A stretch of 48,214 nt of DNA from Candidatus Brockarchaeota archaeon (lineage in GTDB: Archaea > Thermoproteota > EX4484-205 > JAAOZP01). The position numbers and the translations under genes were made by a program. The DNA lies in the NCBI GenBank assembly GCA_017601345.1, contig JAFNIT010000008.1:1-48214 (forward strand), given 5' to 3'. Each line of letters begins with the position of its first letter. Position 1 is the first letter of the stretch. The notes beneath the pieces were generated by a model. That model did not search any database. It had not been told where the DNA came from and saw only the letters and a program-made list of their open reading frames with translations. Of the stretch, positions 1 to 48,214 are shown one piece after another.

Positions 1-30
1 TGAAATTTAGAATTGCTGTTTTCATATAAT

Positions 31-114
31 GCGGGGGGTGGGATTTGAACCCACGAACCCCTACGGGACGAGGTCCTAAGCCTCGCGCGATTGGCCAGGC
101 TACGCGACCCCCGC
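31..114 (-). tRNA. tRNA-Leu (anticodon TAG)
   Basis: Reads on the minus strand as a complete class II tRNA: acceptor GCGGGGG pairs with CCCCCGC, the anticodon stem CGAGG/CCTCG holds loop CTTAGGA (anticodon TAG), a 14-base variable arm follows, and the T arm is GTGGG-TTCAAAT-CCCAC. No intron, unlike the other tRNA genes here. An AT-rich stretch at about 140-156 is in the right place for its promoter. The discriminator and CCA are not clearly encoded. Confidence 0.95.
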
Positions 115-174
115 TTCAGACGATATCTTCTGTGTCACCGAATATAAGTATTTTTCACGTCACGGTGCTCGGGA

Positions 175-186
175 AGAAATTTATCT
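175..186 (+). promoter_or_regulatory. TATA box of mtnA
   Basis: The run GAAATTTATC lies about 27-35 bases before the ATG at 215, which predicts a start site within a few bases of the start codon, i.e. a leaderless or very short-leader transcript. No Shine-Dalgarno sequence precedes the ATG, in agreement. Confidence 0.5.
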
Positions 187-214
187 TTCCCAAAATACTG
201 GTTCTAAAATTACA

Positions 215-1246
215 ATGAGAAGTATATTCTTCAAGGAAGGGGTGCTTTTCGCGCTTGATTCCTCCAGACTCCCACATAAAGAAGTCTGGCTTAGGCTCCG
301 GAGTGCGCGTCAGGTAGCTTCAGCGATCAGGGAAATGAGAATTAGGGGCGCTCCTTTAATAGGAGTCGCAGCAGCGTACGGGCTTGCTTTAGACGCTTTA
401 AAATACAGGGGAAATGATGCTAATAGGCTTAGGGATAGAGTTTTGAAAACATCTGAATACCTGAGGAGTGTTAGGCCAACTGGAAGAAATCTCAGCTGGG
501 CAATAGACAGGTGTTTAAAGGCCATCGAAAAGGAAGATACCGTTAATGGAGTTAAGAAACGGTTGTTAGAGGAGGCGGAGAAAATAGCCGATGAGGACGT
601 TGAGACAAACCTGAAGATTGCTAACAACGGGCTAGAGATAATAATGGACGGTGATAGGATTCTAACGCATTGTAACACTGGAGGATTAGGCACCGTCGAA
701 TATGGTACAGCACTCGGCATAATCAGAGTAGCATGGGAGAAAGGGAGGAAGATATTCGTAATAGCCACTGAAACAAGACCATTGCTTCAGGGAGCTAGGC
801 TCACCGCCTGGGAGCTTAAGAAATACGGTATTCCGTTCAAGCTGATATGCGATTCTATGGCTGGCTACGTGATGTCTAAGGGAATGATCGATAAAGTACT
901 AGTAGGTGCCGATAGGATTCTTGCAACAGGGCACGTTGCCAACAAGATTGGGACACTGACACTCTCTATTCTAGCTAAACATTACGGCATACCGTTTTAC
1001 GTTGCAGCACCACTTTCCACTTTTGACCTTACAACCAAGCCTGAAGAAATACCGATTGAAGAAAGAAGCCAAAAAGAGGTTACCCACTTCCTAGGCAAAC
1101 TAATAACGGTTAAGGACGTTGAGGCCATGAACCCTGCTTTCGACATCACGCCTCCCGAACTGGTCTCAGGAATAATAACTGAGAAAGGAATAATCCGACG
1201 ACCTTATAGTGAGAACATACCTAAGTTCTACCAGCAGCAATTCTAA
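215..1246 (+). CDS. mtnA: methylthioribose-1-phosphate isomerase (MtnA family)
   Basis: 343 residues, the usual length for the MtnA/eIF2B-alpha-like isomerases. The MtnA signatures are visible: IRGAPLIG near residue 44, RPTGRNL near 87, the catalytic cysteine in THCNTGGL (Cys153) and the catalytic aspartate in VGADRI (Asp233), followed by ANKIGT. The enzyme isomerises 5-methylthioribose-1-phosphate to methylthioribulose-1-phosphate. The partner enzyme MTA phosphorylase, which makes its substrate, is encoded at 15881-16729. The related ribose-1,5-bisphosphate isomerases are the main alternative, but the motif set favours MtnA. The loop normally reading ANGDTANK is here ATGHVANK. Confidence 0.88.
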   Translation: MRSIFFKEGVLFALDSSRLPHKEVWLRLRSARQVASAIREMRIRGAPLIGVAAAYGLALDALKYRGNDANRLRDRVLKTSEYLRSVRPTGRNLSWAIDRCLKAIEKEDTVNGVKKRLLEEAEKIADEDVETNLKIANNGLEIIMDGDRILTHCNTGGLGTVEYGTALGIIRVAWEKGRKIFVIATETRPLLQGARLTAWELKKYGIPFKLICDSMAGYVMSKGMIDKVLVGADRILATGHVANKIGTLTLSILAKHYGIPFYVAAPLSTFDLTTKPEEIPIEERSQKEVTHFLGKLITVKDVEAMNPAFDITPPELVSGIITEKGIIRRPYSENIPKFYQQQF

Positions 1247-1545
1247 TCCTAAGATATTGTAAAAAGTAGGCTGGACAGAAAATACTTAAAGCATTGGTTC
1301 AAGTTTAGGATAGTCATATTTGCTGTATGACTTTCCACACTTCAAGGAGCCATGCACAGTACGCATTCTCAGTAAATTCGCCATTCTCTCTTTAAAAGTT
1401 TTTAAAATAATATGATAGATAATATTACGATTAAAACGTATGTATTGAAACTTAGGAAGATGGTTGGATGAAAGCGATTGAAGAGCTTATCGCGTGCTAT
1501 CCATTCTCAATATTTAAAGCGTGTAATGAGGAAAATGAGGATAAG
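1247..1545. other. intergenic, no gene recognised
   Basis: About 300 bases between mtnA and tRNA-Val. AT-rich with short TATA-like stretches (for example near 1400 and 1510), but no open frame with a recognisable family and no clear RNA fold. The 1510-1520 AT-rich segment lies downstream of the tRNA, not upstream, so it is not its promoter. Confidence 0.4.
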
Positions 1546-1546
1546 T

Positions 1547-1640
1547 GGGCCGAGCCAGACTCGAACTGGCAGCCTCCTGCGCCTCCTATGCGTTTTTCCG
1601 CATGTCAGGCAGGCGTCCTAACCACTTAGACGATCGGCCC
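1547..1640 (-). tRNA. tRNA-Val (anticodon GAC) with a 21-base intron
   Basis: Acceptor GGGCCGA/TCGGCCC, anticodon stem CCTGC/GCAGG, T arm TTCGAGT. The stem encloses 28 bases; removing 1582-1602 leaves the standard loop CTGACAC, anticodon GAC, and a 73-base mature tRNA with A as discriminator. The insertion point is the canonical 37/38 site. The intron contains a small hairpin (TGCG-GAAAAA-CGCA). Confidence 0.9.
1582..1602 (-). other. tRNA-Val intron
   Basis: 21 bases at the canonical position 3' of residue 37. The ends are inferred from restoring a seven-base anticodon loop; a shift by one base is possible. Confidence 0.75.
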
Positions 1641-1732
1641 TGTTGTCCAGTAGTTATTCTAGCAAGGGGAATTTTAACTTTTCTCCTCATAAATGGCAGC
1701 AAAAATGCCTTTATAATCTGCTTTCCCGTTTC

Positions 1733-2032
1733 CTACTCGAATAGTGCTCCTAGGCCAGCCATTTCCTCAGCGGGCTTTTCTTCCTTCTTCTCTTCTTTCT
1801 TCTCAGCCGCTACCTGCTGTGCTGGGACTGCAGCAGGTGCCACAGGGCCTATTGCTAGGGGCGAAGAGAGGACCTCGTCTATATTGATCTTGGAAAGCGA
1901 TGATACGAGTACTTTTATCCTAGCCTCGTCCGGCTCTATGCCTGCTGCTTTTATTACTGCCTTAACCTTCTCTTCAGTTATCTGCTGCTTCGCGGAGTGT
2001 AACAGCAGGGCTGCGTGTATATACTCGGACAT
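1733..2032 (-). CDS. rpl12: large ribosomal subunit stalk protein L12 (P1)
   Basis: 99 residues with the typical archaeal P1 plan: helical N-terminal dimerisation domain ([15 protein letters not shown]), an Ala/Pro-rich hinge, a charged KKEEKKEEK stretch, and the acidic tail ending GLGALFE that contacts translation GTPases. Last gene of the 14-gene minus-strand operon, 46 bases after the P0 stop, with GAGGTGAA just before the ATG as ribosome binding site. Confidence 0.95.
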
Positions 2033-2078
2033 CAGTATTCACCTCAGGACTTCTGAGGCTTTCCTTAACTTGGTGTTT

Positions 2079-2930
2079 TTAAGCTTTTTCAAGGCTCTTC
2101 TCCAACTGCTCTGCTAGTGCTCTGGCTGTTTGTAGCATTATTTTAACCGTGTTTTCATCGTAATATTCTGATCTAATACCCAGGCTAATAGCTTTGGAGA
2201 AGGCTTCTCTAAGCATCATGCCGATACTTTCGGGCGTTGGGAAGAGTATTGTTAAGGCTATTTTCAAAGCGTTTTCGAGGCTCTTGGCTGCGCTGTTCTT
2301 GATGTCTTCTACTGTTATTGACAATGATTCCTCGGTGTAAACAATTCCATCGCATAATGCAGCATATGTCTTCACATAGGCCTCCACAGGCCTTATGTTT
2401 AGCTTCGAAAGCACTGCTGCAAGCTGTGGTGTGATAACATCGCCAGGTTTCGCTACAACAGTATCCCTCGTTATCCATATGCTTCCGGTTTCAATCCTAG
2501 TGGGGAGGCCCACTTCGTTCAGAGAAGATATGACTGGACCGGCCGGTAGGCCCGTGTTCCCAGCAGGGACGACGATCTCTCTGTCGACGATGTCTCCAGC
2601 GCTCAACGGCAACTTTATGGAGTATTTTCTCAATTCCTGTTGCAGCTCATAGGGCTCTTCGTTTGAAAGTATCAGCATGATTGAGCCGCTGGAACCGTAT
2701 TTTTTCAAGAATCCCATCATCTTTTGAGAGCCTGTTTTCTCTGCAGCTTTTTGCAATAAGGTTGTTTTAACGTGTTTGAAGACAGCTCTACCCCTTAATC
2801 TTTTTCTGGCTTCGTTTATTGTAGAAGCCTTAACTTTGTAGGTGTTTACGAGCATTACCGTCCTATAGGACTCCAGTAAGTTAAGAATCTCGTCGACAAT
2901 CCTCTTTTTTAAAAGGAGTTGCTTACTCAA
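2079..2930 (-). CDS. rplP0: large ribosomal subunit protein P0 (L10), without the stalk tail
   Basis: 283 residues. The rRNA-binding N-terminal domain and the archaeal insertion domain are clear (VMLVNTYKVKASTINEARKRLR, PAGPVISSLNEVGLPTRIETG), followed by the spine helices that bind P1 dimers. Archaeal P0 proteins usually run past 310 residues and end in an acidic P1-like tail; here the protein stops at EQLEKSLEKA, so that tail is absent, while L12 directly downstream keeps it. The start overlaps the end of the L1 gene by four bases, suggesting translational coupling. Confidence 0.95.
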   Translation of the reverse strand: MSKQLLLKKRIVDEILNLLESYRTVMLVNTYKVKASTINEARKRLRGRAVFKHVKTTLLQKAAEKTGSQKMMGFLKKYGSSGSIMLILSNEEPYELQQELRKYSIKLPLSAGDIVDREIVVPAGNTGLPAGPVISSLNEVGLPTRIETGSIWITRDTVVAKPGDVITPQLAAVLSKLNIRPVEAYVKTYAALCDGIVYTEESLSITVEDIKNSAAKSLENALKIALTILFPTPESIGMMLREAFSKAISLGIRSEYYDENTVKIMLQTARALAEQLEKSLEKA

Positions 2931-3607
2931 GATTTTCTGCCCCCGTAGAATACTTTAACTATTTTGCCCATCGTTGTTTTAAACCCTACGAACCTTATCG
3001 TTGCCGAGTGCGGAATCCTTCTCTGCACGGCAGAGATTACTGTCTCCGCATTCTCTAAGAGTTGTTGAATAGGCATTTCCTCATGTCCTATCTTACATGA
3101 TGCTGATAAGCTTGATTTTACCGTTATTCTGACACTCTTCCTAAGCCTATCAACTATTGGAGATATGGATGAAGCAGGAGGCACGGGAATAGGCATTTTG
3201 TTCTTCGGCCCTAGGAATTGCCCCAGCACCTTGCCGACTATCGGCATGAGAGGTGCCTCTGCTATGAAGAAATCGTAGGATTGAGCGGTCTTCCTACAGA
3301 CCTTCTTCTTCCCAGCCATCGAGTTCAGAGAATCTCTTGTTATATACTCTAGTCCAAGGTTTCTCGCTTCAGGCATTAACGATCCTTCGGTGAAAACGCA
3401 TATTTTAGGAGTATTCTTATAGGGGCTGTGTGGAAGCTCCACTAGTTCTGTGAACCTTTGGTCGGGCTTTGAAAGGTCTATGCCGCTTAAGGAAAGGATT
3501 ATTTCAACGCTCTGCTTAAACTTCCTAGCCTTGTTATACTCTTTGGATAATGCTTTTCTCAAAGCCTCTTCTATCGAATTCCTAGCTATGGATGTTGCCA
3601 CCGACAT
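2927..3607 (-). CDS. rpl1: large ribosomal subunit protein L1
   Basis: 226 residues, normal length for archaeal L1. Conserved segments include FFIAEAPLMPIVGKVLGQ and LGPKNKMPIPV in the middle and GFKTTMGKIVKVFYGG at the C terminus. L1 binds the 23S rRNA L1 stalk and in many archaea represses its own operon; no regulatory site could be confirmed here. Overlaps P0 by four bases (ATGA-type junction) and starts two bases after the L11 stop. Confidence 0.96.
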   Translation of the reverse strand: MSVATSIARNSIEEALRKALSKEYNKARKFKQSVEIILSLSGIDLSKPDQRFTELVELPHSPYKNTPKICVFTEGSLMPEARNLGLEYITRDSLNSMAGKKKVCRKTAQSYDFFIAEAPLMPIVGKVLGQFLGPKNKMPIPVPPASSISPIVDRLRKSVRITVKSSLSASCKIGHEEMPIQQLLENAETVISAVQRRIPHSATIRFVGFKTTMGKIVKVFYGGRKS

Positions 3608-3609
3608 CC

Positions 3610-4101
3610 TTACGCAGCCTCCTTGCTTAAGATACTGTCATACAAGCCTTTTTCAACCTCCTTAATAACTTCTTTAGGAGACTTAGAATCCACTGTAACC
3701 CCCATGCTCTGGCATGTTCCAAGAACCTCCTTAACAACACCCTTGAGGGATTTAGCGTATGTGTCGTTAATCTTCATCTTAGCTATTTTGACAACGGTCT
3801 GGAAGGATATGTTGCCCTTAGCCTCCCTACCCGGTGCTCCTGAGCCCTTGTCTACGCCGGCCTCCTTAGCTATTAGTGCAGAGGTCGTTGGAGTCTTGAG
3901 GATGACTGTAAACTGTTTCGTTTCAGTGTCTACTTCAACGTCAACAGGAACCTTCATTCCCTTAAAGTCCTTCGTAGCCTCGTTTATCTTGGCCACGACA
4001 GCACCCACATTAACGCCTAGGGGGCCCAATGCTGGGCCCAGCGGCGGACCGGGTGACGCGTTTCCACCCTCCACTATAAGGCTAATAGTCTTTTTAGCCA
4101 G
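3610..4101 (-). CDS. rpl11: large ribosomal subunit protein L11, probable CTG start
   Basis: The core VEGGNASPGPPLGPALGPLG is the L11 signature. Starting at the GTG at 4074 would cut off the conserved N-terminal strand. In frame upstream, a CTG codon at 4101-4099 gives (M)AKKTISLIVEGG, which matches how archaeal L11 proteins begin, and AGAGGTG lies eight bases before it (4110-4116); the next upstream in-frame codon but one is a stop. This gives 163 residues, a usual length. L11 forms the GTPase-associated centre with P0/L12. Confidence 0.9.
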   Translation of the reverse strand: MAKKTISLIVEGGNASPGPPLGPALGPLGVNVGAVVAKINEATKDFKGMKVPVDVEVDTETKQFTVILKTPTTSALIAKEAGVDKGSGAPGREAKGNISFQTVVKIAKMKINDTYAKSLKGVVKEVLGTCQSMGVTVDSKSPKEVIKEVEKGLYDSILSKEAA

Positions 4102-4138
4102 TTTTCAGACACCTCTTTCAGCGTCAGAGTTTTGCAAA

Positions 4139-4153
4139 GCCTTAAAAATATTT
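4139..4153 (-). promoter_or_regulatory. possible internal promoter before L11
   Basis: On the minus strand GAAATATTTTTAAGG lies about 45 bases before the L11 start and after the Spt5 stop. It fits a TATA box with a short leader containing the L11 ribosome binding site. Confidence 0.35.
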
Positions 4154-4162
4154 CTTGTCTGC

Positions 4163-4639
4163 CTAAAGCTTCCCCGAGGATTTTTCCACTACTCTCACAC
4201 TATCCATTTTAAGGGTTATTGGGAATGGTGCTATGGCTCCGTCAAGCTCTACAGTAACCTCGTTTCTCTCCGGGTTTATTTCTATTACTTTAGCACGGTT
4301 CTTCTTGAGAAGACCACTAACTATCTCGACAGTGTCCCCGACCCTGATCTCCGCGCTGACAGGTTTCTCCTCGAAATACTTTTTAAACTCGTTTACGCTT
4401 AAGCTACCCTGCACTCTTCTCTTAACATACTTTATGTCTCTTATAGCCTCCTCCACAGGGAATGGGGAGTCGGCCTCTATGTAGATATAGCCTCTTAAAT
4501 CGGGTAGGACAATTACAGAGTGCACGGGAAGCCTCTCTGTTTCACACCTGTTCTTTATCAAGAGCGCTGAAGTCATCTCCTGGCCTACTGAGGTTCTTAC
4601 AAGGAAGAACTTCGGCTCGATTTTTCTACTCTCTTCCAT
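4163..4639 (-). CDS. spt5: transcription elongation factor Spt5 (NusG family)
   Basis: 158 residues: an N-terminal NGN domain (FFLVRTSVGQEMTSALLI, then LRGYIYIEADS near residue 50) and a C-terminal KOW domain (VGDTVEIVSGLLKKNRAKVIEI near 101). Archaeal Spt5 binds RNA polymerase with Spt4 and couples it to ribosomes. Its place between secE and rpl11 is the classic order shared by archaea and bacteria. Confidence 0.95.
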   Translation of the reverse strand: MEESRKIEPKFFLVRTSVGQEMTSALLIKNRCETERLPVHSVIVLPDLRGYIYIEADSPFPVEEAIRDIKYVKRRVQGSLSVNEFKKYFEEKPVSAEIRVGDTVEIVSGLLKKNRAKVIEINPERNEVTVELDGAIAPFPITLKMDSVRVVEKSSGKL

Positions 4640-4650
4640 GATGACTCACC

Positions 4651-4833
4651 TTAGGAAGGGAGGCGTACTCCTCCGAGCAGTGAGGCGATCAAATGTATTA
4701 CGAAGGCAAGGCCCCCGATTACTAAGAGGCCTATGAGGAACACTTTTAGAGACAGCATGAAACTCTCTCTATCCGGCTTCTCACTAACCTTTAGAACGCG
4801 AATCATTGTCCTTACTTTCTCTCTTATGTTCAT
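4651..4833 (-). CDS. secE: preprotein translocase subunit SecE (Sec61 gamma)
   Basis: 60 residues with one C-terminal membrane helix (FLIGLLVIGGLAFVIHLIAS, about residues 32-51) after an amphipathic helix rich in Lys/Arg, as expected for the single-span archaeal SecE. Acts in the SecYEG channel. Lies just before spt5. Confidence 0.93.
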   Translation of the reverse strand: MNIREKVRTMIRVLKVSEKPDRESFMLSLKVFLIGLLVIGGLAFVIHLIASLLGGVRLPS

Positions 4834-4852
4834 CCGAATTCTCTCAAAACCG

Positions 4853-4889
4853 TGGAGATATATCCTTTTCCCTTCGGCGGTTTAAATAG
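4853..4889 (-). promoter_or_regulatory. internal promoter region before secE
   Basis: Two TATA-like runs occur on the minus strand between ftsY and secE: CTATTTAAAC at 4880-4889 and the palindrome GGATATATCC at 4855-4864. The second is about 26 bases before the secE ATG and would make secE leaderless. Either would uncouple secE-spt5-L11-L1-P0-L12 from the upstream genes. Confidence 0.45.
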
Positions 4890-5781
4890 TGGAGAGAAGT
4901 TTTTTAACATAATTCTCCGGGTTGAACTTCTCTAGATCAGAATATTTCTGTCCAGTTCCAACGTAAATCACTGGTTTTTTCGAAACATAGGACACTGAGA
5001 GCGCTGCACCACCCTTATCATCCGCGTCGAACTTTGCCAGTATGATTGCGTCATAACCCACTTTACTCTGGAAGTCCAAGGCCTGGTTCCAAGCATCGTT
5101 ACCGGTTAAAGCGTCTATAACCAGTATGGTGTAAGATGGCTCGACGATCCTCTTTATTTTCCTCAGCTCATCCATCAGGTTGATGTCAGTATGCATTCTC
5201 CCAGCAGTGTCTATTAAAACCGCTTCAAAACCTCTGCTCGAAGCATACGCTACTGCTTCAAAACCTACGCTAGCAGGATCTGACCCATATTCTTTCGAAA
5301 TTACTGGGAGGTCAAGCGACTTCGCATGCTGGCTCAACTGCTCCACAGCCCCAGCCCTGAAAGTATCGCTGCAAGCAAGTAAAACGCTTAAACCAGCTTT
5401 CTTAAGCAGATACGCGACTTTAGCTATCGTCGTCGTCTTACCTACGCCATTCACCCCTATGAACAATATTTTGAAAGGCTTCTCAGACTTCTTCGCCTCC
5501 TCAACTATGTCGAACCTGTTTTTCCCTAAGGCTTCCAATAGAAATTTCTCCAGCTCCTTCTCAACAATCCTCTTAACGGCATTCCTGTCAAAAATAGGTG
5601 TTCTCTGGCCCTCCAATGCTTCTGCAATCTTGTTTTTCAACTCGTCTACTAGCGGTAGGGCTACGTCGCATGAAGCAAGCTTTAAGCCATACTCGTCCAG
5701 AATCTTCTCCAGCTCCCTTCTGTTTAACGGTCTTGTCGAAATAGTTTCAACAAGAGACTTGAATAATTCGCCTACTTTCAT
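4882..5781 (-). CDS. ftsY: signal recognition particle receptor FtsY
   Basis: 299 residues: short N domain followed by the SRP-family G domain. Visible motifs are G1 IGVNGVGKTTT (near residue 109), DTFRAGAVEQL (near 141), G3 DTAGR (near 191) and the closing AKFDADDKGGAAL. GTPase that docks ribosome-SRP complexes at the membrane. It lacks the long acidic A domain, as is common in archaea. Lies between pfdA and secE in the operon. Confidence 0.96.
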   Translation of the reverse strand: MKVGELFKSLVETISTRPLNRRELEKILDEYGLKLASCDVALPLVDELKNKIAEALEGQRTPIFDRNAVKRIVEKELEKFLLEALGKNRFDIVEEAKKSEKPFKILFIGVNGVGKTTTIAKVAYLLKKAGLSVLLACSDTFRAGAVEQLSQHAKSLDLPVISKEYGSDPASVGFEAVAYASSRGFEAVLIDTAGRMHTDINLMDELRKIKRIVEPSYTILVIDALTGNDAWNQALDFQSKVGYDAIILAKFDADDKGGAALSVSYVSKKPVIYVGTGQKYSDLEKFNPENYVKKLLSTI

Positions 5782-5789
5782 GAGGAACC

Positions 5790-6206
5790 CTATTTCCTAA
5801 GCTTCTCGTAGAGAGCCTGAACCCTACCCCTGCTCTCCTCTATCTTAGCCTGCAGAGTGCTTATCTGCGATTCGATCGATCCCCTTGCGTTATTCAATTC
5901 GTTTATTCTCTTCTCCACGAGCTTAAGCGTCTCCTCAAGGCTTCTCTCAATCAATATCCCTGAGCCCGCGTTTACTAGAAACCTGTTAGTATCCTTGAGT
6001 AGGGCTTTGCCGTAGACCCCCCCACCTATGTCGATGAATAGCTCAACGCCCTCGCCAGCCTTAGAAATATCTTCTAGCGCGGATTTAGAAACCTGAAGGT
6101 CGTTTAAAGAGGCGAGTATTATCTGGTATCTTGACCTCAACTCATCCATAAGGCTCTCGAAAGACCTTAATTCTGTTATTGCCTTTCTAAGCTCCTCCTC
6201 GCTCAT
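5790..6206 (-). CDS. pfdA: prefoldin alpha subunit
   Basis: 138 residues of two long coiled-coil helices flanking a central hairpin region (VELFIDIGGGVYGKALLKD), the plan of archaeal prefoldin alpha. With prefoldin beta it forms a hexameric holdase for unfolded proteins. The ATG overlaps the stop of the LX gene by four bases; eight bases separate it from ftsY. Confidence 0.93.
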   Translation of the reverse strand: MSEEELRKAITELRSFESLMDELRSRYQIILASLNDLQVSKSALEDISKAGEGVELFIDIGGGVYGKALLKDTNRFLVNAGSGILIERSLEETLKLVEKRINELNNARGSIESQISTLQAKIEESRGRVQALYEKLRK

Positions 6207-6394
6207 TGGATTTCAGGCTTAACCTCCTTCACACTAAGTATTTTAATATTCTCCCTCTTAACCCTATGCTTGCTCCCTATGAGGGAATACGCTTTTTCCA
6301 GAGCAACCTTTTGCGATGATGCTTCCACCTCTATGGAGAAACTGGTTTTTCTCAAAGGCTTCTCGAACACCCCTGAAACCCTGAACACCGCCAT
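6203..6394 (-). CDS. rplX: ribosomal protein LX (L18Ae/L20e family)
   Basis: 63 residues; FRVSGVFEKPLRK at the N terminus and VKRENIKILSVKEV at the C terminus match the small archaeal LX protein, which is regularly found beside aIF6 and prefoldin alpha. The start is an ATG preceded by an AT-rich spacer; four-base overlap with pfdA. Confidence 0.9.
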   Translation of the reverse strand: MAVFRVSGVFEKPLRKTSFSIEVEASSQKVALEKAYSLIGSKHRVKRENIKILSVKEVKPEIQ

Positions 6395-6420
6395 GCAGCA
6401 TACTCTGGATAAACCCTTAT

Positions 6421-7098
6421 TTAAAAACTTCCGGCTGAAGAAACTGCTAGCGATATATCCATGAGTTCAGACCCTGTAGTGGATTCTCCGACCAATATAC
6501 CATAGGAGTTTGCAAGCATCCCCAGTCTTATTAGCGTTAAACCATCGTTGACCGTAATCGCATAAGTCTTTAGCTTCAACAAGTCTTCGATGAGCTTTTT
6601 CTCCTCCTCACTAAGGAGCTTCGATACAAAACATATTTTCCCACCGGTTACTGCAAGGGCGCCGACAGCCATGTAATTTGCGAGGGTGGAGAAACCGTAG
6701 TCAATGCTTAAGGAGTCAACTATTTTCTCAGCATCCCGCTTAGATACCCTCGGGGAGAACAACACGCCCTTATCGGATAGGAGCATCATATTTCCCCAGG
6801 CCTTGAGCTTGCTCTCCACGACCAGGACTTCCCTACTAAGTTTCTTCAGCTCGCTCAACTCCTCGTCATCTACAGTATCGGGAACGATTATGAAATTCGA
6901 ATTTGCCGAGATCATTGAGGACACGGCATGGACCCCGGCGATGTTTGTGACAGCTATGGAATCGACTTTTAACACTTTGATGATTTTTCTTAGGAACCCT
7001 TGGGGAGCATTCTTGTTAACAACCGCACTCTCCCCGAAAACTTTAGAATAGGCACCGATGAAGGGGGTTTTCCAAATGGATGCTTTAGCGATCTCCAT
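6421..7098 (-). CDS. eif6: translation initiation factor 6 (aIF6)
   Basis: 225 residues with the repeated pentein units of the eIF6 family (IGAYSKVFGESAVV, then VTNIAGVHAVSSMISANSN, GALAVTGGKICFVS and LANSYGILVGESTTGSE). aIF6 binds the 50S subunit and prevents premature joining with 30S. Sits between L31e and LX, a conserved archaeal arrangement. Confidence 0.95.
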   Translation of the reverse strand: MEIAKASIWKTPFIGAYSKVFGESAVVNKNAPQGFLRKIIKVLKVDSIAVTNIAGVHAVSSMISANSNFIIVPDTVDDEELSELKKLSREVLVVESKLKAWGNMMLLSDKGVLFSPRVSKRDAEKIVDSLSIDYGFSTLANYMAVGALAVTGGKICFVSKLLSEEEKKLIEDLLKLKTYAITVNDGLTLIRLGMLANSYGILVGESTTGSELMDISLAVSSAGSF

Positions 7099-7110
7099 GA
7101 CCTATCGCTT

Positions 7111-7362
7111 CTACGGAAGCCCCAGTACTACCTCATCTTCTTCTACAACAGCCTTAATCTTCAGACTTCCCTTTAGAACCCTGTTTAGATTAGAATGAAT
7201 GTAGCCGTTTAAGTCGTTACTTATAACCACCCTCTTACCCCTGAACATTTTAGATGCTTTCTCTCTTATTTTTCTGACAGCGACTTCACGCCTATCCGGA
7301 CTGGGAGCATTCTTAACCCTCGTCAGGTTTATGGAGACAAGAACCTCGTTGCTCCTACTCAT
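7111..7362 (-). CDS. rpl31e: large ribosomal subunit protein L31e
   Basis: 83 residues from the ATG at 7362. An in-frame GTG at 7371 would add three residues, but AGGTGG (7368-7373) is a good ribosome binding site for the ATG and would be consumed by the GTG. Family features: NLTRVKNAPSPDRREVAVRKIREKASKMF. The binding site overlaps the stop of L39e, so the two are probably coupled. Confidence 0.93.
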   Translation of the reverse strand: MSRSNEVLVSINLTRVKNAPSPDRREVAVRKIREKASKMFRGKRVVISNDLNGYIHSNLNRVLKGSLKIKAVVEEDEVVLGLP

Positions 7363-7371
7363 GTTAACCAC

Positions 7372-7527
7372 CTAAAGGCCTATTTTGCTCCTCCTCCAGT
7401 TCCTCCAACGGTGTGTGAACCTTACTTTCCCACGTGTTTTAGCTATTACCCATGTTGGAACAGAGTATGCTCTCTTCAACTCAGCCTGCAGACGAAGCTT
7501 CTTCCACAGTGGCTTGTTCCTAGCCAA
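7372..7527 (-). CDS. rpl39e: large ribosomal subunit protein L39e
   Basis: A 51-residue gene read directly from the minus strand: TTG start at 7527, stop TAG at 7372-7374. The product begins MARNKPLWKKLRLQAELKRA and ends RFTHRWRNWRRSKIGL, the unmistakable L39e pattern (basic, W-R-R near the end). L39e lines the peptide exit tunnel. TTG start with AAGG a few bases ahead. Lies between PDCD5-like protein and L31e. Confidence 0.95.
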   Translation of the reverse strand: MARNKPLWKKLRLQAELKRAYSVPTWVIAKTRGKVRFTHRWRNWRRSKIGL

Positions 7528-7533
7528 CCTTAT

Positions 7534-7833
7534 TCACCCCCGTACCTTCTTAGAAGATAAGTATATCCTCTCCAAGATCTCCTTTAGCTCAGCGTCTTCA
7601 ACAGGTATTTTAAGCTTGCCCTGCTGCGCCAGCACTATGAGATATTTCTCAACCTGATCCGCCAATTGAGGCTTGACTAGCCTAAGGTTGTTCAAACGGC
7701 TTCTCGCCTCGGGGGTGAAGACAATACGGCTCAGCGTCTTTACTACTCTCCTCTCTTCTTCTCTTCTTCTACTCTCCTCTAGCTCCCTACGTTTCTGCTC
7801 CAGAATCCTTGCAAGCTCCTCGTCCTCGCTCAT
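7534..7833 (-). CDS. PDCD5-like DNA-binding protein
   Basis: 99 residues. N-terminal charged helix (EELARILEQKRRELEESRRR) followed by the compact helical core (RIVFTPEARSRLNNLRLVKPQLADQVEKYLIVLAQQGKL), the organisation of the archaeal PDCD5/MTH1615 family. Regularly found with S19e, L39e and L31e. The exact cellular role is not established. Confidence 0.9.
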   Translation of the reverse strand: MSEDEELARILEQKRRELEESRRREEERRVVKTLSRIVFTPEARSRLNNLRLVKPQLADQVEKYLIVLAQQGKLKIPVEDAELKEILERIYLSSKKVRG

Positions 7834-7839
7834 GCTTCC

Positions 7840-8274
7840 CTAACTACCTTTCTCCCCGACTATCTCAAACGACAGCTTATCTAAAAGTGACACTCCTTTT
7901 GGAGTAAGCCATCTCCCCTTACTAGTCTTAGTAACTAACCCGGCTGCCTCGAGCTGTTGCAGAATCTTCCTTATTATGGCTCCGCCAGCCTTAACCTTGT
8001 GAGCCCTCCTCATCGGGTATTTCTTCCTCCCCCCGTACACCTTTCTGAGCCTTGAAACTCCCATTGGGCCCTTCACGTAGAGCTTCCTAAGAATAGAAGC
8101 AGCCCTCACATACCACCAGTCTAATCGGTCAGGTGGCCTCTGTCTGTGAGAGCCTGTTTTAACGAAGAAAGCCCACTCCGGCATAGTTACTTCCTTAACA
8201 TTCTCTCTAAGGTATTCTGCCAGTCTCTCTATTAGCCTATCCGCAGGAACCGCCTTAACGTGCACAGCCTCCAA
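7840..8274 (-). CDS. rps19e: small ribosomal subunit protein S19e
   Basis: 144 residues with the S19e motifs WWYVRAASILRKLYVKGPMGVSRLRKVYGG and the basic segment KKYPMRRAHKVKAGGAIIRKILQQLE. First gene of the minus-strand translation operon; transcription probably starts about ten bases before its ATG from the TATA box at 8306-8313. Confidence 0.96.
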   Translation of the reverse strand: MEAVHVKAVPADRLIERLAEYLRENVKEVTMPEWAFFVKTGSHRQRPPDRLDWWYVRAASILRKLYVKGPMGVSRLRKVYGGRKKYPMRRAHKVKAGGAIIRKILQQLEAAGLVTKTSKGRWLTPKGVSLLDKLSFEIVGEKGS

Positions 8275-8305
8275 GGGCTATCGAGAATTAGTTTGGAAGC
8301 GAAGG

Positions 8306-8314
8306 TTTTATAAG
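8306..8314. promoter_or_regulatory. TATA box shared by rps19e and nep1
   Basis: The nearly symmetric run TTTTATAA lies midway between two divergent genes: about 28 bases before the nep1 ATG (8338) and 32 before the S19e ATG (8274). Read either way it is at the right distance, and no second TATA box is visible in this 63-base gap. Confidence 0.5.
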
Positions 8315-8337
8315 GTTTAACAGGGGGCTAAGGCTGG

Positions 8338-9030
8338 ATGAGGTACCTCATATGTTTTTTCGATTCAAGCATGCAGCTGGTCCCTAGGGAGATTGCCTCC
8401 CATCCTCAAGTGGTTAAGAATGCTTTGAGAAGAGGTAAAAAACCATGTGAAACCATGCTTGAAAGGAGTAAGCATCATAAGGCTATTTTGAAGCTTAAAA
8501 ACAGCGAGAAGACAGGGCGACCAGATATCCTTCACACCTGTCTGAAAATAGTTTCAGATTCTCCAGTATACAGAAGAGGGTTGATGGATATTATTGTTCA
8601 CACGATTGAGGGCAAGTGGGTTGTTTTCCGAGATAGGATAAGGTTTCCAGTAACCTATGACAACTTCATAGGTTTGATGGAAGAGCTCCTGATAAAGGGT
8701 AGGGTTCTCGACCGGAGCGGCAGGGTTTTAATGGAAGTGGTTCCGAAGGATTATGTGCTTAAGACCTTTGCACTTTTCCCGCATAAAACAATGCTTAGCG
8801 AGAGGGGTGTAAGGGTCGAAATAGGAGACTACGTCAGCAGGATCCTGAGCGCTAGGAAGCCAGCCTGCTTCTTCATAGGAGCCTACCCTAAGGGGAATCC
8901 CTCCAGGGAGATAGTGGAGATGATAGATGAGGAAATATCCATTTATGAAGAGATTCTAACCGCTTGGACGGTAACCTCGTGGCTAACATACGAGTTCTTT
9001 AAGCAAGGGCTAACTCATGAATATTCTTGA
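8338..9030 (+). CDS. nep1: Nep1/Emg1 rRNA pseudouridine N1-methyltransferase
   Basis: 230 residues. Family hallmarks: LVPREIASHPQVVKNALRRGKKPCETMLERSKHH at the N terminus, GRPDILHTCL, the YDNFIGLMEELL segment, and a C-terminal SAM-binding knot region (FFIGAYPKGNPS). A SPOUT-class enzyme methylating a conserved pseudouridine of 16S rRNA and helping small-subunit assembly, which fits its divergence from S19e. No ribosome binding site, in keeping with a leaderless start. Overlaps the end of the opposite SWIM gene by 21 bases. Confidence 0.93.
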   Translation: MRYLICFFDSSMQLVPREIASHPQVVKNALRRGKKPCETMLERSKHHKAILKLKNSEKTGRPDILHTCLKIVSDSPVYRRGLMDIIVHTIEGKWVVFRDRIRFPVTYDNFIGLMEELLIKGRVLDRSGRVLMEVVPKDYVLKTFALFPHKTMLSERGVRVEIGDYVSRILSARKPACFFIGAYPKGNPSREIVEMIDEEISIYEEILTAWTVTSWLTYEFFKQGLTHEYS

Positions 9031-9423
9031 CGCGATAACCTTCTCGTAAACATCATCGGATTCTTTAACTTCAGAAAATAAGCCGGCTAACTCCGCTATT
9101 TTCTGAGCCAGTAGGTGGTAACACATGTATGCTTCCCCAGTCATCACGTAGAAAAAGAAATCCTTGCATGAACAATACTTTACTGAGGGAATTACTAGAT
9201 ACTCCTCTCCCCTGCCAACTATGATCCACCTAACCCTTTTAGAAGGATAAAGCATGTATTTCTTAACTCTTTTCAACACCACTGTTTTCAGGGCTCTCCT
9301 ACCTCTCTCGCCGAAAACTCGAGTAAGCTTTTCTTCACACTCTTTTGTAACACCTTTCTCGGCGAGAATCTTAGCGACTTCTTCGCATATCGTGTAAACG
9401 CTATCCTTATCTTCTACGCTCAT
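9010..9423 (-). CDS. SWIM zinc-finger protein
   Basis: 137 residues from the ATG at 9423; longer frames upstream would run into the opposite phosphoesterase gene. The C-terminal half carries CSCKDFFFYVMTGEAYMCYH, the CxC...CxH pattern of a SWIM zinc finger. Such small SWIM proteins occur in many Thermoproteota; a DNA- or protein-binding role is assumed. Its end overlaps nep1 tail to tail. Confidence 0.7.
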   Translation of the reverse strand: MSVEDKDSVYTICEEVAKILAEKGVTKECEEKLTRVFGERGRRALKTVVLKRVKKYMLYPSKRVRWIIVGRGEEYLVIPSVKYCSCKDFFFYVMTGEAYMCYHLLAQKIAELAGLFSEVKESDDVYEKVIASRIFMS

Positions 9424-9439
9424 CGCGTATTTTCTGAGT

Positions 9440-10189
9440 TTGAGTAGGACATCTAGATATAAGCTTATTAAAGGAGAGCCAGCGCTTCTCGTAGAAGACA
9501 CGCTAGTAGTTGCAGACCTGCACATAGGCTATGAAGGTGAGGTAAGGCTCAAGGGAATAGTATTCCCAAGTCTTACTGAGAAAATGATGGAAAGAGTTCT
9601 GAACCTGGTTAAGAAGCACAGTATTAGGAAACTACTGGTGGTGGGTGATTTGAAACATACCGTGCATGGTCCCAGGGGACTGGAGTGGAGGGATGTTCCG
9701 GTTTTCATGAGGAGGATGGTTGAGGAATTAGACTGGGTGGGTGTCGTTCCGGGAAACCATGATGGAGACCTGTATGCTGCGCTACCTGACGGTGTTGAGC
9801 TCATAGACCCGGATGGAATAATCTTGAACAATATCCTCTTCACCCACGGCCATAAAAGAGTCGACCTGATTCTAGAGAAGAAGAGGGAGGAGAATATTAT
9901 TAAAACGGTTGTGGTTGGGCATTTCCATCCCGCTGTCGAGCTTGTTGACGATCTTGGCTATAGGTATGTCGTACCGGTTTGGGTAAAGGGCATGATTGGT
10001 GAAGATGTTGAAATAATCTTAATGCCTGCTTTCAACGAGAATATCGGGAAGCTTACCGTAAACAATCCTGGGAAGATTTCTGAAGAATTAAGGGGTTTTC
10101 TGAAAACCGGTTCGATAAACCTCGGCGGGGCTGAAGCCTATAGCCTAGACCTCGTCTTATTAGGAAGGGTTGGCGACATACAGGTTTAG
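9440..10189 (+). CDS. calcineurin-like metallophosphoesterase (COG1407 type)
   Basis: 249 residues with the metallophosphoesterase motif series: DLHIGYE (D-x-H), VVGDLKH (GD-x-x-H), VPGNHDG (GNHD), FTHGHK and VVGHFHP. The start is TTG at 9440, because the domain begins at once (LIKGEPALLVEDTLVVADLH). The family is that of the MJ0037-like ICC phosphoesterases; the natural substrate is unknown. The last four bases overlap the convergent flavoprotein gene. Confidence 0.85.
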   Translation: MSRTSRYKLIKGEPALLVEDTLVVADLHIGYEGEVRLKGIVFPSLTEKMMERVLNLVKKHSIRKLLVVGDLKHTVHGPRGLEWRDVPVFMRRMVEELDWVGVVPGNHDGDLYAALPDGVELIDPDGIILNNILFTHGHKRVDLILEKKREENIIKTVVVGHFHPAVELVDDLGYRYVVPVWVKGMIGEDVEIILMPAFNENIGKLTVNNPGKISEELRGFLKTGSINLGGAEAYSLDLVLLGRVGDIQV

Positions 10190-11613
10190 GCTTTAAGCCT
10201 CTCCGAAACTACTTGGCCAACGTATAGTCCTGAAGCAGCTGCCTGCGATAAGCCTCTCGTGATCCCGGCACCATCTCCTATCGCGAACAAGTTCTTAACA
10301 GTAGTCTCTCCATAGCTGTTCACTTCAACTCTGCTCGAGTAAAACTTGGCTTCAACCCCGTAGAGTAGAGTATCCTGCTTAGAGAATACGCCGGGTAGTA
10401 GCTTATCCATCGCTTTAAGCATCTCAACAATATTCGAAAGAATCCTATAGGGTAAGATAAAGCTGAGGTCTCCGGGCGTTGCATCAGGCAGTGTCGGGGA
10501 AACTAGGCTTCTGCTGAGACGCTCGTGCGTAGACCTTCTCCCTTGAAGGAGATCCCCCAATCTTTGAACAACTACTCCGTTCGAAATAAGGTTTGCAAGC
10601 TTAGCTATTGATAGACCGTATTCAATCGGTTCCTTGAATGGTTCTGTAAAATCTGTTGAAACAAGTATGGCGAAATTAGTGTTATCCGTCCTATAACTAT
10701 TGTAACTATGACCGTTGACCGTTACTATGCCCTCGAAAAACTCTGTCAACACTTCCCCATTGGGATTTACGCAGAACGTTCTAACATTGTCGTCGAACCT
10801 CTTGGAAGCGTATTTTAGCTTAGGCTCGTAAAGGTCTCTAGTTATTTCCTCCATGGTTTCTGCAGGTACTTCCACTCTGACCCCGAGGTCAATGGGGTTA
10901 CGCTTCATAGGAATGTTCAGCTTTGAAAATTCTCTCCTCAACCATCCAGCACCAGACCTTCCTGGGGCGGCTACGACAAACTTGCACATAAAACTTTCAC
11001 CGTTCTTCGTCTTCACACCCTTCACCACACCGTTTTCAACGATGAAGCTTTCAACTTCAGACATGATTCTTATCTCGACGCCCTTCTTAAGATCGTCTTT
11101 CATACGGCTAAGTATTTTGAACGATAAGTCTGAACCCATGTGTCTAATAGGATTCTTCTGAAGCTTCATACCGGCTAAGCTTGCTTTTCTTCTCCATTCT
11201 TCGAAAACATCAGAATCATCACCATAAACTCTATTCGGCGCACCATACCTTAAGAAGATTTTATCAACCCTCCTTATGTACTCACGCGCGTTCTCAATAG
11301 AGATAACTTCCGGAAGCCAGCCGCCTATTTCAGGGTCTAGAGTGATCTTACCGTCAGAGAATGCGCCAGCCCCACCCCAGCCACTGTAGATGTTGCAAAC
11401 CCCGCACTTTATGCAGAGCTTACCTAGTTTTCTCGCAGGGCAATACCTGTCATTTATATCACGCCCCTTTTCAAGCATTATAATAGAGAGGTTTGGAGAA
11501 TTCTCGAGCAGGCTTAAAGCACAGAATATTCCTGCAGGCCCTCCCCCAATTATTACAACATCATACAATATTCTCCCTTTTCCAGAATTTTCTTGAATGA
11601 TGTTTTTAAGCAT
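10186..11613 (-). CDS. FAD-dependent dehydrogenase (COG2509 type)
   Basis: 475 residues from the ATG at 11613, chosen because an earlier start would overlap the divergent mdh gene. The FAD-binding motif YDVVIIGGGPAGIFCALSLLE lies near the N terminus. A cysteine cluster CPARKLGKLCIKCGVCNIYSG follows, then SGWGGAGAFSDGKI, typical of these uncharacterised flavoproteins. The C-terminal FAD site is LFAIGDGAGITRGLSQAAASG. The reaction is unknown. Confidence 0.85.
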   Translation of the reverse strand: MLKNIIQENSGKGRILYDVVIIGGGPAGIFCALSLLENSPNLSIIMLEKGRDINDRYCPARKLGKLCIKCGVCNIYSGWGGAGAFSDGKITLDPEIGGWLPEVISIENAREYIRRVDKIFLRYGAPNRVYGDDSDVFEEWRRKASLAGMKLQKNPIRHMGSDLSFKILSRMKDDLKKGVEIRIMSEVESFIVENGVVKGVKTKNGESFMCKFVVAAPGRSGAGWLRREFSKLNIPMKRNPIDLGVRVEVPAETMEEITRDLYEPKLKYASKRFDDNVRTFCVNPNGEVLTEFFEGIVTVNGHSYNSYRTDNTNFAILVSTDFTEPFKEPIEYGLSIAKLANLISNGVVVQRLGDLLQGRRSTHERLSRSLVSPTLPDATPGDLSFILPYRILSNIVEMLKAMDKLLPGVFSKQDTLLYGVEAKFYSSRVEVNSYGETTVKNLFAIGDGAGITRGLSQAAASGLYVGQVVSERLKA

Positions 11614-11633
11614 AGCGTTTATCCCTAGATACG

Positions 11634-12536
11634 ATGAAAAGAGTGGGAATACTAGGATCTGGAAAAGTAGGCTGCTCAGCAGCACTTTTCTTACTTCCAG
11701 ATGTGGACGAGATCGTTCTATACGATATTGTCCCAGATCTCCCAGTGGGAGAAGCCCTTGACCTTCAAAATGCTATTGAAGCCCTTGACCTAAGTACCGA
11801 GGTTAGGGGAACAAACGACATCTCCCTACTCCACGGGTTAGACGTGGTTATTGTGACGGCAGGATTTGGGAGGACTGCCGATATGAACAGGATGGACCTT
11901 CTCAACAAGAACCTTCCCATAATAGAGGGAATAGCCAAGGAATACAGCGGGGACAAAAATAGCGAGACTGTATTTATAATGGTCACCAACCCCGTAGACG
12001 TGTTAACATACGTATTCTGGAAGAAAAGCGGGATAGAAAGAAACCGTGTAGCAGGCTTAGGCGGAGTCTTGGACGCTAGCCGTTTGAAAACGATACTGAG
12101 GATGGAAAAGAAAATTAAGATAAGAAATGACTCTTTTTTCGTACTCGGAGAACACGGAGATAATATGATTATTCCTAGAGAAAGAATTCGGAAAAAATAT
12201 GGTTTAAGCGACACCGAGTTGGAAAACCTACGAGAGCAAACCGTTAAAGCCGCCGCCAGGATAATAGGCATGAAGGGAGCCACTGTCTACGGCCCCGGCG
12301 CTGCAGTAGCGAGAATGGTTAGAGCCGTCATGTCTGACAAGGGAGAGATGATGCCAGCTTCCGTAGTATTAGATGGCGAATATGGGATTAGAGATGTTTG
12401 TATAGGTGTTCCAGTAAGAGTAAATAGGAAAGGATTCAAAGTGGTTGAGGAAGAGCTTAGCAACGAAGAAGCATCCATGTTGAAAAAGGCTGCTGAAAGA
12501 ATCCTAATAGTCTTGGAGCAGATAGGATATAGATAG
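11634..12536 (+). CDS. mdh: malate dehydrogenase
   Basis: 300 residues of the lactate/malate dehydrogenase fold. GSGKVG at residues 8-13 binds NAD, and Asp31 at the end of the second strand favours NAD(H) over NADP(H). Arg80 occupies the position that is Arg in malate and Gln in lactate dehydrogenases; Arg86 and Arg150 bind carboxylates; the catalytic His174 is in GEHGDN. Interconverts malate and oxaloacetate, linking to PEPCK at 16737. Start 20 bases from the divergent flavoprotein start. Confidence 0.9.
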   Translation: MKRVGILGSGKVGCSAALFLLPDVDEIVLYDIVPDLPVGEALDLQNAIEALDLSTEVRGTNDISLLHGLDVVIVTAGFGRTADMNRMDLLNKNLPIIEGIAKEYSGDKNSETVFIMVTNPVDVLTYVFWKKSGIERNRVAGLGGVLDASRLKTILRMEKKIKIRNDSFFVLGEHGDNMIIPRERIRKKYGLSDTELENLREQTVKAAARIIGMKGATVYGPGAAVARMVRAVMSDKGEMMPASVVLDGEYGIRDVCIGVPVRVNRKGFKVVEEELSNEEASMLKKAAERILIVLEQIGYR

Positions 12537-12582
12537 GTTATTTTTGTAGAACATCATGCCTACAAACAAAGTATTAAAAAAT

Positions 12583-12672
12583 GGACCGGGTGGGATTCGA
12601 ACCCACGACCCCCCACATTTTGTCTCTTTTGCGAGTCGCCAAGCGGGTGTTCTACCACTGAACTACCGGCCC
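12583..12672 (-). tRNA. tRNA-Ala (anticodon GGC) with a 19-base intron
   Basis: Acceptor GGGCCGG/CCGGTCC includes the G3-U70 pair that marks alanine. Anticodon stem CCCGC/GTGGG encloses 26 bases; removing 19 (about 618-636 within the 12 kb block) leaves loop TTGGCGT with anticodon GGC. T arm GTGGG-TTCGAAT-CCCAC. Discriminator A at 12582. A TATA-like run CTTATATATT on the minus strand near 12694-12703 is its likely promoter. Confidence 0.9.
12618..12636 (-). other. tRNA-Ala intron
   Basis: 19 bases at the canonical 37/38 site, inferred by restoring a seven-base loop; the boundary may shift by one base. Confidence 0.65.
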
Positions 12673-12972
12673 GAATGTTTCCCCTCTGGCAGAATATATA
12701 AGTTTTCGCTTACCTTCACCGTGTTTTCCAGACGAGCAATAACCGTTTTTCCTGCAGGTGTTAACATGAAACTGTAGAACAGTATAACGTGTCGTGTGTA
12801 AAAGCCTGTAGAGAGGCAGGTTGATGGCAAGTATTGAAGGACTATTCTGTTTTCAAACGAGCAGGAGCAATAAATGGCTATTTTTCCGCCTTCAAACCTG
12901 TTTTTATAAGGGGTGTCGCCTTTGCCTTTAGAGAAAACCCATAAAAACCCTCCCTAGTACCGTAGACTAGGT
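12673..12972. other. intergenic between tRNA-Ala and rps10
   Basis: About 300 bases. It holds the tRNA-Ala promoter at its left end and, near 12902-12911, GTTTTTATAAGG, which could be a promoter for rps10 with a leader of about 45 bases. No gene is recognised. Confidence 0.35.
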
Positions 12973-13284
12973 TTGGTGAGTAAGGCTAGGATAAAGATCG
13001 TAAGCAACGAGTTGAGCGATCTCCAAAGCGTAGTGGACCAAATCCTTAAGATAGCTAAGGAGAATGGTGTTAAGGTTTCAGGCCCTATTCCGCTTCCCAG
13101 GAAAGTCCTCAGAGTCACGACGCAGAAGAATCCAAGTGGGCAGGGGACGATAACCTGGGACAAGTGGGAGCTTCGCTTCTACAGGAGACTGATCTACCTT
13201 GGGCTTAACGATAAAGCTTTGAGAGCATTAACCACTATTAAGATACCGCCCAATGTCCTGATATCTCTTGACCTGATTTCCTAA
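12973..13284 (+). CDS. rps10: small ribosomal subunit protein S10
   Basis: 103 residues from TTG at 12973 (a GTG at 12976 is an equal choice). The S10 core GPIPLPRKVLRVTTQKNPSGQGTITWDKWELRFYRRLI is clear. In many Thermoproteota rps10 sits next to the EF-1A gene; here it stands alone. The sequence is more divergent than usual in its last 30 residues. Confidence 0.85.
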   Translation: MVSKARIKIVSNELSDLQSVVDQILKIAKENGVKVSGPIPLPRKVLRVTTQKNPSGQGTITWDKWELRFYRRLIYLGLNDKALRALTTIKIPPNVLISLDLIS

Positions 13285-13310
13285 AAGGATCTTTAAATGG
13301 TAAACACTTT

Positions 13311-14030
13311 CTAGACCAAATTTGTCTCTAATCTAGCTGACTTAGAAAAGGGACGTGAAGAACAGAACCTATTTATAATCATGAATAAGAAGATTCTAAT
13401 CCCATCTTTGAACGGGTTTAACTTCGAAACCCCTATTCGAGTGTAGTATTTTATATTGGTTTCCACTATTCTTAGGCAGTTTCTACACGCCTCGGTGAGG
13501 ATTTCTGTTGAGAAGGACATCCCGTCCTCCTTCAATCTCATCTTTAAGTAGGCTTCTCGCGAGAAAACCTTCATTCCAGTCTGAGTATCCCTAATCCTTC
13601 TCAAGAAGAGGAAGGAGAATAACAGGTTTATGATGAGATTGCCCAAGTATCGCACTATGCTCATTCCTATTGGCTTGCTGCTGAACCTTAAGCCTGTAGC
13701 CACATCGGCACGCCCGCTTTCAACAAGGTCGACAAGCCTCTTTAAGTCACTGGGATCATAGGTACCATCTCCATCCATGAAAGCAAGAATACTGCCCCTC
13801 GCCATGTTAAGCCCTGCTCTTATCGCTGCCCCATAACCCTTCCTACTCTGTTTGATTACGATCGCCCCCAGGGAGGAAGCTATTTCAGCAGTCCTGTCAT
13901 CACTAGAGTCTACGACTATAATCTCAGCATCAGGGAGGTTTTCTCTTATACCCTTTATTACACTGCCTATTGATTCCTCCTCATTGAGAGTAGGAATTAT
14001 TACCGAAACATTTCTGTAATCTTTCAACAA
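13311..14030 (-). CDS. family 2 glycosyltransferase (dolichyl-phosphate mannosyltransferase-like)
   Basis: 239 residues. VSVIIPTLNEEESIG at the N terminus, DSSDDRT, then FMDGDGTYDPSDL (the metal-binding DxD region) and RDTQTGMKVFSREA mark a GT-A glycosyltransferase of the DPM1/Ppm type, which loads sugars onto polyprenyl phosphate for glycoprotein or glycolipid assembly. There is no multi-span C-terminal domain; one hydrophobic segment (LIINLLFSFLFL) may touch the membrane. Donor and acceptor cannot be read from sequence. Confidence 0.85.
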   Translation of the reverse strand: MLKDYRNVSVIIPTLNEEESIGSVIKGIRENLPDAEIIVVDSSDDRTAEIASSLGAIVIKQSRKGYGAAIRAGLNMARGSILAFMDGDGTYDPSDLKRLVDLVESGRADVATGLRFSSKPIGMSIVRYLGNLIINLLFSFLFLRRIRDTQTGMKVFSREAYLKMRLKEDGMSFSTEILTEACRNCLRIVETNIKYYTRIGVSKLNPFKDGIRIFLFMIINRFCSSRPFSKSARLETNLV

Positions 14031-14157
14031 CGATGACAGTTTTTCACTGAGAGAAATATGTTAATAACGGACATTGTTCAGAACGATTGAGTAACTGTAT
14101 TTGAGGCATTTCTGGCATTTTAAGTATTGAAAACGATTCACTTTATTGATAAAATTT

Positions 14158-15786
14158 TTAAAATAACATTTTAAGGTCTTTTTCAGCGATTTTTAGCTCC
14201 TTTATTATTAACTCTCTAGTTTTAGGAAGAGATATTAGTATAAAGGCGAAGTTTTCACGCCCTATTCCATAAATATAATCTTTAATCACTTGGTAAAAAG
14301 GTTGCATCAGGCTGTTATTGGAAAGCTCTATGGAGCCCCGTCCCTTTATGGAAAACAGTATCTCACCCTCTCTGTAATTTCTAATGTACTTTAGCACCGT
14401 AGAATTTACGAAGTTTTGTGCCGTACGCCTACTCCATTTTGTGCGAAAATGCGGATGATAGGAAACCAGTAACTCCGCCAAATCTTTCTGGTGAATCCTA
14501 TATTCGCTTACTGGTTTTTCCAGATTAAAGAAGATTGTAGAAATAATTATGAATAACGGAATCGGAGAGATGTTTTCAACATCCATAGCTCTCTTACTAT
14601 TCACTGGCGGCGGTCTGGGGCCCAGTATGAAGCCAGCTAAATCAACCATCGAGAACTCCTCGTAGGAACTGCAAAGTCTTAATATTTCTTCAGCAAGCTT
14701 TTTCGAAAGAACAGTGTTCGTTTCACTAATAACCTGAGAAGGCCTTATAGTTTTCAACTCCTTCCGCAATTCTTCAACCATTCCACTGCTGGAGGAGGAT
14801 ATCTTCTCAATCATCTGCGCTAACATCCTTATTGCATCATCCTGTTTTTCAATCATCTTCTTACTCAGATTAACATCCCTCTTAATGCTTTCCAGAATGC
14901 TTAAGATTTCTTCAATACTTACTTTCCCCAGACTCTGAGCCTCCGGTTTTCCAGGAAAGAATTGTTTGATTCTGGAGTCCATTAAATGAGCATTAATGCT
15001 TAATAGGAAAACACCTGTAACGATCTTAGGGAAGACCTGGCCATACATCGTGTAGCTTAGCCTAAGTATTTCAGCACATCCCGTTAAAGAGAAGAAGAGG
15101 ACTGCAAAGTATGATAAGAACATTAAGACATAAACGCTTGTTCTATAGTTTAAAGCTACTTCCGCAGAAAGATATAGGAAAACAAGCTCTAGAAAGAATA
15201 TGAAAGTAAGGTACATAAACCATTCTGCTAATTTCGGCGGAAGAATAATGTCTGACAAAATATATGAGGCAATGCTAATCAGAGCTATTGCTACAGACCC
15301 AAAGTAAAGCAAGTATTTGACGAGTTTATTCTCCTCAAAGGGGGATACTAGTATTTTAATTTGAAACACGAATATTTTGCTAAGAACAGAAACCATGAGA
15401 AGTATTGACAGCATCGAAACCACCCCTTTAAGATTCTCAAAGTAATCCGTGCTGGGAGCACCTAGGTAAAACAAAACGGCAACAAAGATCATTAGAATTG
15501 GAAGAATAGTGTAAGAAGTAACCCTCATGCTTTCAACCAGTATTAGAAATAGATGCGACCTACCTTTTTCAAGTCTAAGCTTGTCGATTAAGCCAACTGT
15601 TAAAGTAATTATCAAGACGACGATTCCGATTTGAAGCAGGGGGACGGCGAGGAAGAATTTTGCAACGTCAAGAAGGATGGAGATAGAGAAAAGGTTTATT
15701 GTAGTTAAGACCAATACGATGTAGAACTTACTAAAGCCCCTCTGCCTCAGCCTGTAAAACTCCACGATATCTTCCAGGCTGATCAA
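14158..15786 (-). CDS. polytopic membrane protein with coiled-coil and cytoplasmic C-terminal domain, unknown
   Basis: 542 residues, not recognised. About eight hydrophobic spans fill residues 20-270 (for example FYIVLVLTTINLFSISILL and LLQIGIVVLIITLTVGLI). A heptad-like region follows (about 285-345, LSILESIKRDVNLSKKMIEK and MVEELRKELKTI), then a soluble domain of about 190 residues with helical, possibly winged-helix character (YRIHQKDLAELLVSYHP, WSRRTAQNFVNSTVLKYI). The plan suggests a membrane sensor or regulator, which is inference. Stands alone between a glycosyltransferase and the divergent mtnP. Confidence 0.75.
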   Translation of the reverse strand: MISLEDIVEFYRLRQRGFSKFYIVLVLTTINLFSISILLDVAKFFLAVPLLQIGIVVLIITLTVGLIDKLRLEKGRSHLFLILVESMRVTSYTILPILMIFVAVLFYLGAPSTDYFENLKGVVSMLSILLMVSVLSKIFVFQIKILVSPFEENKLVKYLLYFGSVAIALISIASYILSDIILPPKLAEWFMYLTFIFFLELVFLYLSAEVALNYRTSVYVLMFLSYFAVLFFSLTGCAEILRLSYTMYGQVFPKIVTGVFLLSINAHLMDSRIKQFFPGKPEAQSLGKVSIEEILSILESIKRDVNLSKKMIEKQDDAIRMLAQMIEKISSSSSGMVEELRKELKTIRPSQVISETNTVLSKKLAEEILRLCSSYEEFSMVDLAGFILGPRPPPVNSKRAMDVENISPIPLFIIISTIFFNLEKPVSEYRIHQKDLAELLVSYHPHFRTKWSRRTAQNFVNSTVLKYIRNYREGEILFSIKGRGSIELSNNSLMQPFYQVIKDYIYGIGRENFAFILISLPKTRELIIKELKIAEKDLKMLF

Positions 15787-15880
15787 CCTATGCCTCTTAA
15801 GTACTGTGTTGCAATACTTATCTATTTCCCTTCGTCCTTTAAGGAAAACTTATCTATGGGTTTTTGAAAAAGTTTTATCT

Positions 15881-16729
15881 ATGGTCAAAATCAAGGAGGT
15901 TAAGATTGGAGTAATTGGCGGCTCAGGCCTTTACACTCTTTTAGAAGCAGTAGGACATAAAATAGTTGAAACACCCTTTGGGAAAACTCCTAGGATAGAG
16001 ATTGGCTATATAGGCGATATAGCTATTGCCTTCCTGCCAAGACACGCTAAGCCGGGCAGTCTTAAGGTTTCTCATGCAGTTCCACCTTCCGAAATAAATT
16101 ATAGGGCCAATATTTACGGTTTGAAGAAACTGGGTGTAGAAAGGATTTTTACAACACAGGCTGCCGGCTCGATAAACCCTAATATCAAGCCAGGAGAATT
16201 CGTTATAGTAGATCAAGTAATGGATATGACTAAAAGAAGGGTATCTACGTTTTTCAACGGTAAGACTAAGATCAAAGTATTTAAAGACAAGCCTCCGGTT
16301 GGTGGAGTTGTACACATTGATTTCACCAACCCATATTGTCCAGAGCTTAGAGAAGTCTTGAAGAGGTCTTGCGAAGAGGAGAATATCTTTTATCATCCTA
16401 AGGGCACATACGTATGCACAGAAGGACCCAGGTTTGAATCCCCGGCCGAGATTGCAGCATACCGCATGCTTGGAGCAGACGTCGTAGGCATGACGGGATA
16501 TCCTGAAGTAGTTCTTGCTAGAGAACTTGGAATATGTTACGCCAGCATAGTTATGTCGACTAACTATGCTGCAGGGACCGGCCCGGTAAAAATCACACAT
16601 GAAGAGGTCAAGGAAATATTCAACAGGAATATAGATAATGTCAAGAGGCTTTTAACAAGAGCCGTTAAAAATACTCCTGCTGAAAGAAAATGCGGATGCG
16701 CTAAGTCCTTAGAAGGGGCGATTGCTTAA
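15881..16729 (+). CDS. mtnP: S-methyl-5'-thioadenosine phosphorylase
   Basis: 282 residues from the ATG at 15881. The frame stays open upstream, but the family begins at KIGVIGGSGLY. Other MTAP landmarks: PRHAKPGS, the phosphate/purine segment AAGSINPNIKPGEFVI, GTYVCTEGPRFESPAEI, and GMTGYPEVVLARELGICYASI. Cleaves methylthioadenosine (from polyamine or related synthesis) to adenine and methylthioribose-1-phosphate, the substrate of MtnA at 215. The ATG directly follows a TATA-like AGTTTTATCT, but the more plausible TATA is AAAACTTATC at 15845-15854. Confidence 0.93.
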   Translation: MVKIKEVKIGVIGGSGLYTLLEAVGHKIVETPFGKTPRIEIGYIGDIAIAFLPRHAKPGSLKVSHAVPPSEINYRANIYGLKKLGVERIFTTQAAGSINPNIKPGEFVIVDQVMDMTKRRVSTFFNGKTKIKVFKDKPPVGGVVHIDFTNPYCPELREVLKRSCEEENIFYHPKGTYVCTEGPRFESPAEIAAYRMLGADVVGMTGYPEVVLARELGICYASIVMSTNYAAGTGPVKITHEEVKEIFNRNIDNVKRLLTRAVKNTPAERKCGCAKSLEGAIA

Positions 16730-16736
16730 ATATTCT

Positions 16737-18626
16737 TTAAAAATTATCTCTTTCAAGATCTCTTGGAGAAACATAATTGCCAAATTCCTTCTGTACACTA
16801 ATCAAGCGTTCTCTTTGTTCTTCAAGTACTTGAAACAATTCCCGTGGAGCATCCGGAACATTGTCTTTAAAGAATTTTTCTACACGATTAATTTTGGCAA
16901 TGTTTTCACGTACACGTATGGTAAATTGTTTCACATAATCTGTCTCTGTATACTCTATGCCACGGATCTCGTAGAAAAGCTTCTTCAAATCTTCGTATTT
17001 AGGTATCCAACCCGTCGGGGATTTCACAGCGCCTATATCGCTGTGAACTCGCAACTCCATCCATTTCATCCAAACCTGTTTATCTCTACGATCGTTAAGA
17101 AATTCTCCTGTTTTTAAATCCCTGAGGAAATAATTGACTCCAAAGATAAGCGGCTTTTTCTTTAACCTTCTGCCAAACTCTAAGTTGTTGCGTATGTATT
17201 TCCCTAAGGGTATTGAGACAAAATCTTGAATACTCATTATATTTATTTCGTATTTTCCCTCTTCTTCAGTTATTGCAAAAGTCGTTTCTGTTTCGAGAGC
17301 AGCCCCGTATGCTATTATTCCATGTTCCCAGTCGAAACTCTGTTGAACTGGAACATAGCCTCGTGCATCGCGACAACCATATATTATGCCTCCCAGCTCC
17401 ACTCCGAGAGGATTATCCAATTCAGGATCACAGTTCTTCAAAGCTTTTAGCGATACTGTGTATCTTGCGTTTTTATGCATAGGCGGTATCTCCTCACCGT
17501 TCTCATCCTTCTTACCTTCCCACCAATATCCAGTGTAATTTATACCATCCTTTGGAAGCTCGCAGCCCATTCCTAGCCAGTATGGTTTACCGTCTTTAAT
17601 CAGAACGTTCGAGAATATTACTTCACCAGGCTTAGTCAATACTTCCCAAATAAGCGGATCGTCAACAGGATTAACATCCTTGATTATTCCAAATATTCCA
17701 GCTTCAGCGTTAACTGCACGACACACACCGTCAATATTCCTGAGGTAAGCTATATCGTCGGCAAGAATCGTGTTTCCGGGAAGCATCGCCGTCGAAGTCT
17801 TGCCGCATGCACTCGGAAATGCTCCAGCAAAGTAGGTTTTCCGCCCTTTTGGTCCGTATACGCCTGTTATCATCATGTGTTCTGCAAGCCAGCCCTCCTT
17901 ATCGGCCTTGCGAATAGCAAGCCGCAAAGCAAGCTTCTTGAAACCTATGCTATTTCCACCATACTGGGTATTAACGCTGTAAACAATGTTCTCAATATAA
18001 TCTATGTATATTCTCTTCTTTTCCGGTTCTGCACTTATCATTCTTTCATTCAACTTACCAACTGAATGAAGGACGCAGAAAAGATCGTCTGGCGCATCTC
18101 CACGTTTAAAAACTTCGTACGCGGGCCTGTAAAGCAGATCTACGGAGTGCGCAACATACCACGAGTCTGTACACTCCATGCAGGGAATGCTGAAAACAGA
18201 GTTCAGAGGACCTAAATGGAGGAATCGCACTATCATTGTACGTCCCTTCATACTGTTTCTAAGCAGGCTTCTTATTTCGGCGAGCCCTTCGTCCCTATCT
18301 ATCTGATTAAGAGCCTTGTCCAAGTAGTCTCCTTTCGGAACAAGGTATTTGGTGGCCTCTCTGTCCCTACCCTGATCCTGAGGCCCGTCGAAATGATAAG
18401 TATGGCCCGGTATTGCAAGAGGAGTTTCTTCCCCAGACTCTATTGCTTGATGCCTAATGTATGCAATATCCTCTTTAGAATCCGTGCAGACGAATATTCT
18501 GTCAGGGTTGCATAGTTCAGCGGATTCTGCGATAAACTTATGCACTCTCGAAACAGGTATTGCTGCAAGCTTTTGATAATCCTCGTCGCTCATCCTTAGC
18601 TTAAGTGTCCCAAGATATTGAAGCAT
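16737..18626 (-). CDS. pckG: phosphoenolpyruvate carboxykinase (GTP)
   Basis: 629 residues, full length for the GTP-dependent enzyme. Signatures: the P-loop FAGAFPSACGKTSTAML, the adjacent metal site LADDIAYL, NAEAGIFGIIKDVN, and the PVQQSFDWEHGI stretch. Converts oxaloacetate to PEP, and with malate dehydrogenase supports gluconeogenesis. A strong ribosome binding site (GAGGAGGTTCACC) precedes the ATG. The nearest good TATA box (about 18752-18761) lies some 130 bases upstream, so the leader may be long. Confidence 0.96.
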   Translation of the reverse strand: MLQYLGTLKLRMSDEDYQKLAAIPVSRVHKFIAESAELCNPDRIFVCTDSKEDIAYIRHQAIESGEETPLAIPGHTYHFDGPQDQGRDREATKYLVPKGDYLDKALNQIDRDEGLAEIRSLLRNSMKGRTMIVRFLHLGPLNSVFSIPCMECTDSWYVAHSVDLLYRPAYEVFKRGDAPDDLFCVLHSVGKLNERMISAEPEKKRIYIDYIENIVYSVNTQYGGNSIGFKKLALRLAIRKADKEGWLAEHMMITGVYGPKGRKTYFAGAFPSACGKTSTAMLPGNTILADDIAYLRNIDGVCRAVNAEAGIFGIIKDVNPVDDPLIWEVLTKPGEVIFSNVLIKDGKPYWLGMGCELPKDGINYTGYWWEGKKDENGEEIPPMHKNARYTVSLKALKNCDPELDNPLGVELGGIIYGCRDARGYVPVQQSFDWEHGIIAYGAALETETTFAITEEEGKYEINIMSIQDFVSIPLGKYIRNNLEFGRRLKKKPLIFGVNYFLRDLKTGEFLNDRRDKQVWMKWMELRVHSDIGAVKSPTGWIPKYEDLKKLFYEIRGIEYTETDYVKQFTIRVRENIAKINRVEKFFKDNVPDAPRELFQVLEEQRERLISVQKEFGNYVSPRDLERDNF

Positions 18627-18681
18627 CGGTGAACCTCCTCTTCCGCCTTTTTGAATTAAGTAAAGCTTCCAATTCGCATGG

Positions 18682-18704
18682 AAGTACTCTGCTGTACTGT
18701 ACTT
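18682..18704. promoter_or_regulatory. inverted repeat before pckG
   Basis: AAGTAC (18682-18687) and GTACTT (18699-18704) are perfect inverted arms with an extra GTACT between them, in the presumed leader or promoter region of pckG. It could be an operator or an RNA hairpin. Confidence 0.3.
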
Positions 18705-18884
18705 TGCTTAAGATCAAACGTATTCTTACTGCTTGCCGCAATTAGGGGGGTTTTAAAAGTTTCCTCATGCTTCCTGAACTTTATTATGAAAAGGAAAAAG
18801 GGGGGTTGAGACCAGAATATATCACATTATTTCAGAGAGGAAAACATTAGCCCTTAGGATTAGAATGTTATCTGTATTTGCAAA

Positions 18885-20333
18885 CTATCCCTTGACAACG
18901 CCCGATGGCACTAGCCGAGCAACCTTACGTGAAATCCCTGCACGGTGAGTAACATCAACCACAATATCAGGATCCTTATAAGCTCCGGGTGCTTCTTCAG
19001 CGACAAGGTTCATGTCTGCAACTCTAAGATAAACACCTCTTTCCTCCAGCATGTTCCTAATCTGTCTACTCGTGAACCTCCGCATCGCCTCGTTCCTACT
19101 AAGCATTCTACCAGCACCATGCGCTGTTGAACCGAAGCTTGTCTCCATAGCCTTCTCCGTGCCCACGAGAACCCAGCTCGCAGTTCCCATTGAACCGGGT
19201 ATTAGAACAGGCTGGCCGTAGGACCTGTATTTAGAGGGGATTTGCTCATGGGCGGGTGGGAAGGATCTCGTAGCACCCTTCCTGTGGACTACTACTGTTT
19301 TCTTTTCCCCATTAACCTTATGGTTCTCGATCTTGGCAATATTATGGGCTACGTCGTAGAGCACGTTTAAACCCAATTCAGAAGCATCCTTATGAAATAC
19401 TTTCGCAAAACTCTCTCTAACCCAGTGCGTTATAACCTGTCTGTTGAGAAAAGCATAGTTGACGGCACATGCCATGGCGGCAAAATAATCCTTTGCCTCT
19501 GGACTTTCCACTGGTACTGCGGCGAGCTCTCTGTCCGGAAGCCAGATGTTATACTTCCTACTGGCAGACTCCATAACCTTAAGATAGTCGCTGCAAATCT
19601 GGTGCCCATAACCCCTGCTTCCAGTGTGTATCAACACAACGATTTGGCCGACTTTTTCTATTCCAAAGCCTTTTGCAACCTCCCCGTCATGTATCTGTTC
19701 TACAACATCTATCTCGAGGAAGTGGTTACCGCTTCCAAGCGTACCCAGTTGCGGAAGGCCTCTTCTCTTAGCGGTAACACTAACCCTGCTGGGGTCAGCG
19801 CCCTTAAGACAGCCATTCTCCTCTATGAATTCTGTGTCCTCTTTCCAGCCGTATCCGCGTTTAATAGCCCAATTAGCACCCTGTTGGACAGCATCATCCA
19901 GCTCATCCATGCTTAACCTCAGCTTTCCTTCAGAGCCCAAGCCAGAGGGAATATTATGAAAAATCTCATCCAATAGCTCTTTCAAAACAGGCCTAACATC
20001 ACCTATTGTTAACGTAGTGGTCAGTAATCTCACACCACAGTTAATATCGTAGCCTACGCCGCCGGGCGATACAACTCCGTCTTTAACATCGAATGCACCC
20101 ACTCCTCCTATAGGGAAGCCGTAGCCCTCGTGTCCATCCGGCAGTATTATTGAGCTTTTGTATATTCCTGGAAGAGTTGCCACGTTTAATCCTTGTTCTA
20201 TCGTCTTATCCTGAGTCATTTTCTGCAAAAGTGTTTCGTTCGCAAAAATCTTTAAGGGCACTCGCATACCCTTTTTTGCACCTACATCTACATGGTACTC
20301 TACGTCTGAGATTTTCTCAAATTTGTAACTCAT
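18885..20333 (-). CDS. rtcB: RNA-splicing ligase RtcB
   Basis: 482 residues, inteinless. Landmarks: LPDGHEGYGFPIGGVGAFD, GGVGYDINCGVRLL with the metal-binding Asp/Cys, GSGNHFLEI, and near the C terminus STAHGAGRMLSR with the histidine that is guanylated. Joins tRNA halves after intron removal by the splicing endonuclease, which suits a genome in which most tRNA genes of this window carry introns. Not linked to an archease gene here. Confidence 0.96.
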   Translation of the reverse strand: MSYKFEKISDVEYHVDVGAKKGMRVPLKIFANETLLQKMTQDKTIEQGLNVATLPGIYKSSIILPDGHEGYGFPIGGVGAFDVKDGVVSPGGVGYDINCGVRLLTTTLTIGDVRPVLKELLDEIFHNIPSGLGSEGKLRLSMDELDDAVQQGANWAIKRGYGWKEDTEFIEENGCLKGADPSRVSVTAKRRGLPQLGTLGSGNHFLEIDVVEQIHDGEVAKGFGIEKVGQIVVLIHTGSRGYGHQICSDYLKVMESASRKYNIWLPDRELAAVPVESPEAKDYFAAMACAVNYAFLNRQVITHWVRESFAKVFHKDASELGLNVLYDVAHNIAKIENHKVNGEKKTVVVHRKGATRSFPPAHEQIPSKYRSYGQPVLIPGSMGTASWVLVGTEKAMETSFGSTAHGAGRMLSRNEAMRRFTSRQIRNMLEERGVYLRVADMNLVAEEAPGAYKDPDIVVDVTHRAGISRKVARLVPSGVVKG

Positions 20334-20395
20334 TTCTCGGGATCACCCTCTAGGGTTCCTAGTCTCCCCGGGTGACCCCCAGGGTTCTCTAATAC
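20334..20395 (-). promoter_or_regulatory. repeat-containing leader of rtcB
   Basis: Directly before the rtcB ATG the minus strand carries two similar units: GAACCCTGGGGGTCACCC and GAACCCTAGAGGGTGATCCC, about 30 bases apart. Each can form a small GGGT/ACCC or GGG/CCC hairpin. A TATA-like TTTAATAA near 20438-20446 would start a leader of about 75 bases including both units. It may be a regulatory leader; function is inference. Confidence 0.4.
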
Positions 20396-20556
20396 TCTAA
20401 CTTTTCCTACTACTTTTAGTGAATGCCCAGGGTTATTAAAGGTTTTCTGAATATATTTTTAATATCAGACACTTATACTATTATGAGAAATGAGACGTGT
20501 TGGAAGTAAAAATCTTAAACACAACTTAGATATGAATTGGGAGAGGGAAACACAAG

Positions 20557-21261
20557 CTACTTATTTGGCAAAGCATCTTCTGCATACACTTTTCCTGTTT
20601 CTGCTTGGATGAGTTCGGCAATCAGACTCGACTTTGCTCTGTTAATAAACGAATTGTGTTGAGCTGAACTTCCGTGGAATAACACTATAACTTTTGGACA
20701 AAGGTCTAAAGCCATTTCCAATGCATCTTCAGGGCTTGCCGTAGGCGATGGATCGCCAGTCGGTAGGAAAGCTATGTCGGCATGACCCAAGTCTTTTATT
20801 GATTGAGAATATCCTGAGTCTCCGCCGTGAAAAACCCGTATGCCATCAACCTCTATCGTAAGTAATATTATCTGCACGGGATGGAACCCGTGAATCGAAC
20901 TGGGAACTATTCTCCCCGTTTCCAGATAGATCTCTTTCGATTCCCCTCCCTGGAGCTTAATAAGCTTCTCCGCGGGAACTATGCCCAACAGTGCGTCGTA
21001 GACATTTTGCTCGGCTGCAATGAAGCATCCAGTCTTCTCATATATCTTCTGGGCTGTAGCAGCATTAAAATGGTCGCTGTGAATATGAGTATACACTAGT
21101 AAATCCATTTTACTAATTTTCTGAATATCTTTCTCACTTAACAGGCTGGCAACATCTATACCGATGGTAAAATTTATAGTTCTCAGAATCACGCCACTGT
21201 AACCGAGATATATGAAAGCCATCTTCCCACTAGATAATTCGACCGAATACAGTTCTTTCAC
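20557..21261 (-). CDS. metallo-beta-lactamase-fold hydrolase, possibly with a lost signal anchor
   Basis: 234 residues from GTG at 21261. The metal motif is THIHSDHFNA (near residue 58), with a second-site FHGGDSGYS and a late LFHGSSAQHN, as in UPF0173-type hydrolases. In frame upstream the sequence codes for RIVVVILILGCILTLIVL, a typical signal anchor, but an in-frame TAA separates it from the only possible start (TTG-AGT-AGG). The protein may therefore have been exported or membrane-anchored before a nonsense change. Substrate unknown. Confidence 0.75.
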   Translation of the reverse strand: MKELYSVELSSGKMAFIYLGYSGVILRTINFTIGIDVASLLSEKDIQKISKMDLLVYTHIHSDHFNAATAQKIYEKTGCFIAAEQNVYDALLGIVPAEKLIKLQGGESKEIYLETGRIVPSSIHGFHPVQIILLTIEVDGIRVFHGGDSGYSQSIKDLGHADIAFLPTGDPSPTASPEDALEMALDLCPKVIVLFHGSSAQHNSFINRAKSSLIAELIQAETGKVYAEDALPNK

Positions 21262-21491
21262 AACTGACTTCTCAGATGTTTGAATGAGAGTGGTTGTTAA
21301 GACTATTAAGGTTAGAATACATCCGAGGATTAGGATAACAACTACTATTCGTTACCTACTCAATCTGTTTTTATTGCTCTCTATTCAGGCTATAAAGTTT
21401 ACCGCTAAAACTTTTTCCACGAAAAACTGTTACGGGTTTTAATGTTTTGCAAGAGTAATGTTCTTAATATCCTTTTTCTATTGAACCATGG

Positions 21492-22810
21492 ATGAGCAGG
21501 ATTAGAAGGAGTAAACTACTTTACTTCGTGCCTATTCTCCTTATGGTTATTCTTGTAGCACTGGGTTTTCTCATATACCATACTCTCATGCCTCAGCGCA
21601 TGGAAGAGCCCGCAGAAATCTCGTTCAGGGATATTCAAAAACCCGATGAGAACCCTAAGGTTTATGAGTCCGTGGAGTTTAACATTTACTTGGCTGGGAA
21701 AATAAAAGATCTTTTTGATGAGAACGAGGTCAACGTGACCTCCGAAGTCACTCTTCCAAACGGTGAGAAATGGAACGTTCAAGCCTTCATCTACCAGATG
21801 TATAATAGGAGTTTTTCAGGCGGCGTAGAGGTTTTAACACCTGTTGGAGAACCGTTCTGGAAACTGAGGCTAACCCCGCTTTTCGAAGGTACCCACTTAG
21901 TAAATATTTCTCTTTATTCTAAGGGTAAGCTTATCGATTCGCGTATCGTATCCATTAACGTAGAGGGATATTCTCAGAATCCTGGTTTTGCAAGAATTAG
22001 CGGCAATTACTTGGTCTGCGATAATGGTTCAGAACTTTTCCTAATCGGTCAAAATGTTTGTTGGTATACGGCTTCGAGGAAAACCTATGATTATGATGTC
22101 TGGTTTTAGAAGATGGCTGAGAACGGAATGAATTATGCTAGAATATGGATGGCACCATGGGCTTTCGGCATAGAGTGGAGTGATAAAGTAGGCAGGTATG
22201 ACCTTAAAGAAGCTTGGAGGCTAGATTATGTCCTCCAGCTTGCAGAGAAAAAAGGCATATACACAATGCTTTGCCTAGTTAACCACGGACAACTTAGGAG
22301 AAGCGACGACTGGAGTGGAAACCCATATAACAGGGCTAGGGGAGGACCATTATCTTCACCTGAGCAATTTTTCACAGATCCCGTTGCGAAGGATTTTTTA
22401 AGAAGAGGCTGAGATACTTGGTCTCAAGATACGCATATAGTACTCATCTCTTAGCTTGGGAGTTTTTTAATGAGGTTGATTTAACAGACGGGTATAATCC
22501 TTCTAACGTAGCAAGTTGGCACAGAGAAATGGCAGAGTATTTGAGGAGTATAGATCCTTATGATCATCTGATTACAACAAGCTTTTCAAATCCCATGGGA
22601 GAAGATCTTATTTGGAGAACATCTGGTTTAGATTTCACGCAGACACATATGTATGGTCCGGATGTTAAGGATCTTGCAAAGGCAATTTCAATGGAAATAA
22701 AACTATCTCTCCGTCAAAGTCCACGATTCTTAAAGGATACGCCTATTCTGTATGTTAACACACTTCTTTCATTTGCACTGGTTTCAAAGCTTTATAAATG
22801 TGGCGTTTAA
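21492..22810 (+). pseudogene. secreted GH5-like glycoside hydrolase with DUF5060-like N-terminal domain, broken
   Basis: Begins with a signal anchor (LLYFVPILLMVILVALGFLI), then a beta-rich domain of about 120 residues resembling DUF5060, then a cellulase-like barrel (NGMNYARIWMAPWAFGIEW, HLLAWEFFNEVDL with the acid/base Asn-Glu, HLITTSFSNP). An in-frame TAG lies at 22107-22109. A second break is a -1 frame change at 22394-22400, exactly at T-TTT-TTA. The barrel then ends early around 22750 without the nucleophile strand. Loss of the C terminus argues for a pseudogene. Confidence 0.75.
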
Positions 22811-22935
22811 AAAATGTATACGGATAAGTTAATCGCGTATTGTGGGTTAATATGATCAAATCGTCCCGCTTTTCTGGCAACTCAGAAAAACGATGATACT
22901 GAACAGAAGGGAGCGGCGGAACTCTGATCAAAGGA

Positions 22936-23175
22936 GTTTGGTGGCTCCTTTAAGCCTGAGGATATTAATTGCGACAGCTGCCTGTCAACAGGAGAAAGAG
23001 TATTCAATTTATTGTAGGGCTTGTGAGATAGGAAAATGTGGACATGGCAGAAAAGCTCAGAACTATGCTTATTTGCGAAGAATACCCCTGTGAAAAGTAC
23101 GAAAACTTCTTTAAGATGGCTTCAGATGCCAGAAAGACCTTAGACGAGATTAGGAAAAGCACGTCTTTCCATTAG
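22936..23175 (+). pseudogene. DUF3795-like cysteine-rich protein, frameshifted
   Basis: Three frames together spell a DUF3795 pattern: GSFKPEDINCDSCLSTGERV in one, YCRACEIGKCGHGRKAQN in the second, and CEEYPCEKYENFFKMASDAR with KTLDEIRKS in the third. The order and spacing of Cys pairs fit the family, whose function is unknown. At least two frameshifts and a likely lost N terminus. Confidence 0.6.
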
Positions 23176-23250
23176 GAGAACCTGGTCATTATTATTTAAA
23201 TAGCAACGCCTATGACCTTGAAAAGGTTCGGTGTTACTCATAAAGCCTTT

Positions 23251-24735
23251 TTAAATCAAACGGAACAGTTTTGCAGCATTTTCAACCAAGGATATAACCA
23301 CCCTTAACAAGTATTTTACAAACGGGTTCATGTCTTTTAAATACCATTTAGAAAGATCTCTTATCCAATAAAGATTGTGTTTTAAACAAGCCTTCATTAT
23401 TTCAAACTGTTCCTTAGATGGTTTTGCCTTATACCATTCCCTATCCTTAAGCACTCCCATTGGGACGAAGTACATCGGCACGATCAGGCTCCTGAAGGGC
23501 TTAAGCTCGTCGATTAGCTCTAATGTTTTAACTAGGTCTTCAGTACTCTCCCCAGGAACTCCGAGAATTATTGTTGCAGCGGGCACTATTCTAGCATCAT
23601 GCATTATGGAGAACGCTTCTTTCACTATTTCTGGCCAAGAGTACGCAGGATATGGCGCTGCTTTTGCAGGCATTATTCTCTCAGCCAGTTTCGGCGACCC
23701 CGTCTCAATCCCAACTTCAACGCCAATGAAATCGTATTCATTTCTTAAAACTATCTCGGACAAGCGTGATATTAGAGAGTAATTCTCCTGAGCATACTTA
23801 ACTGCTGAGAGGCTGACATGGCTCCATCCGACTATTTCAAAATAGCTTCTAGCTATCTCATGTAACTTTATTAGCGGTTCTGGCCTTGGCCTTATCCCGT
23901 CGGCACCATAGAGAAGAATATCCTCAGAATGTAATAGACACCTATCTAGTCCCGCATTCTTATTTACTCTGAGTTCTTTCTCAATCATTTCCAAAGTATA
24001 TTGCCTTAAGGGTCTTAGTGTTACTGAGCAAAACCTGCAGCCTCTTGGACAACCCCTCATTATCTCTACAAGCCCGTTTACGGAAGCATTCCTTATTAAC
24101 GGGATCTCCTCAAGCTGGGGCACGTCTTTAACACCGACATAAACGTATTGTGGCAGAGGTTTGCCATCAAGAGCATCTTCAACCAAAGATACGATTACTT
24201 TCTCAGCTTCTCCTTCAATTATTGTATCGATATCCCATTTTTCAAAATACTCTGGCATCCAAAGCCACTGCCAAGCTGCAGGCCCGCCAACAATTATTTT
24301 TAAACCGTTGTTTTTAGCTGCCCTTATCTCCGGTTTCTCCATGAACCTTTTGAAATATCTCGAGTTTACCGGCTCTTTTCCAGTAAGAACCCACCATTCG
24401 CTGCTCGGCGGGCCTAGTGCAAAATAATCATGATGCCCTATCCCCAGTACTTTCGCATTCTTCAAGTGTTTTCCCAAGTGATCTGGGTCGATTACAGCAG
24501 CTTTTATACCAGCATCCAGTAGCGCGGCCTCGATTTTTCTAAGACCATAAGGGGCTTCTCTAGGCCTTCCAATATCGTCAACCTTCATTTTTGGAGCTGC
24601 AATGGCCATCCAAACTTTTTCAGGTACTAAAATAGGTGGACCTGTTGTCATGAATCCGAGAAACTCCTTACCATGGTGGTTAGTCATAAGGGTCCTGTCG
24701 ACTGATAACACTACGTCAAAACGCTCGTTCGACAT
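23251..24735 (-). CDS. B12-binding-type radical SAM protein
   Basis: 494 residues. The radical SAM cluster motif CPRGCRFC (CxxxCxxC) lies near residue 232. Before it is a B12-binding-like Rossmann domain (VLGIGHHDYFALGPP, IIVGGPAAWQW, DTIIEGEAE). After it are the radical SAM elements VEVGIETGSPKLAERIMP and ATIILGVPGESTEDLVKTLELI. Last gene of a three-gene operon with an HTH protein and a small protein. Similar proteins modify methyl groups or lipids, but no substrate can be assigned. Confidence 0.88.
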   Translation of the reverse strand: MSNERFDVVLSVDRTLMTNHHGKEFLGFMTTGPPILVPEKVWMAIAAPKMKVDDIGRPREAPYGLRKIEAALLDAGIKAAVIDPDHLGKHLKNAKVLGIGHHDYFALGPPSSEWWVLTGKEPVNSRYFKRFMEKPEIRAAKNNGLKIIVGGPAAWQWLWMPEYFEKWDIDTIIEGEAEKVIVSLVEDALDGKPLPQYVYVGVKDVPQLEEIPLIRNASVNGLVEIMRGCPRGCRFCSVTLRPLRQYTLEMIEKELRVNKNAGLDRCLLHSEDILLYGADGIRPRPEPLIKLHEIARSYFEIVGWSHVSLSAVKYAQENYSLISRLSEIVLRNEYDFIGVEVGIETGSPKLAERIMPAKAAPYPAYSWPEIVKEAFSIMHDARIVPAATIILGVPGESTEDLVKTLELIDELKPFRSLIVPMYFVPMGVLKDREWYKAKPSKEQFEIMKACLKHNLYWIRDLSKWYLKDMNPFVKYLLRVVISLVENAAKLFRLI

Positions 24736-24736
24736 C

Positions 24737-24994
24737 TTAGTCTATTATGAGCTTCTCATCATAATTATCGGAATCCTCATACTCACCATTATGAACTATA
24801 AGTGTTGCAGAAATGCTTCTAGTTGTTAAAGGTCTAATAGTTTCGAATAGTTCTCCACACTTAAAGCCACGCATATTTATAACTATATGGGTATATTTGC
24901 TAAGCATTGGAATAAGTTCTTCAAGCCTTAAGTTTAGACTGATAGGATTACTCTTTTTTATAACAGTTATATGAAGCTTCCTATTTGATTTCAT
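24737..24994 (-). CDS. small protein of unknown function
   Basis: 85 residues, not recognised. Alternating hydrophobic strands (LHITVIKK, HIVINMRGF, SATLIVHNG) suggest a small alpha/beta fold. Its ATG overlaps the stop of the HTH gene by four bases and its stop lies one base before the radical SAM gene, so the three are almost certainly co-translated. Confidence 0.65.
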   Translation of the reverse strand: MKSNRKLHITVIKKSNPISLNLRLEELIPMLSKYTHIVINMRGFKCGELFETIRPLTTRSISATLIVHNGEYEDSDNYDEKLIID

Positions 24995-25413
24995 TCAGCA
25001 ACACTCTCTAAGACTTTTTCTAAGTGATTCAGTATTCTGTATTTGATATAATCTCTTAAGAAAGGATTGGAAACATTTTTAACCAATCTCCTGTATTCAA
25101 TAATGTATCTCAGTATTATTTCGAAAGCCTCCTTCATGCTTATTTTACCATCCCAATTCCTCTCCCCTATTCTGTTCAGTATGCCAGCTATGGGGTTTCC
25201 GACGGTGATTATTTTCCGCTGCTTATGTTTCGGATCTCTGGAAATTTTTAGAAAACCCTTAAGAGACATGTTTTTAATCTCTCTGGAAAGAACTATTCTT
25301 GAAAGCTCTCCTCTAAGTTTATCTGCCAGTTTGTTAAACGATGCTCCTTCCGGACGGCTCGCTATCATGTCTATTATTTTTCCTCGCAGAGGAGTGAATT
25401 CCATGAAATCCAT
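24991..25413 (-). CDS. winged-helix transcriptional regulator
   Basis: 140 residues. The first 70 form a winged-helix pattern (LRGKIIDMIASRPEGASFNKLADKL, then SREIKNMSLKGFLKISRDPKHKQRKIITVG, the wing). The C-terminal half is helical (MKEAFEIILRYIIEYRRLV) and may dimerise. Heads the operon with the small protein and radical SAM gene, and its start region carries three copies of a direct repeat, suggesting autoregulation. ATG at 25413 is preferred; an ATG three codons later is possible. Confidence 0.78.
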   Translation of the reverse strand: MDFMEFTPLRGKIIDMIASRPEGASFNKLADKLRGELSRIVLSREIKNMSLKGFLKISRDPKHKQRKIITVGNPIAGILNRIGERNWDGKISMKEAFEIILRYIIEYRRLVKNVSNPFLRDYIKYRILNHLEKVLESVAE

Positions 25414-25417
25414 GAAG

Positions 25418-25461
25418 AACCAGTATATTAATGAACCAGTATATAAATTTAACCAGTGTAT
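25418..25461. promoter_or_regulatory. three direct repeats AACCAGTATAT at the HTH-radical SAM promoter
   Basis: AACCAGTATAT begins at 25418 and 25434, and AACCAGTGTAT at 25451, giving spacings of 16 and 17 bases. On the minus strand the middle copy overlaps the TATA box TTTATATA (about 25441-25448), about 30 bases before the ATG. A repressor on these sites would cover both TATA box and start site. Confidence 0.65.
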
Positions 25462-25558
25462 TTAAAAAAAGATTGCCCCCAGATTTACATCAATAAGATT
25501 GGTAAAAGCATGGAAACTAAGAGTAATATAGAAAATCTGTTTACTTCATTTTTTCAGT

Positions 25559-27043
25559 TTAGTCGTAAAAAGCTAATATATTTATTGAATGAGGCTTTAA
25601 CTCAATATTAATTACATCGCTAGTCAACTTGACTTTTACTTCTTCTATTTTAACCTTGTTGGGATTTTCAAAGGTATTCTTATCCTCTACAGACCCTCCT
25701 GAAACAAAATAGTGAAAACAACTTTTAGGCTGAAAACCCTTGAGGTGGACTTGCAACTCTACGCTATCGTTCTCACTCCTGTTTAAAGCATAAGCATAGA
25801 GTACTTTATCATCTTCCGAAATCGTTGAAGAAACGTCAACGTAGGGAACGTATTCTCCAGTCTCATTAGACTTATAGAGATCAGTATCGACGAGTGTTCT
25901 TACAACGCTTGAACCCCTATTGTTACAGTACATTTTGAAAACAAGGTATTGAGGCGTTAAAACCATGCGTCCATCGGAAGAAGCTATTATGAGCGGTAGG
26001 ACGTTTACTGTCTGAGCAAAATTGCTTATCGGCACGATATTGCAGAGCCTCTGAAGCATGTTTAACATGCCTGCTGTGAAGATGGCGTCTTTAACGCTTG
26101 TTACTTGTGTAAGCAACGGTTCCTTAGCCTCAGGATACCAAACGTTCCATTCGTCAAACGCTATTCTTATTTCGCGTTTTATCCCATATTTCCTTCTAAT
26201 GGCTTGAATCAGGCTGTTAACATCCCTCAGCTTCTGTTCAACGCTTAATGGGACTGCAACCAACTCCCTATACGGCTTATTGTTGAAATCGTAGAAGTGT
26301 ATCGACAAATAGTCGAAGTACTTTCCAGCCCCCTTAACCATTTCAATGTTCCACTCGGGATCTTCGCATCCTACTGCAACAAGCTCTATGCTGGGGTCGA
26401 CCTTACGCATCTCGTTGGCAAACTCTACTGTTCTTCTCGCACACTCAGCACCGTCTTTGCAGAACCCTATCTGCCATTCGCCCCATAGCTCGTTACCTAT
26501 CCCCCAAAGCTTAACACCGTAGGGTTTATCATGACCATACTCACGCCTTAGGGAAGCATAGTAAGTTCCTCCTGCCGAATTGCAGTATTCAACCCATTGG
26601 GCAGCTTCCTCGGGAGTACCGTTTCCAGCGTTAACAACTATGAAAGGCTCTGCGCCAACTAGTCTACACCATTCTAAAAATTCGCCAGTACCAAAATGAT
26701 TCGGCTCTTCAGCCCCCCAAGCCATGTCGTAACGCTTAGGCCTCTGGCTCACGGGCCCCACACCGTCCCTCCAGTGGTATCCGCTTGCGAAATTACCGCC
26801 AGGCCACCTTACTAGCGGAGGCTTTAACTCCTTCACCGCTTGGAGAACGTCTAAACGAAACCCTTTTTCATTAGGTATTTTAGAATCTTTTCCAACCCAG
26901 ATTCCTCCGTAGATACACTCGCCCAAGTGCTCGATAAACTGTCCGTAGCATCTTCTGTCGAGAGCACCAATATGGGTAGTTGCGTCCACAAGCACTCTAC
27001 ATTTCAATCTGGACTCACCTAGAGTATTTAGGGGCTTATTCAC
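25559..27043 (-). CDS. abfA: GH51 alpha-L-arabinofuranosidase
   Basis: 494 residues, full length for intracellular GH51 enzymes. Early signature GQFIEHLGECIYGGIWV, then PLVRWPGGNFASGYHWRDGVGP. The acid/base glutamate is Glu185 in GIGNELWG and the nucleophile Glu298 in FDEWNVWY. No signal peptide. Removes terminal arabinofuranosyl groups from hemicellulose fragments. It is the only intact glycosidase between two broken ones. Confidence 0.95.
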   Translation of the reverse strand: MNKPLNTLGESRLKCRVLVDATTHIGALDRRCYGQFIEHLGECIYGGIWVGKDSKIPNEKGFRLDVLQAVKELKPPLVRWPGGNFASGYHWRDGVGPVSQRPKRYDMAWGAEEPNHFGTGEFLEWCRLVGAEPFIVVNAGNGTPEEAAQWVEYCNSAGGTYYASLRREYGHDKPYGVKLWGIGNELWGEWQIGFCKDGAECARRTVEFANEMRKVDPSIELVAVGCEDPEWNIEMVKGAGKYFDYLSIHFYDFNNKPYRELVAVPLSVEQKLRDVNSLIQAIRRKYGIKREIRIAFDEWNVWYPEAKEPLLTQVTSVKDAIFTAGMLNMLQRLCNIVPISNFAQTVNVLPLIIASSDGRMVLTPQYLVFKMYCNNRGSSVVRTLVDTDLYKSNETGEYVPYVDVSSTISEDDKVLYAYALNRSENDSVELQVHLKGFQPKSCFHYFVSGGSVEDKNTFENPNKVKIEEVKVKLTSDVINIELKPHSINILAFYD

Positions 27044-27099
27044 GTAATAAAGCTATTGCTACGAGATAAAACTTCTTACAACTACTTCAACACCGTTTA

Positions 27100-27947
27100 T
27101 TAAACCTCAGAGGGCAAACTGGTATTCTTCAACCTAGTTCTCCTCGTCTACGAATGTTAAACTGTCTCCAAGCCTATGGTGTAGCGGGCCAAAAGTATCT
27201 CTGAGACTGCTTACGACGTCGATTTCCAAAGTATTCTAACCCTTTTTAACAAACTTTGTAATATCTGCTTCTTCACATACTTTTTGAACGTTAGGAAAAG
27301 ATAAAAATTCTTTGCCATTCTTCTTCAGCAGGAACTCCATTTATAAGTTTAGGGAGTATTCCAACGAAAATAACCTCCAGATTCTATAAACTGTTTAATA
27401 AAGTTGAAAGATGGGCATGACAACATTAGAGAAGGAGGCACTATTATGAGCTTATAGGAAGCATCTTTAATGCTGATTAATTCACATGAGACTCTGGCGT
27501 GTTTTTCCATTATAATCTCGTCACCCAAGTCGAATTCCCAATGAAGCATCGAAAATTGCAATGATAGAGGCATCTGTAAAATGATCTTTAAAAGCGCTTT
27601 TCTCAAATTCTATCATAATTAGCGTTTTAGCCCTATATTCTTCGTTTTTAGCTGGCATGGTGCCGCCAGCAAAACCACTTGGCCATTTATCCTCATCGTA
27701 AAGCCATGAGTAAAACCCCACTTCCTCTCCTTCTTCCACAAATGTCTCAATAATTTCATCCATTCCTCAGACAAATCGGAATAGTCAAACCTAGTCTAGA
27801 GCGCACGAAGTATCCATCGAAGTCTTTTTCTGCAAACTCCGTAGCCTGCCTGCGTAGTTCATTCGCATCCAGAAGGTTATTCCAAGACCAGAAAGGTGAA
27901 GGCCTATATTCTTTCGGAGCATCCCTAAACTCTTTTTTTAGATTCAT
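27100..27947 (-). pseudogene. GH106-like glycoside hydrolase (alpha-L-rhamnosidase type), remnant
   Basis: Fragments in several frames follow the order of a GH106-type enzyme. The N terminus has YRPSPFWSWNNLLDANELRR and DFDGYFVRSRLGL, then GFYSWLYDEDKWPSGFAGGT. After a large internal deletion come LHWEFDLGDEIIMEKHARV, KLIIVPPSLML, FIKQFIESGGY, and finally SSLRDTFGPLHHRLGDS. An intact enzyme of this family is several times longer. Confidence 0.65.
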
Positions 27948-27998
27948 GATTATCGGAGTAAAAATGAAGAGATAGATATTTAAAAACGCTTTTATAGC

Positions 27999-28640
27999 CT
28001 ATTCTATTCCCAAAGTTCTAGATTCAAAATATTTCTCTAAAAGTCTCCGTATACCACCCCTAAGTATCTCTGAGAACGTTGAAGGAACTACCCCAAGCGT
28101 CTTAGCCAATTCCTTAGTACCCACCCTCCTCGGGTAGTCGAAATACCCCATTTTAAGGGCTAACCATAATGCGTTCTCCTGTTTCTCGGTTAAGACTCCT
28201 TTTTTAGGCTCATGTTTATACAAGCTTAACACTCGTGGCCTGAAACCCAACGATTCTAATATCGATAATATTTCTTTGAAAACTTCATGCCCCGGTACTA
28301 TGAACTCGTAAACCATCTTGTAGTCCCCCAGATGCTTCCCCGAAATTAAGAATGCTCCCTTTGAAAGCAGCGTATTACACAGGCTGCAACCCTGTGTTTC
28401 GAAGGAAGCGAGGACAATGGAACCTTTTGAGCCCCCGTGAATTCTAAGCTTTTCACCGGAGACCTTATCCATCTCGCTGAGAGGGAAGCTTATAAGATGC
28501 CTTATTGAGCCTTCATACAATCTTCTAACATCTATCAACTTGCAATCTTTTATTCCAAGCCTAGACGTCAGTTCAAGACCCTTGCATTGAGTGTTTTCAA
28601 CCTCAATAGTAACATAATAGAGAATTTGCTCGAGAGCCAA
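27999..28640 (-). CDS. HTH-10 (Bat-like) transcriptional regulator
   Basis: 213 residues. The C-terminal 50 match the HTH_10 domain of bacterio-opsin activator-like regulators: LTEKQENALWLALKMGYFDYPRR, then VGTKELAKTLGVVPSTFSEILR and GIRRLLEKYF. The N-terminal part has no recognised ligand domain. It stands alone next to the decayed sugar genes and may once have controlled them, which is inference. Confidence 0.85.
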   Translation of the reverse strand: MALEQILYYVTIEVENTQCKGLELTSRLGIKDCKLIDVRRLYEGSIRHLISFPLSEMDKVSGEKLRIHGGSKGSIVLASFETQGCSLCNTLLSKGAFLISGKHLGDYKMVYEFIVPGHEVFKEILSILESLGFRPRVLSLYKHEPKKGVLTEKQENALWLALKMGYFDYPRRVGTKELAKTLGVVPSTFSEILRGGIRRLLEKYFESRTLGIE

Positions 28641-28762
28641 TATGAATTACACCGTATTCATTTCATAAGGTTATTAACGACTTATAAACCTATCGACAAG
28701 AATTTAAGAATCTTGAAGGAAACATTTAGCTTAAATAGTTCTGAGAAAGTTTAAGATGGAAA

Positions 28763-29395
28763 ATGCAAGCGAGAATCGTTTTCCTGCAACAGCTTTTAGA
28801 CTGGATGAAGCAGCTCGCCCTCAATTATGGATACATTGGGATTTTCATCCTGTCTTTTACTGGAGCGACTTCAATAGTGTTTCCAATACCCTATACTATC
28901 GTGATCTACTTTTTAGGGCGATTTCTTGATCCTTATTTAATAGCTTTATCGGGAGGGGCAGGTTCCGCAGTAGGCGAGTTTGTCGGCTATGTCCTAGGGT
29001 ACTCGGGGAGGATGTTGATAAGTGAGGATCGCAGGAGGAAAATGGATTATATGGTTAAAATATTCGACCGTTATGGTGTTATTGTAATATTTCTTTTCGC
29101 CCTAACCCCCCTGCCTGACGACCTCCTGATAATACCTCTCGGGGTAATGCATTATAATCCGGTGAAGTTCCTAATACCCTGTGTAATGGGGAAGACCCTC
29201 ATGTGTTTTATTCTGGCTCTTGGAGGACGCTTCTCAATAGAGATTATAGAAAGCCTTTTTGGTGGAGATGGGGGATGGGCGGCGAGCATAGTTACATTCC
29301 TACTGCTAGTTGTAATACTAGTCTTAATGTTTAAAATTGATTGGGAGAAAATATTTTTTAAGTACGTAGAAAAACGAGAAAATAAAAACGATTAA
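28763..29395 (+). CDS. DedA/VTT-family membrane protein
   Basis: 210 residues with the DedA plan: an amphipathic N-terminal helix, reentrant segment FTGATSIVFPIPYTIVIYFLG, the conserved GSAVGEFVGYVLGYSGR, then a hydrophobic FDRYGVIVIFLFALTPLPDDLL segment containing the key Arg/Pro-rich turn, and two closing spans. DedA proteins are lipid scramblases or flippase-like carriers. Likely first gene of an operon with 29423 and 30318. Confidence 0.88.
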   Translation: MQARIVFLQQLLDWMKQLALNYGYIGIFILSFTGATSIVFPIPYTIVIYFLGRFLDPYLIALSGGAGSAVGEFVGYVLGYSGRMLISEDRRRKMDYMVKIFDRYGVIVIFLFALTPLPDDLLIIPLGVMHYNPVKFLIPCVMGKTLMCFILALGGRFSIEIIESLFGGDGGWAASIVTFLLLVVILVLMFKIDWEKIFFKYVEKRENKND

Positions 29396-29422
29396 ATACA
29401 GGATGAAGATTAGTGAGGATTA

Positions 29423-30325
29423 ATGTATGAGTTCGAAAGAGAATATTGGCTTGAAGTAGAGCTTCAACACCCCAAGGGATGGGGCATCGGGGCGGTTGGA
29501 AGCAGTGTTACAAGTGGTTTTTTTAGAATCGATTCCCGGAATGCAGTGAAACTGGATTTGAAATGGGAGAAGCAACTGGAGGAGAAAAAGATAAGAGGCA
29601 AGGTTCAACCCATACTTGTCGTTAACAATTTTATTGAGGGTTATGCTAAGAAGTTTAGAAAAAAGACAAAGATTTATGAGAAAGGAAGTGTTGAAGTGTG
29701 TGGTCATAAAGCATATTTCGCGAGATGGAGGAACGATACAGAAATAACCACAATCTCATGGATATGCAATGAAGAGAATAAAGTTTTTCTATTAAACTAT
29801 TATTTCGAACCCGGCGAGGAATGGGGAAAGGTGGCAAACTGGCTCATACCAGGAATAACATGTCATACTCCTGAAAGCTTCTGGAGGTATCGTCTTTTCG
29901 GTGTCGAGTTTAAAATACCTAAAGATTATAAGTTTTACACGGGGAAACTGACAATAGGAAGACCGGTATTGATTTTCAAAAGCAAAGAAAAAACCCTGGT
30001 TGTTCATTGGTGCTATTTTGCTAAGGAGTCCCTAAGCATGTATGAAGATTTGTTCGAATGGTGTAAAAAGGAAATCCCAAAAGAGATATACGCTGCAATA
30101 GGAGGCTTTAGCCCTCACAGGCTTAAACCTGATGAAACAGGCAAATTAGCAATAGTTGAAACAGAGCGACGGGGCATTCTCAGCAAAAGTGTAAGAGTTA
30201 AAATAGTGAAAATCTGGCACGATACTGATTCTAACAGGATATTCCTAACAGGATATTCAGGTCCTCAGGAAGGCATTGAAGACTTAGAGGGATTAGAGAA
30301 AAACATAAAATTCCAGCTTGACTAA
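29423..30325 (+). CDS. uncharacterised protein in the DedA-PqqD operon
   Basis: 300 residues, not recognised. No signal peptide or membrane span. It is rich in aromatic residues and beta-strand pattern (YWLEVELQHPKGWGIGAVGS, CGHKAYFARWRNDTEITTIS) and looks like two related halves, each with an isolated cysteine (ISWICNEENK, VVHWCYFAKE). GTGAGG precedes the ATG by a few bases. Its end overlaps the start of the PqqD-like gene by eight bases, so they probably work together. Confidence 0.7.
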   Translation: MYEFEREYWLEVELQHPKGWGIGAVGSSVTSGFFRIDSRNAVKLDLKWEKQLEEKKIRGKVQPILVVNNFIEGYAKKFRKKTKIYEKGSVEVCGHKAYFARWRNDTEITTISWICNEENKVFLLNYYFEPGEEWGKVANWLIPGITCHTPESFWRYRLFGVEFKIPKDYKFYTGKLTIGRPVLIFKSKEKTLVVHWCYFAKESLSMYEDLFEWCKKEIPKEIYAAIGGFSPHRLKPDETGKLAIVETERRGILSKSVRVKIVKIWHDTDSNRIFLTGYSGPQEGIEDLEGLEKNIKFQLD

Positions 30326-30878
30326 AATACTCATGTCATTTTTAAAGAAGAAGGAGAAGCCGCCTAAAATCTCTCCTGAAAGACTCTACCATAGCATACC
30401 AGTTATAACCCCGGGATTAGAATACGAGGAAGATGCGAAGGGAATCATAAGAATACTGGTGCCAGTGAAAAGCGGCACTCAAACCGTAAGGACGATTAAA
30501 ATAAAGCTGGATGCCATTGGGAGTAGGATCTGGAAGAGAATAGACGGGAAAACAAGTATAAGTGAAATAGCTCAATGGATGAAGAATGAGTTCATGATAA
30601 CTGAGAGAGAAGCAGAGATTTCTCTTTCAATGTTCATAAAGAGCCTAGTCGACAAAAAGTTGGTGGCGCTAATTCTACCACCTCCCAAACCTGGGACACC
30701 GGAAGTTCAAGAAGAAATCGAAAGAATACGGTTTGAGATAAAAGAATTGGAAAAAGCCTATAAGAAGAAAAAAGTTGATGAAAAAACGTACAGGGAGATT
30801 AGAGAAAGGTATGAAGAAGCAATTAAAGAGCTAGAGGAAAAAGTAAAGGGTGACGCATTTTCTGAGAAAAATTTTTAA
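30318..30878 (+). CDS. PqqD-like protein with C-terminal coiled coil
   Basis: 186 residues. Residues about 55-112 resemble PqqD-type peptide-binding domains (LDAIGSRIWKRIDGKTSISEIA, then a helix and SLVDKKLVAL). The last 60 residues form a highly charged coiled coil (EEIERIRFEIKELEKAYKKK). PqqD domains usually present a precursor peptide to a radical SAM enzyme; no such enzyme is adjacent (one is at 23251). Overlaps the preceding gene. Confidence 0.75.
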   Translation: MTKILMSFLKKKEKPPKISPERLYHSIPVITPGLEYEEDAKGIIRILVPVKSGTQTVRTIKIKLDAIGSRIWKRIDGKTSISEIAQWMKNEFMITEREAEISLSMFIKSLVDKKLVALILPPPKPGTPEVQEEIERIRFEIKELEKAYKKKKVDEKTYREIRERYEEAIKELEEKVKGDAFSEKNF

Positions 30879-30935
30879 ATAGCAAAGAATAATAATAGCT
30901 CAAGGGCCCGTAGCTCAACCAGGTCAGAGCGGCGG

Positions 30936-30955
30936 AGCCTTATAGAGGCGTTGAG
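30936..30955 (+). other. tRNA-Ile2 intron 1 (anticodon stem)
   Basis: 20 bases between residues 30 and 31; contains the hairpin GCCT-TATAG-AGGC. Boundaries inferred by restoring the stem. Confidence 0.7.
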
Positions 30956-30962
30956 GCTCATA

Positions 30963-30977
30963 GCCTGGTGTTGAGAA
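30963..30977 (+). other. tRNA-Ile2 intron 2 (canonical 37/38)
   Basis: 15 bases, GCCTGGTGTTGAGAA; removal gives loop CTCATAA. Confidence 0.7.
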
Positions 30978-30999
30978 ACCCGTTGGCTGGGGGTTCAAA

Positions 31000-31016
31000 G
31001 CAGGCATGCGAATAGA
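31000..31016 (+). other. tRNA-Ile2 intron 3 (T loop)
   Basis: 17 bases within the T loop; contains GCA...TGC arms. Removal restores TTCAAAT between five-base-pair stem arms. Confidence 0.7.
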
Positions 31017-31030
31017 TCCCTCCGGGCCCA

Positions 31031-31579
31031 CTTCTAATTGTTCTCTCTAATTCTATTACGATTTGAAAAGCTTATCCATCTGTTGTAAAATAATTTAGAT
31101 ATTTTGTAATAGCACTTAGCCAGCTTTAGTCTTTTTGAGATAAACTGCGCTTCGTATCAAATCATTTCTTCATTTTGCATATTAACATCCCATTGAAAGA
31201 GTAAATGAATTCAAGCTGTTCATTATCTCTAATTTGAAGCTTGAAACCTAGTGAATGATATGGGATGGAATTTATAATTCTCTTCGCTCAATAATAACCT
31301 AAATTAAAAAGTAAAACCATTGTCTTAAATGGTAAATATTGTCTCATTCAGTAAAATACTTATTCGGATAAATTGATTCATAGCATCAGATTTATCAGAA
31401 TAATTCAATAGAAAAAGAGAATGTTTTATGATCATTAATTACCTTTTGCGGTAGGCAACGTTATAAAAAAGGGCAATATGAATAAATTGTTATACATCTA
31501 TGGGAAAAAAATAGGAGGGAGTTTTTTGTTAAAAAAATTTAAAAACAATATTTAAATCATAAAAGATGATTCATATTTT
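31031..31579. other. AT-rich intergenic stretch, no gene recognised
   Basis: About 550 bases, clearly more AT-rich than its surroundings, with no open frame of note and no recognisable RNA. The right end (about 31535-31560) supplies an AT-rich promoter for the ArsR-type gene. Confidence 0.4.
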
Positions 31580-31912
31580 ATGAAAGATTTGAGCAAAAAG
31601 AAAAACGATTTAGATAGAGCCCGAGTAAAAATCTTTAGGGCTCTTGCAGACCCTCTGAGGCTTAAGATTCTCTATTCCTTGAGAGATGGTGAAAAATACG
31701 TGACTGAAATGATCCCCCTCCTGAAAACTGTTCAACCGTTAATCTCCCGACACTTGAAGATTCTGAAGGAATGCGGATTAGTGAGTTGCAGGAAGGAAGG
31801 TAACAAGAGGCCATACTGGGTTACGGATAGGAGGATTTTTGAGATAATAGATATGGTTGGAGAAGATTTTGTGAAATCCATCACAAAATATGCGGAGGAA
31901 GAGCTTCTTTAA
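31580..31912 (+). CDS. ArsR-family winged-helix regulator
   Basis: 110 residues. The fold is plain: FRALADPLRLKILYSLRDGE, then VTEMIPLLKTVQPLISRHLKILKECGLVSCRKEGNKRPYWV, the recognition helix and wing of the ArsR/SmtB family. It lacks the usual pair of metal-binding cysteines in the recognition helix (only single Cys at two places), so the signal is unknown. Long AT-rich region upstream; convergent with dys. Confidence 0.85.
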   Translation: MKDLSKKKNDLDRARVKIFRALADPLRLKILYSLRDGEKYVTEMIPLLKTVQPLISRHLKILKECGLVSCRKEGNKRPYWVTDRRIFEIIDMVGEDFVKSITKYAEEELL

Positions 31913-31956
31913 ACTTAATATCACCATTTCCACGCCCTATGGTTTAACGGAGTCTT

Positions 31957-32883
31957 CTAGAGAGATTCGTAAACTGCTGCCAGTATTAGCGGTAGTGCTA
32001 ACGTAGCATCAACATGAACCAATGCTATTGACGCGTTTTCCTTCACCTTGTTCCACGTTATGGCTTCTTCAAGCCTAGCTCCGGAGAGGCTTCCGTCGAA
32101 TTCGTAGGCTGTTGTCAAGGAGATAACGTAGTCTAAGCCTCCTTTAAACTGGTTCCACCATATTGTGTGATGCTTACTTATTCCTCCACCGAGGATTATT
32201 GCACCCGTTTTCTTGGAGGAGAAAACTATGTCTGAAAGCTCCTTCATATCTTTCAAAAGGTTTAATGAGAACTCGTTGGTCTGTGAATATATGAAGAGCT
32301 GAGTGCCGAAGGCTGAGTCGACTATTCCTGGTGTGAACACAGGAACTCTTTTTTCATAGGCTGAGCGGAGTATTGAATTTTCATCTCTCAGCCTCTTACC
32401 AACTTCTTCAGCCAGCTCCCTACTGCTAAAACTCTTCTTCTCTCTAGTTATCTCCTTCAGCATCTGCATAGTAAATGACTCGATAACTAAGCCATAGGAT
32501 TCTTGAGGTATGAGTATGTTTCCAAGCCTATGTGTCTCCTTCTTTTTTAAATCTCTATCATCCATTATGAATTCACCCCTGTAATACTTCTTTAGGCTTT
32601 TAGCAATATCGTGGTCGAATGTCCCTCCAGTGGTTATTATTACATCGCAAAGACCCTTCTTAATCATCTCGGCGATAACACCTCTGAGACCTGTTGAAAC
32701 CAAGTTAGCAGTCATCGATAGAAACTTTACACACTCCTTATCTCTTGCCATTTCAAGAATAATCTTGTAAGCTCTAGCCAGCTGAGCAGCCTCAAATCCC
32801 CACCCCTGTTCCATCCGGGAAAGCAGTTCAGAAAAGGTTTTCGCATCCGCAATCCTATAGTCAATTATTTCCCCGCCGGTCAT
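31957..32883 (-). CDS. dys: deoxyhypusine synthase
   Basis: 308 residues. NAD- and spermidine-binding landmarks: SMTANLVSTGLRGVI, VIITTGGTFDHDI, GIVDSAFGTQLF, AIILGGGISKHH and EFDGSLSGARLEEAITWNKV, where Lys279 is the lysine that carries the aminobutyl intermediate. Transfers this group to a lysine of aIF5A. Divergent from asnS with a 90-base gap. Confidence 0.94.
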   Translation of the reverse strand: MTGGEIIDYRIADAKTFSELLSRMEQGWGFEAAQLARAYKIILEMARDKECVKFLSMTANLVSTGLRGVIAEMIKKGLCDVIITTGGTFDHDIAKSLKKYYRGEFIMDDRDLKKKETHRLGNILIPQESYGLVIESFTMQMLKEITREKKSFSSRELAEEVGKRLRDENSILRSAYEKRVPVFTPGIVDSAFGTQLFIYSQTNEFSLNLLKDMKELSDIVFSSKKTGAIILGGGISKHHTIWWNQFKGGLDYVISLTTAYEFDGSLSGARLEEAITWNKVKENASIALVHVDATLALPLILAAVYESL

Positions 32884-32972
32884 GACTTTAGGAAGACAAG
32901 CTCATAGTTAAAACTATTGGTCGCCGCTAGTTAGCTTTATATTCTTAGAGGAAAGAAGAACGTGATAGCGAT

Positions 32973-34283
32973 TTGAATACAGGATCTGATGCACAAATAG
33001 AGGTACGGGAGTGTAAAATTTCAGATCTCGGAAAGTCTATAGGAGACAAGGTGAGAATACGCGGCTGGCTGTACGTAAAGAATACTGTTGGAGGAATATC
33101 CTTTCTCAGAGTCCGCGATTCCTCAGGCATAGTTCAGGTTGTTGTGAGAAGGGAGAAAGTTGGCGAAGATGTTTTCGAGCAGGTTGATAAGCTGAAAAGA
33201 GAATCCTCGTTAATAATAGAAGGAGTTGTTAAAATGGATGAGCGTGCCCCTGGAGGGGTTGAGCTTGGAGCCGAATCTTTGAGAATTCAGTCTCCTTCTC
33301 TCGAAGACTATCCTCTCAGAAGAGAGTTATCGTCGAATGTTGTATGGAAGTATAGACATCTTTTCATACGGAGCAGGATTATGAACACCGTTTTAAAACT
33401 CAGGTCTTCGCTTTCAAACCTTTTTAGAAAATGGCTTTTAGAGCATGATTTTTATGAGGTGAATGCACCTTCAATAGTCACAGCCGCAACTGAAGGGGGG
33501 GCAAAGATGTTCGAGGTAAAGTATTTCGACAAGAAAGCATTTCTGACACAGAGCTCGCAGTTCTACTTAGAGGGGGCTATTTTCTCGCTTGAGAAAGTAT
33601 TCTGCTTCCAACCCAGTTTTAGAGCTGAAGAGTCTAAAACCCGTAGGCATCTCTCAGAGTATTGGCATCTTGAAGTTGAAGCAAGTAACATGGATTTTCA
33701 AGGGCTCCTCCAAATGGAGGAGGACATGTTGACTAGCGTTATAGAAGAGTTCTACAATAAGCATAAGGATGAGATTAAAAGGTTCAATCCTGGTTTTAAG
33801 CCTTTTGAAAAACCATTTAAGAAAATCACGTACACGCAGGCTGTTGAACTGCTCAAGAGCAATGGGGTAGACATAGAGTGGGGCAGGGACCTCGGCGTGA
33901 GAGAGGAAAGAATGGTAGCAACAATATTTGGGCAACCAGTTTTCATAACGCACTACCCCAAGGAGGTTAGAGCATTCTACCATATGCCTGACCCGGAGAA
34001 CCCTTCTGTAGTTCTCTCAGCAGACCTCGTAGTCTGGCCGTACGGGGAGATAGCTGGAGGAGGGCAAAGAATAGATGATTACAGAATGCTGTTTGAAAGA
34101 ATAGTTGAGTCAGGGTACAATCCTGAGGACTACGCTTGGTACCTAGATTTGAGGAAATACGGTTCAGTACCTCACTCAGGCTTTGGCCTAGGCTTCGAAA
34201 GACTACTGGCACATATTCTGCACCTGCCGAGCATAAAATACGCTATCCCGTATCCGAGGACGCAGACGATAGTCTACCCATAG
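32973..34283 (+). CDS. asnS: asparaginyl-tRNA synthetase
   Basis: 436 residues from TTG at 32973; no ATG or GTG fits, and TATA-like GCTTTATATTC lies about 30 bases before it. N-terminal OB-fold anticodon domain (VRIRGWLYVKNTVGGISFLRVRD), then the class II catalytic core: motif 2 FRAEESKTRRHLSEYWHLE and motif 3 GFGLGFERLLAHIL. GEIAGGGQRIDDY and DLRKYGSVPHSG match AsnRS rather than AspRS. It keeps the anticodon domain, so it is not the shorter asparagine synthetase paralogue. Confidence 0.9.
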   Translation: MNTGSDAQIEVRECKISDLGKSIGDKVRIRGWLYVKNTVGGISFLRVRDSSGIVQVVVRREKVGEDVFEQVDKLKRESSLIIEGVVKMDERAPGGVELGAESLRIQSPSLEDYPLRRELSSNVVWKYRHLFIRSRIMNTVLKLRSSLSNLFRKWLLEHDFYEVNAPSIVTAATEGGAKMFEVKYFDKKAFLTQSSQFYLEGAIFSLEKVFCFQPSFRAEESKTRRHLSEYWHLEVEASNMDFQGLLQMEEDMLTSVIEEFYNKHKDEIKRFNPGFKPFEKPFKKITYTQAVELLKSNGVDIEWGRDLGVREERMVATIFGQPVFITHYPKEVRAFYHMPDPENPSVVLSADLVVWPYGEIAGGGQRIDDYRMLFERIVESGYNPEDYAWYLDLRKYGSVPHSGFGLGFERLLAHILHLPSIKYAIPYPRTQTIVYP

Positions 34284-34288
34284 GGGAG

Positions 34289-34663
34289 GTGCTGCAAACG
34301 AGCCTCCCAGGCTATTACATCCCTCTCAAAAAGGCTGTTGACGATTTTCTCGAAGAGCAGGGATTAACTGCGATAGACGTGGTTAGAGCAATGGATGAAG
34401 ATGTGGAAGGCATAGTCGAAAGCCTCCGGAAAAGATGCGCAATATCCTTCAGAACAGAAAGAATACTCCTGGAAAAACTAACGAGCAAGCAGTTGAACTT
34501 CCTCATATTCGTAATACACACTTTCTACATAATCAACATCGGCGGAATGTACAAGGGGTTCCTAATACACCCTAGAAGAGAACAAGTATTATCAGGACAG
34601 AAGGTTACGGAAGAAGGATTAAGACAAATCTTGAAAGCACTAGGATACCCAGATATAGATTGA
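34289..34663 (+). CDS. small helical protein of unknown function, downstream of asnS
   Basis: About 124 residues, not recognised. The frame is open well upstream inside asnS, so the start is set by context: GTG at 34289, right after the asnS stop, in a GGGGAGGTG context. A start at the internal ATG of AMDEDVEG is the alternative. Mostly helical, with one hydrophobic stretch (LNFLIFVIHTFYIINIGGM). Probably co-transcribed with asnS. Confidence 0.6.
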   Translation: MLQTSLPGYYIPLKKAVDDFLEEQGLTAIDVVRAMDEDVEGIVESLRKRCAISFRTERILLEKLTSKQLNFLIFVIHTFYIINIGGMYKGFLIHPRREQVLSGQKVTEEGLRQILKALGYPDID

Positions 34664-34748
34664 GTAACGCAGCGTTGAAAAAGGGTTAAGTTTAAAACGA
34701 GGAGTTTAAAAATAAAAAATAGGTGCCGGGGTAGCTCAACCGGCTAGA

Positions 34749-34763
34749 CTCCAAGGGGTTAAA
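34749..34763 (+). other. tRNA-Met intron 1 (D stem)
   Basis: 15 bases interrupting GA|GC of the D stem. Boundaries inferred from pairing; ambiguity of a base or two. Confidence 0.65.
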
Positions 34764-34771
34764 GCGCCAGA

Positions 34772-34788
34772 CCACCATGGGGTCGAAA
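34772..34788 (+). other. tRNA-Met intron 2 (31/32 region)
   Basis: 17 bases between stem CCAGA and loop CTCATAA. Confidence 0.65.
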
Positions 34789-34930
34789 CTCATAATCTGG
34801 AGGCTGCGGGATCGAGACCCGCCCCCGGCATTCTTAAAGAGAAGACTCGCCAGACAACTCGCCCCTATATATTACACTCGAAAGTCTAACAAAATCTTTA
34901 TTAAACCAAGAGTCTTAAGAAGAATTTGCC

Positions 34931-35046
34931 GGGGGCGTCGGCTAGCATGGTCTAGGCTCCGCGGCTTGGGTGAAATCTCTCCGTATAGAGAAGACTCAGA
35001 GATTTCCAAGACCCCGCGCGACCTGGGTTCAAATCCCAGCGCCCCC
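34931..35046 (+). tRNA. tRNA-Pro (anticodon TGG) with a 42-base intron
   Basis: Acceptor GGGGGCG/CGCCCCC, anticodon stem CGCGG/CCGCG, T arm CTGGG-TTCAAAT-CCCAG. Removing 34971-35012 leaves loop CTTGGGC (anticodon TGG) and 74 bases. A bulge-helix-bulge structure is visible: CTTGG pairs with CCAAG, flanked by bulges GTG and ACC, and the intron is closed by AAATCTCT/AGAGATTT. The D arm GGCTAGC is shared with the other tRNA-Pro at 38575. Confidence 0.87.
34971..35012 (+). other. tRNA-Pro(TGG) intron
   Basis: 42 bases at the canonical 37/38 site with a well-formed bulge-helix-bulge; ends may shift by one base. Confidence 0.75.
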
Positions 35047-35047
35047 A

Positions 35048-35470
35048 TCAATGTTTAAAAGATTAAAAAAGAAGGGATTCGAGTATTGTAAATCAGGATG
35101 TTTTTTGAACGCCAATATTCGCGTGAGTTAGAAATCTTCATGTCTTCCGGATAGTCCGAGGAACAAGTATGCGATGATTTTGCTCCAAAAAATCGGGTAT
35201 ATTGCAGGTTTCTACTTCATCGAACGTCAGCTCTTTAGTAAATGTGTAAGCGTAAGATATATCAGGAATCATAAGCACGTTGGGTTTGACGCTCATTGAT
35301 TACATAAAAATATCGAAAAATGTAAAGCATGAATGTAAAGGATGGAATTTGAATCCACGATGCTTAAACTTGTCTCATAATCCTCTCTTCCTCTTTATTC
35401 CGTATTTTGCAAGGGTAGCGTTGTAGAACTCTAAGAAGCCCTTCTGTCTTTCCTTCGAGGTCTCGTGGAC
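35048..35470. other. intergenic, possible debris of an accessory gene
   Basis: About 420 bases without an intact gene. On the minus strand a stretch (about 35150-35290) can be read as PNVLMIPDISYAYTFTKEL followed by FDEVETCNIPDFLEQ and could be gene rubble. At 35341-35360 the minus strand has GTGGATTCAAATTCCAT, resembling a tRNA T arm, but no tRNA surrounds it. Nothing else seen. Confidence 0.35.
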
Positions 35471-36082
35471 TTAGAACGCGAGCTTGTATGCTGCGATAAA
35501 CGCCTCAACCCTCTTCTTGATCTCTTCGAACTTCCTCTCCTCATCAATGTTGTTTCCGTCGAACTCTGATATTAAGCCTGAATCATAATCAATTTTGTCG
35601 ATTTCCAATTTGACCTCGACCCCGTATTCCTCCGATATCCTCCTAGCCACCTCGTCGAACCATAGTAGTCTAAGGAACGCGTGCCAATATGTTTTTTTAA
35701 GATGCTTCTCGAAATTCCTCCTGTTGAGGTAGTCTTTACAGGCTTCTTCCTCCTCCCTGTTGAGGGTCTCCCACACCTTCTCATCCTCTTCCTTGCTGCC
35801 TCTTGCTTTGGCGAACTTAAAACGATAACTCTTAACCAGGCGTACACTTATATCATACCCAGCCTTATCCAACAAGTCTGATTTTAAGCTCACCGTCCCG
35901 TCGCTATGCTCCGTAACGACCCCAACCGGGGCGTGGCTCTCGGTTCGCACCTCCCACCTATACCAGCTGAATGGAGAAGAAGGAACATCTATTTCGAACG
36001 GTTTGAAGGAGCCCCAACGTACCTCGTTCCTCAGCCTCTCATCCAGGTAGTTCTTCAGCCTGTTGAGGAATTCTTGGCTCAT
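35471..36082 (-). CDS. single-domain member of a new repeat-domain family
   Basis: 203 residues, charged, no membrane span, family not recognised. Its C-terminal half (EEEACKDYLNRRNFEKHLKK, then FDEVARRISEEYGVEVKLEI) aligns with both halves of the 453-residue protein encoded upstream, so it is a one-domain version. Third gene of the accessory module, 92 bases after the 453-residue gene. Strong ribosome binding site GGAGGCTAAGGAATG region before the ATG. Confidence 0.7.
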   Translation of the reverse strand: MSQEFLNRLKNYLDERLRNEVRWGSFKPFEIDVPSSPFSWYRWEVRTESHAPVGVVTEHSDGTVSLKSDLLDKAGYDISVRLVKSYRFKFAKARGSKEEDEKVWETLNREEEEACKDYLNRRNFEKHLKKTYWHAFLRLLWFDEVARRISEEYGVEVKLEIDKIDYDSGLISEFDGNNIDEERKFEEIKKRVEAFIAAYKLAF

Positions 36083-36174
36083 TCCTTAGCCTCCTTCTCT
36101 ACCAAGGTATTCTATATACGGGTTCTTATAACTTCCCAACCTTTACGGTGTCTCAGCCCTCCCATTTTAAAACA

Positions 36175-37536
36175 TTAGTTAGAATTTGCATTGCCTTTGC
36201 GTGCCTTCATAGGCTCTATTCCTATGCTTACTAAGAACTCGTTCATCATTTCCTCATTCTTGTTCATCTTCCCTGCTTCAACCATTACGTCGACTATTCT
36301 CATAGCTTCCTCGATAACTTGCTCATCGCTCATCCCCGTTGAGTCAAAGGTGCTCCAAAAATGTGGTTTCTCATCCTCGTGGAACTTTATGCTAAATCCA
36401 GATTTTTCGCTTAGCCTCCTAGCTATCTCATTTGCCCATATGTGCCGCCTCGCTATGTAGCCGAGGGCCTTATCATTAAGATATTTCTCGTACTTGCCCT
36501 CTAGGAAGTCGTGGAAGGCCCTACGTTCCTCTTCTCTTTCAATCTGCCTAATCCTTTCCTTCTCCTCCTCCGTCTTAGCCTTCTCAAGCCTTCGCTTGTA
36601 TTTATAATACCATATTGCGTCGCGGATTCCATCCCAATGGTCCACAGGGCCTGTGCCGGCTCCGATAATTCCGTTAACACGTGCAACAAGGAATATGTTA
36701 TAGGGTTCCCTATCGATGAAAATACTCCATTTCTCCTCATCCTGCGGGTAAGACGGTCTTAGTTCAATCTCCTGGAAATATTCTCCCTTAAACCTCTTGA
36801 AGAGAAGATCCCTCAGCTTCCCGACGATGCCGCGTGCCACATTCTCAGACCCCTCCTTGAAGATTTTCGGCGTAGGTGATGGTTTTATTCCCATGTTCTC
36901 GAGGAACTCGTTCATCGCTCTATCATTTCTATACATTTCCCTCGCCTCCAAAACTGCATCTATCGCTTTCATGACCTTATGCGCCACTTGTTCCTCATCT
37001 ATGTCGTTCAGGTCGAAAATCACGAGGAATACTGCATAAGGGAACGTTGCACTGACTCTGCGATCGACCTCAGGTTTTTCCACTTCAAAACTGACATCGA
37101 ATCCATATTTCCCGCTCATCTCCCTAGCGATTTCCTCCGCCCAGATGTATTTCCTTGCAAGATACGCTACATCCCCATCAAGATGCTTCTTGAACATTCT
37201 TCGTTTGAAATCTTCAAAGATCGCATGCTTTTCCATCCTCAGCTCTTGATCAATTTTCTTCCTCTCTTCGTCCGTCTTGGCCTCGTTGAATTTTTTATCA
37301 TACTTATAGAAATATAGCATATCTTCTATCATGTTTCTCGTGTGATCAAGGTCTATGGCTACCCTGACCTTCTCACCCACGCGCCCGGCGACGATATTAC
37401 GGTCATCGTAGAGGTGGATGATGATGCCCCAGTCCCGCCCCAGTCTAGAATCTACCCTAACCCCGTAGAAATCATCGGAATCCTTGAATTTCTCCGCGAT
37501 AAGGTCTAACAGCCTATTAACCAGATCTTCGCTCAT
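36175..37536 (-). CDS. tandem two-domain member of a new repeat-domain family
   Basis: 453 residues in two homologous halves (about 1-225 and 230-450). Matching blocks: MLYFYKYDKKFNEAKTDEER with IWYYKYKRRLEKAKTEEEK; FKKHLDGDVAYLARKYIWAEE with EKYLNDKALGYIARRHIWAN; and AMNEFLENMGIKPSP with MMNEFLVSIGIEPMK. Each half has an N-terminal beta-rich part, a charged helical middle, and a helical end. Its ATG overlaps the stop of the nuclease-like frame (ATGA at 37533-37536). No known family is recognised. Confidence 0.75.
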   Translation of the reverse strand: MSEDLVNRLLDLIAEKFKDSDDFYGVRVDSRLGRDWGIIIHLYDDRNIVAGRVGEKVRVAIDLDHTRNMIEDMLYFYKYDKKFNEAKTDEERKKIDQELRMEKHAIFEDFKRRMFKKHLDGDVAYLARKYIWAEEIAREMSGKYGFDVSFEVEKPEVDRRVSATFPYAVFLVIFDLNDIDEEQVAHKVMKAIDAVLEAREMYRNDRAMNEFLENMGIKPSPTPKIFKEGSENVARGIVGKLRDLLFKRFKGEYFQEIELRPSYPQDEEKWSIFIDREPYNIFLVARVNGIIGAGTGPVDHWDGIRDAIWYYKYKRRLEKAKTEEEKERIRQIEREEERRAFHDFLEGKYEKYLNDKALGYIARRHIWANEIARRLSEKSGFSIKFHEDEKPHFWSTFDSTGMSDEQVIEEAMRIVDVMVEAGKMNKNEEMMNEFLVSIGIEPMKARKGNANSN

Positions 37537-38510
37537 CCCAGGTCACTCATCTTAACGACTTTTATCTTCGGCGGCATTTTTGACTCTCCAGCGAGCAAAT
37601 CCTCAGGATCATATGAGAAACCTATCGCGATGCCATATGCATCCTATATTTCCCAACATATCTCTTAAGGCCCTCCTCGCCCTCTGCTATCTCACATAGC
37701 TCCTCCGGCGATTTTTCAACCGAGGACTTCAATTCTATTATAGCAATTACTTCACCCTTCTTAAATACCACTTTCCATCTTTATATCTTCCTTAGCTTTT
37801 ATGACACCATCGGGTTTTGATGCTCCTTCCAATTCTTTCCCATATTTAAGTTCCACATCACTCTCCTTAAGCTGTATCCCAATCTTCTGAGAAAGGGCCG
37901 CGAGTATATCCCCTTTATAGTTTATTTCTTTTATCTCCCCTAGAATTACGACACGCTCCCCGATTTCCCCTATAGCCTCACTCATTTTGCCCAATTTTCC
38001 AGAACTCGTTGCCTCGATTATCTCATGAAGGAGATGGGCCAACTCCTCCTCTATGGAGACTATTTTTATCCACTCTATCTTGCTCGCGCCTTCAGGTACC
38101 TTAACCCGAAGCTCGCTACCTCCGGTGTCTTGCCATTATCGAATCCAACGAGGATCCCATAATTGCTTCCAATACCTCTTTCAAGCTCCTTCAATGCATC
38201 GTAACCGAGCAATCTGAACAGTTCCTCCTTCAATCTAATTCGCTCTCGATCCTCGATCGCTATTTCACAAGGGATCTTGCCCATTTGAGCATCGAGCGGC
38301 TTCAAGTTAAAGCTGTACTCCGCAGTGTCCTCCCCGTATCCGATCTCAATTAGGTTCAGTTTTCTCATCCATCCGGATCCATTCAACGGGTTCAGAATGC
38401 TCCCCATACTTGATCCCGACTTTCCCATCCTGGTAAAAGGAGAGCACAAGGATGTTGCCCGTATTTAACCCTCCAAGGGTCTGACAACTATACAACTTAG
38501 ATACCCTCAT
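37533..38510 (-). pseudogene. PD-(D/E)XK-like nuclease gene with several frameshifts
   Basis: Reading across frames from ATG at 38510 gives about 320 residues. Segments in order: MRVSKLYSCQTLGGLNTGN with QDGKVGIKYGEHSEPVEWIR; LIEIGYGEDTAEYSFNLKPL with FRLLGYDALKELERGIGSN; SELRVKVPEGASKIEWIKIV; then ASKPDGVIK; VVFKKGEVIAIIELKSS; GEEGLKRYVGKYR; AIGFSYDPEDLLAGES. PDGVI followed about 20 residues later by IIELKSS fits the D...ExK active site of PD-(D/E)XK nucleases. At least four frame changes. The final TGA overlaps the start of the 453-residue gene. Confidence 0.6.
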
Positions 38511-38574
38511 AATGCACTAAGGATGATAGCATACTAATTACACTATTCGAAATCTGGAAAAATCATTTGAGGAT

Positions 38575-38662
38575 GGGGGTATCCGGATTCGAACCGGAAC
38601 CACGCGGGCCCGAGCCGCGGAGCATACCAAGCTAGCCGGTTTCGCCTTTAGCCCATACCCCC
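38575..38662 (-). tRNA. tRNA-Pro (anticodon CGG) with a D-arm intron
   Basis: Acceptor GGGGGTA/TACCCCC, anticodon stem CGCGG/CCGCG with loop CTCGGGC (anticodon CGG), T loop TTCGAAT. The D arm is 16 bases too long; removing 38633-38648 gives GGCTAGCTTGGTATGCTC, matching the D arm of the other tRNA-Pro, and a 72-base tRNA with discriminator A. Confidence 0.87.
38633..38648 (-). other. tRNA-Pro(CGG) D-arm intron
   Basis: 16 bases; because CTA occurs at both ends, the cut could lie up to three bases either way. Confidence 0.65.
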
Positions 38663-38720
38663 TGAGGCTTGTTTTCGGTCAACGAGTTTAAAAGTGTTTC
38701 GTTAGTGCTGTTCCAGACGA

Positions 38721-38898
38721 ATGGCCATGGTAAACCTAACCTACAATGGTAGGATTGTCGCCGGAGCCAAGTTCCCAATTAAGCATGCACGTCTATGCTC
38801 TCTTTCCCGGATATTCTCCTGAACGCCGTAAGGAGTACCTTAAGTTCCGCAAGGCCCTCATAGAGAAGTATAAGCGAAGGCGAGCAAGCAAGGGGTAA
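38721..38898 (+). pseudogene. small broken reading frame, unknown
   Basis: ATG at 38721 reads MAMVNLTYNGRIVAGAKFPI, then a frame change near 38785 continues as YALFPGYSPERRKEYLKFRK and a basic end (EKYKRRRASKG) to a stop at 38898. Composition looks coding but no family is recognised. Confidence 0.3.
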
Positions 38899-39059
38899 AG
38901 CCCGTTAGGCCCAAGTCACCGCGCTTCAGATAGGAAAAGGCAAATGAAAAATAAGGCCTCTGAAGGCTTAAGATGACAATTTCCTAACAGTCTCCTCGAT
39001 TCCAAGTTCCTCCTGGTGATCCTAACGGTTTACCCTGCGGAGTATGCACTAACGATTGT

Positions 39060-39217
39060 AGAGTCAAGCTGGGGGAGGAAGGTCTTAAGAGGCATGTTGA
39101 GGAGTATAAAGACAAATATGGGATTGCAATCGGTTTCTCCTACGATCCTAAAGATATACTCGCTGGGGAGCTGGTGCGATTAAGATAGAGGTTTATAAGA
39201 TGAGTGGGCTGAAATGA
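39060..39217 (+). pseudogene. C-terminal remnant of a second nuclease-like gene
   Basis: GEEGLKRHVEEYKDKYGIAI and GFSYDPKDILAGE on the plus strand closely match the end of the nuclease-like frame at 37533-38510. A frame change then gives IKIEVYKMSGLK and a stop that overlaps the next ATG (ATGA, 39214-39217), reproducing the gene junction of the first copy. The upstream part is missing. Confidence 0.65.
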
Positions 39218-39598
39218 GCACGAGTTTGGCTGAGAAGCTGAGGGACCTGTTAATCGAGAGGTTTAAGACCAACGCTTTGAGAAAGTCGAATTATTAACTC
39301 CTTCGCTAGGGGATAAGTGGTGGATTGTCGTCTGCATGTATCTCTACGATATCTCCATCATTGCATATAAAGATGAGGAGGGTAGAGGTTAGCATGGGCC
39401 CCCTACACACCGATGATGAAATAGATGATTGCTTGGGTAGAAAGAAATACAAACGCAAGTACAGGGAGCTAAGACTGAGTAAGAAAAGGAGAAAGTCCGC
39501 GAAAAAAGTTTGAAGAAGAGAAGAGGATCATCGAGGACTTCAGGCAGAGGAGGTTTGAGGAGTACTTGAAAGAAAAAAGAAGGAAGATAAGTAGTTAA
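39214..39598 (+). pseudogene. degraded copy of the repeat-domain protein
   Basis: Starts MSTSLAEKLRDLLIERFKTN, shifts to FEKVELLTPSLGDKWWIVVC and YLYDISIIAYKDEEG, then VSMGPLHTDDEIDDCLG with KKYKRKYRE, then EEKRIIEDFRQRRFEEYLKE. In order these match one domain of the 453-residue protein. At least three frames are needed, and the protein ends before the C-terminal helices. Confidence 0.65.
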
Positions 39599-39755
39599 AA
39601 ACAGAATTTTAACAGTTGTGTTTAAGTATTGGGCCTCGGGTTGAACGGAGCCGTTGGTGTTTTAAAACTTTGAAAATTCCCTTCATTGGGATGCTTCTTC
39701 TAAGCTTGGCAGTAAAAGCGGCTTTTACATAGGGAAATGAAAGAGTTATCCTTAG

Positions 39756-39959
39756 GCATTAAGTTAAAATAGTTTACTCAACGAGACAAAGCATTATCAG
39801 AAAATGGAAGAGATGGAGAACAAGGGTTTCAAAGCGTTGAGCGACATCTTTAAAGCAAAAACTCAGTCTCCTACTATGATTTCGGAAACAATCATTGCTG
39901 TTTATTTTTACTGGATACAAAAGCTCGGAAAGAAAGTTTCTTTTACGTTTAAAGGATAG
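39756..39959 (+). pseudogene. duplicated promoter and N terminus of the HTH/ATP-cone gene
   Basis: GCATTAAGTTAAAAT at 39756 recurs at 40004, 248 bases later. After it an ATG at 39804 begins MEEMENKGFKALSDIFKA, parallel to MEKEESKGFKELSEIFKA of the intact gene, then the similarity stops and the frame ends after 51 codons at 39959. A partial tandem duplication. Confidence 0.65.
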
Positions 39960-40052
39960 TTTTAAAAGGAGTTTCACGACGGAGAACAGATGATTAGACT
40001 GAAGCATTAAGTTAAAATACTTTGCCAAACCAAAGTAACTTACTATCAAAAA

Positions 40053-41966
40053 ATGGAGAAGGAAGAAAGCAAAGGATTTAAAGAGTTGAGTGAAATCTTC
40101 AAAGCTCTGGGTTTTCCGGTTAGAGTCGAGATATTGAAGATCCTAGATAGGAATCCGTTAAGGTATAGTGAGTTGATGAAGACAGCGAGGCTCGACAGGT
40201 TTAATGATGCAGGCAAGTTCGCGTATCATTTGAGCAAGCTTATGGAGAATGGTTTGGTTGAATATAGAGCGGAGAGCAAAATTTACGCTATAACTCCTCT
40301 TGGGAAGGATGTTCTAAATCTCGCCATGACTCTCTTCGAATCCTTAAGGAGGAGGGAGAATATTCTTCTCGTTAGGAGGACAGATTCTTCCATCGAGCTT
40401 TTCGACAGAAAGAGAATAGAGGATTGTTTGGTTAGGGAGGCGGGAATGGAACAGGAGACTGCTGAAGCAATATCTTTAGAAATAGAGGAGAGGCTTTACT
40501 CTCTTGGAATTAGATACTTAACAGCGCCCTTGATCAGAGAGTATGTTAACGCGGTTCTCCTTGAGAAAAAGATGGAGAACTATAGGCATAGGCTGACTAG
40601 GCTGGGCATACCGGTGCACGATGTTAGCGAATTGATTTCCTTAAAACATAGCATAGATGGTGTGGTGAAGGATGCTGGAGAGGAAGTCATGAGGCAGTAT
40701 ACGTTTCTCATGAAGTTGCCGAGGGAAATAGGGGACATGCATCTGGGTGGAATAGTGAACATAAACCATTTAGCAAGCTTCATGTTTAAGCCCGAAGAGC
40801 CTGTTCATTCCTCCGCGGGTTTGAGTCTCCTGAAGGTCTACTCCTACCTGCCTGTACTAGAAGCAACCCCATCTTCCGAGTTTGTTGCGAGCAAGCTGGT
40901 GATTGAGCTGAGCAATGCTTCGTCTGATGCTAACAGCATTATACTGGGTGAGGATTTTTTAAAAACGGATAAGAAGCTAATATTCAACATTGTTCTAAGC
41001 CACAGGAAGTGGAACATCATTCTGAAGCGTGCGAATGAAACGCTATTACTAGAGCTCTTTAACTACATGGAGGAGTTTGCTAGAAAAACAGTTTTATCCC
41101 ATCTATCCGTCTCGCTTATCGAGTATGATGCAGAAGTTATTGATAAAGCCTCAGATAAGCTGGTTAAATATTTTAACGCGGGGGGAGCACTCTTCCTATC
41201 TAATTCTCAGAAAGCGGTTCCAATACACCATCTCCTAATGCTTAGAGAGGAGACTGGGGATTATGCTAGGTCTGGCTTACTAGGGTCAATAAGCCTAAAC
41301 CTCCCCTTAATATTTGAGAGAGCCTCTTCTGATAAGGATGTTTTCATCGGAAGCCTAGAGGAGATTATTAAAAAAGGCGTCGAAGCATTTAGACTCCAGA
41401 AAGAAAGCCTGAAAAACCTTATAGATAACAAGAGGATACCCCTATTGTCTGGGACGGTTAACGGCGAAGCGTATCTTATTGTTGAAAAGGGCTTTTATGC
41501 AGTGGAGTTAATAGGTCTTTACGATACCTCTGAGAAAATCAGCGGCTCGCAAAACATTCCCGATATCGTTTCAGAAGCCGAGAAGCTTTTTAAAAAGATT
41601 AGCGAAATGGTTTCTAAGAACTCTGGTAAAACCCACAGGATTATTACGAGCCTAGTAAGCCATGCGGAGGCGGAGAGAAGGTTTAGGAGGGAAGAGATTA
41701 GTGAAGAAAAACGTGTAAACGTAGTTCCTAGGAGCCTACCTTTAGAGGAATGGTTTAAGTTGGAGTCTAGGCTCAAGAGCCTGTCCCAAGACTCTAATGT
41801 TATTCTTCTCCAAAACCTAGAGGAACTCAGGAGCATTAGGAAAAACAATAAGTCAAGTATCGTAATACATAACCCTGCTACGATGTGCGCGTCTTGCGGA
41901 AGAATATACCCGATTGTTGAAGAGAACTGCGTATGCGGATCCAGCTCTAGAAGCTTCAACTTTTAG
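40053..41966 (+). CDS. winged-helix / ATP-cone / NrdD-like protein without catalytic residues, probable regulator
   Basis: 637 residues. Residues 10-95 form a winged helix (FPVRVEILKILDRNPLRYSE, KFAYHLSKLMENGLVEYR). Residues 104-190 form an ATP cone (LLVRRTDSSIELFDRKRIED). Residues 190-600 resemble anaerobic ribonucleotide reductase (GDMHLGGIVNINHL, GSISLNLPLIFERASSD, KRIPLLSG, AVELIGLYD). The C terminus is a zinc ribbon (CASCGRIYP...NCVCGSS). The cysteine normally before GxISINLPR is absent and the glycyl radical motif near the C terminus is missing (ends RSFNF), so reductase activity is unlikely. A nucleotide-sensing transcription factor is the best guess. Confidence 0.75.
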   Translation: MEKEESKGFKELSEIFKALGFPVRVEILKILDRNPLRYSELMKTARLDRFNDAGKFAYHLSKLMENGLVEYRAESKIYAITPLGKDVLNLAMTLFESLRRRENILLVRRTDSSIELFDRKRIEDCLVREAGMEQETAEAISLEIEERLYSLGIRYLTAPLIREYVNAVLLEKKMENYRHRLTRLGIPVHDVSELISLKHSIDGVVKDAGEEVMRQYTFLMKLPREIGDMHLGGIVNINHLASFMFKPEEPVHSSAGLSLLKVYSYLPVLEATPSSEFVASKLVIELSNASSDANSIILGEDFLKTDKKLIFNIVLSHRKWNIILKRANETLLLELFNYMEEFARKTVLSHLSVSLIEYDAEVIDKASDKLVKYFNAGGALFLSNSQKAVPIHHLLMLREETGDYARSGLLGSISLNLPLIFERASSDKDVFIGSLEEIIKKGVEAFRLQKESLKNLIDNKRIPLLSGTVNGEAYLIVEKGFYAVELIGLYDTSEKISGSQNIPDIVSEAEKLFKKISEMVSKNSGKTHRIITSLVSHAEAERRFRREEISEEKRVNVVPRSLPLEEWFKLESRLKSLSQDSNVILLQNLEELRSIRKNNKSSIVIHNPATMCASCGRIYPIVEENCVCGSSSRSFNF

Positions 41967-41976
41967 GTTTGAGAAA

Positions 41977-41986
41977 AATTTAATAG
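41977..41986 (+). promoter_or_regulatory. promoter of 5S rRNA
   Basis: AAATTTAATA lies about 28 bases before the mature 5S start, the usual archaeal TATA spacing. Confidence 0.55.
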
Positions 41987-42004
41987 GGGTAGTTACCCTT
42001 CTCC

Positions 42005-42136
42005 TAAGGGGTTACCGGCCATAGAGGCTGTGGAAACGCCCGCTCTCGTTCCGAACGCGGAAGCTAAGCACAGCCTCGTTTCAAACAGTAGTGTGGTCTT
42101 CGGCCACGCGAGGTTTGAAAGCTGGTAACCCCCTTA
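42005..42136 (+). rRNA. 5S ribosomal RNA
   Basis: The ends TAAGGGGTTACC and GGTAACCCCCTTA pair to form helix I. Inside lies CCGAACGCGGAAGCTAAG, the universal 5S loop signature, and a GTGGTCTTCGGCCAC hairpin. It stands apart from the 23S gene at the window edge, as in other Thermoproteota. Confidence 0.95.
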
Positions 42137-42215
42137 GTGATTTTGGAGATGTTAATTCCTTGTAAAAGTTTTTCTTAAAGGCTTAAATATTCTCTTCGCA
42201 TGGCGCCTTACGTAG

Positions 42216-43319
42216 ATGTTGATAGCCCCATTCCTCGGACAGAATAATACGGAAATCGGCCAGATAATCAGCATAGCCTACATGATAATGTTTCTAGTAC
42301 TAGTCTTCTGGGGGGAGAAAATACAGATGCTTATACGTCTCCGGGATATAGAGTATGCTCTAGAGAGGCTACGGATGATGAGAGACGAATCAGTCAGGTT
42401 CACAAAGGAGAAGCTTAAGAAGTATAGCAGGGAGGAGATAAATCGTTTCATAGATAATTTTCTAGAGTTCGTTACGGTTCCACCTGTCGACATGGATCCT
42501 GCGGGAGTTGTTTGGAAGCTTGATCACATAGTTAAGACTGCCGAGAACAGGATTAGGAGTGAGATTAAACAGATAATTCCTGAGCTGGATGACAACCAGG
42601 TTTTGAATTTAATGAATCTCTTCGAAGCATCATACGCCTTAAACTACTACTACAAGGTTATAAGGCATTATTACATTCTTAGCAAGAAGACCTCAAGCTA
42701 CATACTGATCATACAATTGCAAGCAATCCTTCCACAAGTCTTGATGGAGGCTGAAGCCTATCTCGGCGCTATACAGGCTTTCTCCAGCGGCCAGCCTGTT
42801 GGAGACGGGGCAGGAGCCCTAGTTGCCGCCCGTCTAATGAGGGGTGGTGAAATCAAGGAGATTGAGAAGGACAACGTGTACACTATAAAGAACATTGATA
42901 GTAGAAGAGTATACTTTATGAAAGCTAAGGGCCCTGGAGGAGCGGTGGGAACACCTGGAGACGCGCTTATGAAGCTCAGCGAGGTCGAGAACTTTAAGAC
43001 TGTTTTCATGGTGGATGCCGGGCTTAAGCTTGAGGGCGAGAAGACTGGAAGCATTGCTGAAGGCGTCGGAGCAATAATAGGAGGAATAGGCACTGAGAAG
43101 TATAAGATAGAAGAAGTCGCCACTAAGAAGTCGATACCTCTCTACGGGATGATCATAAAGATGTCTCTGAAAGAAGCGATCACGCCAATGACGAAAGACG
43201 TCCTTAACGGTGTTGAAGAAGCATGTAAAATTCTCATGCAGAGGATCGTGGAGAAATCGTCTGAAGGCGATGCAGTAATGGTTATAGGAGTCGGCAATAC
43301 CATAGGGATAGGCCAGTAG
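42216..43319 (+). CDS. DUF1512 family membrane-anchored protein
   Basis: 367 residues. One N-terminal membrane span (IISIAYMIMFLVLVFWG), a long helical region (residues 35-190), and a C-terminal glycine-rich domain (AKGPGGAVGTPGDALMKL, GVGAIIGGIGTEKYKIEEVA, VMVIGVGNTIGIGQ). This is the archaeal DUF1512 family, function unknown. CTTAAATATT at 42182 is a suitable TATA box. Followed after 12 bases by a second membrane protein. Confidence 0.85.
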   Translation: MLIAPFLGQNNTEIGQIISIAYMIMFLVLVFWGEKIQMLIRLRDIEYALERLRMMRDESVRFTKEKLKKYSREEINRFIDNFLEFVTVPPVDMDPAGVVWKLDHIVKTAENRIRSEIKQIIPELDDNQVLNLMNLFEASYALNYYYKVIRHYYILSKKTSSYILIIQLQAILPQVLMEAEAYLGAIQAFSSGQPVGDGAGALVAARLMRGGEIKEIEKDNVYTIKNIDSRRVYFMKAKGPGGAVGTPGDALMKLSEVENFKTVFMVDAGLKLEGEKTGSIAEGVGAIIGGIGTEKYKIEEVATKKSIPLYGMIIKMSLKEAITPMTKDVLNGVEEACKILMQRIVEKSSEGDAVMVIGVGNTIGIGQ

Positions 43320-43331
43320 GAGGAGAAGGAG

Positions 43332-43757
43332 ATGGAAAGGAGCTCAATAAGTTTTCTAGTGCCTTTTTACTTCTTCCTACTGGGTTTAATAATCCTCTTC
43401 TCGCTAATACTGTTCTTCCAAGGCTTAACAGGGATCGGTAAGGAGGGCAATGATTTAACAAGCTTCTTATTCATGATGAGCGGTGCAATAGGGCTAATAC
43501 TAACCCTCTACATGATAAGAAGATATCAAGTCGGTATTCAAAGAATGATAAAGGGGAGAAGGATAACCGTATTAACTGTTGAAGAATGCCCTAATTGCAA
43601 TTATAAGTCTGTCAGACCCTTCCGCGAGGGGGATTTTGTCTACGGGTATGGGGAGGAATGCCCTAAGTGTCCTAAGCCTGCTGAGGGAAACGTTGGAAAT
43701 AGAATGCTCATCACAGCAATATATTTGGATAAAGGTGTTCAGGAAGAGCGTTCTTAA
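43332..43757 (+). CDS. small membrane protein with zinc ribbon
   Basis: 141 residues: two membrane spans (FYFFLLGLIILFSLILFF and FMMSGAIGLILTLYMI) and a cytoplasmic zinc-ribbon-like part with CPNC and CPKC pairs. Co-transcribed with the DUF1512 gene and preceded by GGAGGAGAAGGAG. Ends overlapping the convergent map gene by four bases. Function unknown. Confidence 0.78.
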   Translation: MERSSISFLVPFYFFLLGLIILFSLILFFQGLTGIGKEGNDLTSFLFMMSGAIGLILTLYMIRRYQVGIQRMIKGRRITVLTVEECPNCNYKSVRPFREGDFVYGYGEECPKCPKPAEGNVGNRMLITAIYLDKGVQEERS

Positions 43758-44671
43758 ACCTGTTCCGAAGTAAGATTTATAGCAGAGTCTTCAAGCACTA
43801 GGAAAGTGTCTTCAGCCTGTGCCACTTTCTTTCTATTTCTCTCCACGAGGACGGGGTAGAAAGTCAAGTTCTTTCGAGAATACTCCAATGCTTTTTTAAA
43901 ACTCTCCTTTCCAATGTCTCCGAATCGGTTTAGCACCCATCTTTCGCAAAAAGGTAGTGTTTTAAACGAGTTATGCAGTTTTTTGACGATATTGCTAAAT
44001 TCACCTGTATAATCTATAGACAGGTGTTTAAAACGATAGATATACGTGTTCTCGATCTCACCTACTTCTCCAGACCCATCAGCATAAGTGATAAAGGGCT
44101 CTATTGCAACAACCATATCCTTTCTGAACTTCTCGACGCTGAAAGTCTTAATATTAGGTATGGATAACCCCTTGTGCAGATTGAAACGATCTATCTCGTG
44201 TCCTGTTAAATTCCTTATCACTCTAAAGCCTCTGGATCTTACTGATCTTTCAACTATCTCGCCGACTTGGCTGATTTTAACACCTGCCTTTAGGATTTCT
44301 GAAACTTTTAGCAGACTGTTCTCAGCAACTTCTACGATTTCTCTATCCCTTGGAGAAAGAGGTATGGTAAAGGCTGTGTCCACTATGTATCCGTCAACGT
44401 GAACCCCGAAATCAATTTTAACAAGTCCTTCTGGAGGAACTGTTCCGGAAAAACCAGGAGGCGGAGTGAAGTGAGCAGCAACCTCGTCTATGCAAATGTT
44501 ACAAGGGAAGGCGGGAGCCCCGCCGAGCTCCTCTATGCGTTTCTCAACTTTTTCACATAAATCTAACAGGAGCTCTCCCCCCTTAATCCACTTACGTGAG
44601 TCTTTCTTAACACTCTTAGCTATCTCGCCAGCGGCCAAGTACTTCTTTATCTCATCCTCATTCAATACCAT
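43754..44671 (-). CDS. map: methionine aminopeptidase, type II
   Basis: 305 residues. The five metal ligands are visible: Asp in KIDFGVHVDG and in YIVDTAF, His in LTGHEIDRFNLH, Glu in VVAIEPFITY and Glu in VAQAEDTFLVL. The insert of about 60 residues typical of type II enzymes is present. Removes the initiator methionine from new proteins. Divergent from coaD with 51 bases between. Confidence 0.94.
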   Translation of the reverse strand: MVLNEDEIKKYLAAGEIAKSVKKDSRKWIKGGELLLDLCEKVEKRIEELGGAPAFPCNICIDEVAAHFTPPPGFSGTVPPEGLVKIDFGVHVDGYIVDTAFTIPLSPRDREIVEVAENSLLKVSEILKAGVKISQVGEIVERSVRSRGFRVIRNLTGHEIDRFNLHKGLSIPNIKTFSVEKFRKDMVVAIEPFITYADGSGEVGEIENTYIYRFKHLSIDYTGEFSNIVKKLHNSFKTLPFCERWVLNRFGDIGKESFKKALEYSRKNLTFYPVLVERNRKKVAQAEDTFLVLEDSAINLTSEQV

Positions 44672-44722
44672 TCGCTAGAGGCAAAAGACTTTAAATGATT
44701 TTTTAAGATTTTAAAGAGTGTT

Positions 44723-45181
44723 ATGAGGAGAGTTGTCGTTCTCGGAGGAACTTTCGACCTTTTCCACAGGGGACATAGATTACTCCTGAGTTTTGCAGCA
44801 TCTTTGGGAGAAAAGCTGATTATCGGAGTTACTTCAGATGAGTTTGCCTCTGAGAAAAAACATAGCGTAGAACCATTTGAAACAAGGCTTAATAATGTTT
44901 TAAGCTTTCTTCAAGAAAAACATGTAGAGTTCGAATTGTTTAAACTAGATGATTTTGCAGGACCCTCTGTAAGCCTTGAAGAAGGAACCCTCCTCTCCAC
45001 TTCAGAAACCCTTGAAAACAGTATTCTCATAAATAAGATAAGGCGTGGAAAAGGCCTACGCCCCTTGGAAATACTTCTAGCCCCCATTCTCGAGGCCGAG
45101 GATTCTCACCCCATTTCCAGCTCAAGGATTAGGAGGGGAGAAATAGATGAAAAGGGGTGTTTAAAAGTAGGGAAAGCTTAA
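44723..45181 (+). CDS. coaD: phosphopantetheine adenylyltransferase, archaeal type
   Basis: 152 residues. Nucleotidyltransferase motif GGTFDLFHRGH (HxGH) at the N terminus and SSSRIRRGEID at the C terminus. The length and sequence fit the archaeal PPAT group rather than bacterial CoaD. Makes dephospho-CoA in CoA synthesis. Confidence 0.92.
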   Translation: MRRVVVLGGTFDLFHRGHRLLLSFAASLGEKLIIGVTSDEFASEKKHSVEPFETRLNNVLSFLQEKHVEFELFKLDDFAGPSVSLEEGTLLSTSETLENSILINKIRRGKGLRPLEILLAPILEAEDSHPISSSRIRRGEIDEKGCLKVGKA

Positions 45182-45204
45182 AAGCTTCTCCACAGTATTT
45201 CTTA

Positions 45205-45372
45205 ATAAGCCGTCCGAAAGCGGATCTAACCGAGCCTGGAGCTTGGCTCCGCTATGAGGGAGGAGGACCCAGGACGGCGAAAACAAGCTCGGTTTAAGAG
45301 GCCTTCGAGCACGCGCTATGCGTGCTATGAAAAAGGAGGTCAGACCGAGCTTAAACCGTTTTAAACCGAGTT
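45205..45372. ncRNA. candidate structured RNA between coaD and the Toprim gene
   Basis: GC-rich, non-coding and full of complementary segments. GCCGTCC (45209-45215) pairs with GGACGGC; GAGCC/GGCTC form a hairpin near 45232-45248; AGCACGC-GCTAT-GCGTGCT near 45308-45326 is a perfect hairpin. ACCGAGC occurs three times (45229, 45344, and ACCGAG at 45365) and can pair with GCTCGGT at 45287, one pairing crossing the first helix as a pseudoknot. No known family is recognised and the strand is unclear. Confidence 0.4.
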
Positions 45373-45795
45373 TAAACGATTTCTAACAAAGCCAGGTATT
45401 CCTTCCACATCTTTAATCCAATTCCCCAAGGATTTTCTAAGCCTATACTTATAGTGAGTATTCACTTTAGCTCTTCCCGAGCAGATTTTCTTTATGACTC
45501 TGCTGTAGAACTTGCCTCTTCTATCAAAATCTGTTAGAACAATTATCTCGGTTAAACCCTCTTTCTCAAGCCAGTCCGTGGCAGCAAGCCTCAGGAAGTT
45601 TCTCAGTGTCATTATCCTCGTTCTAACACCGAGCTTGAGCAGAGCATCCCTATCTCTAGAACCCTCGACTACTATGAGTTGCCCAGCGTCCTGCGTGTTT
45701 AGATCCTCTATAATTCTGGTTAGTGAATCTGCTTTCGGAACAGCGTTTTTACTCAGGGTTTTCTTTAACGGCAAAGACGCTTGTTTTTCCAGCAT
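45361..45795 (-). CDS. small Toprim-domain protein
   Basis: 144 residues. Toprim landmarks: LIVVEGSRDRDALLKLG with the catalytic-type Glu, and EIIVLTDFDRRGKFYS with the DxD. Small archaeal Toprim proteins are related to primase/topoisomerase domains and to the M5-type rRNA maturases, with unknown role. Divergent from dnaG. TATA-like AATATAAAC lies about 25 bases before the ATG, so the transcript would be nearly leaderless. Confidence 0.83.
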   Translation of the reverse strand: MLEKQASLPLKKTLSKNAVPKADSLTRIIEDLNTQDAGQLIVVEGSRDRDALLKLGVRTRIMTLRNFLRLAATDWLEKEGLTEIIVLTDFDRRGKFYSRVIKKICSGRAKVNTHYKYRLRKSLGNWIKDVEGIPGFVRNRLNSV

Positions 45796-45901
45796 CGATC
45801 TAGAATAAAAAGTTTATATTCCCAAATGGATTAGGAAACTTGATGATTTATGGAAAGAGGATACTTATCTATTCATAAAAATGGAAAGGGGTGGCTGAAA
45901 A

Positions 45902-47083
45902 ATGGGGTCTGAACAGTCGATTCCTATTTCAAAATATATCGTGAAGCTGGAGTTTACGGTCGAGGGGGTTGTGGAAAGGATCTTCGTATAATGAAGATTC
46001 CCACAGAAACACGATGTAATAGGAGCAATATTTGGACAGACCGAAGGTCTGTTCGGAGATGCCCTCGACCTTAAGAAGCTCCAGAAAAGCGGTAAGCTTG
46101 GTAGAATAGACGTAGATATTCGAGTAGAGGATAAAAAGACAGTTGGAACAGTAATTATTCCAAACAATCTGGATCAGCCTACGGCTGCGCTTTTAGCAGC
46201 CACGCTGGAGAGCATAGAAAGAGTTGGGCCTTATGATGCTAAGTTTAAACTGTTAGGGCTTGAGGATGCGAGGGAGGAGAAGAGGAAGAAAGTTATGGAG
46301 AGAGCTAAGGACATAATGCAAAAATGGTCTGCTTCGCAAAGGAGCGAAGTAATTCAAATGCTGAGCCAAGTCAGCGAGGCCAGTGAGGTAGGGAGGATAG
46401 TAAGCCTAGCGCCGGGCGTAGATGGTGGACCCGAGGCGGAGTCGAGCGACGCATTATTCGTCGTAGAAGGAAGGGCTGACTTAGCTGTTCTTCTAAGAGC
46501 AGGGATTAAAAACATTGTTGCAACCAACGGAGTGAATATTCCACAATACGTTATAAATCTGACTCATAAGAAAAAGGAAGTAACTGTTCTCGCTGATGGA
46601 GATAGAGTTGGAGACATGATTGTGAAAGAGCTTTTGAGAAGAGGGGCGAAGATCGATTACGTTTGCAAGGCACCGCAGGGGATGGAAGTAGAGGAAATGA
46701 AACCCATTGAAATACTGGATTTAATCAGTAAGAGGATGGATTTGAAAACCTACTTAGCCACTCATGCAGCAGTGAAACAAGTTATTCCAGAGAACCTTCT
46801 AAATAAGGCTGGTGAGCTTAAGGAAAAGATTAGAGAAACCTTCATGGCAGTTCTTTTAGATTCCGAAGGAGAGGTCATTGAAGAAGTCCCCGTAAGCCAG
46901 CTTTTTCAACGTCTCAATGAGCTCGATAGTGTCGCGGGAATAGTCTTCGACGGCATAGTTACGCAGAGGCTGTTAGAACTCGCATTCATGAAAGACGTTA
47001 AGCTAATAGTCGGTGAGAGAATAGGCTCTCTAGAGAAAATGCCCAGGGACATTGTTGTTAAAACTCTTGACGAGCTGAAATAG
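45902..47083 (+). CDS. dnaG: DnaG-type primase / exosome subunit, interrupted by a 30-base putative intron
   Basis: ATG at 45902 with GGGGTGG seven bases before it. Exon 1 (45902-45976) encodes MGSEQSIPISKYIVKLEFTV then EGVVE. The next codons include TAA and TGA, but skipping 45977-46006 gives VVEKHDVIGAIFGQTEG, the conserved DnaG sequence, in the same frame, for 383 residues in total. Further domains: RKKVMERAKDIMQKW helix, Toprim LFVVEGRADLAVLLRAGIKN and VTVLADGDRVGDMIV, then the C-terminal LATHAAVKQVIPENLL region. Archaeal DnaG is mainly an exosome component. Confidence 0.85.
45977..46006 (+). other. putative mRNA intron (bulge-helix-bulge) in dnaG
   Basis: 30 bases with in-frame TAA and TGA. 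GTGG (45971-45974) pairs with CCAC (46001-46004); it is flanked by bulges AAA (45975-45977) and AGA (46005-46007); the intron closes on itself by GA-TCTTC/GAAGA-TTC. Cutting after the second base of each bulge, as the archaeal splicing endonuclease does, restores codons GAA-AAA-CAC. Confidence 0.72.
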
Positions 47084-47606
47084 GAAGCAGAGCCTCGTTC
47101 AGCTTTATGAAGCTCATTCCCCATTTGAATTTCGAAAGGATTTCCATAGCTCGCCCTGGAAAGCCCAATATGAAGAGTGCTGCTGCAAATGCTTCAGCGC
47201 TCGAAAGCAGACCTGGAACTCCGTAATTAACGGGGTTTGCTGCAAGTAAGCGCGGTAAACGCCTCTGGAAAGGGGCTTTAAGAATGTGGAAAACACTGTT
47301 GTCAAGCGACTTCCAAGAAGTATCTATGACAGTAATTCCGTAGCGTAGAGCAATATCCCTATCATTAGGGGAGAGTATTACTGGAGACTCTGGATTTAAA
47401 ACTATGGATCGCTTAGGCACCATAGATATTTTTGAAAAGACTTTAACTATACCTTGTTTCTTCAGAGCTAGCACAGTGCACCTTCTAGGATCATCCTCAT
47501 GGAAATGTAGAGCGTAGAGACAGGGAGGATGTTGAGAGTAACCCCTTTTCTGTTCGCGACGGGATTCGACTAAGCGGCCCACCCGATCATCGCGCGGGTT
47601 GCTCAT
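47058..47606 (-). CDS. tsr3: TSR3, 16S rRNA aminocarboxypropyltransferase
   Basis: The domain begins at LYALHFHEDDPRRCTVLALKK (codon at 47519) and continues with VLNPESPVILSPNDRDI, VIDTSWKS, RRLPRLLAANPVNYGVPGLL and SSAEAFAAALFILG, all TSR3/DUF367 signatures. The enzyme adds the acp group to a modified 16S uridine after Nep1 (encoded at 8338). No ATG, GTG or TTG lies close to the domain; the first is ATG 47606, inside the RNase P RNA, which would add 29 unusual residues. The start is therefore uncertain. Its last bases overlap the end of dnaG convergently. Confidence 0.85.
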   Translation of the reverse strand: MSNPRDDRVGRLVESRREQKRGYSQHPPCLYALHFHEDDPRRCTVLALKKQGIVKVFSKISMVPKRSIVLNPESPVILSPNDRDIALRYGITVIDTSWKSLDNSVFHILKAPFQRRLPRLLAANPVNYGVPGLLSSAEAFAAALFILGFPGRAMEILSKFKWGMSFIKLNEALLPISARQEF

Positions 47607-47829
47607 CTGATCCGTTTGGCCTTGCTTGCTACAGGCTGAGCACGTTTCACGCCCGCTCTGAGGGTTGTCTGATTTCTTCATACCCATCTCCTCAGAGGAG
47701 CTCCGTTTCTGTCTCAGCCTAGGGGTCTCCCCCTGCGCCTTACGGCGCTGTAGCACCCGCATCAAGAAGGGAGTTTCCTCAGACCCATTAAGGGCCCGAA
47801 ACCCGTCCTTCAACTTCCTCCCTGTCTCC
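47517..47829 (-). ncRNA. rnpB: RNase P RNA
   Basis: The ends form a long P1 helix: GAGACAGGGAGGAAGTTGA (47810-47828) pairs with TCAACATCCTCCCTGTCTC (47517-47535) at 18 of 19 positions. Conserved blocks follow in order: TGAGGAAACTCC (CR-I like), GACAGAAACGG, GGGCGTGAAACG, GGCCGCTTAGTCGAAT, and GAACAGAAAAGGGGTTAC (CR-V like). This is the archaeal RNase P RNA layout. It lies between 23S rRNA and tsr3 on the same strand, and its 3' end meets the first TSR3 domain codons. Confidence 0.88.
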
Positions 47830-47848
47830 GTTAAAAAATAGGAGGAAT

Positions 47849-47860
47849 AGTTTTAAAAAG
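47849..47860 (-). promoter_or_regulatory. promoter of RNase P RNA
   Basis: On the minus strand CCTTTTTAAAAC is centred about 26 bases before the predicted 5' end at 47829, so the RNA probably has its own promoter downstream of the rRNA operon. A T-rich run between promoter and gene could also end rRNA transcription. Confidence 0.55.
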
Positions 47861-47913
47861 GTTGCGAAGCGTCACAGGCAGTTTTTCACCTGCTCCAACT
47901 GGAAGCGGGTTAC

Positions 47914-48214
47914 CGTGTACCTCGGGCTATTGGAAGCGGCAGGCTGAACACCTCGGGCAAACCCTTGGTGCTTACACCCCCGCCCCATCAACGGAGTCTT
48001 CTACTCCCGCCCTCGACTGGAGCCAGCTGGTTGCCCAGCCTTATGCTCCAGGTTGGTCGCCTATTTTCGGGAGCGGCTTCGGGCTTAGATGCTTTCAGCC
48101 CTTATCCGCAACGGCGCAGCTGCCCGGCGTCTACCCGGCTGGATAACCGGTAGACCGGAGGCCGCGACGCCCAGTTCCTCTCGTACTGAGGACATCTTCC
48201 CCTCAGGCGACCAG
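47914..48214 (-). rRNA. 23S ribosomal RNA, 3' end, cut by window edge
   Basis: Minus-strand domain VI sequence. The sarcin-ricin region AGTACGAGAGGAACT lies at about 48176-48190, followed by GGCTGAAAGCATCTAAGC, GTGTAAGCACCAAGG and AATAGCCCGAGG near the expected 3' end. The 3' boundary is placed by comparison with archaeal 23S ends and is uncertain by about 15 bases. The rest of the operon lies beyond the window. Confidence 0.93.

What the first reader, a model, noticed from the sequence alone, without database searches (positions are those of the whole stretch)
36175..37536. A new domain duplicated in tandem within one protein and again as a single-domain neighbour
The two halves of the 453-residue protein align over their length (YYKY/FYKY blocks, AR-x-x-IWA-x-EIAR blocks, MNEFL-x-x-x-GI ends), and the 203-residue protein and the plus-strand remnant contain the same blocks. 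Four copies of one unrecognised domain lie in 4 kb.
Basis: seen in the sequence. Interest (0 to 1): 0.55.

Follow-up and report, generated by a model that had tools for sequence, protein, structure and literature searches.

The report
Tandem immunity domain of archaeal toxins
The repeated domain is most likely the antidote half of a previously undescribed family of secreted DNA-cutting toxins in hot-spring archaea (Brockarchaeota), and this stretch of genome has kept two antidote genes while the toxin genes beside them have decayed.

Summary
The two halves of the 453-aa protein align end to end (33% identity, E=2e-25). The 203-aa neighbour and a frame-broken plus-strand remnant carry the same domain, giving four copies in 4.1 kb. 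No Pfam, NCBIfam, PADLOC, PHROG or PDB sequence family covers it.

In sister genomes (Candidatus Brockarchaeota) the domain is a 205-265 aa gene starting about 4 nt before to 3 nt after the stop of a 1,100-1,700 aa exported protein. That protein has a signal peptide, a shared N-terminal platform, membrane helices and a C-terminal PD-(D/E)XK-like nuclease. Paralogues sharing the platform (77% identity) have unrelated C-termini (23%). The domain's sequence follows the nuclease (Mantel r=0.77, p=1e-4), not the platform. Platform copies with other C-terminal types are paired with other small-gene families.

This is the anatomy of a polymorphic toxin with a cognate immunity protein; the 453-aa protein is a two-domain "polyimmunity" protein. 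The window holds three decayed cassettes: toxins broken or deleted, two immunity ORFs open. Such tandems arose at least twice.

The inhibitor role is inferred, not shown. The fold is weakly type-III-chaperone-like, so a chaperone role is the main rival.

The parts
36847..37536 (-). First immunity-type domain (D1) of the 453-aa protein
   Evidence: BLASTP half vs half E=2e-25; profile hit aa 1-225, E=5e-67; groups with D1 of the 437-aa homologue L048, 100/99 support
36175..36846 (-). Second immunity-type domain (D2) of the 453-aa protein, with stop codon
   Evidence: Profile hit aa 235-448, E=5e-75; AlphaFold2 model pLDDT 89, pTM 0.85; groups with D2 of L048, 100/97 support
35471..36082 (-). 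203-aa single-domain immunity-type gene; homology runs on past the stop to 35390, so the last ~30 aa are cut off by a stop
   Evidence: 71% identical to the gene directly downstream of the L047 toxin over its full 233 aa, E=1e-99; dN 0.14, dS 0.62 against it
37539..38510 (-). Remnant of a toxin C-terminal region (beta domain plus PD-(D/E)XK-like domain), broken into five frame pieces, ending directly before the 453-aa start
   Evidence: tblastn with L048/L059/L047 toxins; three-frame reading; profile A3 hits in pieces
36089..36148 (-). Last 20 aa of a second, L047-type toxin, directly upstream of the 203-aa gene
   Evidence: tblastn 75% identity, E=0.001; DNA similarity to L047 is continuous over 35385-36141
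38718..38783 (+). Fragment of the exported platform region of a third toxin
   Evidence: tblastn to L061 residues 740-761, 68% identity, E=1e-4
39057..39185 (+). C-terminal end of the third toxin's nuclease-like domain
   Evidence: tblastn to L058/L048, 63-74% identity, E=3e-15 / 2e-10
39199..39589 (+). Remnant of the third cassette's immunity-type gene, three frames
   Evidence: tblastn pieces up to 71% identity, linked E=1.9e-20 with L058; profile E=2.7e-4
38574..38662 (-). tRNA-Thr(GGT) lying between the minus- and plus-strand cassettes
   Evidence: ARAGORN

Best explanation
The domain is the immunity protein of a polymorphic toxin system of Brockarchaeota. A large exported protein (signal peptide, beta-rich extracellular platform, membrane helices near residues 755-800) carries a C-terminal PD-(D/E)XK-like nuclease, inferred to be delivered into neighbouring, probably related, cells. 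The small protein encoded directly behind it is inferred to stay in the cytosol, bind that particular nuclease and block it, protecting the producer and its kin. Nuclease and immunity genes move as a cassette. When a toxin is broken or lost, the immunity gene can be kept as protection against neighbours that still make the toxin. Two immunity domains fused in one chain (453 aa) would neutralise two toxin variants. In this window three cassettes have decayed and two immunity ORFs remain open. Shown by computation: the gene pairing, modularity, covariation, motif and decay. Inferred: export, delivery, nuclease activity, binding, protection.
For: (1) Strict order and spacing: 22 listed pairs (including the window's own) have the nuclease-like ORF directly upstream, most with a 4-nt overlap or 3-nt gap. 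(2) Variable C-terminus on a shared platform: L047 and L059, paralogues in one genome, are 77% identical in the first 760 aa but 23% in the C-terminus and 33% in the downstream protein. (3) Downstream protein and C-terminal distances correlate: Mantel r=0.77, p=1e-4, 16 pairs. (4) Specificity: of platform copies, 6 of 6 with this C-terminal type have this domain next to them; of 10 with other C-termini none has it clearly (one weak hit), Fisher p=1e-4 to 9e-4. Other types pair with other small families: type B in six loci, type C encoded convergently in five. (5) The same pairing occurs on different N-termini (L077 coiled-coil protein, L076, L084) and, with a two-domain gene, in another family of the order (L085, 2-nt gap). 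(6) GE...PD...(I/V)E-x-K pattern conserved in the C-terminal domain. (7) Orphan and polyimmunity forms: 453 aa here, 437 aa in L048, and a fusion with the type-B family in L086 (E=4e-13 and 1e-11). (8) The window toxin remnant has four frame changes in 972 bp, the adjoining 1,362-bp ORF none (chance 0.004 at equal rate). (9) No conserved polar catalytic set in the domain, as expected of a binding protein.
Against: No experiment. The predicted nuclease has no significant Pfam or PDB match (best PF08011 PDDEXK_9, E=0.005, one member). The fold of the small protein resembles type III secretion chaperones weakly, which fits a chaperone as well. Charges are not those of the classic colicin pair: nuclease domains are acidic and several immunity proteins basic. 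Pair counts in the sequence-similarity set are biased because those loci were gathered by the domain itself; only the platform-based set is free of that.
Confidence: 0.8

Rival explanations
1. The domain is a dedicated secretion chaperone (type-III-chaperone-like fold) that holds the toxin's C-terminal domain for export, not an inhibitor.
For: Foldseek hits of the D2 model include many class I type III chaperones (1s28, ExsC 3kxy, SycT 2bsh, SycE 1n5b, CesT 5z38, SchA 4g6t), TM-score to target 0.42-0.56, and a YbjN-type protein. A chaperone would also be encoded next to its cargo and follow its sequence.
Against: All these hits are weak (E 0.06-1, rmsd 5-14 A). Genes persist where the toxin is gone: 203 aa with 20 toxin residues left; the 403-aa syntenic protein beside proB with no toxin next to it. 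Tandem and mixed-family fusions are typical of immunity proteins (PMC3482391), not of chaperones.
Confidence: 0.1
2. The large protein is a membrane receptor whose nuclease faces the producer's own cytosol and kills the cell on infection or envelope attack (abortive defence); the small gene keeps it silent.
For: Predicted membrane helices lie between the extracellular part and the nuclease.
Against: Extreme C-terminal variability on a constant platform, several unrelated partner families and orphan immunity genes are features of inter-cell toxins; no PADLOC hit.
Confidence: 0.08
3. The copies are debris of a mobile or repetitive element; the tandem protein has no toxin-related role.
For: Many copies per genome, many with stops; 104 bp of the 453-aa gene recurs identically on contig 10.
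Against: No transposase noticed among the recurrent neighbours; partner gene, order and spacing conserved across species; low dN/dS where measurable (0.14/0.62). Terminal repeats were not searched for systematically.
Confidence: 0.02

Closest known systems
Bacterial polymorphic toxin systems with polyimmunity loci and proteins (Zhang et al. 2012, PMC3482391)
   Same: Constant N-terminal part, exchangeable C-terminal nuclease, adjacent immunity gene, orphan cassettes, tandem immunity genes and multi-domain immunity proteins; PD-(D/E)XK toxins (Tox-REase) occur there too.
   Different: No recognised bacterial trafficking or processing module on the platforms scanned; immunity family not in Pfam; host is a thermophilic archaeon of the Thermoproteati, whereas that survey found most immunity families absent in archaea.
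VARTIG module of Thermococcales (Makarova et al. 2021, PMC8416519)
   Same: Archaeal, large exported beta-rich protein with a hypervariable C-terminus and variable downstream genes, compared by its authors with polymorphic toxins.
   Different: There the variable C-terminus is an Ig domain and no effector is known; here it is a nuclease-like domain with a matching downstream family. The authors found no counterpart outside Thermococcales.
EsaD/EsaG nuclease toxin and tandem esaG immunity genes of Staphylococcus (PMC9484751)
   Same: Nuclease toxin with many non-identical tandem immunity paralogues that recombine through conserved blocks; the 104-bp identical block here suggests the same.
   Different: Unrelated proteins; type VII secretion; immunity copies are separate genes.
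Class I type III secretion chaperones / YbjN-type fold (PDB 1s28, 3kxy, 1n5b, 6vu7)
   Same: Similar order of helices and strands in the predicted model.
   Different: No sequence similarity, weak structural scores, about 220 instead of about 130 residues, no type III system known.

Membership tests
Polymorphic toxin system | Large exported multidomain protein with signal peptide | tested here: met
   L047 1,562 aa, L059 1,580 aa, L080 1,223 aa with N-terminal hydrophobic signal; export itself not tested
Polymorphic toxin system | Same N-terminal part joined to several different C-terminal domains | tested here: met
   L047/L059 77% vs 23%; at least three C-terminal types on the platform
Polymorphic toxin system | Cognate immunity gene directly next to the toxin, specific to the C-terminal domain | tested here: met
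   Spacing -8 to +19 nt at intact pairs, covariation r=0.77, type-specific pairing
Polymorphic toxin system | Orphan cassettes, tandem or fused immunity domains | tested here: met
   Window remnants; 453/437-aa tandems; fusion with a second immunity-type family in L086
Polymorphic toxin system | C-terminal domain is an active toxin and the partner neutralises it | not testable with these tools
   PD-(D/E)XK-like motif only
Polymorphic toxin system | Recognisable bacterial delivery or processing module (RHS, filamentous haemagglutinin, WXG, HINT); common but not required | tested here: not met
   No Pfam match above cut-off on full-length platforms
PD-(D/E)XK nuclease superfamily (toxin C-terminus) | Catalytic pattern E...PD...(D/E)xK on a core of strands | tested here: inconclusive
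   Motif conserved and strands predicted around it, but profile and fold searches not significant
Class I type III secretion chaperone fold | Significant structural match and sequence-profile match | tested here: inconclusive
   Foldseek E 0.06-1, TM to target 0.42-0.56; no Pfam match
VARTIG | Hypervariable C-terminal Ig domain, Thermococcales | tested here: not met
   C-terminus is nuclease-like; loci are in Brockarchaeota

The most novel reading that the evidence does not exclude
Brockarchaeota possess their own contact- or diffusion-based toxin delivery apparatus (an exported beta-rich platform with a membrane module, accompanied upstream by a second exported coiled-coil protein) that puts exchangeable nucleases into neighbouring archaea. 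It is guarded by several immunity families unknown elsewhere, one with a type-III-chaperone-like fold, and immunity is kept and fused after toxin loss as in bacterial arms races. The membrane module also occurs in another Thermoproteota family (G193), so the system may be wider.
Probability: 0.45. Interest if true: 0.75.

Novelty: new variant of a known kind. Interest (0 to 1): 0.58.

Why it matters
Archaeal polymorphic toxins have been predicted but, according to PMC8416519, had not been characterised experimentally; most bacterial immunity families are missing in archaea (PMC3482391). This gives a concrete lineage with tens of toxin-immunity pairs, several pair types and natural fusions. The predicted inhibition can be tested with short, expressible domains, although the organisms are known here only from metagenome-assembled genomes. 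It also explains a recurring kind of orphan archaeal gene: immunity genes left without their toxin.

Tried and rejected
Sequence search against PDB with single proteins and profiles: nothing usable. Pfam, NCBIfam, PHROGs and PADLOC weak hits (MMtag, Srp19, FecR_C, PHM7_ext) were dismissed as short, scattered and below cut-off. Viral origin: no relative in 2.9 million viral contigs; one archaeal virus protein is a weak fold match only. The structure model of the toxin C-terminus did not help because its beta domains dominated the fold search. A DNA-mimic mechanism was considered and not supported: several immunity proteins are basic and the nuclease domains acidic. The Makarova 2019 survey of archaeal toxins is not held in the library, so overlap with it is known only through citing papers.

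Full report
OBSERVATION. The 453-aa ORF (36175-37536, minus) consists of two homologous halves (33% identity over 225 aa, E=2e-25). The 203-aa ORF (35471-36082, minus) matches both halves (E=7e-12 and 5e-10). A plus-strand remnant lies at 39199-39589 in three frames. No Pfam, NCBIfam, PADLOC or PHROG family covers the domain and no PDB sequence is clearly related.

DISTRIBUTION. A profile of eight domains from this genome finds the family in all eight genomes of the genus-level group, with 2-18 hits each, many with stops or frame breaks, and in two genomes of the same order. With a 27-sequence profile, 388 other genomes of the phylum gave no match. In a scan of 84,980 species genomes all 20 loci found came from archaeal MAGs. 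No viral contig encodes it.

THE PARTNER. Clustering the ORFs around some 40 copies showed one recurrent neighbour: a large protein directly upstream on the same strand, whose C-terminus is what remains in fragments upstream of the window gene. Long examples run from 1,139 to 1,667 aa (some cut by contig ends), several with a signal peptide; they have a beta-rich extracellular region, hydrophobic helices around residue 755-800 in L047, a beta domain, and a C-terminal domain with the pattern GE...PD...(I/V)E-x-K typical of PD-(D/E)XK nucleases. The best formal profile support for the nuclease assignment is weak (PDDEXK_9, E=0.005, one member), so this step rests on the motif. In 22 listed pairs the order is the same; most are spaced at -4 or +3 nt.

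MODULARITY AND COVARIATION. Two paralogues of one genome, L047 and L059, are 64-86% identical for about 1,400 alignment columns and then drop to about 20% in the nuclease. L049 and L061 show the reverse: 36% in the first 760 aa but 48% in the nuclease and 45% in the small protein. Distances between nuclease domains and between their neighbours correlate (Mantel r=0.77, p=1e-4, 16 pairs). An independent search with the N-terminal platform found further copies in the same genus. Those with other C-terminal types are followed by other small proteins: a 195-220 aa family B at six loci, and a family C encoded convergently at five. Among platform copies the domain goes with its own C-terminal type in 6 of 6 cases, and with other types in 0 (or 1 weak) of 10; Fisher p=1e-4 to 9e-4. 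The pair also occurs on other N-termini (L077, L076, L084), and in another family of the order a two-domain member (L085, 408 aa) sits directly behind a protein ending in the same kind of motif (GE...GPD...IIESK). The partner therefore belongs to the nuclease, not to the export platform.

THE WINDOW. Minus strand: a toxin C-terminal region at 38510-37539 in five frame pieces, then the 453-aa gene, which is 50% identical over its whole length to the 437-aa two-domain gene behind the L048 toxin. Next come the last 20 residues of a second toxin (36148-36089) and the 203-aa gene, 71% identical to the gene behind the L047 toxin. Plus strand, beyond a tRNA-Thr: a platform fragment, the end of a nuclease domain and a frame-broken immunity gene. 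At the toxin's rate of frame changes the chance that the 1,362-bp neighbour has none is about 0.004; dN/dS of the 203-aa gene against its L047 relative is about 0.23, which does not say in which lineage selection acted. No full-length copy of this platform was found in the window's own genome (77% complete), but an 850-aa toxin of the third type with its convergent family-C gene is intact on contig 23.

TANDEM DOMAINS. The two domains of 453 and 437 aa pair D1 with D1 and D2 with D2 (support 100/99 and 100/97), so the fusion predates those species. The 403-aa two-domain protein beside proB (four contigs) is a separate origin; well-supported branches force at least two changes of the label. L086 fuses this domain with family B. 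Such proteins are called polyimmunity proteins in bacteria (PMC3482391).

STRUCTURE. The model of the second domain is confident (pLDDT 89, pTM 0.85). Its weak structural neighbours are dominated by class I type III secretion chaperones and include a YbjN-type protein. A chaperone role is therefore the first rival; persistence without toxin and the fusions argue for immunity. A dual role is possible. The toxin C-terminal model is confident overall (pLDDT 89), but its fold search was uninformative.

WHAT IS SHOWN AND WHAT IS INFERRED. Shown by computation: homology, pairing, spacing, modularity, covariation, motif, decay. Inferred: export, delivery to other cells, nuclease activity, inhibition, benefit of orphan immunity.

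NOVELTY. The kind of system is known from bacteria and predicted for archaea; VARTIG of Thermococcales is the nearest archaeal analogue, with no effector known and no counterpart found elsewhere by its authors (PMC8416519). The platform, the immunity families and their occurrence in Brockarchaeota were not found described in the papers that could be read; the phylum's founding paper does not mention toxins. The 2019 archaeal survey could not be read. Hence: new variant of a known kind.

Noticed in passing
window 36225-36328 and L012:6994-7097 (contig 10): 104 bp of the second domain's gene recur with 100% identity beside an unrelated locus that carries immunity remnants in sister genomes: a recent copy or gene conversion between cassettes.
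   Followed up: partly
L015 (contig 5) and L016 (contig 30): Two versions of the same proB-proA-alaS-glucosidase region (81% protein identity, saturated dS for the 403-aa gene) in one assembly: probably two species binned together, so copy numbers for G000 may be inflated.
   Followed up: partly
window 34720-34830 and 34932-35048 (+): Two tRNA-like sequences apparently interrupted by introns, not reported by ARAGORN.
   Followed up: no
window 39800-39870 (+): Short decayed copy of the start of the next gene (MEEMENKGFKALSDIFK vs MEKEESKGFKELSEIFK at 40053).
   Followed up: no
L139:2665-5918 (contig 23), L143, L144, L107, L109: A third pair type: nuclease-like C-terminus with a convergently encoded ~230-aa family (RxRFIDSLxYLRKMxFFxDYSNLSSEEI), an unusual orientation for an immunity gene.
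   Followed up: partly
L107:9403-10500, L109:9263-10414, L110, L111, L112: A conserved ~360-410 aa exported protein with coiled coil and C-terminal membrane helix is encoded directly upstream of many platform genes; possible delivery partner.
   Followed up: partly
L137, L138 (G193, another Thermoproteota family): Large proteins of 1,069 and 1,762 aa with matches to the membrane module of profile A4, ending in EVKYW / DVKYW motifs and followed by ~180-aa genes of another family.
   Followed up: partly
L014:6583-7026 (contig 14): A PIN_2-domain gene (E=1.6e-21) lies directly upstream of a frame-broken copy of the domain.
   Followed up: no
BFVD A0A1S5Y2T8 and A0A1S5Y2W4 (uncultured archaeal virus): Viral proteins with a weak fold match to the immunity-type domain (E=1e-3, prob 1.0 for the first).
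   Followed up: no
L056:5127-5930: One family member starts with an ankyrin-repeat-like stretch, possibly another fusion.
   Followed up: no
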